Source: Anaerolineae bacterium
GTDB lineage: Bacteria; Chloroflexota; Anaerolineae; DRVO01
Reading direction: 5' to 3'
Assembly (NCBI GenBank): GCA_013178015.1
Contig: JABLXR010000024.1
Span: 1-64,000 of the forward strand
Length of the DNA: 64,000 nucleotides
Numbering within the stretch: position 1 is the first letter of the stretch; each line of letters starts with the position of its first letter. This document shows, piece after piece, positions 1 through 64,000 of the stretch. The notes under the pieces are model-generated. The model was not told the DNA's origin. It did no database searches and worked only from the letters and a program-made list of their open reading frames with translations. The position numbers and the translations under genes were made by a program.

Positions 1-668
1 TCGGCCACGTCCCGGATGCCCTTGGGGTGCTTGAGCCAAGGGGCAGGCACCAGGGCAATGTCCCCGAACCCGGTGCCCCCAAAGTTGGCGATGGTGGCTC
101 GGTCGGTGTCGTCGAAGGCTCGGCGGGCAGCTCGCTCCCAGTGGGCCAGGTCCTCTCCCGAGATGGGCCCGAACTCCGCCAGGTTGTCCTCCGGGTCGAG
201 CCGGTCCTCGTCTATGGGGTCCTGGCGGATGATGGTGTCGAAGTAGAACCCATCTTTGGGCATGTGGCCACTCGGCGGGGCGCTTCTATCGCCCTCGGGG
301 TACTGGTAGATGCTGCCGTCGGGCTCGGGATCGGTGTTGAAGTGCTCCGAGACCAGGACGGGGGTGCCGTCGAAAAGACGCCATTCCTTCCAGTTCTCGT
401 TGGGGAATCCGAAGTAGGTGCGCGGGGCCCAGATGCCAGTGACGTCCACGCCCAGGGCGTCCTGGAGGTCGGGAGCCACCTCGCCGAGCATGAGATAGGG
501 CTCGATCACTTTCACCGGAGTCCCAGGAGGATCCAACCCCAGCGCCTGCCGGAGCCGGTACACCGAGTTCACCTGCATGCCCGTCACCGTGCTCGAGCCC
601 ATGTCCAGAGGCACCCGATCCGGCTGCGTGTGAGACAGAGCGGCTTCCACCCGTTGTCTAGGCGTCAT
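1..668 (-). CDS. URO-D-like (methyltransferase-type) protein, N-terminal part, cut by window edge
   Basis: The gene starts with ATG at 668 behind the Shine-Dalgarno sequence GGGAGGAAGT and reads off the left edge without a stop, so only about 222 residues are visible. The N-terminus MTPRQRVEAALSHTQPDRVP and the following DMGSSTVTG are the family signature of uroporphyrinogen-decarboxylase-like proteins. The same pattern (R-E-R-x-x-x-A-L-x-H-x-x-P-D-R-V-P) opens the gene at 57359-58513, so the two are paralogues. Non-haem members of this family are mostly corrinoid-dependent methyltransferases or enzymes of unknown substrate. No haem-synthesis genes lie nearby, so true uroporphyrinogen decarboxylation is unlikely. 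The substrate is not predictable. Confidence 0.85.
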   Translation of the reverse strand, partial: MTPRQRVEAALSHTQPDRVPLDMGSSTVTGMQVNSVYRLRQALGLDPPGTPVKVIEPYLMLGEVAPDLQDALGVDVTGIWAPRTYFGFPNENWKEWRLFDGTPVLVSEHFNTDPEPDGSIYQYPEGDRSAPPSGHMPKDGFYFDTIIRQDPIDEDRLDPEDNLAEFGPISGEDLAHWERAARRAFDDTDRATIANFGGTGFGDIALVPAPWLKHPKGIRDVA

Positions 669-1241
669 TCACTTCCTCCCGTGTGGGCCCGGCCATCCCG
701 GGGGCGAGAGTGGGTCACCCGGATTTATACCTTTGGAGGGGCAGGGGTGCCAGTGTCAGCAGGCGGGAGACAGCCGGCGCCGAGAGGACCGGCGACGATT
801 CCCCAGTCTTTCAGGCCGAACTAGCCGGCTTGGGCGACGCGACCAGCTGCAGGGGCTCACGATCGGGGGCTGCTTCCTGGCCAGCGGCGCTGCTTGGCTC
901 CTCCCCCGCCTCGGACTGCAAGAGCGGACCCCGACCGCCCTCTACGTGCACCTTCCTTCGAGGGGTGCCCGCAACCGCGCGCGATCTGTCCCCACATGCC
1001 TACTGCACCTGCGGCACCTTCGCCCGAGGAGTGCGCGCTTCCACGCGTGCTGTACCCAGGTGCCTGCCGCGCCTGGAGGGGCTCGCTCTCACAGACGGAA
1101 CTGAACCCCATCGCCTTGCGCCCGTCGCTGGGCGAATAGCCTGCTCTGAGAGCCTGGGAGGAAGCCACCTCACGCGGGTCTACTCCCCGCGACCACCACT
1201 TGAGCGCGCTCCTCCCCTCGATCCTGAGCTCTTGCAGCCAG
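669..1241. other. Gene-free stretch of about 570 bp
   Basis: No reading frame here has a ribosome-binding site or family resemblance; the overlapping open frames look like chance frames of high-GC DNA. The stretch contains one copy of a dispersed GC-rich repeat (1029-1087) and ends at the promoter of the downstream kinase gene. Confidence 0.5.
1029..1087 (+). repeat. Dispersed GC-rich intergenic repeat, copy 1
   Basis: The segment contains GTGCGCGC, CCACGCGTG and GGTGCCTGCCGCGCCTGG in this order. The same order of near-identical blocks occurs on the minus strand at 51049-51103, and a more diverged copy at 22179-22255. All three copies lie in intergenic DNA. Similarity was judged by eye. Confidence 0.5.
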
Positions 1242-1270
1242 TTGCCTCAAGGACAGCACCATCCTATAAT
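1242..1270 (+). promoter_or_regulatory. Sigma-70-type promoter of the cytidylate-kinase-like gene
   Basis: TTGCCT (1242-1247) is separated by exactly 17 bp from a perfect TATAAT (1265-1270). Transcription would start near 1277, leaving about 90 nt of leader before the ATG at 1370. Confidence 0.75.
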
Positions 1271-1369
1271 CGCGTCGCTGTCAAAAGCATCACATTGTGA
1301 CCGGCGCCGCGAGAGGTCCGCAGCTATCGATTCGGCCTTGGCGATGGCGACGGGTATGGAGGACACGTC

Positions 1370-2086
1370 ATGGTTAGCGTCACTGTCTCACGGGAGTATG
1401 GAAGCGGCGGAGACGAGATCGCTCGTCGGGTTGCGCAGCGGTTGGGCATACCACTCCTGGACCGAGAGCTAATCGAGGTCGCTTGTCAGCTGGTCGAGCC
1501 AGAAGTGGTCGCCGCCTGTGAGGCGAGAGCGGGCAGCCAGGTGCCCCCATCGCAGGTGCAGGTCCTTCCGGAAGAAACGCCCAGCTTCGCCGAACGTCTG
1601 GTGCAGACCATCACCGGGGGCACCAGGCAGTGGCCTCGCATAAAGTCGCTGGGGCCCATGCCAGTGGGAGAGGAAGACTCCATTCTGCGGCGGCTGGTCC
1701 CTACAGACGGCGCCTACGTGGAGGTAATGCGGGGAGTCTTTCACCGCATTCTTAGCCAGCAGGGGAGCGCTGTATTCGTGGGCCGGGGTGGCCAGATGCT
1801 GCTGGCCGATCGGCCCAACGTGGTGCACGTGCACGTGGCCGCCCCGTACGCCGCCCAGGTGCGGCGGGTGATGCAGGAGGAGGGCCTAAGCGAGTCGGAG
1901 GCGGCCGACCTCGTTCACCGCCGAGACGGTGAGCGCAGCCGCTACGTGAGTCGCTACTACGGAGCTAACTGGCTAGATCCATCGTTGTATCACCTGACCG
2001 TCAACACCGGCCGCCTGACCGATGACCAGGCGGTAGAACTGGTCCTGAAGACGGCGGAGATGGTCCGGGTGGGAGAGCTGGTGTAG
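1370..2086 (+). CDS. Cytidylate-kinase-like family protein
   Basis: The 238-residue protein opens with VTVSREYGSGGDEIARRVA, the degenerate P-loop of the cytidylate-kinase-like family (Pfam Cytidylate_kin2), followed by GIPLLDRELI. Central residues 130-150 carry AVFVGRGGQMLLADRPN, typical of the same fold. It probably phosphorylates a nucleotide or related small molecule; the family has no firmly assigned substrate and is distinct from classical Cmk. The start is supported by GGAGGA six bases before ATG and by the promoter at 1242-1270. The gene is monocistronic: a hairpin at 2118-2144 follows the stop. Confidence 0.85.
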   Translation: MVSVTVSREYGSGGDEIARRVAQRLGIPLLDRELIEVACQLVEPEVVAACEARAGSQVPPSQVQVLPEETPSFAERLVQTITGGTRQWPRIKSLGPMPVGEEDSILRRLVPTDGAYVEVMRGVFHRILSQQGSAVFVGRGGQMLLADRPNVVHVHVAAPYAAQVRRVMQEEGLSESEAADLVHRRDGERSRYVSRYYGANWLDPSLYHLTVNTGRLTDDQAVELVLKTAEMVRVGELV

Positions 2087-2117
2087 TCACGTCGCTCTGA
2101 CACCACCAGAGGGAAGC

Positions 2118-2144
2118 GGAAGCGGGGTAGCTGACCCCGCTTCC
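2118..2144 (+). terminator. Hairpin after the kinase gene, probable terminator
   Basis: A perfect 11-bp stem (GGAAGCGGGGT with ACCCCGCTTCC) closes a 5-nt loop 31 bp after the stop codon. There is no T-run behind it, so it may act only as a pause site or as a 3-prime-end stabiliser. Confidence 0.55.
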
Positions 2145-2375
2145 GTCACTTCCGAAGCCGGTGGGCGCCCCTCTGTCTGCCCAGACCCTCTCACAGCCCG
2201 CGCCGGCCTTCTGAGGGGCCCTTTCTCGTCGTCGAGCCATTCCTGAACGCCGTTCGGCGAACCCGCAAGCCGGTCCCCCCTGCCGGCAGGGGCCTGTGCA
2301 CGTACCTTGACGCCGTGACGACCGGGTCGGACAATGGCTGCATTCGCGTACCCAGCCGAACACGAGGGAGGACCA

Positions 2376-3104
2376 ATGGCCGATACCATCCGGGTCACGG
2401 TGTGGAACGAGTACCGCCACGAGAAGATCTCCGACGAGATCGCGGCGATCTACCCTGAAGGCATACACGGCGCCATCGCTGCCTACCTGCGTGGCCTGCC
2501 CGGGGTGGAGGTGCGAACTGCCACCCTCGACGAGCCCGAGCACGGCCTCACCGAGCAGGTGCTCTCCCAGACCGATGTGCTCACCTGGTGGGGTCATATG
2601 GCTCACGGGGAGGTGAGCGAGGAGATCGTAGATCGGGTGCAGCGTCGGGTAGTGCTGGAGGGAATGGGGCTCATCTGCCTGCACTCGGCCCACTTCTCCA
2701 AGCCGTTCAAGCGCCTCATGGGGACCACCTGCAACCTCCGCTGGCGGGAGATAGGGGAGAAGGAGCGCATCTGGGTGGTGGAGCAAGGCCATCCCATCGC
2801 CGAGGGCCTGGGCGAATACTTCGAGATTCCCCACACCGAGATGTACGGCGAGCGCTTCGACATCCCGGCGCCCGACACTCTGGTGTTCATCTCCTGGTTC
2901 CAGGGAGGTGAGGTCTTCCGTAGTGGCTGCTGTTACCACCGCGGGCGGGGCAAGGTCTTCTACTTCCGGCCCGGCCACGAGACCTTGCCCATCTACCACC
3001 AGAAGGAAGTACTGCAGGTGATCGGCAACGCCGTCCGCTGGGCAGCCCCGGTGAAGGGACCAGCTCCCACCTTCGGGAACGTGAAGCCTCTGGAGGACGT
3101 CTGA
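2376..3104 (+). CDS. ThuA-domain protein (trehalose-utilisation type)
   Basis: The 242-residue protein begins [17 protein letters not shown]. It carries the class I glutamine-amidotransferase-like features of Thu[26 protein letters not shown] and YFRPGHET near the C-terminus. ThuA proteins occur in sugar-utilisation loci and are thought to modify or bind sugar derivatives, but no reaction is established. I chose the ATG at 2376 because GGGAGGACC stands directly before it; the in-frame ATG at 2334 has no ribosome-binding site. An inverted repeat starts a few bases after the TGA stop. Confidence 0.85.
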
Positions 3105-3106
3105 GA

Positions 3107-3245
3107 TAGCAGATAGTGGATGGTGGATGGCAGAGGGAGAGACACGGCCGCCTAGGGGCACGGTTACGGCTCCACCCCGGCGGATGGCCTGGTAAGGCCC
3201 TACCGGCCAATTCACAGGCCATCCACTGACCACCATCCCCTGCCC
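3107..3245. repeat. Short-unit inverted repeat, GTGGATGG family, member 1
   Basis: The left arm (ATAGTGGATGGTGGATGG, 3113-3130) starts nine bases after the ThuA stop codon. The right arm (CCATCCACTGACCACCATCC, 3219-3238) is its imperfect inverse. The centre (about 90 bp) has no gene. A second member of this family is at 57297-57344. Confidence 0.6.
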
Positions 3246-3260
3246 TTCGAGGTCAAGAGC

Positions 3261-4223
3261 ATGCATCGGCCCGGCTCCAGAAGGCTCCTCGCGCTGGCGA
3301 TACTCCTGTTCAGCTTGACCCTCCGCGCCTGCGGCCTCGCCCCCACACCAACGCCCGTGTGGCCCACGGTAGCTGCCACTGTGGTGACGCCCCTCGCTCC
3401 TCCATCTACCCTCGGACCGACGGCGGGCCAGTGGCCTACCGTCACTCCGTCGCCCACAGTGACTCCGACACCCTGGGCGCCCACCGTCACACCGGAGACG
3501 CCGACGGCCACCACCTCGCTGGCACCGCCCACCAACACCCCCAGCCCTACTCCGCCGGCCACTCCTACGCCCACGGTGACCGCGCCTCCCACCGCCTCCC
3601 TAACTCCAACGGTTACGCCCACCGTGACTCCCACGGGCACACCCACCCCGGCGCTTGCCATCGCTCCAGTGTTCCACTCTGCCTGGCGGGACTACCCCTG
3701 GGGCATCCAGGGACAGCTGAGCCACAACCACCCCGGTCAGCCGCTGGCTCCGGCACAGGCCGAGCAGGTATCCCGTCAGTTCTTCGGAGCCTACAGCACG
3801 GCCGCGTGCAGTTCCCGCGAGACCGTGTTCCTCTGGCGCGAGGCGACGCGGGAGATCTACGTGCTGTTCGGCGGCAGCACCGGCCTCCAGCCGGACCTGT
3901 GCCCCGACTTCTGGGAAGTGTACCCCGACCTATGGCAGCCAGGCTGGTCCAACAACGAAGACCTGCAGGCTCCCCCGGGGCTAGTGGTGCCAGTGATGGG
4001 CTTTGGCACCGTGTGGCGGGACCTGTTCTACGGCCGGAGCGAGGGAGGGCTGGGGTTCGCCCTGGGCCCGGAGCAGTACGCCACCGCCACCGTGCAGCGT
4101 TTCGAGAACGCCACCGCGCTGTACTTCCCCGATACCGCCGAGGTCTACGTCCTTTTCCCCCACTTCCGCTACACCACCCGGTCCGGAGAGCTAGCTGGGA
4201 GGGTGTGGTTCCGCAATCCGTGA
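3261..4223 (+). CDS. Secreted lipoprotein with Thr/Pro-rich linker
   Basis: The 320-residue protein has basic residues then a hydrophobic signal segment (residues 9-21) ending in LRAC, a plausible lipobox with Cys24 as the lipidated residue, although Arg before Ala is atypical. Residues 26-130 form a linker of Thr-Pro-Thr repeats that would span the envelope. The C-terminal domain (about 135-320) is rich in aromatics and has paired segments ending in EIYVLFGG and EVYVLFPH, suggesting an internal duplication. I do not recognise the domain. Such TPT-linked lipoproteins are common in Chloroflexota. The start has no strong ribosome-binding site. Confidence 0.75.
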   Translation: MHRPGSRRLLALAILLFSLTLRACGLAPTPTPVWPTVAATVVTPLAPPSTLGPTAGQWPTVTPSPTVTPTPWAPTVTPETPTATTSLAPPTNTPSPTPPATPTPTVTAPPTASLTPTVTPTVTPTGTPTPALAIAPVFHSAWRDYPWGIQGQLSHNHPGQPLAPAQAEQVSRQFFGAYSTAACSSRETVFLWREATREIYVLFGGSTGLQPDLCPDFWEVYPDLWQPGWSNNEDLQAPPGLVVPVMGFGTVWRDLFYGRSEGGLGFALGPEQYATATVQRFENATALYFPDTAEVYVLFPHFRYTTRSGELAGRVWFRNP

Positions 4224-4298
4224 CGTAGGGTCGCCCCTGCGCTCCTGAGGCGGTACCATGGAGGGGGTCTCAGAGGCCCGACATGAGGGAGGCTAAGG

Positions 4299-4559
4299 GT
4301 GGAAGCAGAGAAGGTCCGCGATGATATCGTCACCGTCTCGGATGACTACCGGGTCGTGATCCCCGAGCACGCGCGAGAGCGGCTAGGTCTCAAGCCAGGT
4401 GACGATGTGGCGTGGATACTCTTCGATGGGAGCTTCCGGTTCATCAGGGTGCCTACCATGGCGGAGGCCCGTGGGTCCTTCAAGGGTATGGACACCAGCA
4501 ACATACGGGAGGAAGAGGACCGCGAGTGCCAGGCGGGGCCGCGCTTCGCCGCCGGCTGA
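4299..4559 (+). CDS. AbrB/MazE/SpoVT-type DNA-binding protein, orphan
   Basis: The 86-residue protein contains TVSDDYRVVIPEHARERLGL, the swapped-hairpin AbrB fold also found in MazE/VapB antitoxins. The start is GTG at 4299 with GGGAGG seven bases upstream. Such genes normally precede a PIN or MazF toxin, but here the next DNA is a strong terminator and then a convergent gene, so it is an orphan. It is either a solitary regulator or the survivor of a lost toxin-antitoxin pair. Confidence 0.8.
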   Translation: MEAEKVRDDIVTVSDDYRVVIPEHARERLGLKPGDDVAWILFDGSFRFIRVPTMAEARGSFKGMDTSNIREEEDRECQAGPRFAAG

Positions 4560-4598
4560 GTACAGGCGCCGCACCCCCTCCTGGCGTCGCCCCGAACG

Positions 4599-4640
4599 TG
4601 CTAGAGGGCCTCGGCTCTTGTCGGCCGAGGCCCTCTAGCA
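4599..4640. terminator. Strong bidirectional terminator hairpin
   Basis: A perfect 17-bp stem (TGCTAGAGGGCCTCGGC with its inverse) and an 8-nt loop lie between the convergent AbrB gene and the URO-D-like gene ending at 4704. It can serve both strands. No long T-run is present. Confidence 0.75.
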
Positions 4641-4703
4641 TGCCAAGAGCGTCTGGCTCAGCCAGGCGACGGATTCATGATCCGCGCCTGGGTCAGCCAT
4701 CGG

Positions 4704-5888
4704 CTACAGTGCTCCGTACTTCAGGCCCGCCTCGATGTAGCGGATGGCGTTGGCGGTGAAGCGGGGAGTGTGCCGCTCATGGGGCGTGGCCGAGGGGAAG
4801 AGGACCATATGCTGCTTACCCCCCTCCTCGATAGCCCGGCGCACGGCCTCCTCGATCTCGTCCGGCTCGCCCAGATCCATCCAGCAGAACTCGATGTTGC
4901 CGTAGAGAGTCATGCGTCCGTCCACGCGGCGTTTGGCTTCGGCAAACTCGATGTCGCCCTGAGGGGGTGGCTCCACCGGGTCAGTCGAGTCCACTCCCAT
5001 CTCCAGCCAGGAGCCGAGCAGCGTGCCCACGCGACCGTGGCAGTGAACGTGGATCATTGCCTCCGGGTCCCGCTCCTTGATGCGGCGCATGATCTCGCCG
5101 TCGTAGGGCACCACGAGCTCCTCCCACTGCTTCGGCCCCATCATGGGAGGCGAGGCCCGCTCCACACCGTTGAAGTGCCAGAAGGGACCTACGCCCTGCG
5201 AGAGCAGGAAGTCCACCTTGGCCCAGACCCGCTCCAGCCAGGCATCGGCAAGCAGCTTGATCAGCCCCGGCTCGGTGAGCACCCACTCCAGCACCAGCTC
5301 GTAGTCCATCATGCCTACCAGCATGGCCACCATGGAGTTGATCCCAGCGCCCCCTATGCAGTCGCGACCCATCTCGCGCCGGTGAGCGCGAAAGGGCTCG
5401 TAGAGGGCCGAGTCTGGCTTCTCGAAGCTGAAGGGGACGCTCATCAGCTTCTCCACGTCCTGGGGACTCTCGATGGTCTTCTTCACGTCCCAGCTGGTCT
5501 CGATGCCCTCGTCTTCCTCGTAGGCCCAGGTGAGGTCGCCCTTGGGCGTGGGCAGGACGTAGGTGTGCCGGCGACGGATCGGGCCCACCTGCTCCACCGG
5601 GAGCTCCACCACGAGGTCATCCGAGACTTCGCAGAAGCGCTGGTAGCCGAACCGGGAGAAGACTCTTGGGTAGCTGACAGCGTTGTAGGGCGGGCGCGGG
5701 TCGCAGTAGGCCTCCACCATCCGGGCCACGCGAATGAAGTCGGGATCGGCCCGCCACCCGCCCGGCTTCTCGGCGTCAATGCTGCGGTAGGGCTGCCAGC
5801 TGATGGGCGAGCAGATGGGCACGCGATCGGCGGGCTCGCCACGATAGGCGGCCATGATTCGGCGGCACGAAGCCTTAAGGTCGAACAT
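4704..5888 (-). CDS. URO-D-like protein, probable corrinoid-type methyltransferase
   Basis: The 394-residue protein matches the length of the uroporphyrinogen-decarboxylase superfamily. The C-terminal half carries the barrel motifs: MIHVHCHGRVGTLL (a candidate metal-binding His-x-Cys-x-Gly), GVDSTDPVEPPPQGD and LYGNIE. A Cys/His site of this kind is seen in zinc-dependent methyltransferases such as MtaA-type enzymes, so methyl transfer is more likely than decarboxylation. I start at the ATG at 5888, behind GGGAGGGG, rather than the preceding TTG. It lies downstream of larA with only an inverted repeat in between and could be read through from it. The substrate is unknown. Confidence 0.8.
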   Translation of the reverse strand: MFDLKASCRRIMAAYRGEPADRVPICSPISWQPYRSIDAEKPGGWRADPDFIRVARMVEAYCDPRPPYNAVSYPRVFSRFGYQRFCEVSDDLVVELPVEQVGPIRRRHTYVLPTPKGDLTWAYEEDEGIETSWDVKKTIESPQDVEKLMSVPFSFEKPDSALYEPFRAHRREMGRDCIGGAGINSMVAMLVGMMDYELVLEWVLTEPGLIKLLADAWLERVWAKVDFLLSQGVGPFWHFNGVERASPPMMGPKQWEELVVPYDGEIMRRIKERDPEAMIHVHCHGRVGTLLGSWLEMGVDSTDPVEPPPQGDIEFAEAKRRVDGRMTLYGNIEFCWMDLGEPDEIEEAVRRAIEEGGKQHMVLFPSATPHERHTPRFTANAIRYIEAGLKYGAL

Positions 5889-5970
5889 CAATCAATCCCC
5901 TCCCTGGGGTACGATTATGAGGGCCACCCTCCCGCGGCAGCAAACGGACATCTCAGCGATACGAGGGAAG

Positions 5971-6060
5971 AGGTTACAGGGGATAGGCTCCAGGAGATAG
6001 GGGGAGCTGAGGCGCGCCGGTTCGCTAGGTGGCTCCCTGTCCCCTGTAACCTGTTCCCTA
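5971..6060. repeat. Short-unit inverted repeat, GGTTACAGGGGATAGG family, member 1
   Basis: The left arm AGGTTACAGGGGATAGG (5971-5987) and right arm CCCTGTCCCCTGTAACC (6035-6051, continuing to 6060) are inverted. The outer end of the right arm contains the TAG stop codon of larA (6058-6060, minus strand), so the repeat supplies the end of the gene. The same unit recurs at 7779, 25397 and 58496. Confidence 0.8.
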
Positions 6061-7320
6061 CGACCTGTCCAGCGTCGGCACCACGAACGGGCCTTCGGGC
6101 AGCACTCCCACTCTGGGCCCCTTCTCTTCCACCAGCCGCGCCACCGTCTCTTCCACGTCCCCCGCCGGCAGCAGCAGCGCACTGCGGATCTGCTCCTCGC
6201 TCAGACAGGTGCTGTACACGTAGATGTCGGCGTGCAGCTGGAGCTGCGCCTGAGCCTGGGCCTGCCACTGATCGTGCACCGGCTCCGGAAAGGCGCACAC
6301 GCTCTCCAGCAGCGCCTGGGGAGACTCGGCGGCGCAGATGAGCTCGGCGTAGCGGCCGTGGTCCGGCAGCCCGTCCCAGCACTCGGCCGCCATAACGATG
6401 GCCCCACCCCGGCGGACCACCCTGGCCGCGGCGCTCATCCCCTTGACCGCCTGGTAGAGGTTGAGGTCCAGCGGGTAGCCCCCGTTGCCCGTCACCATCA
6501 CGTCGAAGGGCCGTTCCACCGGCAGCAGGGCAGTGCGACGCACGAACTCCCGCGCCGCCCGATGGGCCGCCAGCATCTCCCCGGCGTACACGCCCGATAT
6601 CTGGCGGTCGCGGTTCAGGGTGACGTTGAGGATGAAGGAGGGCTCGGTCAGGAGAGCCGCCCGCTCGATCAGGACGTACATGGGATTGCCCTCGGTCTGC
6701 AGCCAGGTGCAGCCCGGATGAGCCACCATCTCGTAGTCGTGTGCGTGGAGGATGGTCTCGATCCCGGCCACGCCTGGGAGCACCGCCTTGGGGCCGCCGC
6801 TGAACCCAGCGAAGAAGTGGGGCTCGACGAACCCGGTCAGGATGCGGACGTCTGCCTCCAGATAGTGGCGGTTCACCAGGATGGGATGCCCGCGCTCGCA
6901 GGTACCCACCTGGACCAAGTCAGCCGCATTCCAGGCGTCGTGCTGCAGGATGGGGTACCGGTCCACCACCTCATCGCCCAGCATGCCCCGAAGCTCCGCC
7001 TCAGTCTGGGCACGGTGCGTCCCCAGGGCGTTGATGAGCAGCACCTGGTCCGGAGGCACGTAGTCCAGTTCCTCCAGGAGCACGGGCAGGACCCGATCGT
7101 TGGGCATGGGCCGGGTGATGTCGCTGAAGACCACTGCCACCCGGTCCTCCGCCCTGACTAGCTGCCTCAAGGGAGGGGAGGCAATGGGACGGCGCAAGGC
7201 CTCCCGGATGGCCGCCGCCTCGTCCTCCAGGCCAGGGGCATCCTCCCGTTCGAGAACGGTGACCTCGCCCGGCAGGTCTAGCTCCAGCCATCCCTTGCCG
7301 TACGCCAGCTTCACTCTCAT
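6058..7320 (-). CDS. larA: Nickel-dependent lactate racemase family protein
   Basis: The 420-residue protein matches LarA, which interconverts D- and L-lactate or related 2-hydroxyacids with a nickel-pincer nucleotide bound through a lysine. The family residues are visible and nearly collinear with the Lactobacillus plantarum enzyme: His102 in ALGTHR, His168 and Lys178 in EPHFFAGFSGGPKAVLPG, His192/His194 in HAHDYEM, and Lys293 in GGYPLDLNLYQAVKGM. The start is ATG at 7320 with GGAG ten bases upstream; an upstream TTG gives only eight more residues. The cofactor genes larB, larC and larE are not in the window. The substrate may be another hydroxyacid, since many paralogues are not lactate-specific. 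Confidence 0.9.
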   Translation of the reverse strand: MRVKLAYGKGWLELDLPGEVTVLEREDAPGLEDEAAAIREALRRPIASPPLRQLVRAEDRVAVVFSDITRPMPNDRVLPVLLEELDYVPPDQVLLINALGTHRAQTEAELRGMLGDEVVDRYPILQHDAWNAADLVQVGTCERGHPILVNRHYLEADVRILTGFVEPHFFAGFSGGPKAVLPGVAGIETILHAHDYEMVAHPGCTWLQTEGNPMYVLIERAALLTEPSFILNVTLNRDRQISGVYAGEMLAAHRAAREFVRRTALLPVERPFDVMVTGNGGYPLDLNLYQAVKGMSAAARVVRRGGAIVMAAECWDGLPDHGRYAELICAAESPQALLESVCAFPEPVHDQWQAQAQAQLQLHADIYVYSTCLSEEQIRSALLLPAGDVEETVARLVEEKGPRVGVLPEGPFVVPTLDRS

Positions 7321-7348
7321 GAAGGATCCGCTCCGCATGGGCAAAGGC

Positions 7349-7377
7349 GCACCGCCCCGGGCGGTCCGGGGCGGTGC
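7349..7377 (-). terminator. Hairpin between cyclophilin-like gene and larA
   Basis: A perfect 12-bp GC-rich stem (GCACCGCCCCGG with its inverse) and 5-nt loop lie 12 bp after the minus-strand stop at 7390 and just before larA. It probably ends the upstream transcript or sets the ratio of larA mRNA. No T-run is seen. Confidence 0.6.
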
Positions 7378-7389
7378 CGGTCTCGTCTC

Positions 7390-7761
7390 TCAGGTGCGCT
7401 CGATGGTGACAGCAGCGCCGCTGGGGACTGCCTTGAACGCCGTCGGGTCGCCTTCCAGCTTTCCTAGCACGTTCACGGCGCTGGCAGGCCGGATCTCACC
7501 CGGCCCGCTGACTGGGGTGCGGCCGAAGAAGATGCAGAAGGCCGACCCGGGCGGCCAGTAGCCCAGGTCCCCTAGCTCCACTACCTCCTTGGCATCCGGC
7601 TCCAATTCCGCCTTCACCGGGATGGAGAAGTAGATCTCGTCGCCCCAGGTGTTGGCCCGCCCCCTAATGGGCAGAGCCTCCCAGACGGCATCTGCGGTGG
7701 GGCTGTCGTTGAGGACGGCACTCGCACTCACTTCCCCAGCCGTGATCCTAATCTTTCGCAT
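7390..7761 (-). CDS. Cyclophilin-like fold protein
   Basis: The 123-residue protein MRKIRITAGEVSASAVLND with later GDEIYFSIPV, LGYWPPGSAFCIFFGRTP and NVLGKLEGD matches the small bacterial cyclophilin-like family (TM1367 type). These share the cyclophilin barrel but lack the proline-isomerase active-site residues. The function is not established. The start is ATG at 7761 with GGGAG upstream. It follows the PPi-phosphofructokinase gene on the same strand, separated by 127 bp that hold an inverted repeat. Confidence 0.8.
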   Translation of the reverse strand: MRKIRITAGEVSASAVLNDSPTADAVWEALPIRGRANTWGDEIYFSIPVKAELEPDAKEVVELGDLGYWPPGSAFCIFFGRTPVSGPGEIRPASAVNVLGKLEGDPTAFKAVPSGAAVTIERT

Positions 7762-7778
7762 CACACACTCCCAGGGGG

Positions 7779-7888
7779 ACAGGTTACAGGTTTTAGGTTG
7801 TAGGGAATAGGGAGGAGAGGGTCGGCCCTGCAACGCACCCCTATCCCCTGTAACCTATCCCCTACTCCCTGTAACCTGTAACCTGCCC
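7779..7888. repeat. Short-unit inverted repeat, GGTTACAGGGGATAGG family, member 2
   Basis: The left arm (7781-7815) reads AGGTTACAGG, TTAGGTTGTAGGGAATAGGG; the right arm (7838-7888) reads CCCCTATCCCCTGTAACC followed by further CTCCCTGTAACCTGTAACC units. The right arm ends immediately before the TAA stop of the phosphofructokinase gene (7889-7891). In an mRNA through this block it would form a long hairpin. Confidence 0.8.
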
Positions 7889-9112
7889 TTACGACACCTT
7901 CTTCGGTACAGCCACCTTCTTCAGGTAGGCGTACTCCGGCAGCGGGCCGCCGATGAGCGGGCGGGCGTACTTGATGAACGCCTCGGTGACATCGTTGCCC
8001 GCCTCGTTCAAGTACTCGTCGGGGATGAGCTTCTCGGCGTTGGCCACCTTCTCCAGGTCCACCAGGCCGAAGGCGCTGCGGTAGGGCTCGTCGCTCAGCC
8101 GCTCGATGGTCACCATCTTCCCCGTCACTCCGGCGACGGCCTGACGCACGGCCTCCGCACCCACCCCATAGGCCTCGTCGCGGTCCACCGGCGACTGCAA
8201 AGCAGCGGAGACACGCTGGATAGTGCCCGGTTTGTCAAAGCGCGCCTTGAGCTTCAGCCGGTCGGCGATCAGGTTGCAGAGATAGTCGGCCACGCCGCCC
8301 ATCTGGGCATGGCCAAAGGCATCCACATTGATGGCTGAGGTGGACGCCATGAGCGGCTTGCCGTCCTCGCCCTTCGCCCCTTCGCAGACCGCGATCAGGC
8401 AGTACCCCAGGCGGTCGTAGACGTTCTGCACGTCGCTCAGGAAGCGGTCCAGGTTCATGGGCTTCTCGGGGACGTAGATCAGGTGCGGGGCCGCATCCTC
8501 GTGATCGCGCGCCAGCGCACTGGCAGCGGTGACCCAGCCGGCATTGCGGCCCATGATCTCGACGATCTTGATCTTGTCCACCACGCCGATGGCCTCGGTG
8601 TCCAAGCCGGCGTCCCGTACGGAGGAAGCCACCCAGCGGGCCACGCTGCCAAACCCGGGGCAGTGGTCGGTGTAGGCCAGGTCGTTGTCAATCGTCTTCG
8701 GTATGCCGATGGCACGGACCTCGTAGCCCTGCTCGGCGCCCAGGCGGCTGACTCGGTTGGCCGTATCCATGGAGTCGTTGCCGCCAATGTAGAAGAAGTA
8801 ACGGATGTCGTGAGCCCGGAATACCTGGATGATGCGGTCGTAATCCTCTTCGGTGAGTTTGTGGCGGCACGAGCCCAGAGCGGCAGACGGGGTGCGGGTC
8901 AACCCCGAGATGGTGGCTCGGTCTTCCTTGCCCAGGTCAATCAGGTCCTCGTAGAGAATGCCCTCAATGCCGTGCAGCGACCCGTAGACGTGGGCGATGA
9001 CGTCATCGTTCTTGAAGGCCTCCTCCGCCACTCCCGCCACGCTGGCATTGATGACCGCCGTAGGGCCGCCTGACTGGGCCACCACCAGGTTGCCCTTCAG
9101 CTTGCTAGCCAT
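7889..9112 (-). CDS. pfp: 6-phosphofructokinase, pyrophosphate-dependent type
   Basis: The 407-residue enzyme phosphorylates fructose 6-phosphate at C1. Two substitutions mark the PPi-using form: GGND at 110-113 (Asp where ATP enzymes have Gly) and PKTIDNDL at 138-145, with Lys139 in the position that excludes ATP. Other family blocks are SGGPTAVINAS and EIMGRNAGW. The start ATG at 9112 has AGGAGAGG upstream. It follows an aldolase-like and an isomerase gene on the same strand, so the block could run a reversible PPi-linked sugar-phosphate pathway. An 18-bp inverted repeat stands upstream. Confidence 0.9.
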   Translation of the reverse strand: MASKLKGNLVVAQSGGPTAVINASVAGVAEEAFKNDDVIAHVYGSLHGIEGILYEDLIDLGKEDRATISGLTRTPSAALGSCRHKLTEEDYDRIIQVFRAHDIRYFFYIGGNDSMDTANRVSRLGAEQGYEVRAIGIPKTIDNDLAYTDHCPGFGSVARWVASSVRDAGLDTEAIGVVDKIKIVEIMGRNAGWVTAASALARDHEDAAPHLIYVPEKPMNLDRFLSDVQNVYDRLGYCLIAVCEGAKGEDGKPLMASTSAINVDAFGHAQMGGVADYLCNLIADRLKLKARFDKPGTIQRVSAALQSPVDRDEAYGVGAEAVRQAVAGVTGKMVTIERLSDEPYRSAFGLVDLEKVANAEKLIPDEYLNEAGNDVTEAFIKYARPLIGGPLPEYAYLKKVAVPKKVS

Positions 9113-9154
9113 GTGTTACCTCTCCTTGGTTCGTATTCAAAGAGAGCCACCTAG

Positions 9155-9220
9155 ACCAAATCCAAGGTGGGAGTAGCGTGGCCTCTCAGGCAGTCACATC
9201 AATCCCACCTTGGATTTGGT
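9155..9220. repeat. 18-bp perfect inverted repeat between aldolase and pfp genes
   Basis: ACCAAATCCAAGGTGGGA (9155-9172) and its exact inverse (9203-9220) flank a 30-bp centre. It lies 43 bp upstream of pfp in the 205-bp gap to the aldolase gene. It could be a read-through terminator, an mRNA stabiliser or a two-site operator; its low GC content differs from the flanks. Confidence 0.7.
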
Positions 9221-9317
9221 TCGGCCACGCCGCATAGGAGGGGCCGGTGGCTCCAATGAAAGCGCGTGTCCGGGGAGGCGAGGACCGCGCCGCGACCCCC
9301 GCCTCCAGCAATGTAGC

Positions 9318-10397
9318 TCAGCTGCAGCACCCGCTACCGGCGGCGCAGTCACAGCAGTCGGCGCAGATGTACTTGTGGAGCAGGTCCATGTTCTGGCCCC
9401 GGATGCTCATCAGGTACTCGACTGCCTCGTCGGCGCTGATGCCTTCCTGCACGATCTTCTGGATGGCCATGGCCACGGCCATGGGATCGTCGTCGCCAGG
9501 ATAGAGCACGTTGCGGCCCACCAGGGCGCCACGCACGTTCCCGCCCGCCTTCATGCCACTGGCGAACTCGTTCAGGGTCGGAGTCGGGTCGCCCTTGGCC
9601 TCACCGCCCAGCATCAGGATCGGCTGGGTGGTGGCGTCCGCCACCTTCTCGTAGCCCTCGGCGTAGGGGAGCTTGAGCCACAGGTTCACGGATGAATCGC
9701 CCAGGGCGCTGGCGACTCCAGCTATGCGCGCCAGCTCATCGGCCTGCTTGAGGGTGGGATACTTGTTGCCCTCCTTGCGGACCGGCAATGGCTCCAGGAA
9801 GGTGGGAAGCCCGTAAGCGTTCATCTCGCTGATGGCGTGAGCGCAGTACTCGATGGTGGCCAGGGAATCCGGGCTGTCGGGGTCCAGGCGGAACATGATC
9901 TTGGCACCATCCAGACCTAGCCGGGCGATGCTCTCCGCCGTGAAGGAGGTCATGCGGTCGTCCATCTCGAAGACGGTGCCGGCCAAGCCTCCTCGGTTCA
10001 TGCAGCCGATCATCACCTTGTTGTCCAGGAACGAAGGGCCGCCGCCCTGCCGGACCAGGTAGTTGACGATGAACAGGTCCTCGATCACGTCGGTGGGCCC
10101 CATGACCCCGTCGAAGTCGCTGGCTGCGATCACTCGCAAGACCCGGCCCAGGTAGCCAAGTCGGTTGGCCATCAGGAACGTGTCGCTGCCCACGTTGGTG
10201 ACGCGTCGGGCAGGATGGTCCGTCGCTAGGATGCAGAGCTTACCGTTCGTGGTCAGGGTGGAGCGACGGCGACGCGCCATGGCCTCCGCCTGTACTATGC
10301 TGGGGCGATCCACCCGCACCGCGGTGATGCAGTCCTTCATCTCCCGGGTAAAGAACGCGGTAGAGTCAAACTTGTACCCTTTGAGGTCGTAAGCCAT
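9318..10397 (-). CDS. Cgl0159-like (beta/alpha)8 aldolase-family protein
   Basis: The 359-residue protein contains LCILATDHPARR, GVMGPTDVIEDL, GCMNRGGLAGTVFEMDDR and FLEPLPV, blocks of the Cgl0159-like family, related to DeoC/LacD class I aldolases and found in inositol or sugar-acid loci. The last 15 residues hold six cysteines (345, 348, 349, 351, 357, 358), an unusual tail that might bind metal. The start is ATG at 10397. It lies 47 bp after an isomerase gene and upstream of pfp, so cleavage of a sugar phosphate feeding glycolysis is plausible but unproven. Confidence 0.75.
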   Translation of the reverse strand: MAYDLKGYKFDSTAFFTREMKDCITAVRVDRPSIVQAEAMARRRRSTLTTNGKLCILATDHPARRVTNVGSDTFLMANRLGYLGRVLRVIAASDFDGVMGPTDVIEDLFIVNYLVRQGGGPSFLDNKVMIGCMNRGGLAGTVFEMDDRMTSFTAESIARLGLDGAKIMFRLDPDSPDSLATIEYCAHAISEMNAYGLPTFLEPLPVRKEGNKYPTLKQADELARIAGVASALGDSSVNLWLKLPYAEGYEKVADATTQPILMLGGEAKGDPTPTLNEFASGMKAGGNVRGALVGRNVLYPGDDDPMAVAMAIQKIVQEGISADEAVEYLMSIRGQNMDLLHKYICADCCDCAAGSGCCS

Positions 10398-10444
10398 CGG
10401 TGTATCCTCCTCGTTGCTGCTCGAATGGAATGCCGTGGAACGCG

Positions 10445-11395
10445 CTATACCTCTAGCTTGGCCCAGGCCTCGCGCCAGGTTCGCTTGAGATTGGCCATGA
10501 CCACTTCCGGCGTCTCGTGCGACAGGGGTTTGGCCTCAAAGGTGACCACAGGCATAGGCGTGGGAAGCTTCTTAGAGAAGTAGCCAATCTTGAACAGAGC
10601 CTTGAGGTACTCGATCAGCTCGGGCACGTCGTTCTCGCTCCCAGGGACCCCAAAGCCGGGGTGCTGGTCCCCGTACCCTTCCTGCTGCTTGTCTCGCATG
10701 ATAGCGTTGCCGATATGGATGTGAATGAGGTGCTCGGCAGCTGCAGACAGCGCCCGCTCGGCGCTCTCGCGAAGCAGGGGCAGGTGGCTCAGGTCCACGG
10801 TCAGGCCGATATTCTGGTGCTCCTGCTTCACCCGGCCCACCACTTCCGCCGCTACGGCAGTGGGGCCAAGAAGGGACTTCTTCTCGATGTCCTGGTCGAA
10901 GTTCTCCACTGAGACATAGAGGGTGTAGCCGTTGGCCTTGGCCTTGTCCTTGGCATACTGGCAGAGCTCGCTCAAGGACTTCACCACGGCATCCTTGGCC
11001 TGCTCCACCCGGTCCTCCCCAGGGTAGGAGTTGGGGCCGTCTAGCAGGGCCAGGATGCGCGCCCCTACCATGTAGGCCTGGTCAATGCTGCTCTTGACGT
11101 TCTCAACTGCCTTAGCCCGCTCCCCCTCGTCTAGCGCCGCCAGGTTCAGCTTGTTCCTGAGCAGACCAGGCTGGGCACCGAAACCGATGAGCATGTGCGC
11201 CGACTCCGCCAAGGCCTTGAGGTCCTTCAGCACCTCGGTGTCCTTAACCGGGGCTATCTCCATAACCTCGAAGAAATCGTCCTCAGCTATCTTACGTGCT
11301 GTCTCCAGAATGGGACCTTCACCACCCATGACTTCTGGATAGATCATGAAGTGCACTATGCCTAGCTTACAGAAGGCTTCCCAGGGCCGATTCAT
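10445..11395 (-). CDS. Sugar-phosphate isomerase/epimerase family TIM barrel
   Basis: The 316-residue protein has the AP-endonuclease-2-like barrel pattern: EVMEIAPV, the central VSVENFDQD, GLTVDLSHLPLL and HIHIGNAI, with Glu, Asp and His placed as expected for metal binding. Family members are IolE/IolI-like or xylose-isomerase-like enzymes. The start ATG at 11395 has GGAGG six bases before it. It is the first gene of the isomerase-aldolase-pfp block and is driven by a near-perfect promoter at 11476-11505 with a palindrome between its boxes, so regulation by the pathway sugar is likely. Confidence 0.8.
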   Translation of the reverse strand: MNRPWEAFCKLGIVHFMIYPEVMGGEGPILETARKIAEDDFFEVMEIAPVKDTEVLKDLKALAESAHMLIGFGAQPGLLRNKLNLAALDEGERAKAVENVKSSIDQAYMVGARILALLDGPNSYPGEDRVEQAKDAVVKSLSELCQYAKDKAKANGYTLYVSVENFDQDIEKKSLLGPTAVAAEVVGRVKQEHQNIGLTVDLSHLPLLRESAERALSAAAEHLIHIHIGNAIMRDKQQEGYGDQHPGFGVPGSENDVPELIEYLKALFKIGYFSKKLPTPMPVVTFEAKPLSHETPEVVMANLKRTWREAWAKLEV

Positions 11396-11475
11396 TCATG
11401 ACCTCCGCGGTAACGTTCTCTGGGCTCAAAGCGACAGGCAGCCCGATAGCCTCTACCGCCGCCGGACCGCGCGCC

Positions 11476-11505
11476 ATTATAGCACTCGCTCTTTTCGAGT
11501 GTCAA
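11476..11505 (-). promoter_or_regulatory. Consensus promoter with palindrome in the spacer
   Basis: On the minus strand TTGACA (11505-11500) and TATAAT (11481-11476) are both perfect and 18 bp apart. The spacer edge carries CACTCG-N7-CGAGTG (11483-11501), a dyad ideally placed for a repressor to block RNA polymerase. It lies 80 bp before the isomerase start. The rest of the gap to rpiA (11506-11735) shows no gene. Confidence 0.85.
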
Positions 11506-11735
11506 CGAGACCAGCGCCGTACGGGTGCGCCCCGGAAGCAGTGGAACGAGAAGCGAGAGCGCCCCAAAAGCGTTCGCGACCCCGGTATGCCGCCGAGCGA
11601 CAGCTGCCGGCGTTTCGCCCGGAGACCCGCCCGGTCAGCTGCCTGCGTCCACCGCAGGGTTGGCACCGTACGCCGGCGATCACGCCAGGGGCCGACCCGG
11701 AGAGGAGGTAGGCAGGGCCGCCGACAGACAGAAGC

Positions 11736-12437
11736 CTAGGAGCCAAGACCACCGGGCCGAGACAGGCGCCTGAGCCCGTCGGGGCCGGCAGAGATCACCT
11801 CGTCGGCCAGCCCGACGAAGAGCCCGTGTTCCACTATCCCTGCCCGCGCTGCGAGCAGTCCGGCAAGCTCCTCCGGGTCCACGATAGGGCCGAAGCGGCA
11901 GTCGAGGACGTAATGGCCATCGTCAGTGACGAAGGGCTGTCCCTCGGGCACTGTTCGGAGGGTTGCCTCGCCACCCAGACTGCGGATGTACGCCCGCTGA
12001 ATCGCCCATCCGAAGGGGACCACGTCCACCGGTAGGCTGCGCTTGGTTCCCAGAGCGGGAGAAAGCTTGGTGTAGTCCACTACGATAACCAGCCGATCGC
12101 TGGCCTGAGCAACGATCTTCTCCCGAAGAAGGGCTCCGCCACCTCCCTTGATGAGATTGAGCTGCGGGTCCACCTCATCGGCGCCGTCTATGGTGACGTC
12201 CACCGGGCGAACCTCGTTCTCGCCAACCAGCGGCATGCCCAGGGCAGCAGCCCGACGGGCCACCGCCTGCGAGCAGGGCACTCCCACCACCCGCCGGAGT
12301 TGCCCCTGTCGCAGGAGGGTGCCTAGCCGCTCCAGCGCCAGTGCCGCGGTGCTTCCGCCACCCAGGCCGATGGTCATACCGTCCCGCACCTGCTCCACCG
12401 CTGCCCATGCCGCCATCCGCTTGTACTCCTCCACCAT
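11736..12437 (-). CDS. rpiA: Ribose-5-phosphate isomerase A
   Basis: The 233-residue protein has the RpiA blocks GLGGGSTAALAL, DVTIDGADEVD and LIKGGGGALLREKI. It converts ribose 5-phosphate and ribulose 5-phosphate in the pentose phosphate pathway. The start is ATG at 12437 behind GGAGAGGAGAG; a longer frame to 12566 has no ribosome-binding site. It is transcribed in the same direction as the following isomerase block but 340 bp separate them and a new promoter intervenes. Confidence 0.92.
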   Translation of the reverse strand: MVEEYKRMAAWAAVEQVRDGMTIGLGGGSTAALALERLGTLLRQGQLRRVVGVPCSQAVARRAAALGMPLVGENEVRPVDVTIDGADEVDPQLNLIKGGGGALLREKIVAQASDRLVIVVDYTKLSPALGTKRSLPVDVVPFGWAIQRAYIRSLGGEATLRTVPEGQPFVTDDGHYVLDCRFGPIVDPEELAGLLAARAGIVEHGLFVGLADEVISAGPDGLRRLSRPGGLGS

Positions 12438-12888
12438 CGCGCTTCTCTCCTCTCCCTGGGTCCTTCGCCCCCTCCTGATGGAGCAGTGCAGCGCCGTCCG
12501 GGGCGCCTCACCCTCGCCTACAGCAGCGCGCGGCCGGAAAGGGACAGCAGCCGGGCCCATCACCATGCGAGCCGTGGCAGAGCCTCAGTTGGCCCAGTGC
12601 CCACCGAAGGGCTGGCGCGGCCCCCTCCCCGGTGTGGGGCCGGTGAGCCCCCAGGAGCATCGAACCGCCCTCTCACGGTCGCGCCGCGCCTGGGACCGCG
12701 GGCTCCACGCGGGAAAGAGCCAAGAAGCCCGAGAAGTCTGCTCGACCGCGCGCATAGGCTCCTTGAGAGCCAACCCTGAGCGGGCGCCGGCGGGTTGCCA
12801 TCGCGATAGGGCAGGAATACGATCATCTACCGGCCCCGACGCCATCGGCGCAGAGGTGGGCCTCCATCCTCCGGGGATATCAGCGACT
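12438..12888. other. Divergent intergenic region rpiA / Ca2+ antiporter
   Basis: About 450 bp without a credible gene. It holds the candidate plus-strand promoter at 12795-12823; I see no clear promoter for rpiA. Confidence 0.5.
12795..12823 (+). promoter_or_regulatory. Candidate promoter of the Ca2+/H+ antiporter gene
   Basis: TTGCCA (12795-12800) and TACGAT (12818-12823) are 17 bp apart. The minus-10 box is weak (4 of 6). The leader would be about 60 nt. Confidence 0.45.
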
Positions 12889-13965
12889 ATGGATTCGGCC
12901 CGAGGTGTAACTCGAGACATCTTTCGCTCTCCCCTTAGCTGGCTCCTGCTCGCGCTGCCGGCAGTCATTTTAGCCTTGTTCCTCGGCTGGAGCGGCGGGG
13001 CGCTCTTCCTGCTGGCCGGGTTGGGGATCATACCCCTGGCCAAGCTGTTAGGCGACTCCACCGAAGCCCTTGCCGCGCACGCCGGCCCTCGCGTTGGCGG
13101 GCTGCTCAACGCCACCATGGGCAATGCCGCCGAGCTGATCATCGCCATCATGGCAGTGCGAGCCGGCCTGCTGGACTTGGTGAAGGCCTCGATCACCGGT
13201 TCCATCCTGGGCAACCTTCTGCTGATCATGGGGGGCGCTGTTCTGGTGGGTGGCCTTCGCCGCGGCACCCAGCGTTTCGACCGCACCCACGCCGGTCTGG
13301 CGGCGTCGCAGATGTCGCTGGCCTTGATTGCTCTGGCCTTGCCTACTCTGTTCGCCCAGGCTATAGAGCCGGATCACCACGCGGTGGAGCTGCTCAGTGA
13401 CAGCGTGGCCCTGATCATGCTCATCACCTATGGGCTATTCGTGCTGCATAGCCTCCGCAGTGCCGAACCGCGCAGGGAAGACGTGCACACCGGGCACCAC
13501 TGGCCAGTGCGGGCTTCGCTCGTAGTCCTGGTACTCAGCACAGCCGCCATCGCCTGGCTGAGCGAGATAATGGTGGGGGCGGTGGAGGAGACGACCGCCC
13601 TCCTGGGCCTGTCGGAGTTCTTCATCGGCATCATCATCATCCCCATCGTGGGCAACGCTGCCGAGCACTTCGTGGCCATCACAGCGGCCGCCAACGATAG
13701 GATGGAGCTCTCCATGACCATCAGCCTGAGTTCGTCCATGCAGATCGCCCTGCTAGTGGCGCCTCTACTTGTATACGGGAGTCTGCTTCTGGGGCCCACT
13801 CAGCTGGACCTGGTGTTCACCCCCTTCGAGATCGTGGCCCTGTTCGGTGCCACCCTCATCACCGCCCTCATCGCCGGGGACGGGGAGAGTAACTGGGTGG
13901 AGGGGGCCCAACTGCTGGCGGTCTACCTCATCACGGCTATGGCTTTCTTCTTCCTGCCCGCATAG
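12889..13965 (+). CDS. cax: Calcium/proton exchanger (CaCA family, Cax type)
   Basis: The 358-residue membrane protein has about eleven hydrophobic segments and the two inverted alpha-repeats of cation exchangers: NATMGNAAELIIAI (about residue 75) and PIVGNAAEHFVAI (about 255), each with the ion-binding Glu. An acidic loop HTGHHWP separates the halves. It would expel Ca2+ in exchange for protons across the cell membrane. Its start ATG at 12889 is chosen because the protein similarity begins here; the ribosome-binding site is weak. The open frame extends 247 codons upstream but that part overlaps rpiA and is not coding. Confidence 0.9.
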   Translation: MDSARGVTRDIFRSPLSWLLLALPAVILALFLGWSGGALFLLAGLGIIPLAKLLGDSTEALAAHAGPRVGGLLNATMGNAAELIIAIMAVRAGLLDLVKASITGSILGNLLLIMGGAVLVGGLRRGTQRFDRTHAGLAASQMSLALIALALPTLFAQAIEPDHHAVELLSDSVALIMLITYGLFVLHSLRSAEPRREDVHTGHHWPVRASLVVLVLSTAAIAWLSEIMVGAVEETTALLGLSEFFIGIIIIPIVGNAAEHFVAITAAANDRMELSMTISLSSSMQIALLVAPLLVYGSLLLGPTQLDLVFTPFEIVALFGATLITALIAGDGESNWVEGAQLLAVYLITAMAFFFLPA

Positions 13966-14172
13966 CCCCCGCCTGAGGCGCCGTCCCCTGAAGGATCCGC
14001 CCAACACACCCTGGCGGAGCCCATTCTCCTCCTCGCTGCCGCATTTGCGGAGCCAGCCTCGCACTTGACCTAGCTTACTCCGCATACTTTCTGTCCCTCG
14101 TTCACTATCACAACTCATACCCACACTCGCCGATTAGCCGCGTCGCTACCCTCCTATGTACTTCTGATTGTG

Positions 14173-14207
14173 CGTTAATCCGGAGTTAACGGGTTGGCCA
14201 CTATAAT
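14173..14207 (+). promoter_or_regulatory. Palindrome and TATAAT box upstream of the decayed CsbD gene
   Basis: CGTTAA-N7-TTAACG (14173-14191) lies ten bases before a perfect TATAAT (14202-14207). No good minus-35 box is present at 16-18 bp; the palindrome covers that position. It may be an activator- or alternative-sigma-dependent promoter of the former gene at 14346. The DNA from 13966 to here shows nothing else. Confidence 0.4.
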
Positions 14208-14345
14208 CCCGGTGCAGAAGTCGGAGCCGGACAGGCCCCGACGGCGGCGGATAGTGTCGGAGCCAGCACGATACGTGGCAGCCCGGAACTCCCTCCACCA
14301 GCCCGGCAGGCACTTCGCCGACCAGGCGCTAGCTGGGAGGCAGCA

Positions 14346-14539
14346 ATGTCGGAAGATGGGGTCGGGGTCGTTGGCTCCAGATCCGCGGCAGGATCAAAGA
14401 GGCGTGGGGCGACATCACCGACGATGAGCTCGACCGGGTTGGGGGGCGTGGCGATCAGCTGGTCCGACGGTGGCAGCAGAGGTCGGGTCAGGCCCGCTAG
14501 GAGACTGAGCGCGAGGTCGATGAGCTCAGCGGTGGCTAG
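14346..14539 (+). pseudogene. CsbD-like stress protein, broken
   Basis: A good ribosome-binding site (GGGAGG) precedes ATG at 14346, but that frame is lost after a few codons. In another frame (from 14372) the DNA encodes WLQIRGRIKEAWGDITDDEL, then DRVGGRGDQLV and QQRSGQAR: the CsbD family pattern of a small general-stress protein. An in-frame TAG at 14498-14500 interrupts it, after which ETEREVDELSGG runs to a TAG at 14537. So there is one early frameshift and one nonsense codon. A functional version would be about 65 residues, the normal CsbD length. Confidence 0.7.
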
Positions 14540-14739
14540 CGCGGCGGCCTACCGCCCCGCTCGAGGCAGGCTCCTCGTGTTCTCCTCGGAGGGGAGAGCG
14601 GATGGCGAGGACGCAGCGACGATTCGGTGTGGCTCCGGTCGGTTCGGGTGGGATAGGCGGCCGCAGGGCCGTCCGGTTGGCGCTAACCCGGGCAGTCGCG
14701 GGGGGCCGCGCCGTGTCCCGTCAGCAAGATCGACGGAAG

Positions 14740-15020
14740 CAGCTGTTGTACAGATCGAGCCGGTTCATCCGCTGCTCGTACAACATCGGCACCGAAGTCC
14801 AGAATTCCGAAGGCAAAGACCTGGGTGCATCGAGGAGCTGGCGATTGGCGCCAATATCGAGACGAGACACGGCCCAGGCGAGCCTCTTGGTGTCTGCATC
14901 CGTGGGGAGGAGGCTTTGGGCCGGGGGGTTACGTCATCATCCCGCGCTCCAAGAGAAGGCAGTCCCAGGCCGCTTCCGGCCTCGATGAAGGAGAAGAGCT
15001 CGAGCGCCTACACCTGGCAC
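14740..15020 (+). pseudogene. PRC-barrel domain protein, broken
   Basis: The region encodes LLYRSSRFI and YNIGTEVQNSEGKDLG in one frame, then IEELAIGAN in a second frame (from about 14828), and GGFGPGGYVIIPRS in a third (about 14909-14950). In this order these are the strands of a bacterial PRC-barrel domain (pattern IGTxVxNxxGEDLGxIEEL...GGFxGxGxxxxxIPWS). At least two frameshifts separate them, so no intact protein can be made. It lies 200 bp behind the broken CsbD gene, suggesting a former stress-response cluster. Confidence 0.65.
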
Positions 15021-15507
15021 CCGTCTACTGCTACAGCTGTCGGCCGCTCTGGGAAGTCTGGGCTGGGGGCAGATCCAGTGCGGGCGTCCTCTTGGCCGCC
15101 GCAGCGGCAGACGTCCTGGCCAGAGGAGGGGAGCCACATGGATTGGGATGGCAATCCTGGCTGTTCACCCCATGGCTGCCTTGCCCCCTTGGGCTTACAG
15201 CAGGAACTGGAGGCCCCTTGCAGGCGGCATAGGGGGGCTGATCCTGCCCTTGCTCGGTGGCATCTAGCGCCTGGTCACCAGCCTGGGGCCATCACGTCGG
15301 CCACACGCATGCCCTGCAGCCCAACCCTTCCCGTGGCCTCCCATGGCCGGTGAACCCTTGCTGGCTGCTGCTGCAGCACACCCCGAGAAGCGGGCCCTGT
15401 GTCAAGGCCCGCAGTGTGGTAGTTTGCCCTCTGATTCCCCTCAAGCTACTCTCTGCGCCCAGCCCGGCGCGGGAGCCGGTGCACACTTCACTTAGGGAGC
15501 ACGCGCT
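15021..15507. other. Further decayed or non-coding DNA
   Basis: No intact gene. A short frame at 15205-15266 encodes the hydrophobic string PLAGGIGGLILPLLGGI before a TAG and may be a fragment of a small membrane protein from the same lost cluster, but this is weak evidence. The final 100 bp are the leader of the gene at 15508. Confidence 0.35.
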
Positions 15508-15861
15508 ATGAGGAACATGGTGCTGGTCCTGGCGGTGGCGGCCGTGCTGCAAGGCGAAGCTGGCGTCCTCGGTCCCGACGGGATGACGGCGGTGGCCGAT
15601 ACCATGCTGGCGCGCCTTGACAGCCCCGACTTCCCGGACACGTGGGAGGGGGTACTAAGAGGTTACTACGCCTACGAGGAGCCCGGTCCTGAGGCCATCG
15701 CCATTGCCTACGCCGCCGTGATGCATACCTGGGACCACGATGACTACGTGTACGCCTACTCGGCGGCCGACATCCGCAGCCGCAGGTGGAGGGAGGGCGA
15801 TCAGGTCATCCGGGGGCGCGGAGCGGAGCTGCACCTGGCCAGGTCCTGGCCCGGTCGCTAG
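15508..15861 (+). CDS. Small secreted protein of unknown function
   Basis: The 117-residue protein starts MRNMVLVLAVAAVLQGEAG, a possible signal peptide, and then WEGVLRGYYAYEEPGPEAIAIAYA and YVYAYSAADIRSRRWREGDQ. The tyrosine-rich second half resembles small exported proteins of Chloroflexota found near wall-hydrolase genes, but I cannot name a family with confidence. GGAG stands eight bases before the ATG. A long perfect palindrome follows and acts as terminator for this gene and the convergent one. Confidence 0.65.
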   Translation: MRNMVLVLAVAAVLQGEAGVLGPDGMTAVADTMLARLDSPDFPDTWEGVLRGYYAYEEPGPEAIAIAYAAVMHTWDHDDYVYAYSAADIRSRRWREGDQVIRGRGAELHLARSWPGR

Positions 15862-15896
15862 TGTGCCGGAGACCGACCGGGCATGGCGGTCAAGCT

Positions 15897-15934
15897 GACA
15901 GGGCCTCCGCGGTGGCCACCGCGGAGGCCCTGTC
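15897..15934. terminator. Bidirectional terminator, 38-bp perfect palindrome
   Basis: GACAGGGCCTCCGCGGTGG is followed at once by its exact inverse, giving a 19-bp arm each side. On the plus strand TCTGTCTTT follows. It separates the convergent genes ending at 15861 and 15959. Confidence 0.8.
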
Positions 15935-15958
15935 TCTGTCTTTGGTAGGACCTACTGG

Positions 15959-17701
15959 CTAGAAGAAGAACCCCACCAGCTGCTCAATGGAGCCAACCGG
16001 TATAGGTTCGTCGGTGAAGCCCACCCGTATTCCGACATCGAACTGGTTCAGCATCGTGATCAGCGTCTCAGCGCCCCAGCGAACGAGACCGGGCTGGGAG
16101 AGGACTGGCAGGCCCAGCTGTTCGCCTGCGATATCCAGTCCCATGCCGATGACATTCGCACGGGTAACCTGATCCCAGACCAGTCGGAGATACTTGCCGT
16201 TGATGCCGAGCCCCAGACCGCTCGGCCCCAGGTCAAGGGCCAAGCTTTCGATGCCGGCTCCCACGGTGGTGGTGTAGGCCTGGACCGTTCCGGATACATC
16301 AAGTCCTAGAGCGGCCAGCGGCAGAGCCTCACCTAGTACGGCGATTCTGCCGTCGGCCCGGCTGACAGTCACATCGGTCACCAGAGGAGCGGCAGGAGCG
16401 GTGTAGGCAACTTTGTAGCTCAGCACCTCAGGGCTGACCGGTGCACTGTCTTCATAGACGAACGCTGCCGTGAGCCGGGTATCGCTAGCGATCTGCTCTA
16501 CCAGGCCCCATGGCAGGATGTCCCCCACTAGGGCACCGGCGACGGAGCTTAGGAAGCCCTCATCCAGCATCAGGGAAGGCATAGCCTTATCCCCAATCGC
16601 GAGACGAAGCTGGTTCTCTGAACCGTCCCAGGCCACGGCGGCCGAGCCCACTTTCTGGGCATAGCCGAGAGTGATGTCGTCCAGCAGGAAACCGGTGCTG
16701 AAGCCCTCCACGTAGAGAGCCTTCTCCTGGACTGAAACCGTCACGGGGCGCCCGATACTGACCACCGGCGCGCCTTCCATGGAGTCCTCGGCCAGGTAGG
16801 CACCCACATGGATCTGAGTGTCTTTGAGCCAGTCCACAGCCAGGTCTACCATCTGCTGACTAGGGTCAACCAGCTGGAACCCGGCCAGACTGGCCAGTTG
16901 AGATGCGTTCTGGGCCACGTAGTCGGCATTCCATGCCACAGAGACCCACTCGTCACCGTTGGAGGACACCGAGAGGCCATTGGCGTCTACGGCCAGGTCA
17001 AGCTGGTTGAGCCCCAGCCGGTCGATTCCGAAGCTCTGCATCCAGGACATGTCAATCATGCCCGGATCGAAGCCCAACTGCGACGGCGCGATGCCGCCTA
17101 CCGAGATCAGACGCCCATCAGGGGAGAGCGTTGCACCCAGGTCGATCAGGTTGGCCCGGGGGCCGGCCTCACCGGCTGGCGCCAGTTTCTGCTCCAGGTC
17201 CAGAACGTACCGCTCCGCCACTTCACTCACGGGGAAGTGAACGACAACCGCAATGCTCGTCTGGTTGAGCCAAGAGATAAGGCCCTCCAGCTCCGGGACG
17301 AACTCCGAGGCTACCTTGCTCGCTGCCGTGTCGGAGATGGCGATGGCGGTAGAAGGTATGCCATTGATGAACAGAGTCGTCTCGTTGCCTTCCTTGACCA
17401 GAGCAAGATGCTGGATGCCGTTGTCTGTGGCCAACCTGATGGTCGCCTGGTCCACCGCTAGAGGCGGCAGCGCCAGAGCGAACCTATTGGCCAAAGAGGC
17501 TACGTTCTGGGAGGAGAGGCCGACATCCATGGTCCCCAACCGGAGGACCCAGTCGCCAGTCTCCTGAACGTCTATCTCTATGTCGGCGGATCCCATCGGC
17601 GTAGGGCCTTCCGATCCCGCGGCCATGACTGTCGTTGCCCCGGCCAGGAACAACGCAATCACCAGGGTAAGACCCAACAACCGTAGCACCCATTTCCTCA
17701 T
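15959..17701 (-). CDS. Large secreted protein of unknown function
   Basis: The 580-residue protein has a clear signal peptide (MRKWVLRLLGLTLVIALFLAG, cleavage likely after VMAA near residue 29). The rest is a string of beta-rich segments with recurring patterns such as LGLNQLDLAVDANGLSVSSN and LDLGPSGLGLGINGKYLRL, suggesting several copies of a domain that compares surfaces or binds lipid. No catalytic motif is visible. AAGGAG stands well placed before the ATG at 17701; a longer frame to 17770 lacks such a site. I do not recognise the family. Confidence 0.75.
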   Translation of the reverse strand: MRKWVLRLLGLTLVIALFLAGATTVMAAGSEGPTPMGSADIEIDVQETGDWVLRLGTMDVGLSSQNVASLANRFALALPPLAVDQATIRLATDNGIQHLALVKEGNETTLFINGIPSTAIAISDTAASKVASEFVPELEGLISWLNQTSIAVVVHFPVSEVAERYVLDLEQKLAPAGEAGPRANLIDLGATLSPDGRLISVGGIAPSQLGFDPGMIDMSWMQSFGIDRLGLNQLDLAVDANGLSVSSNGDEWVSVAWNADYVAQNASQLASLAGFQLVDPSQQMVDLAVDWLKDTQIHVGAYLAEDSMEGAPVVSIGRPVTVSVQEKALYVEGFSTGFLLDDITLGYAQKVGSAAVAWDGSENQLRLAIGDKAMPSLMLDEGFLSSVAGALVGDILPWGLVEQIASDTRLTAAFVYEDSAPVSPEVLSYKVAYTAPAAPLVTDVTVSRADGRIAVLGEALPLAALGLDVSGTVQAYTTTVGAGIESLALDLGPSGLGLGINGKYLRLVWDQVTRANVIGMGLDIAGEQLGLPVLSQPGLVRWGAETLITMLNQFDVGIRVGFTDEPIPVGSIEQLVGFFF

Positions 17702-17766
17702 CGTGCATTCTCCTTCAGTACGAACAAAACAGGAAGCCGCGATGAAAAGGAAGGGGGCTACGGCTT

Positions 17767-17925
17767 TCACGGAGGGCGGGCTCTAGCCCAGACGCAACCA
17801 CGGTAGTCCGGCACACGCAGTACCGGTGGGCCCGTGGGCCGCGCGCCTGAGTCGGACGCCGCCCAGGGCGGAAGCAGGTAGAGAACCCGCGTCCAGCCCG
17901 GGAGTGCAAGCTTCCGCTCGTCCAC
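17767..17925 (-). CDS. Candidate small protein upstream of the secreted protein
   Basis: A 52-residue frame starts at GTG 17925 with a strong ribosome-binding site (AAAGGAGG, eight bases before) and begins MDERKLALPGWTRVLYLLPP. It ends 65 bp before the secreted-protein start and may be translated from the same mRNA. A second frame, ATG at 18106 with AGGAGA upstream, overlaps it in another phase and would give about 107 residues. The two may be pieces of one frameshifted gene. No family is recognised. Confidence 0.3.
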   Translation of the reverse strand: MDERKLALPGWTRVLYLLPPWAASDSGARPTGPPVLRVPDYRGCVWARARPP

Positions 17926-18345
17926 GGGGCTGCCTCCTTTCAGGTGGATTTGGCGCCGTCCGCGCCGCTGACCTCGGTACCTTTAGGTCGCGGGCGGTTC
18001 GAGGTGATGCTTCTGGGGGATACTGCTCGAGACGCGGCGAGGCCAGCAGGCGCCATGGCGGCAGGGCTGCAAGCCAGCCCAAATGCCGAGACGTACATCT
18101 CATCATGGCGTCTTTCTCCTGTGCCTGTCGCCGTGGGGAACGGCAACCACGATGACCAATGGCTGACGGACGCGCCGACGATCGACGCAAAGGTCAGGTG
18201 CAACGAACCCAGGCACCTTGAGACGGCACAAAGCCTCGCGCCCTCTTCAATTCTACTCACACTGCGAGGCGATTACAAGCGCCTTTGCCGTATGAATGCC
18301 CTACTCTTTCTGTGCGCACGGCATCAATGCCGCGCCCAGCCAAAC
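17926..18345. other. Gene-poor stretch of about 420 bp
   Basis: Apart from the alternative minus-strand frame starting at 18106 mentioned for the previous entry, I see no gene, terminator or recognisable promoter here. Confidence 0.4.
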
Positions 18346-19104
18346 TCAGACACCGAGCAGGCGGGCGATGTTGCCCCCCAGGATAGCCTCCTTCTCCGGC
18401 AAGTCCAGTGACAACGCCTCGATACGCTCGATCGCGGCCCGGGCATACGCGACTGTCCCCTCTGCTGACGCGTGGCCCAGAGTGTGGGGACCATCGGTAC
18501 CAAAGAGAATGCGCTCTGCTCCAACTCGACGCGCCGCTTCTTCTATCTTGGAGCCCAGCACCACGCCACTGGCGTCCAACAGGGCGTTGGGGTAAGTCTC
18601 TGCCAGCCCGATGAAACTGTCGAGCAGCAGTGCATCCTCGCTCAGGTAGCGCCCGAAGTGGGCTATGATTACGTTGGTGTGCGGATGGGCCTGGAGCACT
18701 TCCCGGCAAGTCTCTAGCCGGCCCCCGAAGTCCACCAGGCACGGCACGCCATATCGTCCAGCCAGGGCGAAGACGGGATCGGATACGTACCCGGCCAGAG
18801 AGCACTCGCCTACGTGAAGCTTGATACCGCGGAAGCCCCAGTCACGAATCTGCGCTTCCAGCTCGTCGGCCACGGCGCGCTCGTAGTGGGGTAGAGCGTA
18901 GGCATAGGGCACTAGCCGATCGGGGTAACGCCGAGCCGCCTCGGCCGCCATCTCACCGGCGCGCCTGGTGGTGGTGGCCATGGCAAACACCACCGATCGC
19001 GAGATGCCCGCCCCATCCATGGCATAGATGACCTGTTCGGCGGTGTATTCGGTTCGGCGGGCATCCCCATGCTTGAGGTGCGCGTGTGAGTCGAAGATGA
19101 ACAT
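18346..19104 (-). CDS. Amidohydrolase-family protein (TIM-barrel metal hydrolase)
   Basis: The 252-residue protein opens MFIFDSHAHLKHGD, whose His-x-His is the first metal site of amidohydrolase-2 type enzymes. KLHVGECSLAG, VIIAHFGRYL and ILFGTDGPHTLG follow, giving the second His and the catalytic Asp. Substrates in this family range from aromatic acids (decarboxylases) to lactones; none can be chosen here. GGAGGAG precedes the ATG. It is the last gene on the minus strand after the phosphatase gene, 66 bp apart. Confidence 0.85.
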   Translation of the reverse strand: MFIFDSHAHLKHGDARRTEYTAEQVIYAMDGAGISRSVVFAMATTTRRAGEMAAEAARRYPDRLVPYAYALPHYERAVADELEAQIRDWGFRGIKLHVGECSLAGYVSDPVFALAGRYGVPCLVDFGGRLETCREVLQAHPHTNVIIAHFGRYLSEDALLLDSFIGLAETYPNALLDASGVVLGSKIEEAARRVGAERILFGTDGPHTLGHASAEGTVAYARAAIERIEALSLDLPEKEAILGGNIARLLGV

Positions 19105-19170
19105 ATCTCCTCCTCCGGGTGCGGTGGGCCGGACGGTAGCACCTCGAGATACCCGCCGGCTTCCTGGCGC

Positions 19171-19641
19171 CTAGAGGGGTAGCGCCAGGAGCGTCATGAT
19201 TCTCCCGTAGGCCCGCTGTAGCATGCCCTGGAGGTCCTCCACCGTGTGGCGGTACGCCTCGAGCGGCTGCCCGATGGGATCCTCCACGTCTCGTGGATCG
19301 TCGGCCAACTGCCCCAGGGTGTGCACTTTGCCCGCCGCCTCCGGAGTCTCGATCACGATGGCCTCGGCCACGCTGCGCTCCAGAGCGACGATCACCCCTG
19401 CGCGTCGGACGTCGGCAGCGGTCAGGTTATGAGCCCGGTGGCTCGCCAGGCTGAGACCCCTCTCCTGCATCACCTTCTGCGCCTCCGCCGTCGCCGGCTG
19501 CCCCTCAACCGCCCAGATGCCTGCCGAGCATACCCGCAACCGATCGCTGTGGCCATGGCATCTTACCATCTGCCGGAAGAGAGCCGCCGCCATGGGGGAG
19601 CGGCAGGTGTTACCCTTGCAGACGAAAAGGACTTCCCTCAC
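19171..19641 (-). CDS. Low-molecular-weight protein-tyrosine phosphatase / arsenate-reductase family
   Basis: The 156-residue protein has the phosphatase signature VCKGNTCRS (nucleophile Cys8, Arg14) near the N-terminus and the general-acid motif DPIG (Asp121). It dephosphorylates tyrosine or a small phospho-ester, or less likely reduces arsenate. The GTG start at 19641 overlaps the stop of the upstream gene as GTGA, so translation is coupled and the two products probably act together. A longer upstream frame inside the neighbour is spurious. Confidence 0.85.
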   Translation of the reverse strand: MREVLFVCKGNTCRSPMAAALFRQMVRCHGHSDRLRVCSAGIWAVEGQPATAEAQKVMQERGLSLASHRAHNLTAADVRRAGVIVALERSVAEAIVIETPEAAGKVHTLGQLADDPRDVEDPIGQPLEAYRHTVEDLQGMLQRAYGRIMTLLALPL

Positions 19642-20753
19642 GCCAGCGGTATCTCCTTTGGACCCACGGCATCGCCCAGGAGGTACAGCCCGCCGGAGAC
19701 CAGGCAGTGCCCTCCCATCACCACAGGCACCCCGCAGTCTAGGGCCGCCTGGGTCATATCCCGGAGCCATGCGTCCCGTACCTCCTCCACCCGGCCCAGG
19801 TCGGCATTGAAACGGTCCTCCGTCGAGGGCCACTGGCGACAGTGGGCCATGAGCACCCGCGTGTCCAGGATCAGCCCTCCGGCCAGCTGGCTCAGCATGC
19901 GAAAGGTGGCGGGAAAGCCCGACTGGTCAGCCAGGAAGCCTAGAAGAGAGCGCACCTCTCCCCGGGCCAGCCTGCCGCTGGCTCGCATGCCGCGTTCCTC
20001 GCTGATGATCCGAGTCTGGCAGGCGGCTCGCTGGGCGAAGTAGGCCCAAGAGTGATGCGATATGCGCCCGTAGCACAGCACCGTATCGTCGAAGGAGCGC
20101 AGCACGGCCATCAGCCCCTGAAGGGGCACCCGCTCTATCGGTGCCCGAGCTAGGAGCGCCGCCATCCGTGGCCCTACGGTTGGGGCGAGCGACAGCAGGG
20201 CCAGATCCGTGGGAGTGTCCACGTCGAACGTGGTCTCGGCGCTGCGAGGCAACTCGGTGACTTCCACCCCGGCGCGTCGCAACTGCCATGCCAGGTCGTT
20301 GTCGGTGTCTGGCGGGACGATCCGCCCCACGGCGGCACCGGGGGACCACCCGATGAAGTCGCAGGAATGGATGTTGTTGGTGATGGCCACATTGTTGCCT
20401 TCGGCCAAGTAGCCGCGCATTAGCTCCATCGTGGCCGCCGTCAGCAAGGGCAGACCTCCACCCACGTAGAGAACGCCGTGGTCCTCCAGCCCACACCTTT
20501 GCACCAGGCTCTGTATCTCTCGCCCAAAGTGAAAGGGATCGCTAGTGCTAGAGATGCGCTCCAGAACCAGAGAGGGAGGCGCCTCGAGGGCGTCAGGCCG
20601 GTTGGAGCAGAAGATGACTCGGTCCCACCCACAGGCCGCCACCCGCCCAAGCAGATCCTCGGTGGCTGCCAGGCGAGCCTCCTGCACCAGGCGCCGGACG
20701 TCATTGGCATCGGAGTAGCCGAACATGACAGCTATGGCGGTAGGGCGGGGCAC
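19638..20753 (-). CDS. Nucleotidyltransferase-fold protein of unknown function
   Basis: About 371 residues. The first 210 residues show a nucleotide-diphospho-sugar-transferase-like pattern: GWDRVIFCSNRP, VLYVGGGLPLLTAATM, NNVAITNNIHSCDF and finally TTFDVDTPTDLALL, which is the DVDTPxDL block of MobA/CofC-like enzymes. The remaining C-terminal part (MRASGRLARGEV to GGHCLVSGGLYLLGDAVG) is not recognised. I place the start at GTG 20753 behind GGGAGG, after a terminator; an ATG at 20879 lacks a ribosome-binding site. It is coupled by GTGA overlap to a tyrosine-phosphatase-like enzyme, which suggests a nucleotide- or phosphate-linked metabolite. Confidence 0.7.
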   Translation of the reverse strand: MPRPTAIAVMFGYSDANDVRRLVQEARLAATEDLLGRVAACGWDRVIFCSNRPDALEAPPSLVLERISSTSDPFHFGREIQSLVQRCGLEDHGVLYVGGGLPLLTAATMELMRGYLAEGNNVAITNNIHSCDFIGWSPGAAVGRIVPPDTDNDLAWQLRRAGVEVTELPRSAETTFDVDTPTDLALLSLAPTVGPRMAALLARAPIERVPLQGLMAVLRSFDDTVLCYGRISHHSWAYFAQRAACQTRIISEERGMRASGRLARGEVRSLLGFLADQSGFPATFRMLSQLAGGLILDTRVLMAHCRQWPSTEDRFNADLGRVEEVRDAWLRDMTQAALDCGVPVVMGGHCLVSGGLYLLGDAVGPKEIPLA

Positions 20754-20847
20754 CAGACCTCCCGAAAGGAGCGGGTTCACCAAGAGGCGCGGCCCGACCT
20801 TACGCTCGGCAGGCCGTCGCCCGTTCGCGGCTCCCACACAAGAGAAG

Positions 20848-20875
20848 CGCCGGGCTCCATCCCCAGGGCCCGGCG
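20848..20875 (-). terminator. Intrinsic terminator of hpf
   Basis: An 8-bp stem (CGCCGGGC with GCCCGGCG) with a 12-nt loop lies just after the hpf stop. On the minus strand it is followed by CTTCTCTTGTG, a T-rich run. Confidence 0.65.
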
Positions 20876-20894
20876 TCATCAGTTCCGATCGGTA

Positions 20895-21524
20895 TCAGGC
20901 CAGCTCTGGGTCAAGCAGGCCGTAGTTCCCATCTAACCGGCGATAGACTACGTTGACCCGGCCGTTGTTGGCATTCCAGAACACGAAAAAGGTGTGCCCC
21001 AGCAGCTCCATCTGCTCGATGGCCTCTTGTTCGTCCATCGGCTGCAGCGTGAAACGCTTGACCCGGACGATAGGCGAAGGCTCCTCCTCGGCCAACTCGC
21101 TCACCAGGTCCTCAGGCAGCGGGGGCGCCTCTCCCATCTCCATGGCCAGCCGCTCCGCCTCCAGCCGAGCCTCGGCGCGAGCTTCCTCGCGCGCTTGAGC
21201 CTCGGCCACCGCCTGGCGAGTGCGGGCGAACCGCTTTCCCTTGTATCGCACTATCTGGCGGTACAGGACATCCACTACCGAGTCTATGGCTGCAGTCACG
21301 TCCGGTCCCCGCTCTTCACCCCGAATGGTGACCTTTCCGCCCCAGCACGTGACCTCGGCCACGTACCGGCTCGACGCGTCGCGGATAGATTCGTAGCGAA
21401 GTTCGATCCTGGCCTCAGTCAAGACCGGTAGATAGCGGTCCATCTTCCCGATCTTGTTCTCAACGTAGTTCTCCAGCCAGTCAGTAAGTTCTACGTCTCT
21501 CGCCTTGATGCTGATTGCCAGCAT
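20895..21524 (-). CDS. hpf: Ribosome hibernation promoting factor, long form
   Basis: The 209-residue protein has the N-terminal S30AE domain (ISIKARDVELTDWLENYVENKIGKMDRYLP; residues 3-110), a charged Glu/Ala-rich linker (110-150) and the C-terminal dimerisation domain (VRVKRFTLQPMDEQEAIEQM to NVVYRRLDGNYGLLDP). Long HPF dimerises 70S ribosomes into inactive 100S particles in starvation. I start at ATG 21524: GGAGG is nine bases before it, whereas the ATG at 21533 touches the GGAGG. It has its own perfect promoter and its own terminator. Confidence 0.93.
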   Translation of the reverse strand: MLAISIKARDVELTDWLENYVENKIGKMDRYLPVLTEARIELRYESIRDASSRYVAEVTCWGGKVTIRGEERGPDVTAAIDSVVDVLYRQIVRYKGKRFARTRQAVAEAQAREEARAEARLEAERLAMEMGEAPPLPEDLVSELAEEEPSPIVRVKRFTLQPMDEQEAIEQMELLGHTFFVFWNANNGRVNVVYRRLDGNYGLLDPELA

Positions 21525-21601
21525 AACTCTCATCCTCCAGTTGGGTCGCCGGTACCGGTACCGCCACCGGGGATCCCCCCAAACCCATGGTCAAGGCAGC
21601 G

Positions 21602-21630
21602 ATTATAGGCTCAGGCTAGTTCACTGTCAA
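21602..21630 (-). promoter_or_regulatory. Perfect consensus promoter of hpf
   Basis: On the minus strand TTGACA (21630-21625) and TATAAT (21607-21602) are exact matches 17 bp apart. The leader of about 70 nt contains GGTACCGGTACC, which could form a small hairpin. Confidence 0.9.
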
Positions 21631-21708
21631 CGACGTAGCAGACCAACAGGGCTTTCTCAAAGTCCTATGGCAAGCGACCAGAGATGCCTATCAGAGCCAG
21701 TCTGGGCG

Positions 21709-22038
21709 CTATCGGATGCTGCATCGCCTCTGTTCCTCGCCTGCTCGCTGGCCGGCCGTGGTTGCTGGCCAGCGCCACGTGGCAGCTCGCCCAACGCTGG
21801 TTCGACTTTGAGAAAGCCCTAGCAGACCAAGCTGCTCCTCAGCCTGGCGCCGACCCTCCGTGGCCACCTCCAGCACTCCGGCAATGCAGACTCTGCCCAA
21901 CTCAGATATCTCTTCTTCTAGCTCGCCCAGGCTCGCCTCAGGCTGCTGCTCGGCATGCTCCAACATGGCCTTGACTCGCTCCTCAACACCAGCCATGATC
22001 TGTCTTACTGCCAGTTCCTGTTCTGCTGCGCCTGCCAT
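21709..22038 (-). CDS. Short coiled-coil ORF, possible truncated transposase N-terminus
   Basis: The 109-residue frame begins MAGAAEQELAVRQIMAGVEE and has an acidic helical segment LGELEEEISELGRVCIAGVL, which resembles the N-terminal helices of ISKra4-type transposases. After about residue 75 the sequence turns Arg/Trp/Thr-rich (SVGRAATWRWPATTAG) and loses any family resemblance, as expected after a frameshift or deletion. The start has a strong AGGAGG, but this lies in one arm of a 13-bp inverted repeat that touches the ATG. The transposase assignment is tentative. Confidence 0.4.
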   Translation of the reverse strand: MAGAAEQELAVRQIMAGVEERVKAMLEHAEQQPEASLGELEEEISELGRVCIAGVLEVATEGRRQAEEQLGLLGLSQSRTSVGRAATWRWPATTAGQRAGEEQRRCSIR

Positions 22039-22091
22039 GAAGCCCTCCTAGTTCTGGCCCTTCAGCCTTGAGTTGCCCCTAGGAGGGCTTC
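22039..22091 (-). promoter_or_regulatory. Hairpin that masks the ribosome-binding site of the 21709-22038 ORF
   Basis: GAAGCCCTCCTAG (minus strand 22091-22079) and CTAGGAGGGCTTC (22051-22039) form a perfect 13-bp stem around a 27-nt loop. The second arm contains the AGGAGG ribosome-binding site and ends at the base before the ATG, so the mRNA would fold with the site hidden. Such masking is known to limit transposase synthesis in some insertion sequences. Confidence 0.65.
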
Positions 22092-22791
22092 ACTTTCCGT
22101 GCCAAAACCCTGACTCCTCTGGGCGCTGACGCAGGGCGATTGCATCTCCTGCCTCGGCCGCCCCAGATCGCTGAAGACTGCGCGCGTGGGCGCGCGCCAG
22201 GGCCCTGCTTGGAGATGGGGAGGGCGCATCAACCCGCGCCTGGGAGCGCGGACTCCCCAAGCGGGCACCTGAGCCAGCGAAGACGCAATCACCCTGACGC
22301 TGATCACAGCCTGTTGACAGACATGTTAAAATCGGTGCAGTCTGCTGAGTATAGGGAGCCAAAACGGCTAGGCACCAGGAGTGTCATGGAGCCTATCAAC
22401 TGCGGACAGCCCGCGGCGTCAGCTGGGGCGCCGGTGCAGTGCCTCAGGCGCGAGGAGTCTAGCCTCGGCCTGTGCGGTTGAGCGCGAGGCAGCAGTCGTT
22501 GTGTTCAGGTTCTGCTGTGGGGCCGGCCAAGGCAAGGATGCGACACGCCTCCCCGGCGACGGCCGGGCTCCGTCTTCCCTCACGGCGGCCATTCCTGGGG
22601 AAGGCGCGGGGTGGTGCTGTCTGTTGGCCCGGGCGTCCTCGGAGTCCTGGTCGCGGCTGCTGGTGGATCCGGACGTGATGGCCCATCGGGGCGATTGCCG
22701 CTTCCCCGAGGAGAGCCTGGAAGGAGTGAGGGGCGGCTCGGTCCGGGCGGAGGCAGGTCTGGCGTGCCCAATACAGACGTGAGCGAGCAAG
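22092..22791. other. Gene-free stretch of about 700 bp
   Basis: None of the open frames here has a ribosome-binding site or family resemblance. It contains the diverged dispersed repeat copy at 22179-22255 and ends in the MarR promoter region. Confidence 0.45.
22179..22255 (+). repeat. Dispersed GC-rich intergenic repeat, copy 2 (diverged)
   Basis: It contains GCGCGCGTGGGCGCGCGC, an exact 18-base match to the string at 51084-51101, then CCCGCGCCTGGGAGCGCGG, related to the GCGCCTGGGGGCGC block of the copy there. Confidence 0.45.
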
Positions 22792-22813
22792 AAGGAGTTA
22801 AGAGCTCCTTTTT
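22792..22813 (+). terminator. Small terminator-like hairpin before the MarR gene
   Basis: AAGGAG and CTCCTT pair around a 7-nt loop and run into five T residues. It would shield the MarR promoter from upstream transcription. Confidence 0.5.
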
Positions 22814-22817
22814 GGAG

Positions 22818-22846
22818 TTGACGGTTTGGCGCAAGATGTATATATT
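22818..22846 (+). promoter_or_regulatory. Promoter of the MarR-family gene
   Basis: TTGACG (22818-22823) and TATATT (22841-22846) are 17 bp apart. The following TCGCTAGCCGA is nearly palindromic and may be the operator of MarR itself. Confidence 0.75.
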
Positions 22847-22882
22847 CGCTAGCCGAAGCTGAGATCGCTGGAGGAGGATCCG

Positions 22883-23383
22883 ATGGCACTAGAGCGTGCT
22901 AGCGCGGTGCTAGGCGGCAGTGAGGACTCCGAGTTGTCCGAGCAGGCCCGGGAACTGGAGCAGGTGGTGCAGCGGCTACTGGTTGCGGAGCAGAGCGAGT
23001 TCGCCAGCGAGACGGCGAGCTTCGGCCTCACCGTGCCCCAGTACGTGACTCTATCCGCCATCGAGACCTTCGACGGCGGCCGCGAGCGTATGGGCAAGAT
23101 TGCCGACATGGCTCACCAGTGCTCCGCCACCATGACGGGCATCATCGATCGGCTGGAGAACATGGCGCTGGTGCAGCGGGTGAACAACCCGAATGACCGG
23201 CGTTCCGTCCTGGTCGAGCTCACAGACGCGGGTCGCCGCCGTCTGGAGGAAGTCAGGGAGGTTCGGCGGCGACGATTGGCGGCTGTTCTCTCGCACATGG
23301 AGCCGGAGTTTCGTCACTGCGTGTGCGACGTGCTGCAGCACTATACCACGGCGCTGGAGCGGCGCGAGGGGAGCTCGGCGTAA
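22883..23383 (+). CDS. MarR-family transcriptional regulator
   Basis: The 166-residue protein has the MarR winged helix: LTVPQYVTLSAIETFDG, MGKIADMAHQCSATMTGIIDRLE (recognition helix) and the wing with VNNPNDRRSVLVELTDAG, including the conserved Asp-Arg-Arg. It would bind a short palindrome as a dimer and respond to a small ligand. GGAGGAGG stands seven bases before the ATG. No co-transcribed gene follows; the next gene is convergent 39 bp on, so it may regulate itself or distant genes. Confidence 0.9.
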   Translation: MALERASAVLGGSEDSELSEQARELEQVVQRLLVAEQSEFASETASFGLTVPQYVTLSAIETFDGGRERMGKIADMAHQCSATMTGIIDRLENMALVQRVNNPNDRRSVLVELTDAGRRRLEEVREVRRRRLAAVLSHMEPEFRHCVCDVLQHYTTALERREGSSA

Positions 23384-23422
23384 CCCGCCGCGGTCAAGGT
23401 CAAGCCTCGGGCTGGCGAATCC

Positions 23423-24046
23423 TCAGAGCAGAGAGAGCTGTTCTGGGGGTTCCCGGTCGTCCCGGCTCTCGGGCATGGGCTCTATACCTTCGTCCAGAGC
23501 TCGCTTGAGCACGGCAAAGTCAAGTTCCAGGTCCTGGCGGTAGCGTTCCTGGCGGAGCGCTGCCGCCGGGTGGAGCATGGGGATGACCAGGCGGCCATCG
23601 CGCCGTCGTGCCTGTCCGTGAACACGGGAGATGGAGAGGCCTGGGCCCAGGAATTGGGCCATGGCCAGCCGACCCAGGGTGACTATGATCTCGCAGTCTA
23701 TCAGCTCAACCTGCTTGACCAGGTAAGGGCGGCAAGCCTCTATCTCGTGAGGCAGAGGATCGCGGTTGCCTGGCGGTCGGCACTTCACGATGTTGGTTAT
23801 GAAGACCTCCGACCGGTCCAGCCCGATCCCCTCCAGCAGCTGGTCCAGGAGACGTCCGGCGGCGCCCACGAACGGCAAGCCCTGGCGGTCCTCGTGAAAC
23901 CCTGGCCCCTCGCCGACGAACATCACGCGCGCTTCTGGGTCCCCGGCACCAGGGACCGCCAGCGTTCGGGACCGGGACAGATCGCACCAGGTGCAGCTCA
24001 TGATCTGCCTGTGTACCGCGGACAGGTCATCCGGCACTTGACGCAT
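23423..24046 (-). CDS. Uracil-DNA glycosylase, family 4 (Fe-S)
   Basis: The 207-residue protein has the four cluster cysteines of family 4 enzymes (Cys18, Cys21, Cys89, Cys105), the active-site loop VGEGPGFHEDRQGLPFVG (44-61), VKCRPPGNRDP and the DNA-binding LHPAA near 158. It removes uracil from DNA formed by cytosine deamination or misincorporation. ATG at 24046 has GAGGAGA upstream. It is the third gene of the tsaB-rimI operon, 39 bp behind rimI, an arrangement that looks conserved for convenience rather than pathway. Confidence 0.92.
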   Translation of the reverse strand: MRQVPDDLSAVHRQIMSCTWCDLSRSRTLAVPGAGDPEARVMFVGEGPGFHEDRQGLPFVGAAGRLLDQLLEGIGLDRSEVFITNIVKCRPPGNRDPLPHEIEACRPYLVKQVELIDCEIIVTLGRLAMAQFLGPGLSISRVHGQARRRDGRLVIPMLHPAAALRQERYRQDLELDFAVLKRALDEGIEPMPESRDDREPPEQLSLL

Positions 24047-24085
24047 CAGCGTCTCCTCATGCTTTGGCAGGGCCCGAGGGCCACC

Positions 24086-24685
24086 TCAGCCGGCGGAGGC
24101 CGACCCAGCACTCGCCCGTGGTCCTATCCTCTCCAGTGCTCCCTCACCCAGCCTGGCTGCCAGCGCCTGGCACCGGCGCTCGAACAGGGCACGGTAACCG
24201 TCGTTGGTGAGCGACTCTACCTCCATGATCAGGGCGTCCTCGTGGTTGTCGCGATAGTAACGACGTCTTCTGCCGGTGACGCGGAAGCCGTACTTGGCAT
24301 ACAGGCACTGCGCCACCGAGTTGGACACCCGCACCTCAAGGGTTGCCGCGGTGGCGTGGCGCTCGATGGCGTCGCTCAGCATGCGAGCCAGCAGGTACTC
24401 CCCCAGGCCCAGGCCGCGGTACTCCGGATGCACCCCGATAGTCGAGACGTGAACCTCCCCATCAATAAGCCAGTAGCCGCAGAATCCGACCACCTGCCGG
24501 CCATTCCTCATCCGCTCCACTACCAGATAGTGGGTATTCCCGTGGTAGCGGAGATCCCGCCGGTACGTCTCTGGGGGCCAAGGTAGGGGGAAGCACAGCT
24601 TCTCCACCGCCGCTACCTGGTCCACATCGGCCAGCTCCATGGGCCTGACACGGTAAGGACACGGCAGATCTTCGGGATCACACAC
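24086..24685 (-). CDS. rimI: Ribosomal-protein-alanine N-acetyltransferase
   Basis: The 199-residue GNAT protein has RPMELADVDQVAAVEKLCF at the start, the acetyl-CoA loop HPEYRGLGLGEYLL and LEVRVSNSVAQCLYAKYGFRVTGRRRRYY, the RimI pattern. It acetylates the N-terminus of ribosomal protein S18 or related targets. I choose GTG at 24685, eight bases behind GGAGGA; the GTG at 24691 is too close to it. The start overlaps the tsaB stop by 8 nt, the usual tsaB-rimI coupling. The C-terminal 40 residues extend beyond the GNAT domain. Confidence 0.9.
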   Translation of the reverse strand: MCDPEDLPCPYRVRPMELADVDQVAAVEKLCFPLPWPPETYRRDLRYHGNTHYLVVERMRNGRQVVGFCGYWLIDGEVHVSTIGVHPEYRGLGLGEYLLARMLSDAIERHATAATLEVRVSNSVAQCLYAKYGFRVTGRRRRYYRDNHEDALIMEVESLTNDGYRALFERRCQALAARLGEGALERIGPRASAGSASAG

Positions 24686-25352
24686 TGACACCTCCTCCCG
24701 GCATCAAGTAGACGGGCGAGACTGTCAGACTGTCGGCTTCGTTGCGCATCAGTTGCCGGTAGGCAAGCTCGGCCAGGTAGCCGGCCCGGCGAAGGCCCTC
24801 GGCCGGCGAAGCGACCACCGCGGCCGGGCCCAGCGTCCGCTGAATGAGGGTGACCTCCTCTTCATACAGCTCACCACAGAAGAGGGTCCTTCCCCGCACG
24901 TTCGCTACCAGGTCCTCAGGTCTTCCTAAGGAAACCTCCCCTTGCTGCGACCAGCGACGGCGATGCCACCGATAGTCGGCCCAGCACAGCCGCCCTCGGC
25001 CAGCCTGGATCACTGCCCGAACTGGAAGGTGCCGCGACGACTGCCCATAGGCGATCACGTCCAGGGTAGGAACAGTAGCCAGGGGGATGCCCAGAGCCAG
25101 GGCGAGTCCCTTCACCAGCGACACGCCAATGCGCACCCCGGTGAATGACCCTGGGCCCCGGGTGGCTGCCAGCCCCGAAAGGTCCCGAGGCTGCACGTGA
25201 CTGCGCTCCAGCAGCCTGGCTATGGTGGGCAGGAGCTCGACGGTGTGATTAGCCTCCGATGCCCAGGTCTCCTCCGCCATCAGGCGGTAGGGCGACCACA
25301 AAGCTACGCTGGCAACCGCAGTCGCTGTGTCCACAGCAAGGATGAGTTCCAT
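24678..25352 (-). CDS. tsaB: tRNA threonylcarbamoyladenosine biosynthesis protein TsaB
   Basis: The 224-residue protein starts MELILAVDTATAVASVAL, then RLLERSHVQPRDLSGLAATRGPGSFTGVRIGVSLVKGLA: the ASKHA-fold blocks of TsaB, the non-catalytic partner of TsaD in t6A synthesis on ANN-decoding tRNAs. TsaD is at 54962-56041, not adjacent. The ATG at 25352 has no ribosome-binding site, but a strong promoter ends eight bases upstream, so the mRNA should be leaderless. A frame running upstream to 25457 goes through repeat DNA and is not coding. Confidence 0.92.
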   Translation of the reverse strand: MELILAVDTATAVASVALWSPYRLMAEETWASEANHTVELLPTIARLLERSHVQPRDLSGLAATRGPGSFTGVRIGVSLVKGLALALGIPLATVPTLDVIAYGQSSRHLPVRAVIQAGRGRLCWADYRWHRRRWSQQGEVSLGRPEDLVANVRGRTLFCGELYEEEVTLIQRTLGPAAVVASPAEGLRRAGYLAELAYRQLMRNEADSLTVSPVYLMPGGGVSV

Positions 25353-25360
25353 AGTGAAGC

Positions 25361-25390
25361 AGTATAGGGAACGGGTTTTGCCAGTGTCAA
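25361..25390 (-). promoter_or_regulatory. Promoter giving a leaderless tsaB mRNA
   Basis: On the minus strand TTGACA (25390-25385) and TATACT (25366-25361) are 18 bp apart. Only eight bases separate the minus-10 box from the ATG, so transcription should start at or next to the A of the start codon. Confidence 0.85.
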
Positions 25391-25396
25391 AGGGCC

Positions 25397-25528
25397 AGGT
25401 CACAGGGGATAGGGAATAGGTTACAGGGGGTAGGGAGTCGAGAGACGGCGGCGCCACTGGTTTCGCATGCCTTCCCTATTCCCTATCCCCTGTAACCTAT
25501 TCCCTATCCCCTGTTCCCTATCCCCTGC
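25397..25528. repeat. Short-unit inverted repeat, GGTTACAGGGGATAGG family, member 3
   Basis: The left arm (25397-25437) and the right arm (25471-25528) consist of the units GGGGATAGGGAATAGGTTACAG and inverses, right arm longer by one or two units. It fills the gap between the divergent tsaB promoter and the sensor-kinase gene, the only member not next to a stop codon. A TATAAT (25537-25542) follows directly and may serve the kinase gene, with no good minus-35 box. Confidence 0.8.
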
Positions 25529-25613
25529 CTGGCTGCTATAATCCGCGTGCCCAGCCTTCGGCGCCGCTGCCACATCTCATGCAAACGCCAACTGCGAGTG
25601 ATCCGGTTCCGTC

Positions 25614-28600
25614 ATGGACCCAGTTGCCCACCTGACCCTTATAGAGGCCTGGCGCGCTCCAATGCTGCTCTCGCCTTCCCGAGCCAGCGCCTACTACGCG
25701 CTCGTGGCCGCGAGCGTGGTCCTAGTGGCCCTGGCGTTGCTGCACTCCCGACGCAGTTACCTAGTGCGGCGCTGGCCGGCAGGTGCTTCGGCGGCGTTGG
25801 TGCCCCCGGCGCTGCTGGCGGCGCACGTCGCCGTGCTGCACGTCTGGCCGGGCTCGTACGCCTGGATGACCGGCGGTGCCGGCCTGCTGGTGCCGGTACT
25901 GGTACTGGTTCCGGTGACGGTGGCGGCCGCCCGCACCCGCCCTCTCGAGGCTGCCCTAGTGGGCCTGACCAGCTCGGCCGCGGTGGCGCTCTGGTACAGC
26001 CACAACCCCCTCACCTGCCTCGAAGGGGCCTACTACGGCGTGTTCCTGAGCTACCTCCTCACTCAGTCCTACCGTGGCCGCCTGTTCTCCCTCCTGCGGC
26101 AGCCGCTGCTGGCCGCCCCCCTGGCTGCCCTGCTCACCACACCGGTGACCTTCCTGGCCGCCCATTCGACCACCTTCGGCCCTCCACTGACTAGCCTCCT
26201 TGCCGCCTGGAATCAGTCCCTCGTTGCCGGAGCAACGCTCATCTTCCAGGCCAACCTGGCTGGCCTCCTGGTGCAAGTGCTCTACCTGGCCGGACTGCGC
26301 CGGCCTGTCCCCATCGCGTCACGCGTCGCCCCCTACTCCCGCTCCCTCCGCGGCCAGCTTCTGGCCGCGTACGTCCCCACTGCCGGGCTGGCGCTCGCCG
26401 CAGTGCTTACCCTACTGGGGACCTCCGCCATCTCTAGCGCCACCCGCTGGGCTTTCGATGAGGCCGCCCGCGACGCCAGCAGCGCCGCCCAGCGCCTCTC
26501 CCGCGCCCTGGAACAGGGGCAGGAGTTCTTGCGCCTCAGCCTGACCGACGATGACTTCGCCGACCCAGCCCGGCGCGAACAGAGTCTGCGCCTTTCGCTC
26601 GAACTGCACCGCGACTTCTCTGCCCTTCTGTTGACCGAGAATGGCGAGCTGGTCGCCGCCGTGACTGTTTCGGGGGAGCCGGTCAGCCTGACGCCGGTGG
26701 AGCGAGAGGCCCTGGCGAGCCTGTCGCCGGAGAGCGCCGCCGTCACTACCATGCACCGGGACGCTGAGGGCCCGTTGATCACTCTCATATCTCCCGAGGG
26801 GCCCTCAGGCCGGCTCTTGGGCCGCATGCGCCCCACCCGTAGCCAGGTGTGGCAGGACATCATCGGCGACCTCCAGTGGACGGTAGACGCCGGCAACGGG
26901 TTCGTGGTGGACGAGCAGCACCGCATCCTCGCTCATCCCGATCCCACCTACGTGCTGGCCGTCTGGGACGCGCGCCCACAGTATGCCCGTGTCTACGCCA
27001 CGGCCACCGGGGCCGCCTACGACGCCCCCGATAGCGCGGGAGTCAGACACCTGGTGTATGTCTTGCCCGTTGCCGGCTATCCCTGGCAGGTGGTCATCGA
27101 GATCCCCAGCGAGGTTGTGCTCGGGTTGGCGCTGGACCTGGCCTTGCCCAGCCTTCTGCTCACCATAGCCCTGGCTGCCATCGGCACTCTTCTGGTGCTG
27201 TGGTGGGCCTGGCGGTACTCCCAGCCTCTCATGCGCCTGGCCGCCACCGCCAGCGAGATCGCTGCCGGGGACTTGAGCGTGGCCGCCGACGTCGGCGGTC
27301 ACGACGAGATCGGCCACCTCGGCCGCTCCTTCGAGGAGATGCGCCTCTCGCTCCACCGTCGGCTTACCGACCTGCTCATGCTCCTGGACGTAAGCCGCTC
27401 CGTCTCCGCCAGTTACGCCTGGTCCTTTCGCCCCATCCTCCGGGCGGCTATCACCGGCACCCAAGCGGCGGCGGCCTGCGTCTGCCTGGACGAGCCTGGC
27501 CCCGGCCAGCCGGTAGCGCGCGAGGGCGACTTCGATGCCTGGGACGACATCCTCCCCGGCATGCAGCCGATCGCCCGCGAAGCCAGGCGCCATCACCGTC
27601 CCATCCCGGTGCGCAGCGTGGCCCGCTACTTCCGCGGTGTCTCCGGCAAGGCCCTGGCCACCGATGTGCGGTCGGCCATCTGCCTGCCGCTGGCTGCCGG
27701 AGAGAGGGACGTAGGCGTCATGTGGGTCCTCTACGCCGATCGCCGCCACTTCGACGAGCAGGACTACCGCCTCCTCTCCACTTTGGGAGCCCAGGCGGCC
27801 GTGGTGTACGAGAATAGCCGGTTGCTCACCGAGGCCCAGAGCGAGCGAGGGCGCCTACGCGCCATCCTAGCCAGTACTTCGGACCCCATCGTGGTGGCCG
27901 ATCAGGAAGGGCGGCTGGTGCTGGCCAACCCGGCGGCCGAGCGGGTCTTGGGGCTGGAGCGCTCACGCAAGAGGACGCCAGCCCGGGACGTCGTGCGCGA
28001 TCCGTCGCTCCGCATGCTGCTGGAGATGCCGCTCAGCCAGTCGTGCCTCACCCGCGAGCTGCACCTCGACAGCGGCGCCACCTTGTCCGCAGCAGTCTCG
28101 CCCATCACCCTGGACGACGGCGGGAGCGGCGGCCGGGTCATAGTCATGCGGGACGTCACCGAGCTGAAGCAGAGGGAGCAGGCTCAGGCCGACTTCGTGG
28201 CCAACCTGTCCCGGGACGTGCGCACGCCTCTGACCTTCCTGCGCGGCTACGCCAGCATGATCCCCCGAGTGGGAGACCTCAACTCCCAGCAGCAGGATTT
28301 CGTCGAGCGTATCATCCGCAACGTGGATCACGTCTCTGGAATGCTCGATTGCCTGGTGGACCTCAACACCATCGAACGGGGCGAAGGGGCGCACCTGGAA
28401 CGGTGTAGCGTGGCCGGTGCCATCGAGGCAGCCTTGGCATCGCTACGTCCGGAGATCGAGAAGCGCGAGCACAACATCCGTCTGTCCCTGCCGCCCAATC
28501 CGCCCCTGGTGGAGGCCGACCGCAACCTGCTCATCCGTGCCCTGACCGCGCTGATAGATAACTCCGTCAAGTACACCAGCAAGGGGGGAACCATCGGCAT

Positions 28601-28871
28601 CCAAGTGCTCCATGAGCAAGGGGGAGTGCTGGTGGCCGTCAGTGATACTGGGATCGGCATTGCCCCCGCTGATCAGATGCGCATTTTCGACCGGTTCTAC
28701 CGGGTGGACCGATCCGAAGTACAGGCCGTGAGCGGATACGGCCTGGGCCTGCCTATCGTAAAGGCGGTGGCAGACTGGCACGGGGGACGAGTGTGGGTGG
28801 AGAGCGAACTGGGACGAGGTAGCCGGTTCTGTCTCTGGCTCCCCCGCCACGAAGCGCCCATGGGGATCTGA
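25614..28871 (+). CDS. Multi-domain membrane sensor kinase lacking the phospho-acceptor histidine
   Basis: The 1085-residue protein has about six N-terminal membrane segments (25-235), a further segment (249-270), an extracytoplasmic Cache-like region (285-500), a membrane segment (506-530), HAMP (534-583), GAF (about 596-736), PAS (743-853), a HisKA-like helix pair (860-923) and a HATPase domain (943-1080). The ATPase boxes look intact: LIDNSVKYT, DTGIGI, FDRFYR and GYGLGLPIVK. In the H-box the usual SHELRTP is SRDVRTP, so residue 867 is Arg, not His. It therefore cannot autophosphorylate in the normal way. No response regulator is adjacent. The start codon has no clear ribosome-binding site, so the first 16 residues are uncertain. 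Confidence 0.85.
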   Translation: MDPVAHLTLIEAWRAPMLLSPSRASAYYALVAASVVLVALALLHSRRSYLVRRWPAGASAALVPPALLAAHVAVLHVWPGSYAWMTGGAGLLVPVLVLVPVTVAAARTRPLEAALVGLTSSAAVALWYSHNPLTCLEGAYYGVFLSYLLTQSYRGRLFSLLRQPLLAAPLAALLTTPVTFLAAHSTTFGPPLTSLLAAWNQSLVAGATLIFQANLAGLLVQVLYLAGLRRPVPIASRVAPYSRSLRGQLLAAYVPTAGLALAAVLTLLGTSAISSATRWAFDEAARDASSAAQRLSRALEQGQEFLRLSLTDDDFADPARREQSLRLSLELHRDFSALLLTENGELVAAVTVSGEPVSLTPVEREALASLSPESAAVTTMHRDAEGPLITLISPEGPSGRLLGRMRPTRSQVWQDIIGDLQWTVDAGNGFVVDEQHRILAHPDPTYVLAVWDARPQYARVYATATGAAYDAPDSAGVRHLVYVLPVAGYPWQVVIEIPSEVVLGLALDLALPSLLLTIALAAIGTLLVLWWAWRYSQPLMRLAATASEIAAGDLSVAADVGGHDEIGHLGRSFEEMRLSLHRRLTDLLMLLDVSRSVSASYAWSFRPILRAAITGTQAAAACVCLDEPGPGQPVAREGDFDAWDDILPGMQPIAREARRHHRPIPVRSVARYFRGVSGKALATDVRSAICLPLAAGERDVGVMWVLYADRRHFDEQDYRLLSTLGAQAAVVYENSRLLTEAQSERGRLRAILASTSDPIVVADQEGRLVLANPAAERVLGLERSRKRTPARDVVRDPSLRMLLEMPLSQSCLTRELHLDSGATLSAAVSPITLDDGGSGGRVIVMRDVTELKQREQAQADFVANLSRDVRTPLTFLRGYASMIPRVGDLNSQQQDFVERIIRNVDHVSGMLDCLVDLNTIERGEGAHLERCSVAGAIEAALASLRPEIEKREHNIRLSLPPNPPLVEADRNLLIRALTALIDNSVKYTSKGGTIGIQVLHEQGGVLVAVSDTGIGIAPADQMRIFDRFYRVDRSEVQAVSGYGLGLPIVKAVADWHGGRVWVESELGRGSRFCLWLPRHEAPMGI

Positions 28872-28873
28872 TC

Positions 28874-29019
28874 CACCACAGAGCCCGCAGAGAGCGCCGA
28901 GGAACGAAGAGCAAGAGAAGTGAGGCAGTCGTTGAGGACGCACGAGGAGCAGGAATCGGGCTGTCTCCCATCTGCTCCTTCGCCTCCTCTCTGCGTTCTC
29001 GGCGGCCTCTGCGGTGAGA
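28874..29019. repeat. Short-unit inverted repeat, CGCAGAGAGCGCCGAGG family, member 1
   Basis: The left arm (28874-28917) reads ACCACAGAGCCCGCAGAG and AGCGCCGAGG; the right arm (28975-29019) reads CTCTCTGCGTTCTCGGCGG and CCTCTGCGGTGAGA, the inverse. The left arm begins two bases after the kinase TGA stop. A second member is at 30138. Confidence 0.8.
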
Positions 29020-29038
29020 CCCGAAAGAGAGGCACCAG

Positions 29039-30136
29039 GTGAGCCTGCAGATCGGGATCGTCGGTTTGCCCAACGTAGGCAAGAGCACCCTCTTCAATGC
29101 CCTCACCCAAGCAGGGGCACAGGTGGCTGCCTATCCCTTCACCACCATTGACCCCAACGTGGGGGTAGTGCCCCTCCGCGATGAGCGCCTGGATTGGCTG
29201 GCTGAGCACGTCCGCCCGGAGCGAACCGTCCCGGCCACGGTGGAGTTCGTGGACATCGCCGGCCTGGTTCGAGGCGCCCATCGGGGCGAGGGCCTGGGCA
29301 ATCAGTTCCTGCACCACATTCGCACCGTGGACGCGATAGCCTTGGTGGCGCGTGCCTTCGAGGACCCCGAGATCCCCCATGTATCCTCCACGGTGGACCC
29401 GCTGGAAGACATACAGGTGGTGGAGACCGAGCTCATCCTGGCCGACATGGGTACGGTGGAGCGCCGGCTAGAGCGGGTCCGAGCAGAGGCGAAGGCCAAG
29501 CCACGGGAGCACGCCCCCCAGGTCGAGTTCCTGGGGCGCCTCCAGCAGCACCTGGACAGGGGAGAGAAGGTCCGGTCTCTCCCTAGAAGCGAAGAGGAGC
29601 AGGCGTTGCTGGACGGGCTGTTCCTCCTCACCAACAAGCCGCGCATGTACGTAGTCAACGTGGGAGAGGATCAGCTCGACCGAGTGGCCGAGGTGGTCTC
29701 TCCGGTGGAGGAGCGGGCGCGAGAGGAGGGCGTGCCGGTGGTGGCCATCTGTGCCCGGCTGGAGGCCGACCTAGCCGACTGGACCGAAGAAGAAGCACGC
29801 CAGTACCGCCAGGAGCTGGGCCTGAGCGAATCGGGCCTGCAGACGGTGGTGCGGGTGGCCTTTGATCTTCTGGGTCTGGTGACCTTCTTCACCATAGTGG
29901 GTGGGCGCGAGGTGCGGGCCTGGGAGATCAAGAGAGGCACTTCGGTGGTGCGCGCAGCCGGCAGAATACACAGCGACATGGAGAGAGGCTTCATTCGGGC
30001 CGAGGTGATCGCCTTCGAGGACCTGAGGGCGGCCGGATCGGTCGCAGCCGCTCGGGAGCGGGGCCTGCTCCGAGCCGAAGGCCGCGACTATCCGGTGCAG
30101 GACGGCGACGTCATTCAGATCCGCTTCAGCGCCTGA
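29039..30136 (+). CDS. ychF: Redox-regulated ATPase YchF (Obg family)
   Basis: The 365-residue protein has the P-loop GLPNVGKST at 8-16, [20 protein letters not shown], and NVGE in place of the GTPase NKxD motif, which gives YchF its ATP preference. The C-terminal TGS domain ([22 protein letters not shown] to [11 protein letters not shown]) completes it. YchF binds ribosomes and 26S-like particles and influences stress response. The start GTG at 29039 has GAGAGG upstream. Both flanks carry inverted repeats of the same family. Confidence 0.95.
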
Positions 30137-30137
30137 G

Positions 30138-30279
30138 TTTCACCGCCGAGACCGCAGAGACCGCGGAGGAAACGGAGGGAAGACATATGCTCCAGTTCCT
30201 CACCAGCCCCTTGAGAGGGTCTGCTCTACCCGCTTCCCCCCGGCGTTCTCTCTGCGCTCTCGGCGCTCTCGGCGGTGAA
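30138..30279. repeat. Short-unit inverted repeat, CGCAGAGAGCGCCGAGG family, member 2
   Basis: The left arm (30138-30183) reads TTTCACCGCCGAGACCGCAG and AGACCGCGGAGG; the right arm (30241-30279) ends GCGCTCTCGGCGGTGAA. The left arm starts one base after the ychF TGA stop; the right arm ends 18 bp before the stop of the convergent gene. Confidence 0.8.
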
Positions 30280-30297
30280 GCCTCCCGGCGATCGGGC

Positions 30298-30591
30298 CTA
30301 CAGGAAGTAGTGGCGCAGCAAGTCCAGACGGCCCTTGAGGATGAGCCGTTTGCCAGAGTAGCGCATCACCTCGCGGATGCGCTCCCGGTAGGCAGGCCGG
30401 TAGCAGTGGATGGGGCAGTGCTTGCAGGCCGGCTTGGGATCGTGGGGGCAGCGCCTCAGGCGCTCCTCGGCGTAAGCCAGCAGGTCCGCACACTCCGGGC
30501 AGAGCGTGCCCCTGCTAGTGTGGTGCTTGCCTTGGCAGAAGATGGCGATGAATTGCTCCAGTACGTAACGGTCCTTCTCTCTGTCCTTCAC
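30298..30591 (-). CDS. Nitrous-oxide-stimulated-promoter family protein
   Basis: The 97-residue protein KDREKDRYVLEQFIAIFCQG with LCPECADLLAYAEERL, CPHDPKPACKHCPIHCY matches the small cysteine-rich family named after a nitrous-oxide-stimulated promoter. Seven cysteines (19, 31, 34, 48, 56, 59, 63) suggest bound zinc or iron-sulfur. The function is unknown. The start is GTG at 30591 with only a weak ribosome-binding site. Confidence 0.85.
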   Translation of the reverse strand: MKDREKDRYVLEQFIAIFCQGKHHTSRGTLCPECADLLAYAEERLRRCPHDPKPACKHCPIHCYRPAYRERIREVMRYSGKRLILKGRLDLLRHYFL

Positions 30592-30846
30592 GCTCAGCTC
30601 GCTCGATCGGCGTTCTTCTCCGCGCCCTCGACAGGAGGATGACGGGCATACCCTGGTCCGCTCGACAGCTGGGCCAGACCCTTCCTGCCAGCAGACGCCG
30701 GGACGCGGCAGATGTTGACTGTAGCGGTAGCAATTACTCTTGGCAAGCCCGTCGCCTTTGACGGAAGCGGGGCTCCGGCGCTAGACTCGCCCCGCCAGGG
30801 CTGGGGGGACGTCCTATCTTCCGGCGATGCACCGGCGGGAGAGGCG

Positions 30847-31848
30847 ATGGCCGCAACGCGCGAGTTCGATGTAGTTGTGGCGGGTGAGATCAACGTGGAC
30901 CTCATCCTGACGGGGGAAACGGTTCGCCCGGAGTTCGGTCGAGAGAAGCTAGTAGCCGACGCCACCCTGACCATGGGTTCCTCTTCCGTCATCTTCGCCT
31001 GCGGCGCCGCCCGGTTGGGTCTGAGAGTGGCGTTCGTGGGTAAGGTGGGGAAGGATGCTTTCGGCGACTTCATGCTCCGGGGGATGCAGGAGCGCGGAGT
31101 GGACATCCAAGCCGTCTACCGGGTGGATGAGCCCAAGACGGGCATCACTGTGAGCCTCTCCGAGCCCCGAGACCGGGCCATGCTCACCTACGCCGGTGCC
31201 ATCGCTGAGCTGCGCGCCGACGAGGTGCTCGACCAGCACCTGAGCTCGGCCCGTCACCTGCACGTTAGCTCTGCCTTCCTGCAGAGACGGCTCTTGCCAG
31301 ACCTGGAAGGCCTCTTCGCCCGGGCCCACCGTCTAGGCTGCACTACCTCCCTCGATACAGGGTGGGACCCAGAGGAGCAGTGGGACGGTGCCGTCACCCG
31401 GGCCTTAGCGGGGGCGGACGTCTTCATGCCCAATGAGGAGGAGGCGCCCCGCATAGCCGGCACGGACAGCCCAGAGGAGGCGCTGGCGGTGCTCGCTGAG
31501 CGAGTGCCCCTAGTGGCAATCAAGCTGGGGAGGCGGGGGGCCATCGCCGCCACTGGCAATGAGCGCGCTGCTTGTGAGTCCTATCCGGTCCGCGTGGTGG
31601 ATACCACTGGAGCAGGAGACTCATTCAACGCTGGCCTGGTGTACGGCTTCCTGCACCACTGGAGTCTGCAGCGGAGCCTGCAACTTGGTTGCGCCTGCGG
31701 CGCCCTATCGGCCCGGGCCGCCGGTGGCACGGCGGCACAGCCAACTCTGGAGGAGGCATTGACACTGATCGGCCAGGCGAGCGCTTCGGCCAATCTCGCC
31801 CGTGCCACTGAAACGGAAGAGCCGAGAGGAGGGGACCGTGCTGAGTGA
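30847..31848 (+). CDS. PfkB-family carbohydrate kinase
   Basis: The 333-residue kinase has the N-terminal GEINVDLIL, MGSSSVIFACGAARLGLRVAFVGKVG and the C-terminal PfkB signature DTTGAGDSFNAGLVYG with catalytic Asp258. It phosphorylates a sugar or nucleoside with ATP; ketohexose-type or ribokinase-type substrates are both possible. I start at ATG 30847 behind GGGAGAGG; the longer frame from 30712 is not supported. The gene overlaps the next one by 11 nt, so the two are co-translated. Confidence 0.85.
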   Translation: MAATREFDVVVAGEINVDLILTGETVRPEFGREKLVADATLTMGSSSVIFACGAARLGLRVAFVGKVGKDAFGDFMLRGMQERGVDIQAVYRVDEPKTGITVSLSEPRDRAMLTYAGAIAELRADEVLDQHLSSARHLHVSSAFLQRRLLPDLEGLFARAHRLGCTTSLDTGWDPEEQWDGAVTRALAGADVFMPNEEEAPRIAGTDSPEEALAVLAERVPLVAIKLGRRGAIAATGNERAACESYPVRVVDTTGAGDSFNAGLVYGFLHHWSLQRSLQLGCACGALSARAAGGTAAQPTLEEALTLIGQASASANLARATETEEPRGGDRAE

Positions 31849-32686
31849 GCCCGATCGGGAGACGCGACTTGAGTACCTGAGGCCGGACGAGATCCTGGCA
31901 GAGCGTAACCATCGCCCCCTGGTGTTCCTCCCCACCGGCTGTATCGAGTGGCACGGGCCCCACCTACCCCTCGGGGTAGACGTCATTCTAGCCCACGAGG
32001 TGGCAGTTCGGCTGGCTCGGAAAGTGGGCGGGGTGGTACACCCCTGCATCTTCTGTGGCACGGAGCGAGAGCGGCGTCCCGAGATGCTGCGCGACATCGG
32101 CTTCCAGGGCGATGAGTGGGTGGTGGGCATGGACTTCCCCGCCAATGCGCTCCCCAGTCCCTACTACCCGGAGGAGATCTTCGCCCTGATGGTGCGAGAG
32201 GCGCTGTCCCGCCTGGTGGAGCTGGGCTACCGCCTGATCGCCATCGTCAACGGGCACGGGGCCGAGAACCAGATCGCTACCCTACACCGCCTGGCAGCGC
32301 TCTTCAGCGCCAGGACCGAGGCCCGAGTGGAGGTGCTCCTGCCCTTCCCAGAAGAGCAGGACGAGACGGGTACCCCGACCACCGCCGCCGGTCACGCCGA
32401 TATCTACGAGACCTCGGCCATGCTGGCTCTGCACCCAACCCGGGTGGACCTGGATCGCCTACCGGCGTTGGATTATCCCCTGCGCAACGTGGACTGGGCG
32501 GTGGTGGACGGTCCCACCTTCTCCGGCCGGCCCACCCCCCAGCACACGGTGCGCACCGAGTCCGACCCTCGCTACGCCACTTCCGAGGCGGGCTCCATCT
32601 TTCTGGAAGAGATCGTATCCGAGCTGGCCGAACGGGTGCGGGAGAGCTTACGGCAGATCAGGATCGAGGGAGCGAGGAACGGTTGA
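31838..32686 (+). CDS. Creatininase-family amidohydrolase
   Basis: The 282-residue protein carries LPTGCIEWHGPHLPLGVD with metal ligands Glu37, His39 and Asp48, then ANGHGAEN-type IVNGHGAENQ and AGHADIYETSAMLAL, the zinc site of the creatininase family (creatininase, formamide hydrolases of riboflavin and mycofactocin pathways). The start GTG at 31838 has GGAGGGG upstream. Coupling to a PfkB kinase suggests a sugar-linked amide substrate rather than creatinine; this is inference. Confidence 0.85.
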   Translation: MLSEPDRETRLEYLRPDEILAERNHRPLVFLPTGCIEWHGPHLPLGVDVILAHEVAVRLARKVGGVVHPCIFCGTERERRPEMLRDIGFQGDEWVVGMDFPANALPSPYYPEEIFALMVREALSRLVELGYRLIAIVNGHGAENQIATLHRLAALFSARTEARVEVLLPFPEEQDETGTPTTAAGHADIYETSAMLALHPTRVDLDRLPALDYPLRNVDWAVVDGPTFSGRPTPQHTVRTESDPRYATSEAGSIFLEEIVSELAERVRESLRQIRIEGARNG

Positions 32687-32751
32687 GGCGCAGACAGGCC
32701 ATGGGGGCGTCCTCGGTACCGAACCCGTGAGGGACAGCGTGGAAGGGTGGA

Positions 32752-33201
32752 TCAGGCCGCGGGCGTGGCGAAGGGATTGAGAACCCTCACGCCGTCGTAG
32801 GTCTGCCCGTGATTGAGGTCCTCGGTCCAGAGAGTGCTACAGCGTAGGCGGGCGGCGCTCACGATGATCATGGCGTCCCAGAAGGAGATGCAGTACTGCT
32901 GGCTCAGGTCAATGGCGGCCAAGACGTGACTGGCACTGGGCCTGTGGACCCGCCAGAAGGACAGAGACGAGACCACCTTGGCCGCATCCGTGGGAGAGAG
33001 CAATCGCGCGGTCCTACGCGTTGCGGTAACGTAGAACTCCTGCAGCACCTGCACGCTCAAGCAACCCTCCCTGGCTTCCCAGAGGCCACTGACCAGTTGC
33101 CGAGCCCGTTCGTACTTGGCCCCAGCAGTCGGGTCATGTGCGTAGACCAGGACGTTAGTATCTACGAACTGAAAGCCTCTAGCGGCGTTCGTGTAGCTCA
33201 T
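32752..33201 (-). CDS. PIN-domain toxin (VapC-like ribonuclease)
   Basis: The 149-residue protein has the PIN acidic set: Asp14 (FVDTNVLVYAHD), Glu55 (LQEFYV), Asp109 (SFWDAMI) and Asp128 (WTEDLNHG). Such proteins cut RNA, often initiator tRNA or rRNA, when freed from the antitoxin. The ATG at 33201 lies inside the upstream antitoxin gene (23-nt overlap), the normal toxin-antitoxin layout. A convergent gene ends 66 bp away. Confidence 0.88.
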   Translation of the reverse strand: MSYTNAARGFQFVDTNVLVYAHDPTAGAKYERARQLVSGLWEAREGCLSVQVLQEFYVTATRRTARLLSPTDAAKVVSSLSFWRVHRPSASHVLAAIDLSQQYCISFWDAMIIVSAARLRCSTLWTEDLNHGQTYDGVRVLNPFATPAA

Positions 33202-33424
33202 CCCTAGATGCAGGAGGCTTTCCGTAGGTGCCGAGGTCGAAACCTCTCTCCATCAGTTCCATATGCTGCTGCCGGGCACGCTCGTATTCCTCGTCGTCCT
33301 CGACCAACTGCTCCAGAAAGCGGGCTATCAGGGCTGAGAGCGACATTCGGCGTCGTTCCGCGAGCAGCTTCGCTTTCCGCAGGACGTCCTTGGGAACGGA
33401 GACGGTAACGTTCTGCTTCTCCAC
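33179..33424 (-). CDS. Ribbon-helix-helix antitoxin paired with the PIN toxin
   Basis: The 81-residue protein begins VEKQNVTVSVPKDVLRKAKL, then RRRMSLSALIARFLEQLVED: a CopG/RHH-type DNA-binding domain. The C-terminal half (DEEYERARQQHMELMERGFD) is the likely toxin-binding tail. The start GTG at 33424 has GGAGGGAC upstream. The promoter at 33444-33471 reads into it, so autoregulation is expected. A longer open frame upstream is spurious. Confidence 0.85.
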   Translation of the reverse strand: MEKQNVTVSVPKDVLRKAKLLAERRRMSLSALIARFLEQLVEDDEEYERARQQHMELMERGFDLGTYGKPPASRDELHERR

Positions 33425-33443
33425 TCGTCCCTCCACGTGAGTT

Positions 33444-33471
33444 AGTGTAGCACGCGACGCAGTGCTCGCAA
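33444..33471 (-). promoter_or_regulatory. Promoter of the toxin-antitoxin operon
   Basis: On the minus strand TTGCGA (33471-33466) and TACACT (33449-33444) are 16 bp apart, 20 bp before the antitoxin GTG. Confidence 0.6.
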
Positions 33472-33560
33472 ACCACGGTGACCAGCCCTGTGGACGCGGC
33501 GCCAGCACCCCAGGTGAAGCCCGCGCCCTTGACGGCCTCAGAACCCGCCCAGAGGGCAGC

Positions 33561-33589
33561 TTGCCTCCGACGCGGGCTCGCGGCATACT
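33561..33589 (+). promoter_or_regulatory. Promoter giving a leaderless zinc-ribbon mRNA
   Basis: TTGCCT (33561-33566) and CATACT (33584-33589) are exactly 17 bp apart, and only six bases separate the minus-10 box from the ATG at 33596. Confidence 0.65.
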
Positions 33590-33595
33590 GCCTTC

Positions 33596-33892
33596 ATGAC
33601 GGCCTCGAACCGAGGTAACCCCTGCCCCGACGGATGCGCTCGAAAGAGCTGCGATGATGGCTGCTCTCCCGACGCCCTTTCGGGGGGGGCCTACGAGCAC
33701 CTCAACTGCCTGGTCGCCACCGCCGAGGGGGAGTGGTGGGAGTGCGACTGCGGCCGCCCGCTGGAGGAGCCCTCCACTCCGGGGACAACGGTGCAGTGCC
33801 CCTGTGGTCAGCAGTGGCGCTTCGACCGCTGGCCTCTGGGGCACCATCTCGGCGACGGGGAGACCACCGAGGTCGAGCCGCGCCGCATCTGA
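33596..33892 (+). CDS. Small cysteine-rich (zinc-ribbon-like) protein
   Basis: The 98-residue protein has CDCGRPLEE (Cys50, Cys52) and VQCPCGQQWRFDRW (Cys68, Cys70), spaced like a four-cysteine zinc ribbon, plus five further cysteines in the N-terminal half. No ribosome-binding site precedes the ATG, but the promoter at 33561-33589 predicts a leaderless message. The family is not recognised. It is divergent from the toxin-antitoxin pair. Confidence 0.65.
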   Translation: MTASNRGNPCPDGCARKSCDDGCSPDALSGGAYEHLNCLVATAEGEWWECDCGRPLEEPSTPGTTVQCPCGQQWRFDRWPLGHHLGDGETTEVEPRRI

Positions 33893-33991
33893 TCCCCAAG
33901 AGGCATCGGGTGACGCCAGCGTCCTTTGACAGCGTCCGGCTGCCCTCCTACCCTTGATGCCACCGTCAACATGGCTATTCCGGAGGTGTAG

Positions 33992-35188
33992 TTGACCTCG
34001 TCCCGCGGTCCGCTCACGGACCTGCTCGTCCTGGACGTCACCCGCGTGCTAGCCGGTCCCTTCGCCGGCATGCTTCTGGCCGACCTGGGCGCCCAAGTCA
34101 TCAAGGTGGAGATGCCCGGCCGGGGAGACGACGCCCGCGCTTTCGGTCCCTTCCGCGATGGGGTGAGCGCCTATTTTGCCAGCGTGAACCGAGGCAAGCG
34201 CAGCCTGAGTCTGAACCTGAAGACCTCGGAGGGCAAGGCCATCTTCATGCGGCTCGCCGAGAAGGCCGACATTCTCCTCGAGAACTACCGGCCCGGGGTG
34301 ATGGAGCGGCTAGGGCTGGACTACCAATCCTTGCGCCCCATCAACCCTCGGCTCATCTACGCTACCGTCTCCGGGTTTGGGCACACCGGCCCCTACTCCC
34401 GTCGCCCGGCCTACGACGCCGTGGTCCAGGCCATGGGCGGCATCATGAGCATCACCGGCGAAGAAGGCGGCCCACCGGCCCGAGTAGGCGTCTCCATCGC
34501 CGATCTGACGGCGGCGCTCTGCGCCGTCATCGGAGTGCTGGGAGCGCTCCACCACCGAGAACGCACCGGCCAAGGACAGATGGTAGACATCGCCATGCTC
34601 GATTGCCTGGTGGCTATCCTGGAGAACGCTCTGGCCCGCTACTTCGTCAGCGGCGAGGTGCCGGGGCGGCTGGGCACCCGACACCCCAGCATCACGCCCT
34701 TCCAAGCCTTCGATACCGCCGACGGGCAGGTAGTTCTGGCCATCGGCAACGATCAGCTCTGGGAACGTTTCTGCCGGGTCGTAGGAAGCGATGGGCTGTG
34801 CCAGGACCCGCGATTCCGCACCAACGATCTCCGCACCTGCAACCACGCCGAGCTCGAGCCCTTGGTGGCCGAGATAGTCCGTCGCCATCCTACTGCCTGG
34901 TGGCTGGAGAACATGGAGCGCGAAGGCATCCCTTGCGGGCCCATAAACACCGTGGCCGACTTGGCCACTGATCCGCAAGTGTTGGCGCGAGAGATGATCC
35001 AGACGGTGATGGATCCAGAGGTTGGGCCTATGAGCATGGCGGGCGTGCCCATCAAGCTCTCGCATACTCCGGGGGCCATAGCCGGCCCAGCTCCGAGGCT
35101 GGGGCAGCACACGGAGGAAGTGTTACGGGAGTTGCTGGGGATTCCTTCTCAGGAAGTAGCGCGCCTGCGGGAGAGGGGTGTGGTCTAG
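33992..35188 (+). CDS. Class III CoA-transferase (CaiB/BaiF family)
   Basis: The 398-residue protein has the family pattern LLVLDVTRVLAGPFAGMLLADLGAQVIKVE at the N-terminus, ENYRPGVMERLGLDY, and VSIADLTAALCAVIGVLGAL, whose Asp is the expected acyl-CoA-forming residue. It moves CoA between carboxylic acids such as formyl-, succinyl- or carnitine-type donors. The start is TTG at 33992 with GGAGG six bases before. Its substrate cannot be told; no acyl-CoA pathway gene is adjacent. Two repeat arrays follow it. Confidence 0.88.
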   Translation: MTSSRGPLTDLLVLDVTRVLAGPFAGMLLADLGAQVIKVEMPGRGDDARAFGPFRDGVSAYFASVNRGKRSLSLNLKTSEGKAIFMRLAEKADILLENYRPGVMERLGLDYQSLRPINPRLIYATVSGFGHTGPYSRRPAYDAVVQAMGGIMSITGEEGGPPARVGVSIADLTAALCAVIGVLGALHHRERTGQGQMVDIAMLDCLVAILENALARYFVSGEVPGRLGTRHPSITPFQAFDTADGQVVLAIGNDQLWERFCRVVGSDGLCQDPRFRTNDLRTCNHAELEPLVAEIVRRHPTAWWLENMEREGIPCGPINTVADLATDPQVLAREMIQTVMDPEVGPMSMAGVPIKLSHTPGAIAGPAPRLGQHTEEVLRELLGIPSQEVARLRERGVV

Positions 35189-35247
35189 CCCGACCCCTCG
35201 CACAGTAGTGGGAGCTGGCAGCAGCGACCGCAACGATCACCCGGCCA

Positions 35248-35669
35248 GCGCGGGCCCACTCCAGAGGCAAGCCACCTGTCACCCCGAGCGAGCGGCAGCG
35301 CAGGCTCGGCGCCGGTACGAGCAGCGCGGGCCCGCCCCAGAGGCAAGCCACCTGTCACCCCAAGCGCCAGCGGCGCAGGCTCGGCGCCGGTACGAGCAGC
35401 GCGGGCCCGCCCCAGAGGCAAGCCACCTGTCACCCCGAGCGAGCGGCGCAGGCTCGGCGCCGGTACGAGCAGCGCGGGCCCGCCCCAGAGGCAAGCCACC
35501 TGTCACCGAGCGAGCGGCGCAGGCTCGGCGCCGGTACGAGCAGCGCGGGCCCACTCCAGAGGCAAGCCACCTGTCACCCCGAGCGAGCGGCGCAGGCTCG
35601 GCGCCGGTACGAGCAGCGCGGGCCCGCCCCAGAGGCAAGCCACCTGTCACCCCGAGCGCCAGCGAGGGG
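35248..35669. repeat. Tandem repeat array A, six units of 71-76 bp
   Basis: Units begin with GCGCGGGCCC at 35248, 35324, 35399, 35472, 35543 and 35616 (periods 76, 75, 73, 71, 73). Each contains CCAGAGGCAAGCCACCTGTC, CGAGCGAGCGGCGCAGGCTC and GGCGCCGGTACGAGCAGC, with small indels and a few substitutions. It begins about 60 bp after the CoA-transferase stop. The last unit runs into GAGCGCCAGCGAGGGGTC, a string typical of the dispersed intergenic repeat that continues in array B. Confidence 0.9.
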
Positions 35670-35710
35670 TCTACTACCCCCGAATCCCGGAGATTCCTCG
35701 CCCCTGCGGG

Positions 35711-35945
35711 GCTCGGAATGACAGTGAGAGGCGGCATACTGAAGGTGCTCAGCGAGGGGCACGGGCATCGCCCTCGGAAGGCTCGGAATGACAGCGAGAG
35801 GCGGCATACTGAAGGTGCTCAGCGAGGGGCACGGGCATCGCCCTCGGAAGGCTCGGAATCACAGCGAGAGGCGGCATACTGAAGGTGCCCAGCGAGGGGC
35901 ACGGGCATCGCCCCCGGAAGGCTCGGAATGAGAGCGAGAGGCGGC
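35711..35945. repeat. Tandem repeat array B, 70-bp units, about 3.4 copies
   Basis: Units begin with GCTCGGAATGACAG-like strings at 35711, 35781, 35851 and 35921 (period exactly 70) and contain GCGGCATACTGAAGGTGC and GAGGGGCACGGGCATCGCCC. The last copy breaks off after GCGGCA. No gene is seen between here and 36159. Confidence 0.9.
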
Positions 35946-36159
35946 ACAGCTCATGGCACGCCCCCCGCCGAGCGACCCTCGACTCACCCGTATGTGCTGG
36001 GTCCCGTCTCGGCGCCGGGGCGCCTAAGCAGCGGACGAGCGGGCGGAGGGCGCACCACCTCAGGACAGGAGAGCCCCCTGTCGGGCCAGTACCTGTGGAA
36101 TCTGGCCGCAACTGGCGAGGCCTCCTTGGCTCTGGCCCCTCTAGGACGGCAACGGCGTT

Positions 36160-37221
36160 CTAGCGGGTCCCCTGCTGGTTCGGGTCCACCTGTACCGGTA
36201 GAGCCCAGCGCGGCCGCCTGATGAACTCGCCCCCGGCGAACGTCTGCTCGATGCGGCCGGTCTTCTCCAGGTGGTTGAAGCAGCTACGCATGCATCCGCG
36301 CGAGCCCTCCACCCCGTAACTCCCGGCGATGCCCCACTCCTGGAGCTTGGCGTGCCCCTCGATGAGGTAGCCCGATGGAAACTGCTTGGTGGCCCGCCAC
36401 TTGGAGGTCGAGAGGGTCCAGGCCAGCTTGTAGCCGACCTCCTCGCCCACCTGCTGCTGCGACACGTCGAAGTTCCAGCCCGGAAGCGACTTGTGAATGA
36501 AGGGAGACATGGTGGCGTCGGCGCCGTGATAGCTCAGGGCGCACTTGCCCAGCTGGATGTCGCCCCAGGTGTAGGTGTAGTCTTCGATCCTGATCTGAAC
36601 CGTCTTGTTCTCGCGCAGGTGAGGGATGGCACCGGGATGACAGCCGCGCACGCACTCCATGCACCGATCGCAGATGGTGCCCGGCGGCACCAGGGGGTCC
36701 GGCTCCAGAGGGGCATCGGTGATGATGGCGTGAAAGCGCTGGCGGGGGCCGAACTGCCTGGTCAGGAATACCTTGGACCAGCCAATCTCACCGAGACCCG
36801 CCGCCAGGGCGGCGATGCGGATCGCCAGCTGCACGTCCGGCGCCGGCTGTCCGGGGCGAAGGGGCTTGATGTCCGGCTGCGTCTCCGGCACTCCGGAGTA
36901 GTGCGGCGCCGCTTCCCAGCCGTGATCTTCGATGAAGCAGGCCAGATCGTAGAGCGGGCGCTGGATGAAGTAGGTATTGAGCAGGCCGTGATAGTCGAAG
37001 TAGGTGTAGGTGGGCCAGTAGGTGCCTTCTTCGATGCCGCGCCAGCCCCCTCGCAGGATGCGCTTGCCCACCACGATAACGGATCTGGCCTCGGGCAGGA
37101 TGCCGGCAGGGTGCATTCGCCCCGGCGCGTCCTGGAAGCGCTCGATGTTGGCTATGCCGCACAGGTCGAGTCCGCGCGAGAGGGCGAACTCCTTGACTGC
37201 CTGGCTGGTGAGCTCCTTCAC
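36160..37221 (-). CDS. 4Fe-4S double-cluster protein, QueG/reductive-dehalogenase-like, copy 1
   Basis: The 353-residue protein has an N-terminal region like epoxyqueuosine reductase and reductive dehalogenases (GLDLCGIANIERF, EARSVIVVGKRIL) and a ferredoxin motif CDRCMECVRGCHP with Cys184, Cys187, Cys190, Cys194. The second cysteine set of classical double-cluster proteins is not clear: later cysteines stand in GKCALSY and RGCMRSCFNHLE. The start GTG at 37221 overlaps the previous stop as GTGA and has GGAGGAATATC upstream. It may be a corrinoid or flavin redox partner. The substrate is unknown. Confidence 0.75.
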   Translation of the reverse strand: MKELTSQAVKEFALSRGLDLCGIANIERFQDAPGRMHPAGILPEARSVIVVGKRILRGGWRGIEEGTYWPTYTYFDYHGLLNTYFIQRPLYDLACFIEDHGWEAAPHYSGVPETQPDIKPLRPGQPAPDVQLAIRIAALAAGLGEIGWSKVFLTRQFGPRQRFHAIITDAPLEPDPLVPPGTICDRCMECVRGCHPGAIPHLRENKTVQIRIEDYTYTWGDIQLGKCALSYHGADATMSPFIHKSLPGWNFDVSQQQVGEEVGYKLAWTLSTSKWRATKQFPSGYLIEGHAKLQEWGIAGSYGVEGSRGCMRSCFNHLEKTGRIEQTFAGGEFIRRPRWALPVQVDPNQQGTR

Positions 37222-38090
37222 TCGATATTCCTCCGCCTGTCCAGGCTCCATATGTTGTGGGGCAGGAGAGTCCACGGGTCACGACGACGGAACGGCAGGC
37301 GCGGTGTATCCGCCAACCGGCCAGTGGCGCTTAGATGGGCCACACAGGTACGGGTGCACACTGCCGCCGTCCTGTCCGCCGGAGCATCCTTGTGGTACCG
37401 GTTGGGGCGGGCCCCGTTCTGGCAGATGGCACACTTGCTGTGGTCTATCTGGCCGACCACCGTCTCCTTGCCGCTGATCTCGTACGTGGTCTTCTGGATC
37501 AGGCTGATAGCACCCAGGGGACAGGCCTTGGCGCACTCCAAGCAATAGTCGCACACCGGCTCGGTGAGAATCGGGTCGGGCTCTAGCACGGCGTCGGTGA
37601 GGATGGCCTCGACCCGCTGCCGAGGACCGTACTGCGGAGTGAGCAAGAGGCCGCAGTATCCGATCTCGCCCAGCCCAGCTCGTACGGCCGCCTCATCGCA
37701 GTCGACCAGCACGTTGGGCTCCGGCTGACCGGGGCGCACGGCAATGCCCATAGGCGGGATCTGGGTGGGCAGGTTCATCAACGGTACTGCCTCCCAGCGA
37801 TTGTTCTCCAGGAAGGCGGAGATTTCGAAGACGGTGGCCGAGAGGAAAGGGTTCAGCCAGTTGCCGATGTAGAGGTCGTAGTTGGAGAACTGGGTGCCCT
37901 CCTCTACCCCCCGCAATGCTCCTCGCACGATGCGCTTGCCCACCACCACCACCGATCGGGCCTCGGGGAAGATTGAGAGCGGGCTGTGCTCTGGTGGCAG
38001 ATCGGCGAAGCGCTCGATGCCGGCGATGCCCACCAGGTCCGCTCCCGCCTCCCGAGCCACCTGTCGCACCCTGTTGGTGAGATCATCCAC
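37218..38090 (-). CDS. 4Fe-4S double-cluster protein, QueG/reductive-dehalogenase-like, copy 2
   Basis: The 290-residue protein is a paralogue of the next gene: it shares GADLVGIAGIERF, EARSVVVVGKRIV and RPGQPEPN. It has CDYCLECAKACPLGAI (Cys180, 183, 186, 190) plus CAICQNG and CTRTCVAHL, a complete second cluster. The start GTG at 38090 has AGGAGG eight bases upstream. No Tat signal or membrane segment is visible, so it should be cytoplasmic, unlike respiratory dehalogenases. Confidence 0.78.
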   Translation of the reverse strand: MDDLTNRVRQVAREAGADLVGIAGIERFADLPPEHSPLSIFPEARSVVVVGKRIVRGALRGVEEGTQFSNYDLYIGNWLNPFLSATVFEISAFLENNRWEAVPLMNLPTQIPPMGIAVRPGQPEPNVLVDCDEAAVRAGLGEIGYCGLLLTPQYGPRQRVEAILTDAVLEPDPILTEPVCDYCLECAKACPLGAISLIQKTTYEISGKETVVGQIDHSKCAICQNGARPNRYHKDAPADRTAAVCTRTCVAHLSATGRLADTPRLPFRRRDPWTLLPHNIWSLDRRRNIE

Positions 38091-38176
38091 GTTCGGTTCC
38101 TCCTCTTCTCTAGTCGGTTACCATCGCTGACGAGCATAGGCCGCCCAGGAACTCCTACGTCCCGGCGACCGGTGGT

Positions 38177-39082
38177 CTACCCCTTCATCCCCGTCATCTG
38201 AATGCCCTTGACGAAGTACTCCTGGGCGAAGAAGAAGATCAGAATGCAGGGCAACACGGCCACAATGGATGCCGCCATGAGCAGGTGCCAGGCTGTGGTG
38301 CCGTACTCCCCTCGAAAGCGCGCCAGCGCTACGCTGACCGTCAGCTTAGAGGACGAGTTGATGTAGATGAGCGGGGCCAGGAAGTCATTCCAGTGGCCCA
38401 TGAACGAGAATATGGTGACGGTGGCGAGAGCCGGCTTGGACAGAGGCAGTATGATCCGCCAGAGGATGCTCACCTCCCCGCAGCCGTCAATGCGGGCCGC
38501 GTGGTCCAGCTCCAGCGGGATGGTGGTGAAGAACTGACGTAGCAGAAAGATGTTGAAGGCGCCTCCACCGAAGAAGGCGGGCACGATCAACGGATTGTAG
38601 GTGTCTATCCAGTTCAGGTGCCGGTACAGGATGAACAGGGGGATCATGGTCACCTGCCCTGGCAGGAACATGGGACTCAGTATCAGGAGGAACATCAGCG
38701 CCTTGAGCGGGGCCCGCAGCCGAGCGAAGGCATACGCAGCCAGGGAAGCGCTCACCAGCGTCCCCACTATGTTGGCCACCGTGATGAAGGCCGTGTTGGC
38801 GAAGTAGCGGGCGAAGGGCAAGAACGTCAGGGCTTCGTAGTAGTTGCCCCAGACTATCGGGTCAGGGATCCAGCGTGGAGGAAACAGAAACACTGACCCC
38901 GGATCCTTCAGAGAGGTAGACAACATCCAGAGGAACGGCAGAACCGATGCCGACGCCAGGATCACCAGGGTGACATAGGTGGCGACGTTGGCCAGCGTCC
39001 TGCGGACGCTGCGCCGGCGCAGCCAGGCCTGAGGACCCGTCCTGGCAGCTCTTGAGGGGGCTATGGTGGCGCGCGTCGTCAC
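38177..39082 (-). CDS. Carbohydrate ABC transporter permease, MalG type
   Basis: The 301-residue protein has six membrane segments and the EAA loop DHAARIDGCGEVSILWRIILPLSKP that contacts the ATPase. With its partner it forms the channel for a sugar. The GTG start at 39082 overlaps the upstream permease stop as GTGA. The gene order SBP, MalF type, MalG type is the usual one; no ATPase gene is present, so a shared MsmX-like ATPase from elsewhere must be used. Confidence 0.9.
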   Translation of the reverse strand: MTTRATIAPSRAARTGPQAWLRRRSVRRTLANVATYVTLVILASASVLPFLWMLSTSLKDPGSVFLFPPRWIPDPIVWGNYYEALTFLPFARYFANTAFITVANIVGTLVSASLAAYAFARLRAPLKALMFLLILSPMFLPGQVTMIPLFILYRHLNWIDTYNPLIVPAFFGGGAFNIFLLRQFFTTIPLELDHAARIDGCGEVSILWRIILPLSKPALATVTIFSFMGHWNDFLAPLIYINSSSKLTVSVALARFRGEYGTTAWHLLMAASIVAVLPCILIFFFAQEYFVKGIQMTGMKG

Positions 39083-39984
39083 ATCTGCACGCTCCCTTCG
39101 TAGTAGACCCAGGCCGAGGACGAACGGAAGATGAGAGCCGTCATGGCCAAGATGATAGCGAAGAGCACCCAGGCAAGGGCGGAGGCGTAACCCATCCGGA
39201 AGTAGTTGAAGGCGTTCCAATAGAGGTACAGCACGTAGAAGAGGGAAGCGTTCGACGGTCCACCAGCCGTCATCACGTATCCCTGAGTGAACACCTGAAA
39301 GGAGCCGATAATCCCCATGACCAGGTTGAAGAAGAGGACCGGCGTCATATGAGGGACGGTGATGCGCGTCATCTTCTGCAGGCCATTGGCCCCATCCAGC
39401 TCGGCTGCCTCGTAGAGCTCTTCAGGGATGCCCTGCAGGCCCGCCAGGCAGATGACGATACCCCCACCGATGCCCCACATGCTCATCAGAATGAGAGCCG
39501 GAATCACCCACTCCGGGCTAGACAGCCAGCGCGGCCCCTCGATGCGAAACACCTCCCAGAGCAGGTAGTTGATCAGCCCGAACTCCGGGTTCAGGAGCCA
39601 CACCCAGAGCAGAGACAGGGCCACCCCGGAGACGATACTGGGCAGGTACAGCATGGTGCGGAAGAGGCTCCGGCCAAACAAAGCCCGGTTCAGGAGCAGG
39701 GCGATTAGAAACTGAGCCACCAGGCGCAGCGGCACCCCCACGAAACTGTAGTAGGCGGTCACGCCCAGGGCGTGTACCGGCAACTTGTCCACGAAGAACA
39801 TCTTATGGTAGTTGGCCAGCCCTACCCACACGGGCGGGCGCACTATCTCGTAGTCACAGAAGCTGAAATAGAAGGAGGCTACCATGGGGCCCAGGGTGAA
39901 GATGAGCAACCCCAGAAGGGCCGGCCCGATGAACAAGTAGAACAGCACGCCTTCTCGCCGCGAGGCGCTAAGCTGCAGACCCAT
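39079..39984 (-). CDS. Carbohydrate ABC transporter permease, MalF/UgpA type
   Basis: The 301-residue protein has six membrane segments and the EAA loop (LYEAAELDGANGLQKMTRIT). I choose ATG 39984 with AGGAG eight bases upstream, which gives MGLQLSASRREGVLFYLFIG; an ATG at 40020 has no such site. It follows the binding-protein gene on the same strand with a stem-loop in the gap. Confidence 0.9.
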   Translation of the reverse strand: MGLQLSASRREGVLFYLFIGPALLGLLIFTLGPMVASFYFSFCDYEIVRPPVWVGLANYHKMFFVDKLPVHALGVTAYYSFVGVPLRLVAQFLIALLLNRALFGRSLFRTMLYLPSIVSGVALSLLWVWLLNPEFGLINYLLWEVFRIEGPRWLSSPEWVIPALILMSMWGIGGGIVICLAGLQGIPEELYEAAELDGANGLQKMTRITVPHMTPVLFFNLVMGIIGSFQVFTQGYVMTAGGPSNASLFYVLYLYWNAFNYFRMGYASALAWVLFAIILAMTALIFRSSSAWVYYEGSVQM

Positions 39985-40012
39985 CCAGGTGACTCCTGCT
40001 AAGCCTGTGGGA

Positions 40013-40062
40013 GGGGCCATTCCGCGGCCCAGTCCGGCAGAGGACGGCTCCGCCGTGGCCCC
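40013..40062 (-). other. Intercistronic stem-loop between binding-protein and permease genes
   Basis: GGGGCCA and TGGCCCC pair in the 103-bp gap (7-bp stem, with a small inner hairpin CGGCGGAGCCG). Similar hairpins follow binding-protein genes in other ABC operons and keep the 5-prime part of the mRNA stable, giving more binding protein than permease. Confidence 0.45.
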
Positions 40063-40087
40063 TCTCCTGGTTCAGCTAGTGGGCAAG

Positions 40088-41530
40088 TTAGCCGGTGTAG
40101 CCGGGGAAGGTGGACCTGGCCTTCTCCACGTTGGCAGCATAAAGCTCCTGCAGCCTTGCCTCCAGGGCGGGAGCGAACTCGTAGACGCACTCCTCGGCCG
40201 TCTTCTCGCCCAACCACAGAGGGTCGAACCCTGATCCCACGATTTGAGTCACCTCAGGCCACCCAACAGTGCGAACGTTGGGCGTCTCCAGCCCATGCGC
40301 GTAACCCAGCTGCTCCACCTCAAGCAGGCGCTCAGGGTCGGTCTTGTATTGCTGAGCCCACCACTCACGGAGTGACTTCCGGGAGGTACCGATGACGGCA
40401 TACGGGGCGATCAGCTTCTGGCCGTCCACGCCGACGAAGAACTTGATGAGGTTCCAGCCCTCCTCCGGCTCGGCGCAGCCCCAGCCCATGCACAGAGGCC
40501 CCGTCCAGGTCATGATCCGCTGTTGGATCCCTGGCCCGCCCCGAGGGAAGGCTGCCATGCCCCAATTGAACTTGGCATCACGCACCATGCTGGGCCCGGC
40601 GATGCTAGCGTACATAGCGATGCGGCCGCTCATGAAGACGCCGCCCGCACCCAGGGCCGCTAGGGCTTCCGTCGCCTCACGACTGGGGGCCACCTGGTCC
40701 TTCCAGATCAAGTCGGCCCCGGCCTGGAAGGAGGCGATGACCGTCTCATCGAGGAAGTTGTGCCCCTGAGCGATGCCGTACTGGAACTGCTCGGGAAGGA
40801 AGGCGCTAGTGCCCCATAGCATGGGGAACTGGTTGTGGTTGAAGTTGCCGAACACCAGGCCGTACTGGTCCAGCCGGCCATCTCCGTCGGTGTCCAGAGT
40901 CAGGGCCTTGGCCATCTCGACCATCGTGTCCCAAGTCCAGGAATCGTCTTCGCAAGACGAAGGCGGGATCTCGATGCCGGCAGCATCGAACAGATCTAGG
41001 TTGAGGAACAGGCACGTGCATACGCCACCACGCGGCATACCCACCTGCTTGTCACCAAAGCGAAATGTCTCCAGGGCCACGTCCTCGAAGTCGCTCTGGT
41101 CGTACTGATCCCGCTCGATGTAGGGCACAAAATCGGTCACCATGTCTCGATAGAAGTAATCCACCAGCCCGGCGGTGAACACTGAGGCGAAGATCTCCGG
41201 AGGGGTGCCACCCGCAAATAGCGAGAGGAGCTTCTGCTCGCCCTCATTGCCGGAAGGCACCACCAGGTACTCCACGGTCACGTTGGGGCGGATCTGCTTG
41301 TAGATGCCGAAGGCGTCCTCCATGGAGCGCTTCTCGTTAGGATTGTTGCGCCAGATCACCGTGACCTTAGCTTCCCGTTCCTTCGGGATGACGGTGACCT
41401 CCTTCTCTACCACCTTCTCGATCACCTGCGGCGTTCCGGCGGCGGCGCAACCCGTGGCCAATGCTAGCCCACCCGCCAACGCTCCAGCCTTCAGTAGCGA
41501 CCGCCTGCTCACGAGCTTCGTAGTAGCCAT
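40088..41530 (-). CDS. Extracellular sugar-binding lipoprotein, Tat-type signal
   Basis: The 480-residue protein starts MATTKLVSRRSLLKAGALAG with a twin-arginine motif SRRSLLK and a lipobox LATGC (Cys28). The rest is an ABC substrate-binding fold (SBP_bac_1): VTVIWRNNPNEKRSME, LLSLFAGGTPPEIF, LDTDGDGRLDQYGLV. It delivers an oligosaccharide to the MalF/MalG-type permeases that follow. The start ATG at 41530 has AGGAGG upstream; the longer frame to 41608 is not supported. Use of the Tat route suggests folding before export. Confidence 0.88.
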   Translation of the reverse strand: MATTKLVSRRSLLKAGALAGGLALATGCAAAGTPQVIEKVVEKEVTVIPKEREAKVTVIWRNNPNEKRSMEDAFGIYKQIRPNVTVEYLVVPSGNEGEQKLLSLFAGGTPPEIFASVFTAGLVDYFYRDMVTDFVPYIERDQYDQSDFEDVALETFRFGDKQVGMPRGGVCTCLFLNLDLFDAAGIEIPPSSCEDDSWTWDTMVEMAKALTLDTDGDGRLDQYGLVFGNFNHNQFPMLWGTSAFLPEQFQYGIAQGHNFLDETVIASFQAGADLIWKDQVAPSREATEALAALGAGGVFMSGRIAMYASIAGPSMVRDAKFNWGMAAFPRGGPGIQQRIMTWTGPLCMGWGCAEPEEGWNLIKFFVGVDGQKLIAPYAVIGTSRKSLREWWAQQYKTDPERLLEVEQLGYAHGLETPNVRTVGWPEVTQIVGSGFDPLWLGEKTAEECVYEFAPALEARLQELYAANVEKARSTFPGYTG

Positions 41531-41689
41531 CCTCGACCTCCTACCTTCCGCGCAGCGAGAGAACTCGCAAGATTCGTGGATCGCCGGTGCTTCCATTGTA
41601 CCTTGCACCCCAGCCCCCTAGAGAGCACACTTGTGACAGAACTGCGACCAAGCTGTGACCGTCTGGGGCAGGCCCTTCGGGGAGAGCCG

Positions 41690-42910
41690 ATGACTCGCAT
41701 CTCCGAGGAAAGCGTCCGCGAGGCGCTCCTGAACCTCTACATGCCCGAGGAACTGGCGAACTGCGCCCTGGCCCGGTTGCTGCCGGAGGCAGAGGAGGCC
41801 GAGGACGAGGTGCAGCGGGCCCAGGCCGTCCGCGGCGTACTGCTGGATGCCATCGAGAAGCTCCGCCTGCCGGCAGGGGCCGGACGCCCAGCTTCCGCCT
41901 CCCGCGCCTATGACTGCGTCCGGCTGCGCTACGTCTCCGGCTTCGATGTGGACAGCGTCGCCCGCCAGCTCGCCGTGGGTCGCCGCCAAGTCTACCGCGA
42001 CCTCCAGTGGGCCGAGGAGCGTCTGGCCCAACTGCTGCAAACCAGCAACTTCTTCACCGAGATCGGCGTTCCGCCGGGCGACACTCACGAGCCCAACGCA
42101 CTGGCAGAGGAGATCAGGTCCCTCACCCAGAGAGCCGAGCCAGTCGAGGTGGGCGAGGCGATCCGATCCGCCGTTGCGCTAGTCTCCGGCATGGCCCAGA
42201 GCAAAGGCGTTCGAATAACGCTCGAGGCGCCCAACAGGCAGACCGTGGCCCTGGCCACCTCTGCCATCCTGCGGCAGACCCTCACTCTCGTCCTCAGTGC
42301 CATCGTCCAGAGCCACCCTCAAGGCGACCTGGTGGTGCGGCTCTCCACCAGTCAGAGGCACGCCGTAGTAGACCTGCCCCTGGTGCCAGAATCGCAGCTC
42401 ACCAGGCCTGACCTCATCCAGGTAGCGCTGGAGTTGGCAGCCACCCAACGGTGGCTCTGTGAGGCAGAAGAACGGCCCGATGGGCGCCGGTTGCTCTTGA
42501 GCATCCCTCTGGCCAAGCGGCGCCGAGTGCTGATCGTGGAGGACAATCCCGGCACTCAGGCCCTCTACGACCGGTACCTGGCCGAAAGCGAGTGGGATCC
42601 CGTCGCCGCCCCTAGCCCGAGGCTCACGGTGGACCTGGCCGCCGATAAGCAGGTGGAGGCAGTCATTCTGGATATCATGATGAGCGAGAGCGACGGCTGG
42701 ACCCTTCTGCAGCATCTGAAGCTGAATCCGCGGACCCAGTCCATCCCGGTCATCGTGTGCTCCGTCCTCAACGACCCCGACCTGGGGCTGGCCCTGGGAG
42801 CCTCGGCTTACCTGGTCAAACCGGTGTCGCGTATGGATCTTCTTCGGACCCTGAGGCAGGTGGCTCAGGCAACCACGACGGCGGCAGAAGCTCAAGAGAA
42901 CAGCGGATGA
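41690..42910 (+). CDS. Response regulator with N-terminal HTH and degenerate ATPase-like middle domain
   Basis: The 406-residue protein has three parts. Residues 72-117 ([20 protein letters not shown] onward) form a sigma-region-4-like helix-turn-helix. Residues 152-274 resemble a histidine-kinase ATPase fold but lack the N and G boxes, as in degenerate GHKL domains. Residues 278-395 are a receiver: acidic pocket IVEDNPG, phospho-acceptor Asp328 ([12 protein letters not shown]) and Lys377 (YLVKPVS). The order DNA-binding, ATPase-like, receiver is the reverse of a normal regulator. The start is ATG 41690 with GGGGAGAGC upstream. Its 3-prime end overlaps the hybrid kinase gene on the other strand by 95 bp. 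Confidence 0.75.
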
Positions 42911-45011
42911 GCGCCATCACCTGGTCCTCGCTGAATCCCGAGTATCGCGTCACGGTGAAGCTGCGTGCCGGGCGTCCTGCGTCCTCGCGATCGGGCTGGG
43001 AGGCGGTGATGGCTATGATGCGGGGCCCGCTGCCGGCGCCATCCGGCCGCAGGGCTCGCGCCACCGACCTGCCCTCCAGCCCCGGCAGAGCCATGTCCAG
43101 TAGCACCACGTCGGGCCCGAACTCCCGAGCCACTTCCAGCGCCGTATGTCCATCGTAGGCGGTGGCGACCTGGTAGTGCCCCTCTGGCGCGCTCAGGATG
43201 CGCTCCAGCAGGCGCACGAATGACGGATCATCGTCTACCACTAGGACCTTCTGTCCCTCGTCGTCACCACCCAGAACGCCGAGGAGCTGTTGAGGGCTGA
43301 TCGGCTTCACCAGCCACTCGTCGCAGTACTCCGATACCCTCAGTTCGCCGGCGGCAGGCAAGCTGCACTGAAGGAGGACCACCGGCTCGCTGAGCAGCGG
43401 CGCCGGCGAGCTGGCGGTCGCCGTGTCCGCCTCGGGCGGGGCGCTGACGATCACGGCCCTGGGGTGAAGCTCGCGCGTCCGACGCACCGCCTCTCCCAGG
43501 CTGGACGCCTGGACCACCTGAGCGCCTTCCAGGTGCCGATGAAGGTACGCGGCGGTGCTCTCCGTCCCCACCACCACTACCGTTTCGGGCGCTGCCTCTC
43601 CGCCCGGGGCCGGCGGAAGCAGGGGCGAGAGCCTGGCTACCTGCTTCTCCGCCATAGGAATGGTGAAGGAGAACTTGCTGCCCTCGCCCACTCTGCTCTC
43701 GGCCCAGATGCGCCCTCCGTGGGCGTTCACGAACCGCTTGGCGATCGCCAGGCCCAATCCTTTCCCCGCGGCGGTGACCCCCTCCCGGCCGGGCCAGACG
43801 GCCTGGTGAAACTCGGAGAATATCTCCTCGAGCTCCTCCGCCGGAATGCCCGGCCCCGTGTCGGAGACGGTCACGACCACCTCGTCGGCAACTGCAGCCG
43901 CCGACACTCTTACCTCGCCTGCCGAGGTGAAGCGGCAGGCGTTGGCCAACAAGTTCAGCAGGACCTGCCTGATCCGCGTTGGGTCCAAGCTAAGCTCTGG
44001 CAGGTGATCGGGCAGGTCGAGCTTCAGGCTTACCTGCTCCTTCTTGAGCAGCAACCTGGAGGCAATGTCGGCAGCCTCGCCTATGAGCGCCCTCAAGTCG
44101 GTAGGTTCACGGCGAATGGGCATCCTCAGGGACTGAGCCCGCGCCAGGTCTAGGATGTCGTCCACCAGCTCGGAGAGGTATCGCGCGCTCAGCTGCACCT
44201 CGCCGATGTCGCGGCGAAGCTCCGGCGTCCAGGCCACTCCCCGGTATACCTCGGGATACCTCTGCATCATCTCCAGGAAGCCCAGGATGACGTTGAGGGG
44301 CGTACGCAGCTCGTGGCTCACCGTGGTGGCAAACTGCTCCTTCAGCCGGCGTGCCTCCACCGCCTCGCTCTGAGCCTGGGCCAGCTCCCGCAGGCTCCGC
44401 TTGAGCAGCCCGTTGGAGACCCTGAGGGCACTGTTGAGCCGGTTCACCTGCTGCCGCCGAGTCTGGATCTCCCGCGCCAGCTCCGTCGCGCCGGCTACGT
44501 GACGCCAGGAGTCGCGCAGGGCCTGACGAAGGTCGAACGTGACCAGCGTCAGGACAGCGCTCACCGACAGGAAGAGCAGACGGTGTCCCCAGACGACCGC
44601 TGAGGTCATAGGGCCTCCGGCAGGGAGCAGGATCGAGGCTCCCAGGGCCACCAGGACCGCTGCGCCGGCTGGCAACAGGAAGGCAGCCTGCAGGACGGGA
44701 ATAAGGTAGAAGCTGGCGGCGACCTCGTGGCGGAGGTACGCGTGGGCGTAGTAGGTGGAGAAGAGGGTCACGAGTATGGCAACGCCGGCCTTGCAGGAAG
44801 CTGATCGAACCCTGATCAGGCTGGTGGCCACCAGGAGCAAGACATCGGCTACGATGAGTGCTACCAGTTGTAGGTCTGCTTCAGGGAGGGAGACCTGCTG
44901 GTACCATCCTAGAAGCGCCAGGGCGGACAGCACTGCGGTCATCTTCCACAGCATGCCCTCCTGCAACTCGGCCCAGTTCTGCCGCACCTGCGCCCCCGAG
45001 GTCTCCCTCAT
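42816..45011 (-). CDS. Hybrid sensor histidine kinase with two receiver-like domains
   Basis: The 731-residue protein has about six N-terminal membrane segments (22-165), a coiled region, HisKA with an intact H-box ([11 protein letters not shown], His233), HATPase ([26 protein letters not shown]), then a degenerate receiver (about 465-570, no acceptor Asp, ends EWLVKPIS) and a C-terminal receiver with Asp639 ([13 protein letters not shown]). That last receiver lacks the usual Lys-Pro after beta-5 (ITASQPD is followed by FTVTRYSG). The ATG at 45011 has GGGAGG upstream. The probable partner is the convergent regulator gene at 41690-42910. Confidence 0.85.
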
Positions 45012-45043
45012 TCCGACCTCCCTTTGCCCCGTTCACCGCGCTC

Positions 45044-45153
45044 ATAGAACGCGGATGACGCTGACGGTGCGCTGGTCAACGCTGATCAGAGGGAGGGCAT
45101 GCACCTAGAGATCAGCGGCGATCAGCGTGGTGTCAGCGTCATCCGCGTTCTAT
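45044..45153. repeat. Inverted repeat, AACGCGGATGACGCTGA family
   Basis: The left arm (45044-45089) reads ATAGAACGCGGATGACGCTG and CGCTGGTCAACGCTGATCAG; the right arm (45110-45153) is its imperfect inverse ending CGTCATCCGCGTTCTAT. It lies between two minus-strand genes; the right arm ends four bases from the TAG stop at 45158. Strings of this type occur in intergenic DNA of many bacteria. Confidence 0.8.
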
Positions 45154-45157
45154 CGAG

Positions 45158-45979
45158 CTACAGCAGCGGCTCCAGCAGCTTGATTGCTGCCTTGATGTCC
45201 TCGATCTGCTGGGGGCCGCTGATCTCCCGCTCGATGGTGAGAGCGCCCTGGAAGCCGAGGGATTTGAGCTTGGGCACCAGCCGGGGGAAGTCCACCCGTC
45301 CCTGACCCAAGGGCTTCTCCGGCCCCAGCTTGCGCCCATTGGTAGGGTAGTCGCCATCTTTGGCGTGGACCCCGCGCACGTACTGGCCGAACACGTCCAG
45401 CGCGTCCACTGGGTTGGCCTTGCCGTACATGAGCAGGTTGGCCGGGTCCAGGTTGATGCCCAGGTTGTCCATGCCGATGTCCTCGATGGCCCTCAGCAGG
45501 GTCACCGGGGTCTCCTGGCCGGTCTCGAACCAGAACTGCAGGCCGCGCTCCCGGCAGTAGAGGGCGAGCTCCTTGAGAGCGTCAATAGTGCCGTTGTAGC
45601 GGGGATCGTTGGGATCCTCCGGAATAAAGCCCACGTGGGTGGTGATGCTGGGAGCACCCACCTTCTGGGCGAAGTCGGCCCCCGCCTTCAGCGCCGCCAG
45701 GCGCTCGGCCCGAGGCCACTCCGGCACCAGGCCGATGGTGCGCGGTCCGGTCACCAGGTCCCAGACTCTCCAGCCCGGCGTCCCCGCCCAGATGGTGCTC
45801 ACCTCCACCCCATACTTCTCGGAAGCGGCTATGAGCCGGTCCACCATCTCCTGGGTATAGAGAGCCGGGTCCCAGTTGGAAACCTGGCACGTAGGCAGCC
45901 CCAAGTCCCGAACCTTGGCCAACTCCTCTTCCGGCCCCTTGCTCAGACTCACCATCGTACCCAGTTTCAGTTTGGCCAC
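45158..45979 (-). CDS. Sugar-phosphate isomerase/epimerase family TIM barrel
   Basis: The 273-residue protein has KLKLGTMVSLSKGPEEELAK, SITTHVGFIPEDPNDPRYNG, LQFWFETGQE, LGINLDPANLLMYG and YVRGVHAKDGDYP: the Glu, Asp and His metal ligands of the AP-endonuclease-2-like isomerase fold. The start GTG at 45979 has GGGAG upstream. It lies at the end of the Gfo/Idh/MocA operon, separated from the preceding isomerase by an inverted repeat. It probably epimerises a keto-sugar made by the oxidoreductase. Confidence 0.85.
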   Translation of the reverse strand: MAKLKLGTMVSLSKGPEEELAKVRDLGLPTCQVSNWDPALYTQEMVDRLIAASEKYGVEVSTIWAGTPGWRVWDLVTGPRTIGLVPEWPRAERLAALKAGADFAQKVGAPSITTHVGFIPEDPNDPRYNGTIDALKELALYCRERGLQFWFETGQETPVTLLRAIEDIGMDNLGINLDPANLLMYGKANPVDALDVFGQYVRGVHAKDGDYPTNGRKLGPEKPLGQGRVDFPRLVPKLKSLGFQGALTIEREISGPQQIEDIKAAIKLLEPLL

Positions 45980-45996
45980 GTCGCACTCCCGTCACT

Positions 45997-46114
45997 CGTG
46001 ATACGTGATACGTGATACGTGATACGTGATGCGTGACGCGTGACGTCTGTCTAGTCACGTATCACGTATCACGTGTCACGTGTCACGCATCACGTATCAC
46101 GCATCACGTATCAC
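45997..46114. repeat. Heptamer inverted repeat, ACGTGAT family
   Basis: The left arm (45997-46045) is a run of CGTGATA units ending CGTGATGCGTGACGCGTGACG. A centre of eight bases follows. The right arm (46054-46114) is a run of inverse units, CACGTATCA and CACGCATCA. The right arm touches the TAG stop codon of the minus-strand isomerase (46114-46116). A transcript would fold into a hairpin of about 50 bp. Confidence 0.9.
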
Positions 46115-46920
46115 TAGAACCCTACCCGCTCCAGAACGCCACTCATGTACTTGATGGCCAGCTTGCCCGCCTGCACGGCACCCTCGGGGTCCTGCGGACC
46201 CAGCGTCTCGATCAGGCACGGGCCGCCGGAAAAACCACCCTCCTTGAGGATACCGAACACGGCCTCGAAGTCCACTTGCCCCGATCCTGGGGTGACGCTG
46301 ACGCTCGGCTTGCCATCGGTACCGATGATGCAGTCCTTGACGCACACACCTACGGTGATGCCGTCGAAGTAGCGCGCCTCAGCCACCGGGTCGAGTTGCT
46401 TGTAGTATAGGATGTTGCCGGGATCATACCACGCCCGGAAAGCAGGATGTCCCACTCTCTTGACCACGTCGGCCGTCTCCTCTCCCGAGGTGGAGATGCC
46501 GCCGTGCGGCTTGATCCCGATGATCACGCCCCTGTCATGAGCGTAGGGGCTGACGGCCTTCATCACTTCGATGTAGGTGTCGTAGGTCTCGGGCTTGTGG
46601 GCACCCATCTCCAGCAGGTGTTTGGCACCGCTGGCCACGGCTCGATCAATGAACTCCCGATAGCGCCGGATGGCTTCGTCCTTGTCCACATCGAAATGTA
46701 CTCGGGCCAGCACGGCGTGCAGCCTCATGCCCCGAGCATCTAGCTGCCGGTGGATATCTTCGATCTCGGAGTAGGGGGTGTTCCATTCCACGTAGGCGCC
46801 CCCACCGGGCTTGCCCAGCAGCCCCACGTGACTGGTGCCGGTGGACAGAATGGCGTCGAGAGCTTCCTCCAAGGGAAGAGGAAGAAACGGGCGGTTGAAG
46901 AAGCCGAGCATGGTTTCCAT
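46114..46920 (-). CDS. Sugar-phosphate isomerase/epimerase family TIM barrel (IolE-like)
   Basis: The 268-residue protein METMLGFFNRPFLPLPLEEA, later RLHAVLARVHFDVDKDEAIRR, GIKPHGGISTSG, WYDPGNILYY and VCVKDCIIG, is another member of the isomerase/epimerase barrel family. Start ATG 46920 overlaps the oxidoreductase stop by one base (TGATG) with GAGG eight bases upstream, so it is co-translated. The coupling with an NAD-sugar oxidoreductase fits an inositol or keto-sugar pathway. Its stop codon abuts the heptamer repeat. Confidence 0.85.
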   Translation of the reverse strand: METMLGFFNRPFLPLPLEEALDAILSTGTSHVGLLGKPGGGAYVEWNTPYSEIEDIHRQLDARGMRLHAVLARVHFDVDKDEAIRRYREFIDRAVASGAKHLLEMGAHKPETYDTYIEVMKAVSPYAHDRGVIIGIKPHGGISTSGEETADVVKRVGHPAFRAWYDPGNILYYKQLDPVAEARYFDGITVGVCVKDCIIGTDGKPSVSVTPGSGQVDFEAVFGILKEGGFSGGPCLIETLGPQDPEGAVQAGKLAIKYMSGVLERVGF

Positions 46921-47948
46921 CACACTGACCTCGGATCAACAGGTTGGCCCGCCTCCGCCGAGCGAAGCGCGGCGAGCGAGACTCGCAGTGCGGCGAGGCC
47001 GTCCTCGCCCGTGGCCGTGGGCGATCCACCAGTTCGAACTGCCTGGGCGAAGGCTTCCGCCTGATGGCGCATGGCTTCCACCATTACGTCCTCGCCGTAC
47101 GGGCCCAATGTAGCTTCCTCGCCACCCTCGGTCAACAGGCGCACGCTGTCGAGGTCGGGGCGCATCAGGCCCTTGGGCCCCCATACCTCGGCGAACGACC
47201 CGCCGCTCACTCCCGGCGGCAGCCCCCAGCTGATGCTGAGCGCCCCCACGTCGCCGGAGGCATAGCGCACCAGGAGGGACACGGTGTCCGGGGCCAGCTG
47301 CTTCAGCCCGGCCAGCTCCGGCCGGCCCTGGGCCAGAGTGAGGGCCTGCGCCTCCACCTGCACCGGCTCGGAGTCGAACGCCAGGCGCCAAAGGTCGAAG
47401 CGGTGGGGGCAGAAGTCCACCACCGGCCCGCCGTTGCCGGTGAGCATATCGTGCATGGCCACCTTGGGGCGGATGGGCATGGTGAAGGTGTACACCCACA
47501 TGGCCGGCCGCCCGATCGCCCCTTCACCCATCAGTCGCACGATGTCGCCGGTGGACCGGAGTTGCCGCAACTGGAACCCGATCCCCAGCCGCACGTCGTT
47601 CCTGCGGGCTGCGGCGATCATGGCCTGGGCCCGCTCCGTGGTCAGGGCGATGGGCTTTTCGCACAGGACGTGCTTGCCCCTCTCAGCCGCGAAAAGCGTC
47701 ACCTCCGGGTGGTAGTGTGCCGGCACGCACACGGATACCACCTGCACAGCGGGGCTCTCCAGGGCCTGGCGGTAGTCCTGGTAAGCGTGCTCGATGCCGT
47801 ACTCCTGGGCCAGGCTCTGGGCCCGCCGCAGGTCCACGTCGGCTACGGCGACCAGCCGCGCCCCCTCCACTGCGGACCAGGCGCGGGCGTGGTTGCGCCC
47901 CATCATGCCGGCCCCGACTATACACACTCCTAGTTCACCCCGTGACAT
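46920..47948 (-). CDS. Gfo/Idh/MocA-family oxidoreductase
   Basis: The 342-residue protein has the NAD(P)-binding GAGMMGRNH at 12-20, the active-site CEKPIALTTE with Lys98, and PVVDFCPHRFDLWRLAF in the second domain. It oxidises a hydroxyl of a sugar, inositol or a glycoside. GGGAGGAG precedes the ATG at 47948. It is the first gene of a run with two isomerases. The substrate cannot be assigned. Confidence 0.88.
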   Translation of the reverse strand: MSRGELGVCIVGAGMMGRNHARAWSAVEGARLVAVADVDLRRAQSLAQEYGIEHAYQDYRQALESPAVQVVSVCVPAHYHPEVTLFAAERGKHVLCEKPIALTTERAQAMIAAARRNDVRLGIGFQLRQLRSTGDIVRLMGEGAIGRPAMWVYTFTMPIRPKVAMHDMLTGNGGPVVDFCPHRFDLWRLAFDSEPVQVEAQALTLAQGRPELAGLKQLAPDTVSLLVRYASGDVGALSISWGLPPGVSGGSFAEVWGPKGLMRPDLDSVRLLTEGGEEATLGPYGEDVMVEAMRHQAEAFAQAVRTGGSPTATGEDGLAALRVSLAALRSAEAGQPVDPRSV

Positions 47949-48160
47949 GGGCTCCTCCCTGTCCAGCCGCTCTTCCGGGGGCAGGCAACAGGCAGGCGGG
48001 GTGGCCTGTTCCTACCACAAGCGATGCGTAGACCCCGGCCTCTTGACCAGGGGGTGGCGCCTGTGGCTGCCTCACCCTTGACCGTCCGCTCCCCCTGTGC
48101 TACCTGTAAGGGACCGCTCACAGCATCCGTAGCCCTGCGCCGGACCAGGAGGCACCCCAC

Positions 48161-49003
48161 ATGCTGCGATCCCCTACCGCCATCCCGCCCGAGGAACTGG
48201 GGCGGGGCAGTCGTATCGCCTTGGAGATCGTGGACACCGACGTAGATCTCTACCACCACATGGCCTGGACCATGCTCGACGCCTTGCGGGCGAACAACAC
48301 CGCCGGCCGACCTACCGTATTCATCGTCCCGGTTGGCCCCGTGGGGCAGTATCGCCGTTTCGCCGCCCTGTGCAACCGCTACGATGTCTCCTGCCGGGAC
48401 CTGTATCTGTTCAACATGGACGAGTACCTCCAGGACGACGGCACCTACGTGCCCGAGGATCACCCCCTCAGCTTTCGGGGCTTCATGGAGCGCGAATACC
48501 GGATGCGGATCCGGGAAGACCTCCGGCCAGCGCCCGACCACGTCATCTTCCCCGACCCCGCCCGTCCCCAGTCGGCCGCGGAACGGATGGCCGAGCTGGG
48601 CGGGGTGGAGATCTGCTTCGGCGGGGTAGGCATCAACGGCCACATCGCCTTCAACGAGCCGCCCGAACCGGGGGAGACGGTGACCAACGAGGAGTTCAGG
48701 GAGCGGCCCACCCGGGTGCTGCCCCTGGCTCGAGAAAGCCGCACCATCAACGCCCACACCGCTGGTGGAGGCGACCTGCAGGTCGTCCCTCGCCTGGCCA
48801 TCACCCTGGGTATGAGAGAGCTCCTGGCCGCCCGCAAGCTGCGGTTCTACCTGAACCGACCGTGGCAGAGAGCAGTGGTGCGGCGCATCCTGCACGGCCC
48901 CGTCACCGCCGCTCTACCGGCATCCTTCCTTCAGGAGCATGACGACGCCCGGCTGGTGATCACCCGGGAGGTGTCGGAGTTGCCCGTAGCGAGGCTGGCG
49001 TGA
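48161..49003 (+). CDS. nagB: Glucosamine-6-phosphate deaminase-like protein
   Basis: The 280-residue protein has the sugar-isomerase fold: VFIVPVGPVGQYRRF, YLFNMDEYL (Asp87, Glu88), GGVEICFGGVGINGHIAFNEP and ESRTINAHTAGG, the NagB active site. It converts glucosamine 6-phosphate to fructose 6-phosphate and ammonia, or is a close relative. ATG at 48161 has AGGAGG nine bases before. It overlaps the next gene by GTGA. Confidence 0.85.
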   Translation: MLRSPTAIPPEELGRGSRIALEIVDTDVDLYHHMAWTMLDALRANNTAGRPTVFIVPVGPVGQYRRFAALCNRYDVSCRDLYLFNMDEYLQDDGTYVPEDHPLSFRGFMEREYRMRIREDLRPAPDHVIFPDPARPQSAAERMAELGGVEICFGGVGINGHIAFNEPPEPGETVTNEEFRERPTRVLPLARESRTINAHTAGGGDLQVVPRLAITLGMRELLAARKLRFYLNRPWQRAVVRRILHGPVTAALPASFLQEHDDARLVITREVSELPVARLA

Positions 49004-49782
49004 GGCCCAGATCGCCTCTGGTTGACGCCCACGCTCACCTGGAGGCCGAGCCCGACTACCCCGAGTCCCTGCTCCGCACCTGCGACCGGCTCGGCATCGA
49101 GCGGGTCTGCCTCAGCGGCCTGGGCCCCGCCTTTGACATGGCCGGCAACGAGCAGGTGAGGCAGGCGGTGCAGGCGCACCCGGACCGGTTCATCGGCTTT
49201 CGTTACCTGAGGCTGGGTCAGCATCGCCCCCAGGACGTGGACTTGGCGGTGGAGGAGGGGTTCCGCGGCCTCAAGTTTACCATCCCCCTGCGTTCGTACG
49301 ACGACGAGGCCTACTTCCCCGTCTACGAGCGGGCCCAGGCGTACAGCCTCCCCTGCCTCTTCCACTGCGGTATCGTGACTACCCGGCACTACCTTGGCGG
49401 GGTGTCTTCGGCCCGGATGCGGCCCGTCCACCTGGACACCATCGCCCACGAGTTCCCCCAGCTCAGCCTGATCTGCGCCCACCTGGGCATGCCCTGGTAC
49501 GAGGAAGCGGCCGCCGTCGCCCGTATCCTGCCCAACGTCTACGTCGACCTGAGTGGGTCGCCCCGGGGGTGGAGGGTACAGAAGGACATCGAGTTCTTTC
49601 GGAGCCTGTTCTACTGGCCCGAAGCCTGGCGCAAGGTCCTCTGGGGCTCGGACGTGCACTACACCGACCTGGAGGCGGCCCTCCGGCGCGACCGGGCCCT
49701 GGTGGAGGCCGTGGATCTGCCCCAGGACCAGCGGGATGCCTACTTCGGTGGTACCCTGCTATCATTGCTTCCAGCGTGTTAG
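49000..49782 (+). CDS. Amidohydrolase-family protein coupled to nagB
   Basis: The 260-residue protein begins RPRSPLVDAHAHLEAEPD, with His-x-His for the metal, and has FIGFRYLRLGQ, LICAHLGMPWYE, VYVDLSGSPRGW and VLWGSDVHYTDLE: an amidohydrolase-2 type barrel. The GTG start at 49000 overlaps the nagB stop (GTGA). It probably hydrolyses or decarboxylates an amino-sugar breakdown product; no substrate is known. Confidence 0.82.
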   Translation: MRPRSPLVDAHAHLEAEPDYPESLLRTCDRLGIERVCLSGLGPAFDMAGNEQVRQAVQAHPDRFIGFRYLRLGQHRPQDVDLAVEEGFRGLKFTIPLRSYDDEAYFPVYERAQAYSLPCLFHCGIVTTRHYLGGVSSARMRPVHLDTIAHEFPQLSLICAHLGMPWYEEAAAVARILPNVYVDLSGSPRGWRVQKDIEFFRSLFYWPEAWRKVLWGSDVHYTDLEAALRRDRALVEAVDLPQDQRDAYFGGTLLSLLPAC

Positions 49783-49820
49783 GAGGGCGACGCGTCCTGA
49801 TGCTCCACAGGGCGCCGTGA

Positions 49821-49913
49821 TTCGATGACAGGCGCGTGTATTTCACTCTTCAGAACAGCCCCGAGGACTTGCCGCAGTATGCCGAGGCCGTCGCCAGGTA
49901 TGTCCGTCTCTAG
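49821..49913 (+). pseudogene. Remnant encoding the C-terminus of a lost protein
   Basis: After a TGA at 49818 the frame encodes FDDRRVYFTLQNSPEDLPQY and AEAVARYVRL before a TAG at 49911-49913. The sequence has the look of a real enzyme C-terminus but no start, ribosome-binding site or upstream domain is present. The family is not recognised. It may be a deletion scar. Confidence 0.3.
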
Positions 49914-49969
49914 GGCAGCCGGGCCCAAATCACCAGGCGCCCATTCCTCGGTCTTGAGGTGATCCCTCC

Positions 49970-50800
49970 ATGAGCCAGCCGTCCATGCTCCTCCGCTTCC
50001 TGGGCAGCGGCGCCGCCGAGTCGTTCCCGGCGCCTTTCTGCACCTGCCACAACTGCCAGGTGGCCCGACGCAACGGCGGGCGCGACATCCGCCGGCGCAG
50101 TGCCCTCCTGGTCAACGATGATCTGCTCATCGACTTCGGCCCCGACGTGTTCCAGGCCTTGCAGGAGTTCGGCCTGGACGCCACCAACGTGCGCACCCTC
50201 ATCATCACCCACGGGCACTCGGATCACCTGGCTGCGGATTCCTTTATCTACCGCACCCCTGGCTTCCGCCAGGCGACCGAGCTCCCCTTGCTAGAGGTCT
50301 ACGCACCCGCCGACGCCCTGGATGCAGTGCTTCAGTTGATGGGGGCTTCCCTGGAGTCGGCCCGCCTGCGGCTCCTGCCTGTCACGGCCGGCGACGAGGT
50401 GCGTAGCAACGGTTACAGCATCCTTGCCCTTCCGGCGGCCCACGGCGGCGCCGAGTATGAGTGCGTCACTTACTTGGTGGAGCGCGACGGCGCCCGACTC
50501 CTCTACGCCACCGACACCGGGCCCTTCCCGGAGGGCGCCTGGGATATCCTGGCCCGATACCCGCCGGCACTGGCTATCGTTGATGCCACCATGGGGCACC
50601 TATCCGGCGGCAGCCACATGGGCATCGAACAGGTCAAAACCACGGTGGCCCGGCTGCGAGAACTGGCCGGACCCCAGATGCGGGCCATCGCCCACCATTT
50701 CTCGCACCAGGCCAACCCCAGCCACGACGAGCTGACCCGCATCTACGGCGCCGACGACATCGGCGTCGCCTACGATGGCATGCTGGTTGAGGTGGGATAG
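49970..50800 (+). CDS. MBL-fold metal hydrolase (PhnP-like)
   Basis: The 276-residue protein has HGHSDH at 81-86, the metallo-beta-lactamase metal motif, DTG at 170s (LLYATDTGPFPEGAW) and AIAHHFSHQANPSH. CTCHNCQVA (Cys24, Cys26, Cys29) near the N-terminus is the zinc-binding loop of PhnP-type phosphodiesterases. It may hydrolyse a cyclic phosphate or nucleotide. The ATG at 49970 follows GAGGTGATCC. Its neighbours are nagB and an amidohydrolase on the same strand. Confidence 0.85.
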   Translation: MSQPSMLLRFLGSGAAESFPAPFCTCHNCQVARRNGGRDIRRRSALLVNDDLLIDFGPDVFQALQEFGLDATNVRTLIITHGHSDHLAADSFIYRTPGFRQATELPLLEVYAPADALDAVLQLMGASLESARLRLLPVTAGDEVRSNGYSILALPAAHGGAEYECVTYLVERDGARLLYATDTGPFPEGAWDILARYPPALAIVDATMGHLSGGSHMGIEQVKTTVARLRELAGPQMRAIAHHFSHQANPSHDELTRIYGADDIGVAYDGMLVEVG

Positions 50801-51225
50801 AGCGCTCACGACGTCACCACCCTGCCGATTCCTGCTGATCCCGCGACAATGGTCAGGGTGCCCTGCGGCACATGAGCTCCCCGTTCCATCGGCTTGGCAG
50901 GAGTCCAGGATCGAGGGGATGAGTGTGTTCAGCTGGCAGTCGCGCGCGGTAGACCGGAGTACGGGGTCTCCCCACAGCGTCTGCGGGCAGGCTCTTGGGC
51001 TGGCTGTAGCGGCAGGGCGGGGGTGCGGAGGTCCCTCCTTGAGAAATGAGCGCCCCCAGGCGCGGTAGGCACTTGGAGGCAGGGCGCGCGTGGGCGCGCG
51101 CACTTCTGGCCGGAGAGAGTTCTTGGGGTGCAGGCGGGCTTGCTCTCCTGGTCTGAGCCCAGCGAGGGACCCCAGCGGCGGTGCTGGGAGGAATCTGTGC
51201 CCCCTACCCTGAGCTGTTACTCGGG
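50801..51225. other. Gene-free stretch with dispersed repeat copy 3
   Basis: About 425 bp without a supported gene. It contains the minus-strand repeat copy at 51049-51103 and ends at the MoxR promoter. Confidence 0.45.
51049..51103 (-). repeat. Dispersed GC-rich intergenic repeat, copy 3
   Basis: On the minus strand the blocks GTGCGCGCGCCCACGCGCG and AAGTGCCTACCGCGCCTGG follow in the same order as at 1029-1087 on the plus strand. The palindrome GCGCGCGTGGGCGCGCGC (51084-51101) is exactly shared with 22182-22199. Confidence 0.5.
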
Positions 51226-51254
51226 TTGCCGGGCGTCCTCACCACTGATAGTAT
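51226..51254 (+). promoter_or_regulatory. Promoter of the MoxR-DUF58 operon
   Basis: TTGCCG (51226-51231) and TAGTAT (51249-51254) are 17 bp apart. About 100 nt of leader follow and include the hairpin at 51305-51336. Confidence 0.65.
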
Positions 51255-51304
51255 GAGGACGTTATTAGCCTCAGTGGCAGTCGAGCCAGCTATGCTAACA
51301 GAAG

Positions 51305-51340
51305 GCCTCTGCCGGTCACCGCGCCCGAGCAGAGGCGTTT
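51305..51340 (+). terminator. Terminator or attenuator in the MoxR leader
   Basis: GCCTCTGC and GCAGAGGC form an 8-bp stem with a 16-nt loop, followed by GTTTCT, 22 bp before the moxR start. Between promoter and gene it may act as an attenuator; it could equally end upstream transcription. Confidence 0.5.
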
Positions 51341-51362
51341 CTACATCAGTTAGGAGGACACC

Positions 51363-52337
51363 GTGGTGGACGTAGCACCGGTACAGGAGGCGGCGGCCCG
51401 GGTGCGAGAGAACGTAGGCCGGGTCATCGTGGGCAAGGAGTCGGTGGTGGACCTGCTTCTGGTGTCCCTCCTGGCCCAGGGTCACGTGCTCCTAGAGGAC
51501 GTCCCTGGCATCGGCAAAACCACCCTAGCCAAGAGCCTGGCCCGCTCCCTGGGCGCTTCCTTCCAGCGTATCCAGTTCACCCCTGACCTTCTGCCCTCCG
51601 ACGTCACCGGGGTGAACGTCTACAACCAGCGTTCCGGAGAGTTCGAGTTCCGCCCCGGCCCGGTCATGAGCCAATTGGTACTCGCCGATGAGATCAACCG
51701 GGCCTCCCCCCGCACTCAATCCGCCCTGCTTGAGGTGATGCAGGAGGGCCAGGTCACGGTGGACGGCATCACCCGCCCCGTGCCTCGCCCCTTCCTGGTG
51801 CTGGCCACCCAGAACCCCATCGAGCTGGAGGGCACTTTTCCCCTCCCGGAAGCCCAGATAGACCGGTTTCTGATGCGCCTGGAGCTGGGCTACCCGAACT
51901 TGGAGGAGGAGCGGGCCATCATTCGCCGGTTCCGCACCGAGGACCCCTACGAGGACCTGGAACCGGTGCTCTCGGCGCAGGAGGTCCTCGAACTGAGCCG
52001 CGTGTGCCGGGAGGTGTACCTGCACCCGGTGGTGGAGGACTACCTCCTCGAGCTGGTACGGCGCACCCGCCAGGACGAGACTCTGGCGCTCGGTGCCAGC
52101 CCCCGTGGGTCACTGGCCCTCATGCGCACCTCTCAGGCGCTGGCGGCTCTGCGCGGCCGGGACTACGTCCAGCCCGACGATCTCCAGGAACTGGCAGTGC
52201 CCGTGCTGGCTCACCGGCTCATCCCCAGCATGCGCACCCGCCTGCGAGGCCGGGCGGGGCGGGAAATCGTCTCTGAGATCCTCGCCCAGGTACCCGTTCC
52301 GGTCGAAGAGGACTGGTCCGCTGAGGTCGCCGGATGA
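51363..52337 (+). CDS. MoxR-family AAA ATPase
   Basis: The 324-residue ATPase has Walker A DVPGIGKTT at 46-54, Walker B LVLADE at 105-110, NRASPRTQSALLEVMQEGQVT and QNPIELEGTFPLPEAQIDRF, the MoxR sensor blocks. MoxR ATPases act as chaperones that load metals or assemble complexes together with DUF58 partners. The GTG start at 51363 has AGGAGG upstream. It overlaps the DUF58 gene by ATGA. Confidence 0.92.
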   Translation: MVDVAPVQEAAARVRENVGRVIVGKESVVDLLLVSLLAQGHVLLEDVPGIGKTTLAKSLARSLGASFQRIQFTPDLLPSDVTGVNVYNQRSGEFEFRPGPVMSQLVLADEINRASPRTQSALLEVMQEGQVTVDGITRPVPRPFLVLATQNPIELEGTFPLPEAQIDRFLMRLELGYPNLEEERAIIRRFRTEDPYEDLEPVLSAQEVLELSRVCREVYLHPVVEDYLLELVRRTRQDETLALGASPRGSLALMRTSQALAALRGRDYVQPDDLQELAVPVLAHRLIPSMRTRLRGRAGREIVSEILAQVPVPVEEDWSAEVAG

Positions 52338-53551
52338 TCGGAGCGTTCTGGTGGACGTTGCTGCTGCTGCTCTACCTCCTTAGCGCCGTCACCCGGGACG
52401 CTCGCCTGTTCCTCTTCGCCCTCATGCTGACGGCAGCTGCCTCCGTGTCGGCATTGTGGGCGCGCTACTCCCTCTCAGAGCTCCGCTATAGCCGGCGGTT
52501 CGCCCGCCGCCGACTGGAGTTCGGAGAGGAGACCGAGCTGACGCTGGACATCTACAACGCCAAGCCTCTCCCCCTGCCCTGGGTCCTTATCAGCGATCAG
52601 TACCCGGACGGCGTCGAGCTCCTTACCGGTCAGCTGGGGGTCAGCCGCGCCGTCAGCTTCAAAAGCGCCCTCGTCAACTTCCTGGCCTTGCGCTGGTATG
52701 AGAGAGTCCGGCGAGTGTACCGCCTGCGGGGCAGCAACCGAGGCGTCTTCCGCTTCGGGCCGGTGGACATCTACGCCGGCGACGTGTTCGGCTTTCGTCG
52801 CCAGCACCGGTACCAGGAGACCATTGACCGGCTCATCGTCTACCCCAAGGTGGTGCCAGTGGAGGTGCTGGGACTGCCCGCTGCCCGTCCTTCGGGCGAC
52901 TTCGCCGCCACCAGGCGAGTGCTGGAAGACCCACTCCGCTTCCGGGGTGTGCGGGAGTACCAACCCGGCGACAGCATTCGCTTCGTCCACTGGAAGGCCA
53001 CCGCCCGCTTGGGGCAGCTGCAGACGCGCGTCTTCGACCCCAGCGCCAGCCGGGTGCTCATGCTGGTGGTGGATGTCCAGACCGCCGAGCGGCCTTACAG
53101 CCTGGTGCCCGAGTACTTGGAGTTGCTCGTGACGGCGGCAGCCTCGCTGGCCGCGGATAGCCTGAGCGCCGGGTACTCCGTGGGGCTCATGGCCAACACC
53201 GGGCCGGTGGAGAGCAGCGAGCTCATCCGCATACCGGCCGGTCGGCATCCGGATCAGATCGCCGTGCTTCTGGAGGCCATGGCCCAGCTGACGGGCTTCC
53301 GCCTAATGCCGTTGCCCCGTCTGCTCTCCGTCATAGGCGCCGATCTGCCCTTCGGCGCCACCGTCATCGTGCTCACGTCGCGGCCCAGCGAGGAGACGCA
53401 AGAGCAGTTGCTCGCCCTCCAGGATCTGGGCTACGCCGTTACTCTGCTCACAGTGGGAGAGGAACCACCCGACATCGCCCCTCAGCTTGAGACCCACCAC
53501 CTGGGCGGCGCCGAGAGTTGGAATGAACTGGCATCGCTTCAACTGGCTTGA
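52334..53551 (+). CDS. DUF58-domain protein, MoxR partner
   Basis: The 405-residue protein has two N-terminal membrane segments (5-45) and the DUF58 signature FRGVREYQPGDSIRFVHWKA at 203-222, within a degenerate von Willebrand A-like fold (VLMLVVDVQTAE). It is the usual partner of MoxR and is thought to help mature exported or envelope proteins. ATG 52334 overlaps the moxR stop (ATGA). It overlaps the next gene by 29 nt. Confidence 0.92.
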   Translation: MIGAFWWTLLLLLYLLSAVTRDARLFLFALMLTAAASVSALWARYSLSELRYSRRFARRRLEFGEETELTLDIYNAKPLPLPWVLISDQYPDGVELLTGQLGVSRAVSFKSALVNFLALRWYERVRRVYRLRGSNRGVFRFGPVDIYAGDVFGFRRQHRYQETIDRLIVYPKVVPVEVLGLPAARPSGDFAATRRVLEDPLRFRGVREYQPGDSIRFVHWKATARLGQLQTRVFDPSASRVLMLVVDVQTAERPYSLVPEYLELLVTAAASLAADSLSAGYSVGLMANTGPVESSELIRIPAGRHPDQIAVLLEAMAQLTGFRLMPLPRLLSVIGADLPFGATVIVLTSRPSEETQEQLLALQDLGYAVTLLTVGEEPPDIAPQLETHHLGGAESWNELASLQLA

Positions 53552-55025
53552 CTACGTCCTGATACCGCTGCTTTCGGCCTCCATGCGCGCGGCCTGGATG
53601 GTGCCCCTCGTCAATGCCTTGCTAGCGAGCGGCTTCTTTGTACCTCGCGGCCTCCATCTGCCCTTCTGGCTGCCTCTGCTGCTACTGGTCGGCGGCTCGA
53701 CTATGGCTCACGCCCTATCGGCGCGGCCCGTGGGTCGGATCATTGCCGGGCTGGCAGGCTTGCTCGCCGTGTTCCTGGTGCTGCTGGTGGTCATGCCCGG
53801 CCCGGATGCGGGGCTTCTCGACTGGCTGGCGAGCCTCTACCGCCAGGCTACCGTCTGGACTGCAGACGCTCCCGCCGTTTGGGTGGTCTTCGCCGTAGGT
53901 GCCGGGCTATGGATGCGGGCCATCACCGTGGATTGGTCCGAGGTGGAGCCCTTGCGCCGGGGCTTCATGACCGGCGTGATCGCTCTGGCGCTGATGACGC
54001 TGGCCGGGGCCACCCGCCATAGCCTGGGTCTGGGGCTCATCAACGGGATCATGGAACCAGTGCTGGTGTTCCTTGCCTCCGGCATGGGCGCTCTCGCCCT
54101 CACCGACATCAGCCGCACCGTCCGCCAGAGTCTGCGCGCCGGCGGCGGCATGCCCTCACTGGGACGCTTCTGGTACCTGGTGGTAGTAGTGGTGGTGGCC
54201 GTAGTGGTGCTGTCCGGCTGGGCGGCCACCTTCCTGGTGGACCCGGAGTCGGTGGTGTCCGTGGTGCGCTGGTTCTCTCCCGTGCTCAGGATCATCACCG
54301 GCGTACTGGCTTACATCATCGTGGCCTTCGCCTACATCATCTTCCGGCTTCTGGCCCCCCTCATCCAATGGCTGAACAGCCTCATCTCCGAAGAGGCACG
54401 AGAGGAACTGGCCCTGCCCACCCCGGAGCCACCCGAGAGTTTCGAGGAGTTCCTCAGTCGCCCAGAAGAGGTTGCGGGTGTGCCGCCCTGGATAGGAACG
54501 CTGGTGATCCTGCTGATCGTGGCGGTAGTGGTGCTGCTCTTCGTGTGGCTACTAAGGCGCCGGTTCGTGAGCAGCGCCGAGGGAGTTCAGGAGACACGGG
54601 AGGTGGACTGGTCTCTGCAACTGATGCGAGACCAGGTATCGCAGTGGCTGGCACGACGCCGGCCTCAGCGCCGCTCGCAATTCGTCCCTCTGGAGCCCGG
54701 CGAGGACCCACGGGTGATCATACGGCAAGCTTACCGGCGAATGCTCAAGCTGACGGCCGAGCGAGGCCTGAACCACCGGCCCTGGGAGACACCGTGGACG
54801 TACGGAAGGTCGCTCTCCCACCGACTGCCCGACATCGCCGACTCCATTGAGGCCCTGACCCGCGCCTACAACGTAGCCCGCTACTCGCCCCTGCCCCCGG
54901 ACGAAGGCACGGTGGAGCGGGCGCGGGAGGCCCTCGGTCGCATCGAGAGCTGGCTCTTCCGCTACGAGACGCCCGACTCGGACGGACGGCGCCCGTCGGA
55001 GCTGGGCAGCCCCAGCCCGGGGTAG
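53523..55025 (+). CDS. Membrane protein with C-terminal DUF4129 domain
   Basis: The 500-residue protein has at least seven membrane segments in the N-terminal 290 residues and another near 340-360. It ends in a cytoplasmic DUF4129 domain (VIIRQAYRRMLKLTAERGL, RPWETPWTYGRSL, ALTRAYNVARYSP). In other bacteria this domain follows a transglutaminase in the TgpA type; no transglutaminase-like Cys-His-Asp set is visible here. ATG 53523 lies inside the DUF58 gene. The last residues SDGRRPSELGSPSPG come from a palindromic stretch shared with tsaD on the other strand. Confidence 0.82.
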   Translation: MNWHRFNWLDYVLIPLLSASMRAAWMVPLVNALLASGFFVPRGLHLPFWLPLLLLVGGSTMAHALSARPVGRIIAGLAGLLAVFLVLLVVMPGPDAGLLDWLASLYRQATVWTADAPAVWVVFAVGAGLWMRAITVDWSEVEPLRRGFMTGVIALALMTLAGATRHSLGLGLINGIMEPVLVFLASGMGALALTDISRTVRQSLRAGGGMPSLGRFWYLVVVVVVAVVVLSGWAATFLVDPESVVSVVRWFSPVLRIITGVLAYIIVAFAYIIFRLLAPLIQWLNSLISEEAREELALPTPEPPESFEEFLSRPEEVAGVPPWIGTLVILLIVAVVVLLFVWLLRRRFVSSAEGVQETREVDWSLQLMRDQVSQWLARRRPQRRSQFVPLEPGEDPRVIIRQAYRRMLKLTAERGLNHRPWETPWTYGRSLSHRLPDIADSIEALTRAYNVARYSPLPPDEGTVERAREALGRIESWLFRYETPDSDGRRPSELGSPSPG

Positions 55026-56041
55026 ACATCCAGGTCCCACCCCACCCGGGCCGACTCCTGTTGGTAGTACGCGGCCGCCGCCACCATGGCGGCGTTGTCG
55101 GTGCAGAGCTGCTTGGGGGGATAGCGTAGAGGGATTCCCTTGAGGCTCTGGCTCATCACCTGGCGCAGGCGGCTATTGGCGGCCACTCCTCCGGCCAGTA
55201 GCACCTGACGCACGCCGTACTCCTGAGCTGCCTCCGCCGTCTTGCTCACCAGAGCATCCACCACCGCCTCCTGGAAGGCGGCAGCTATGTTGGCCACCGG
55301 CAGCCGAGAGGGATTGGCCTTCTCCCCTCGGCCCCCGTAGGACTCGACCAGCCGCAGCGCGGCCGTCTTGAGCCCGCTGAAGCTGAAGTCGTAGCTATCA
55401 CGCATGCGCATCCGGGGCATCTCGACGGCCGAGGCCAGTCCGTGAGCGGCCACCTTCTCGATCTCGGGGCCTCCCGGGTAGGGCAACCCCAGCAGCCGTG
55501 CCACCTTGTCAAAGGCCTCCCCGGCAGCATCGTCCACCGTCTGGCCGATGGCCTCGTAGTCGTCATGGCCGCGCATGAGAACCAGGGTGGTGTGCCCGCC
55601 GCTCACCACCAGCACTAGCAGGGGAAACTGAGGTTCAGGCTCCACCGGCTCCGCCCGATCCATGTCGGGGGGGATGAGCCAATTGGCGTAGATGTGGGAG
55701 ACGATGTGGTTGAGAGCCAGCAGAGGAAGACCACGGCCAAAGGCGATGCCCTTGGCCACGTTCACCCCCACCAGGAGCGAACCGGAGAGCCCGGGCCCGT
55801 GCGTCACCGCCAGGGCCTCTATGTCGTCCCATCCGCGCTCCAGGGGAGCCATCGCTTCCTCCACGACCAGGGAGATGGCCCTGATGTGCTCCCGGCTGGC
55901 CATCTCCGGGAAGACACCCCCGTACTCCTGATGCAGGTGTACCTGGGAGGCGACCACGTTCGAGAGTATCCGCCGCCCCTGAGCTACCACGGCGGCGGCA
56001 GTCTCGTCGCACGATGTCTCGATTGCCAGGATTACATCCAT
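54962..56041 (-). CDS. tsaD: tRNA threonylcarbamoyladenosine synthase subunit TsaD
   Basis: The 359-residue protein has VILAIETSCDETAAAVV, VTHGPGLSGSLLVGVNVAKG, VVSGGHTTLVLM, DDAAGEAFDKVARLLGLPYPGGP and VLLAGGVAANSRLR, all TsaD blocks. The metal His pair is HIVSH where most enzymes have HxEGH: both His are kept, Glu-Gly are Val-Ser. With TsaB (24678-25352) it transfers threonylcarbamoyl to A37 of tRNA. The ATG at 56041 has no good ribosome-binding site; the promoter at 56071-56099 lies 30 bp before it. Its end overlaps the DUF4129 gene by 64 nt and extends beyond the usual C-terminus (DVYPGLGL). Confidence 0.93.
   Translation of the reverse strand: MDVILAIETSCDETAAAVVAQGRRILSNVVASQVHLHQEYGGVFPEMASREHIRAISLVVEEAMAPLERGWDDIEALAVTHGPGLSGSLLVGVNVAKGIAFGRGLPLLALNHIVSHIYANWLIPPDMDRAEPVEPEPQFPLLVLVVSGGHTTLVLMRGHDDYEAIGQTVDDAAGEAFDKVARLLGLPYPGGPEIEKVAAHGLASAVEMPRMRMRDSYDFSFSGLKTAALRLVESYGGRGEKANPSRLPVANIAAAFQEAVVDALVSKTAEAAQEYGVRQVLLAGGVAANSRLRQVMSQSLKGIPLRYPPKQLCTDNAAMVAAAAYYQQESARVGWDLDVYPGLGLPSSDGRRPSESGVS
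54977..55001. repeat. Palindromic segment encoding the same octapeptide on both strands
   Basis: Plus-strand codons 54978-55001 encode SDGRRPSE for the DUF4129 protein; minus-strand codons 55000-54977 encode SDGRRPSE for TsaD. Both lie in the C-terminal tail. The DNA is a near-perfect dyad around GGCGCC with mismatches at third positions. Confidence 0.85.
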
Positions 56042-56070
56042 TGTCCCTAACGGCTCCCGGGGCTAGCCCG

Positions 56071-56099
56071 AGTATATACCGGCGGATCAGTTCTGGGAA
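56071..56099 (-). promoter_or_regulatory. Promoter of tsaD
   Basis: On the minus strand TTCCCA (56099-56094) and TATACT (56076-56071) are 17 bp apart, giving a leader of about 25 nt. Confidence 0.6.
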
Positions 56100-56286
56100 A
56101 CGCAAAACGCCCCTACAGGGTCCTTCGTGGTCGCGAACGCGCGGCCCCCACGCCATCGTGGTAGGGGCGCTCACGACAGCATCTCTGACCGAGCGCGACG
56201 GGGCGGTGGGCGTTCTCGGTCGCCTGGCTTGACTGGACGCCCCCGGCATGGATACTGCCGGGCAACCCCTGCCACGGAGCCCAGCA

Positions 56287-57288
56287 ATGCAGATGATGAA
56301 GACCGGCATCGCTTATCACGGCAACCGCATGCTCTACCACGTGCGCGATGACATGCGCGACATCGTCGCTCATAACTGCACCTACGTCGTCCACATGTTC
56401 AGCGAGAACGACTACATGAGGCACCGAGAGGTGCTCAAGGACATCGTCCACATCACCCACGTGCACGGCCTGGAAGCGTGGATAGACTCCTGGGGGATGG
56501 GGCGGGTCTTCGCTGGCGAGGTGTCGGGCTGGCTCGCCGAGTACCCCGATTCGCGCCAGATCCTGAACACCGGCCAGCCGGTGGGGATGGCCTGCCTCCA
56601 CAGCCGGGAGTTCCGTCAGGCCCTCCAGGGCTGGGCCGACGCGGCCGTGGCCACCGAAGCCGAGATGGTCTTCTGGGACGAGCCCCGGCTCGCCTTCCGT
56701 CCCGGGGACGAGGGGCAGGAGCCCCAGTGGGGCTGCCGTTGCCCTCGCTGCCAGGCCATCTTTCGGGATACGTATGGCTACGACATGCCCACCGAGCTCA
56801 CCGAGGACGTCAAGGACTTCCGACACGCCTCGGTGCTGGACTTTTTCAGCGAGATGACTCAGTACGTGCACGGCAAGGGGGGGCGCAACTGCCTCTGCCT
56901 TATGCCCTCCACCGATGCCCGCTTCGGCGACCGCAACTGGGAGGACTTCGCCGCCCTGCCCCACGTGGACAACCTGGGCACCGACCCCTACTGGTTCGGC
57001 CGCCCGGTTCAGGTGCAGGGCTATGTCAGCGAATGGTCGCGGCGGCTGCTGGAGGTGTGTGCCCGCCACCGCAAGGACCATCACCTCTGGCTGCAGTCCT
57101 TCGCCGTGCCCTCCGGCCGCGAGGTGGAGATCGTCATGGCCGCCGAGGCGGCCTACGCCGCCGGAGTACGCAACCTGGCCGCCTGGGGCTTCCGCGGGTC
57201 CGACGCCAACGACTACCGCGCCGAGCGGCCCGAAGTGGCCTGGCAGGCCGTGGGTGAAGCCTTCCGTCGGGTGCTATGGCGGTGGTAG
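56287..57288 (+). CDS. Predicted TIM-barrel protein of unknown function
   Basis: The 333-residue protein MQMMKTGIAYHGNRMLYHVR with VFWDEPRLAF, NLGTDPYWFG and WLQSFAVPSGREVEIVMAA looks like a glycoside-hydrolase-type barrel. A Cys-rich insertion WGCRCPRCQAIFRDTYG may bind zinc. Acidic residues in WDEPRL and GTDPYW could be catalytic, but no GH family can be named. GGAG stands seven bases before the chosen ATG 56287; the in-frame ATG at 56248 is an alternative. It precedes a URO-D-like gene on the same strand with an inverted repeat between. Confidence 0.7.
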   Translation: MQMMKTGIAYHGNRMLYHVRDDMRDIVAHNCTYVVHMFSENDYMRHREVLKDIVHITHVHGLEAWIDSWGMGRVFAGEVSGWLAEYPDSRQILNTGQPVGMACLHSREFRQALQGWADAAVATEAEMVFWDEPRLAFRPGDEGQEPQWGCRCPRCQAIFRDTYGYDMPTELTEDVKDFRHASVLDFFSEMTQYVHGKGGRNCLCLMPSTDARFGDRNWEDFAALPHVDNLGTDPYWFGRPVQVQGYVSEWSRRLLEVCARHRKDHHLWLQSFAVPSGREVEIVMAAEAAYAAGVRNLAAWGFRGSDANDYRAERPEVAWQAVGEAFRRVLWRW

Positions 57289-57296
57289 AATCGAGC

Positions 57297-57344
57297 GACT
57301 AGTGGCTAGTAGGCAACAAGGCATCCACCCGCTATCCACTGCCG
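57297..57344. repeat. Short-unit inverted repeat, GTGGATGG family, member 2
   Basis: TAGTGGCTAGTAGGCA is followed by GCATCCACCCGCTATCCACT, an imperfect inverse, eight bases after the TAG stop at 57288. It shares AGTGGAT and GGTGGATG strings with the repeat at 3107-3245. Confidence 0.5.
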
Positions 57345-57358
57345 GCGAGGAGCTACTT

Positions 57359-58513
57359 ATGACCTCACGCGAGCGCCTTCTGACGGCCCTGGATCACCGC
57401 GAGCCCGACCGCGTTCCCTTCGACCTGGGCAGTACCCAGGTCACCGGCATCACGGTGAAGGCCTACCTCAACCTCCGCCGCTACCTAGGCCTCCCCGAGG
57501 TCCAACCCACCATCCCCGACGCCATCCAGCAGCTGGCGCTCCCGGACGATGACTTGGTGGAGAGATGGGGCATTGACGTACGCGGTCTATTCCCTCTAAA
57601 CGCCCACAACTGGAACGTGGTCAACCAGGACGCCGGCGAGTACTGGCAGTACACCGACGAGTGGGGCATCACCTACCACATGCCCAAGGAAGGGGGGCTC
57701 TACTACACCATCGTGCGCAGCCCTCTGGCCGGCCCCAGCACCTCCCCTCAGGCGATCGAAGCACACCCGTGGCCCGATTGCGGCGATCCTCGGCGCATCG
57801 AGGGCCTGCGGGAACAGGCCGAGCGCTACCGGGCCCAGGGCAAGGCCGTGATGATCAAGGGCGTGCTGGCCGGCATCTTCGAGATGGCCCAGCGCCTCCG
57901 GGGCACCGAGGACTTCATGGTGGACCTGCTGGCGGACCGTGCCTCGGCCGAGGCGCTGCTGGACAAGATGGTCCAGTGCAAGCTGGACTTCTGGGAGATG
58001 GCCCTGCCCCGGCTGGGCGATGTGGTGGACGCGGTCTCCGAGGCGGACGACTACGGCACCCAGATATCGCAACTCATCTCGCCCCGTATGTTCCGCGAGG
58101 TAATGAAGCCCCGGCTGCGAGTGATCCATGAACGCATTCACCAGCTGGCGCCCCACGCCAAGCTCTTCTTCCATACCTGCGGCAGCGTGCGCGAGATCCT
58201 GCCGGACCTCATAGAGGTGGGAGTGGACATCCTCAACCCAGTGCACGTGCGGGCCGCCGGTATGGAGCCAGCCGCCCTGAAGCGGGACTTCGGCGATGCG
58301 CTGGTGTTCTGGGGCGGGGGAGTGGACACCCAGGGGGTGCTGCCTCATGGCACCCCGGAGGAGGTGCGAGAAGACGTCAGGCGCAACGTCGAGGCCCTGA
58401 TGCCCGGCGGCGGCTACGTCTTCAACACCATCCACAACATCCAGGCCGACGTGCCTCCCGAGAACATCGTGGCCATGTGGGAAACAGTCATGCAGATAGG
58501 TTACAGGGAATAG
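57359..58513 (+). CDS. URO-D-like (methyltransferase-type) protein
   Basis: The 384-residue protein MTSRERLLTALDHREPDRVP, GSTQVTG, later KLFFHTCGSVREILPDLIEVGVDILNPV and FWGGGVDTQG, is a second full-length URO-D-like protein and a paralogue of the gene at 1-668. The HTCG site is the proposed zinc/thiolate site of methyltransferase-type members. GAGGAG stands six bases before ATG 57359. The last codons (IGYRE) and the TAG stop lie inside an inverted repeat, so the C-terminus may have been set by the repeat insertion. Confidence 0.85.
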   Translation: MTSRERLLTALDHREPDRVPFDLGSTQVTGITVKAYLNLRRYLGLPEVQPTIPDAIQQLALPDDDLVERWGIDVRGLFPLNAHNWNVVNQDAGEYWQYTDEWGITYHMPKEGGLYYTIVRSPLAGPSTSPQAIEAHPWPDCGDPRRIEGLREQAERYRAQGKAVMIKGVLAGIFEMAQRLRGTEDFMVDLLADRASAEALLDKMVQCKLDFWEMALPRLGDVVDAVSEADDYGTQISQLISPRMFREVMKPRLRVIHERIHQLAPHAKLFFHTCGSVREILPDLIEVGVDILNPVHVRAAGMEPAALKRDFGDALVFWGGGVDTQGVLPHGTPEEVREDVRRNVEALMPGGGYVFNTIHNIQADVPPENIVAMWETVMQIGYRE

Positions 58514-58647
58514 GTTATAGGGAATAGGTTATAGGTTACAGGGAACAGGTTGTAGGGAATAGGACATAAGCGACGCAAAGGCTATTCCCTATTCCCCTAT
58601 TCCCTAACCCCTATAACCTATAACCTGTAACCTGTAACCTATAACCT
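58496..58647. repeat. Short-unit inverted repeat, GGTTACAGGGGATAGG family, member 4
   Basis: The left arm (58496-58563) holds about six units of GGTTATAGGGAATAG or GGTTACAGGGAACAG; the right arm (58582-58647) is the inverse. It spans a convergent gene pair: the TAG of the URO-D-like gene (58511-58513) lies in the left arm and the TAG of the minus-strand gene (58639-58641) in the right arm. Both genes therefore end within the repeat. Confidence 0.9.
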
Positions 58648-58905
58648 CATCTCCCTCAGGGTCCTGACGCTCCAGTTGCTGAGGTAGCCGCGGTAGGGAG
58701 CCACGTACGTCTCGATGGCCTTCTGTACGTCCTCTACCTTGTCGTCCTCGGCGTCCAGTTCCAGCGTGTACCGGGGGGAACTGCCGGCCCGGTACACCCG
58801 CACGCCCGTCACGCCCGGGATGGAGCGCGCCTGAGAGATAGCCTGCCTGCCCTCGTAGCTGTCAACGGCTTCGTAGGAGTCGAAGGCGATCACCAGCTTG
58901 GCCAT
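58639..58905 (-). CDS. Small conserved-looking protein downstream of selA
   Basis: The 88-residue protein MAKLVIAFDSYEAVDSYEGR with VTGVRVYRAGSSPRYTLELD and DVQKAIETYV has an alpha/beta ferredoxin-like pattern (beta-alpha-beta-beta-alpha-beta), similar to small dimeric stress-responsive proteins. The function is unknown. ATG 58905 has AGGAGG upstream. It is 56 bp behind selA on the same strand, probably co-transcribed. Its last codon before the stop (TTA TAG) is repeat-derived. Confidence 0.75.
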   Translation of the reverse strand: MAKLVIAFDSYEAVDSYEGRQAISQARSIPGVTGVRVYRAGSSPRYTLELDAEDDKVEDVQKAIETYVAPYRGYLSNWSVRTLREMRL

Positions 58906-58961
58906 TGCGATGTCCTCCTCTCTGCTGAGTGAAGCGCTGGCTGTGTCTCTGTCTCTATTCG

Positions 58962-60332
58962 TTACCGGTCGCCCCGACCGGTCAGTGCCATTCGAACCCT
59001 GACGATGAGCGCCTCGTCTTGGCCCGGGAGCACCGTTCGGGGATCGAGGACGAGGGCGTCGTCCTCCACCCGGGCGATCACCGGGGGCTCACCGTGCCGC
59101 AGCGCCACTGCCGCTGCCTGGGGATCGGCCAGGGGCAGGGCCAGCACCACGGTGGGCAGGGTCTGTCCCGGCAACGAGCCCCCGCCCACGGCGCTTCGGC
59201 TCGGGCGCAACTCCCCCCGCCCCAGAGCCTCCCGCCAGCGGCGCGCCCGTGCCTCCAGGTCGGACACGTCGGCGGCGATCATGCGCCAGACGGGGACCGA
59301 CTCCGCCTCGGCTCCCCGGCGGTACTGCAGCAGGGTGGCCTGCAGCGCCGCCAGGGTAAGCTTGCCCACGCGCAGAGCGCGCATAAGCGGATGCCGCCGC
59401 AGGGGTGCTACGCTCTCCTCCCGTCCCACGATGACACCCGCCTGGGGCCCGCCCAGGAGCTTGTCGCCACTGAAGCTCACCAGGTCGGCTCCGGCCTCCA
59501 AGCATTCCTGTGTGGTAGGCTCATGGGCCAGTCCGTACGCGGCCGTGTCCCGCAGAGCGCCGGAGCCCACATCGGCGTAGAACCGGGCGCCCACGCTGTG
59601 CGCTGCTTGGGCCAGTTCCTCTAGCCCCGGCTCGTGCACGAATCCCTGAAGCTGGAAGTTGCTGCGATGTACGTACATGAACAGGGCCGTCTGCTCGCCC
59701 GATGCCCGAAGGTAGTCCTCCACGTACGTGCGGTTGGTGGTACCCACCTCGACCAGGCGGGCCCCGCTCTGGGCCATCACCTCCGGAATGCGGAACCCCC
59801 CGCCGATCTCCACCAGCTGGCTGCGCGAGATCACCACTTCTCGGCCCTGGGCCAGGGTCATCAGCACTAGCAAGACTGCCGCGGCGTTGTTGTTGACCAC
59901 CAGGGCGGCCTCGGCACCCGTGAGCTCGCAAAGGTCTCGCTCGGCGTGAACGTGCCGCGACCCCCGCCTGCCCTGAGCCAAGTCGTACTCCAGGGTGCTG
60001 TATCCCCCCGCCACCGAGGCCATTGCTTCGAGAGCCTCGGGTGCCAGCGGGGCCCGGCCAAGATTGGTATGCACGATAACGCCGGAAGCGTTGATCACCG
60101 GGCGCAACGAGGGTCGGGTAAGGGCCTCCACTACCTGGCGCACCGCTGTCGCCCAATCCGCCTGCGGCGGTTCGCCCTGAAGCAGCCTTTCCCTCTCGGC
60201 CTGAGTGGCCTGACGAGCCGCCTCCACCACCACGTCGTGCCCCCAACGCTCCTCCAGGGCCCGCACTTCGGCCAGCTCAAGCAGCGCTGAGACGCTCGGT
60301 ATGTGGCGCAAGGACCCGCTTTCCCGATTCAT
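58962..60332 (-). CDS. selA: L-seryl-tRNA(Sec) selenium transferase
   Basis: The 456-residue PLP enzyme has RPVINASGVIVHTNLGRAPL, EYDLAQGRRGSRHVHAE, VVNNNAAAVLLVL and VSFSGDKLLGGPQAGVIVG with PLP lysine 291. It converts seryl-tRNA(Sec) to selenocysteinyl-tRNA with selenophosphate. The ATG at 60332 follows a good promoter (60360-60388); the ribosome-binding site is weak. No selB, selD or selenocysteine tRNA gene is seen in this window, so the rest of the pathway must lie elsewhere. Confidence 0.93.
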   Translation of the reverse strand: MNRESGSLRHIPSVSALLELAEVRALEERWGHDVVVEAARQATQAERERLLQGEPPQADWATAVRQVVEALTRPSLRPVINASGVIVHTNLGRAPLAPEALEAMASVAGGYSTLEYDLAQGRRGSRHVHAERDLCELTGAEAALVVNNNAAAVLLVLMTLAQGREVVISRSQLVEIGGGFRIPEVMAQSGARLVEVGTTNRTYVEDYLRASGEQTALFMYVHRSNFQLQGFVHEPGLEELAQAAHSVGARFYADVGSGALRDTAAYGLAHEPTTQECLEAGADLVSFSGDKLLGGPQAGVIVGREESVAPLRRHPLMRALRVGKLTLAALQATLLQYRRGAEAESVPVWRMIAADVSDLEARARRWREALGRGELRPSRSAVGGGSLPGQTLPTVVLALPLADPQAAAVALRHGEPPVIARVEDDALVLDPRTVLPGQDEALIVRVRMALTGRGDR

Positions 60333-60359
60333 GGGCACCCAATGTGAAGCAGTGCAAAG

Positions 60360-60388
60360 AATATAGCGCCGGTCACACCGTCGGTCAA
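60360..60388 (-). promoter_or_regulatory. Promoter of selA
   Basis: On the minus strand TTGACC (60388-60383) and TATATT (60365-60360) are 17 bp apart, leaving about 20 nt of leader. Confidence 0.8.
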
Positions 60389-60466
60389 GCGCTGGTGAAC
60401 GCAGGGTGCCTTCAGTCTGGAGGCGAATGGCGGCAACGGCGCCGCGCAACTGTCACCCCTGCCGTC

Positions 60467-60550
60467 GGGGCGAATCTTGTATTCGCCCGGATCCTGCGTT
60501 CGCCCAGGCCACCGGTCAGGGGCGCCACGGGCGAACACGAGATTCGCCCC
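60467..60550. repeat. Inverted repeat, GGGGCGAATCTTGTATTCGCCC family
   Basis: Each arm is itself a palindrome: GGGCGAAT-N5-ATTCGCCC (60468-60488) and GGGCGAA-N8-TTCGCCC-like (60529-60550), the second being the inverse of the first (GGGGCGAATC / GATTCGCCCC). It lies upstream of selA in the divergent region. Confidence 0.75.
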
Positions 60551-60962
60551 CACGCACCGGTCTTGATGTACCCGGCGATCTGCAACCGGCTTTACACATG
60601 ATGCGGGCTATACTACACTAGGCACCAGGATAGACAGCGCATTCAGACTGTTGCCAAGAGTGTGACCGAGCAGACCAATGACCCGAATCGCGTGGAGTAG
60701 CTCCCCGTAACCAACCTCACCCTCTTGCGCTTGCCCCTCCGTGTGACAGGCTCCGGGGCGACAGCGTGGTCGCCTGCCGGGCATGTGCCGGGCGAACGCC
60801 ATCCTCCAGCACGTCCGCCGGGTCATGGCCACCCCGATCTCGCTCCATAGGGAGGTCAGGCGCCGGATTAGCGTACGGCTTCACGTAGATTGGAAGGAGG
60901 TGATGACTGCCGATAGAGCAAGCGACTGTCACGACCAACTCGAGACATTGGGAGGAACGACT
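60551..60962. other. Leader region of the second sugar ABC operon
   Basis: About 410 bp without a supported gene. A TATACT (about 60608-60613) has no matching minus-35 box. I could not locate a convincing promoter or operator. Confidence 0.35.
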
Positions 60963-62402
60963 ATGTTGTGCCAGCTAAGGAAACCTGTCAGTCTGCTTAT
61001 CGTCTCAGTTCTTGCGCTCTCTCTGTTAGCAGGTTGCGGGGGCGCGCCGGCGGCTACAGCCACGCCTCTCCCAGCTCCCACCGACACCCCGGCGGTTGCT
61101 GAAGCCCCCACCGACACCCCTGTGCCCGAAGCGACACCAACCGAACCACCCGCCGAGACTCCCACTGCCGAGCCCACGCCTGAACCGGTGACCGAGATCT
61201 CGGGCACCATCCGCGTAGGAAGCTGGGAGAGCGGCGAGGCCCTGGACCCGTGGAACAGGGCCATAGCTGGTTTCCAGGCTATGTACCCGGACGTCACGGT
61301 GCAACTGGAGGCTGTGCCTCAGGGCTACGGCGACAAGCTTCTGACCCAGTTCGCCGCCGGCACCGCCCCCGATGTGTTCATGGTGGGCGACGGCGACGTG
61401 GCCCGCTTCGTGCAACGGGGAGCGGTCGAGCTCCTCGACCCATACATCAACGGAAACAACCCTCTGGATCTGAGCCTGTTCCTGCCTGGCCTGCTGGAGA
61501 TCGGCCAGATAGACGGACAGACGTACCTCCTCACCAAGGACTACAGCCCTCTCGTGGTCTACTATAACAAGGACCTCTTCGACGAGGCGGGTCTAGATTA
61601 CCCTCAGGCGGGGTGGACGTGGGACGACTTCCTTGCCACCGCCCAGGCACTGACGGTGGATGAGGACGGCGACGGCCAGATCGATCAGTGGGGCATCCAG
61701 CTGCCCAACCACTGGGGTGACGTCACGTGGTGGCGCGGTATCTCGCCCTTCGTCTTCCAAGCCGGCGGTGACATCCTCAGCTCTGACGGCACCACCACCA
61801 CCGGCTACATGAATAGCCCGGAGACCGTGGAGGCGATTCAGTTCTACGTCGACCTCTATCGGGAGCATCAGGTGGCCCCCGGCCCAGAAGACCTAGGGGC
61901 TCTGGCAGGTGTAGACCTGTTCCAGACCGGAATGGTCGGCATGCTCTGGACGGGGCGCTGGCCGCTGGCGGACTTCAAGGCGAACCCCAATCTCAACTTC
62001 GGGACCGTGGGCCTACCCATGGGAAAGCAGCACGCCAACTCTATCTGCTGGGCCGGCTTCGCTCTCTATAGCGAGAGTCCCAACAAGGATACCGCCTGGG
62101 CCTTCCTGAAGTACATCGCCGCGGAGGAGGGGGCAGAGGCCTTCGCCGACTACGCCCTGACTGCCGTGGCACCGATCGCCGAAGCGCAGGGCCTGACTGA
62201 GGACCCCTACGACGGACCTATCATCGAGGACCTACAGTACCTCCACCCCCTGCCTGAGTTCCGCACCATGTACTTCTCCGAGTGCGTGGAGCAGAACTTC
62301 AAGGCCGCCGTGGAACGGCTCCTTCTCCAGGGCGGTGACGTCCAGGCAGCCATGGATGAGGCGGCAGCGGCAGCCGACGCCTGTCTGGCGCGGCAGCAGT
62401 AA
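60963..62402 (+). CDS. Extracellular sugar-binding lipoprotein
   Basis: The 479-residue protein starts MLCQLRKPVSLLIVSVLALS and has the lipobox LLAGC (Cys25). A Thr/Pro-rich linker (26-78) precedes an ABC sugar-binding domain: GTIRVGSWESGEALDPW, FAAGTAPDVFMVGD, WTWDDFLATAQAL and VDEDGDGQIDQWG. ATG 60963 has GGAGG seven bases upstream. It is the first gene of an operon with two permeases and no ATPase. The sugar is unknown. Confidence 0.9.
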   Translation: MLCQLRKPVSLLIVSVLALSLLAGCGGAPAATATPLPAPTDTPAVAEAPTDTPVPEATPTEPPAETPTAEPTPEPVTEISGTIRVGSWESGEALDPWNRAIAGFQAMYPDVTVQLEAVPQGYGDKLLTQFAAGTAPDVFMVGDGDVARFVQRGAVELLDPYINGNNPLDLSLFLPGLLEIGQIDGQTYLLTKDYSPLVVYYNKDLFDEAGLDYPQAGWTWDDFLATAQALTVDEDGDGQIDQWGIQLPNHWGDVTWWRGISPFVFQAGGDILSSDGTTTTGYMNSPETVEAIQFYVDLYREHQVAPGPEDLGALAGVDLFQTGMVGMLWTGRWPLADFKANPNLNFGTVGLPMGKQHANSICWAGFALYSESPNKDTAWAFLKYIAAEEGAEAFADYALTAVAPIAEAQGLTEDPYDGPIIEDLQYLHPLPEFRTMYFSECVEQNFKAAVERLLLQGGDVQAAMDEAAAAADACLARQQ

Positions 62403-62438
62403 CCGCAGCGGCGCAACGCTGCTGCTGTCTGATCGGCA

Positions 62439-62471
62439 GGTGGTGAGACGGCCCGCAGCCGTCTCACCACC
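62439..62471 (+). other. Intercistronic stem-loop after the binding-protein gene
   Basis: A perfect 14-bp stem (GGTGGTGAGACGGC with its inverse) closes a 5-nt loop in the 106-bp gap to the permease gene. There is no T-run, so it is more likely an mRNA stabiliser or partial terminator than a full one. Confidence 0.65.
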
Positions 62472-62508
62472 GTGCTTATGCTCAATGACTTGCCATCGGA
62501 GGTAGGGC

Positions 62509-63462
62509 ATGGCCCTTGCCGGTCCACCCAGCGTCCTTGAGACCCGACACAGAGCTCCCCGAATCCGTCACGAGACGGTCATCTTCTACCTGTGCATCGC
62601 CCCTTGGCTCATCGGCCTCATCGCCTTCATCGCCGGCCCCATGGTCGCCTCCGCCGGCCTCAGCTTCACCCGGTGGGACATGCTTAGCCCACCCGAGTGG
62701 GTGGGCCTAAGAAACTACGTCACCATGTTCACCGAGGACCCGGACTACTGGCAGTCCTTACGGGTGACCGTGGTGTACTCCGTCTTCAGCGTACCTCTCC
62801 GCCTGTCGGCGGCGCTCTTCCTGGCCATCCTGCTCAACGAGGCCACCAAGGGCGTCGGCATCTTCCGCACCATCTTCTACCTTCCCAGCATCGTGGCCAG
62901 CGTCGCCGCCGCAGTGCTGTGGTCGTGGATCCTGAATCCCAGGTTCGGCCCCGTCAACGGAGCTCTTCGCCTGATCGGGATTAGGGGTCCGGCCTGGTTC
63001 TCCGACCCCGGGTATGCTCTCTGGGGTCTGGTGCTTATGAGCGGCTGGGGCGTGGGCGGGGAGATGCTCATCTTCCTGGCCGGCCTCAAGGGCATTCCCT
63101 CCACCCTCTACGAGGCGGCGGAGATAGACGGAGCCGGCCGTTGGCCCCGGTTCATTCGGGTGACGCTGCCCATGTTGAGCCCCGCTATCTTCTTCAACTT
63201 CGTCATGTCCATGATCGGCTCCTTTCAGACGTTCGACACTGCCTACGTCATCTCCACCGCTCGGGCCGGAACCATCGGAGGGCCGCTCAGATCCACCCTC
63301 TTCTACATGCTGCACCTTTATCGTAATGCGTTCAGCTGGCTCAAGATGGGCTATGCCTCGGCCCTGGCCTGGGTCTTGTTCCTTATCATCCTCGGGCTCA
63401 CCCTTATCGCCCTGCGCTCTTCGGCCCTGTGGGTGTATTACGAAGCGGAAAGAGGCAGGTAG
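62509..63462 (+). CDS. Carbohydrate ABC transporter permease, MalF/UgpA type
   Basis: The 317-residue protein has six membrane segments and the EAA loop LYEAAEIDGAGRWPRFIRVT. It is close to the permease at 39079-39984 in pattern (both end near ALRSSALWVYYE / FRSSSAWVYYE), so the two operons are related. GGAGG stands before ATG 62509. Confidence 0.92.
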   Translation: MALAGPPSVLETRHRAPRIRHETVIFYLCIAPWLIGLIAFIAGPMVASAGLSFTRWDMLSPPEWVGLRNYVTMFTEDPDYWQSLRVTVVYSVFSVPLRLSAALFLAILLNEATKGVGIFRTIFYLPSIVASVAAAVLWSWILNPRFGPVNGALRLIGIRGPAWFSDPGYALWGLVLMSGWGVGGEMLIFLAGLKGIPSTLYEAAEIDGAGRWPRFIRVTLPMLSPAIFFNFVMSMIGSFQTFDTAYVISTARAGTIGGPLRSTLFYMLHLYRNAFSWLKMGYASALAWVLFLIILGLTLIALRSSALWVYYEAERGR

Positions 63463-63466
63463 TGCC

Positions 63467-64000
63467 ATGTCCGGAAACCCTCTCGCCAATGCTCTTTCCC
63501 GTGGCCTGTGGTCGTGGACGCGCAGCCGCAGGATAGAGAAGCTGGTGCACGATGTCGTCGTCTACGCCCTCCTCGTAGGGCTTGGCGCCCTCTTCGCCTT
63601 CCCCTTCTTCTGGATGATCTCCTCCGCCCTGAAGGCCGAGTACCAGATCTTCGTCTGGCCGCCACAGTGGATCCCCAACCCCGTGATGTGGAGCAACTTC
63701 GCCGAGGCTCTCGCCAATCCCTTGCTGCCATTCCACCTGTTCTTCCGCAACACTATGATCATCGAGGTGGCAGTCCTGACAGGCCGGCTGATCTCCTGCA
63801 CCGTAGTCGCGTATGGCTTCGCGCGCCTCACCGCACCGGGCAAGAACTTCTGGTTCGCCATACTCCTGGCCACCCTCATGTTGCCCAAGCCAGTAGTGAT
63901 GATCCCCAAGTTCATCCTTTTCAATGAGCTCGGCTGGGTGAACACCTTCCTGCCCCTTACCGTACCCGCCTGGTTCGGCGAGGCGTACGCCATCTTCCTG
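63467..64000 (+). CDS. Carbohydrate ABC transporter permease, MalG type, cut by window end
   Basis: The frame starts at ATG 63467, four bases after the previous stop, and runs to the window end (178 codons). It begins MSGNPLANALSRGLWSWTRS and has FPFFWMISSALKAEYQIFVW, NTMIIEVAVLTGRLISCTV and LMLPKPVVMIPKFILF, the MalG-type first membrane segments. The EAA loop lies beyond the window. Confidence 0.9.
   Translation, partial: MSGNPLANALSRGLWSWTRSRRIEKLVHDVVVYALLVGLGALFAFPFFWMISSALKAEYQIFVWPPQWIPNPVMWSNFAEALANPLLPFHLFFRNTMIIEVAVLTGRLISCTVVAYGFARLTAPGKNFWFAILLATLMLPKPVVMIPKFILFNELGWVNTFLPLTVPAWFGEAYAIFL

Follow-up and report, generated by a model that had tools for sequence, protein, structure and literature searches.

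The inverted array of heptamers that fills the gap between two convergent genes of the analyzed window (a stretch of 64,000 nucleotides on contig 24; the draft genome totals 4.57 Mb, with a G+C content of 66% in the 830 kb measured) is probably one copy of a lineage-specific repeat family, which took over the position of a terminator; the stop codons that it provides to both genes would be a by-product. The coordinates of the element, of its flanking genes and of the other family copies in the window are reported in Table 1.

Table 1. Localization of the focal element, its flanking genes and their stop codons, and of further family members in the window.
Feature	Position	Strand	Description
URO-D family gene	57359..58513	+	384 aa; Pfam PF01208 (E 9.3e-28)
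Conserved protein gene	58639..58905	-	88 aa; no Pfam match
TAG stop of URO-D family gene	58511..58513	+	Within left arm, offset -16 from the first AGG of the arm
TAG stop of 88-aa gene	58641-58639	-	Within right arm, offset -9
Left arm	58496..58563	+	GGTTACA GGGAATA GGTTATA GGGAATA GGTTATA GGTTACA GGGAACA GGTTGTA GGGAATA; begins ATAGGTTACAGGGAATAGGTTATAGGG
Spacer (loop)	58564..58582		19 nt, ACATAAGCGACGCAAAGGC; shared by none of the other elements
Right arm	58583..58647	-	Heptamer types of the left arm, inverted; G-rich on the minus strand, C-rich on the plus strand
Second heptamer hairpin, GGTTAYA/GGGRAYA family	5971..6059		Right end gives TAG to gene 6058-7320 (-)
Third heptamer hairpin, GGTTAYA/GGGRAYA family	7781..7884		4 nt past the TAA of gene 7889-9112 (-)
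Fourth heptamer hairpin, GGTTAYA/GGGRAYA family	25397..25526		Divergent gap

Read directly from the sequence, the array (58496-58647) occupies the whole gap, and its arms are composed of 7-nt units, drawn from a restricted alphabet, mainly GGTTAYA and GGGRAYA. The GGG tracts are interrupted, in the focal family, by the GG-only GGTTAYA units. When up to one mismatch is allowed, the window contains 16 copies of GGTTATAGGG, where 1.73 would be expected; none of 100 shuffled sequences reached 16. The predicted RNA fold of the element has an energy of -76.6 kcal/mol, versus -40.3 for shuffles (z = -9.0). A stable stem-loop thus follows the stop codon, while no U-tract is found directly 3' of the stem, either by terminator-site prediction or in the sequence at the element; neither a sigma-70 promoter nor a U-tract terminator was found there, and the entire window has no match in Rfam. 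The gene for SelA (selenocysteine synthase) is found beside the element, at 58962-60338.

The sequence-only reading had placed both convergent TAG stops within the arms of one element, and had described the last codons of both proteins as derived from the repeat: both statements hold. The URO-D family gene ends in ATG CAG ATA GGT TAC AGG GAA TAG (MQIGYRE*), where I-G-Y-R-E-stop comes from the repeat; the 88-aa gene ends in ATG AGG TTA TAG (MRL*), where R-L-stop does. Two to five terminal residues per protein are therefore encoded by the repeat at this gap. Two other points need amendment: the element is indeed built of heptamers, but its arms mix several of them, GGTTAYA and GGGRAYA, rather than repeating one unit type; and the unit does carry TAG, but the phase of insertion matters less than had been proposed, because seven is not a multiple of three and successive units give TAG in successive frames. 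At least two frames are closed by 49 of the 70 arms with three or more units, versus 55 of 300 ordinary intergenic 38-mers.

The family was surveyed in 830 kb of the 4.57-Mb genome, consisting of the window and of regions mostly centered on copies found by pattern; genes were called by a purpose-built scorer, whose starts are approximate, while 3' ends are set by the stop codon. Genome-wide, 98 matches to a two-unit pattern are found, and 52 GGTTAYA/GGGRAYA hairpin or arm groups are present in the 830 kb. The family features tandem G-rich units of 7 bases, at least two per arm, with a median arm length of 31 nt. Arms are paired in inverted orientation in 29 of 48 groups, the G-rich arm always coming first, whichever strand is read (29 "+-", 0 "-+"), and spacers are unique to each copy. 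Members are dispersed over the genome, near stop codons on the coding strand; arrays often reach the stop codon of the preceding gene, or end about 10-20 nt short of the next start codon.

The provision of stop codons extends beyond the focal pair: of the 40 gene 3' ends located within 40 nt of an element in the 830 kb, 27 have their stop inside the array, in all cases a TAG. Their offsets are -2 (10 genes), -9 (7), -16 (4), -23 (4), -44 and -45, the main ones being spaced by seven. TAG is also used by 215 of 498 genes (43%) not associated with elements, despite the 66% G+C. As to gap type, GGTTAYA/GGGRAYA arrays are present in all, divergent ones included, and for this family alone the enrichment in convergent over divergent gaps is not significant (p = 0.41); when four repeat-hairpin families are pooled, 19 of 58 convergent gaps are occupied versus 10 of 79 divergent ones (p = 0.006).

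The evidence on the origin of the focal hairpin comes from genomes lacking the repeat. Copies of the family are found in none of 30 relatives, including G001, a member of the same genus. The focal gene pair is kept in the same arrangement in G001 and in a second relative, G002. There, the URO-D family protein ends in ...METLMEVGRY* or ...LQRYGRY* (METVMQIGYRE* in the window), and its 383 residues, closed by a TAG of its own, compare with 384 in the window, a shift of +1. The small protein (68% identity) ends in LREMKM* or LREMPL* (LREMRL* in the window), at the same residue, with its own TAA. The element thus did not cut the two genes short, since the orthologues end, on stops of their own, within one residue; this largely agrees with the outcome that the sequence-only reading had named as refuting its proposal. 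The same tendency is seen in the 16 reciprocal G001 orthologues of genes with in-array stops, where C-terminal shifts are +1, +1, 0, 0, 0, -4, +2, +7, +1, -5, -1, 0, +11, 0, -5 and +4, with a median of 0; among control orthologues, 27 of 43 show no shift.

Nor do gap lengths fit a simple insertion that ended both genes. The focal gap is 125 nt long with the element and 104 nt in G001; the other six syntenic gaps measure, with the element and in G001, 157/169, 224/90, 113/155, 122/205, 106/90 and 104/28 nt. Overall, the seven gaps span 104-224 nt with the element versus 28-205 nt without it, and no systematic lengthening is apparent. The focal gap of G001 contains an ordinary 12-bp GC stem-loop, ACGGCTCCACC...GGTGGAGCCGT, absent from the window. 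GC stems of 10-14 bp are found in all four syntenic convergent gaps of G001 (the focal one, L061, L082 and L087), as well as after the L069 and L076 genes; each of them scores above the 95% level of shuffles. Since gap length is similar, a GC stem-loop is present in G001 and the proteins end alike, the heptamer hairpin is taken to have replaced a native, terminator-like hairpin. On a plain reading of the sequences, the native stem-loop would have given way to the heptamer hairpin with no new stop added inside a gene, the open reading frames keeping a near-native length. Among the 16 G001 orthologues of in-array genes, 14 end on a native TAG, compared with a base rate of 87/155 (p = 0.008): arrays could favor sites with a native TAG.

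The probable course of events is the following. Repeat slippage and inverted copying would make the arms grow and turn over, and the array would spread until halted by selection on coding sequences or ribosome-binding sites. If the native stop is overrun, its role would pass to the earliest TAG that lies in frame within the array; such a TAG is nearly certain to be present, since units of seven bases run through every frame. The long hairpin, present in the RNA of both genes, would probably replace the lost terminator or 3'-end stem-loop. Stop supply would then permit the array to adjoin gene ends, without being the reason for its retention. A role of the hairpin in termination or in 3'-end protection is plausible, judging from its position, its predicted folding and the apparent replacement of a stem-loop. 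The missing U-tract, and the non-significant enrichment of the family by itself in convergent gaps, speak against such a role. In Neisseria and Haemophilus, paired DNA uptake sequences act as terminators: these are dispersed short repeats, which in inverted pairs form stem-loops at gene ends. The focal hairpin differs from such pairs in the lack of a U-tract.

Arm turnover may be followed in a tandem gene duplicate (L081; 8909-9023 and 9867-9988), where the spacer is near-identical while the arms have changed in the kinds of unit and in how many they contain; arms thus turn over faster than the spacer. The unit order of the two arms agrees weakly (p = 0.014 for the full unit, p = 0.14 for the class), which is why the idea that one arm exactly copies the other in inverse orientation was rejected. 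Spacers were also considered, and rejected, as remnants of native terminators: 14 spacer-gap pairs show no consistent excess over mismatched pairs. The focal spacer has a single 9-nt match to the loop of the G001 terminator, unconvincing by itself. Comparison of spacers with the G001 gap sequence gives no clear match that would favor growth in place over insertion followed by deletion.

The arrays may, alternatively, be a neutral satellite with no function at the RNA level, generated by slippage in tolerant intergenic DNA and excluded from genes and ribosome-binding sites. This is unlikely, although several observations are in its favor: arrays occur in all types of gap, including divergent ones, arms are unstable and match each other weakly in unit order, and the stop-forming position is unbiased (see below). 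A neutral satellite does not account for the frequent inverted pairs, for folding far better than that of shuffles, for the presence of some GC stem-loop in all the syntenic convergent gaps of the relative, or for the preference of the pooled hairpin families for convergent gaps.

Other repeats are found in the genome. Three further families of repeat hairpins, located in similar gaps, are composed of CGTGATR heptamers, of the GCTGAT family and of CACAGAGAC-type nonamers, the last with a unit devoid of stop codons. CGTGATR hairpins occupy several convergent gaps (L078, L082, L092), where the TGA of the gene is often in register with the unit; in the window, an unrelated CGTGATA hairpin (45990-46117) adjoins the TAG stop of gene 46114-46923 (-). 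The gaps on either side of gene 29039-30136, at 28874-29021 and 30141-30278, are filled by nonamer inverted repeats (CACAGAGAC/CCGCAGAGA), and repeats of this kind are also seen in other loci. The inverted repeat at 45044-45153, GATAGAACGCGGATGACGCTGA..., features a recurring end motif; in two loci with repeats of this type (L096, L097), the preceding gene stops at the TAG of a GATAG located beside the array. Two adjacent intergenic tandem arrays, with units of 73 and 70 nt, are located at 35246-35946. Finally, two convergent open reading frames overlap by 64 nt (54962-55025) through a GC palindrome, so that SDGRRPSE is present at both C-termini; their counterparts in G001 overlap by 61 nt and lack the shared peptide.

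Also conceivable, and quite unlikely, is the seeding of hairpins in register at stop codons, where active copying, starting from the stop (TAG in the GGTTATA family, TGA in the CGTGATA family), would convert the native terminator 3' of it into a repeat hairpin. Signs of it may be seen in the commonest offset, which corresponds to the very first TAG of the array (10/27), in the steps of seven, in the 6 of 12 CGTGATA-family ends in register, in the native TAG of 14 of 16 orthologues and in the recurrence of offset -2 in several other genomes.

Selection of the element as a portable stop codon and terminator, as advanced in the sequence-only reading, is highly doubtful. It may be seen as supported by the number of stops that come from the array, at both focal genes and at many sites genome-wide, by the presence of a stop in the unit of two unrelated heptamer families (TAG in GGTTATA-type, TGA in CGTGATA-type units), and by the closure of more frames than in ordinary intergenic DNA. 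Yet native stops already closed the genes at that position. Moreover, at the seventh position, where T rather than C forms TAG, T is found in 103 of 205 cases (50.2%) in 3'-facing arms and in 53 of 108 (49.1%) in 5'-facing ones, where a stop would be useless (p = 0.91). Units without stops, such as the CACAGAGAC nonamer here and GGGAATC in Xanthomonas (PMC4692102), are found at the same places, and the stop-less hairpin families lie as close to gene ends as the GGTTAYA/GGGRAYA family. Stops inside the array are rare in the CGTGATR (1/12), GCTGAT (0/11) and CACAGAGAC-type (1/10) families; CGTGATR arrays are in register with a stop codon at their start in 6 of 12 cases, five of them TGA.

Least probable is the insertion of a whole REP/RAYT or MITE-type mobile element at gene ends: copies are dispersed, palindromic and located 3' of genes, and GTAG-REPs are reported to give TAG stops often (PMC3733652), but here spacers and termini vary between copies, gaps are not lengthened by the length of the element, and the sole Y1 transposase-family gene (PF01797) of the genome has no family copy in its 3.3-kb locus.

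The reading of the element as one member of a heptamer family at a terminator position finds parallels in known systems. G-rich heptameric repeats are described in Xanthomonas (GGGAATC) and Nostoc (GGGGAYT) by Rehm et al. 2015 (PMC4692102). In Xanthomonas, each genome contains 70-75 inverted convergent heptamer pairs; the repeats are G-rich on the coding strand just past stops and C-rich before starts, some overlap stop codons, and their sites are little conserved between species (PMC4692102). In assembled transcripts, starts and stops are commoner at quadruplex-forming than at control repeats (PMC4692102). The family described here is similar in its seven-base G-rich units, in its inverted pairs and in its dispersal near stops; its unit consensus, GGTTAYA/GGGRAYA, is not GGGAATC, and it is therefore a different family of the same kind. 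Its units carry TAG, absent from the forward strand of GGGAATC, so that the array, unlike GGGAATC, supplies stops. A further difference from the Xanthomonas case is the availability of a syntenic relative, showing the ordinary stem-loop that was replaced.

According to Di Nocera et al. 2013 (PMC3733652), the ends of GTAG-REPs, which lie between unidirectional and convergent genes, "often provide" the neighboring ORFs with a TAG stop. The focal family resembles them as a palindromic repeat giving TAG stops to flanking genes; unlike REPs, which are single hairpins of 20-40 bp with an unpaired GTAG tag and RAYT genes, it is made of tandem heptamers, with no fixed core and no RAYT link. In Beggiatoaceae, TAACTGA heptamers form direct repeats that hold stops, and the resulting limit on the overlap with coding ends has been noted (MacGregor 2015, PMC4679880); they are mostly found just 5' of start codons, while the focal arms are inverted.

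A 32-nt family pattern finds matches in Anabaena, Dolichospermum, Nostoc, Chloracidobacterium, Planctomycetota, Fibrobacteria, Peregrinibacteria and a Paludibacteraceae MAG; within the phylum, 7 of 400 genomes, including that of the window, have a match, one mismatch being allowed. In several of these genomes, TAG capture is seen again: the flanking gene stops at the first TAG of the array in L158, L161, L165, L167, L170 and the Nostoc locus L152, and a few units into it in L160. As to the cyanobacterial STRR heptamers, the exact focal units are also present in Nostoc, Anabaena and Dolichospermum, and the L152 array gives TAG to a 497-aa gene, just as the focal arrays do; the cyanobacterial loci seen are, however, long one-way arrays, unpaired or weakly paired, unlike the focal hairpin.

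REP ends as a source of TAG stops (PMC3733652) and stop-bearing heptamers at coding ends (PMC4679880) are already published; what is new is the presence in this genome of an inverted heptamer family bearing stops, together with the number of stops that it captured and the comparison of syntenic regions with and without the repeat. In that comparison, the hairpin displaced a terminator-like stem-loop and reset both stops, leaving the proteins almost unchanged. The case makes an old question directly testable, namely whether intergenic repeat hairpins terminate transcription, and the L081 duplicate offers a natural clock for arm turnover. It also carries a warning: C-termini such as ...GYRE, ...GNRE or ...GDRL can come from repeats.
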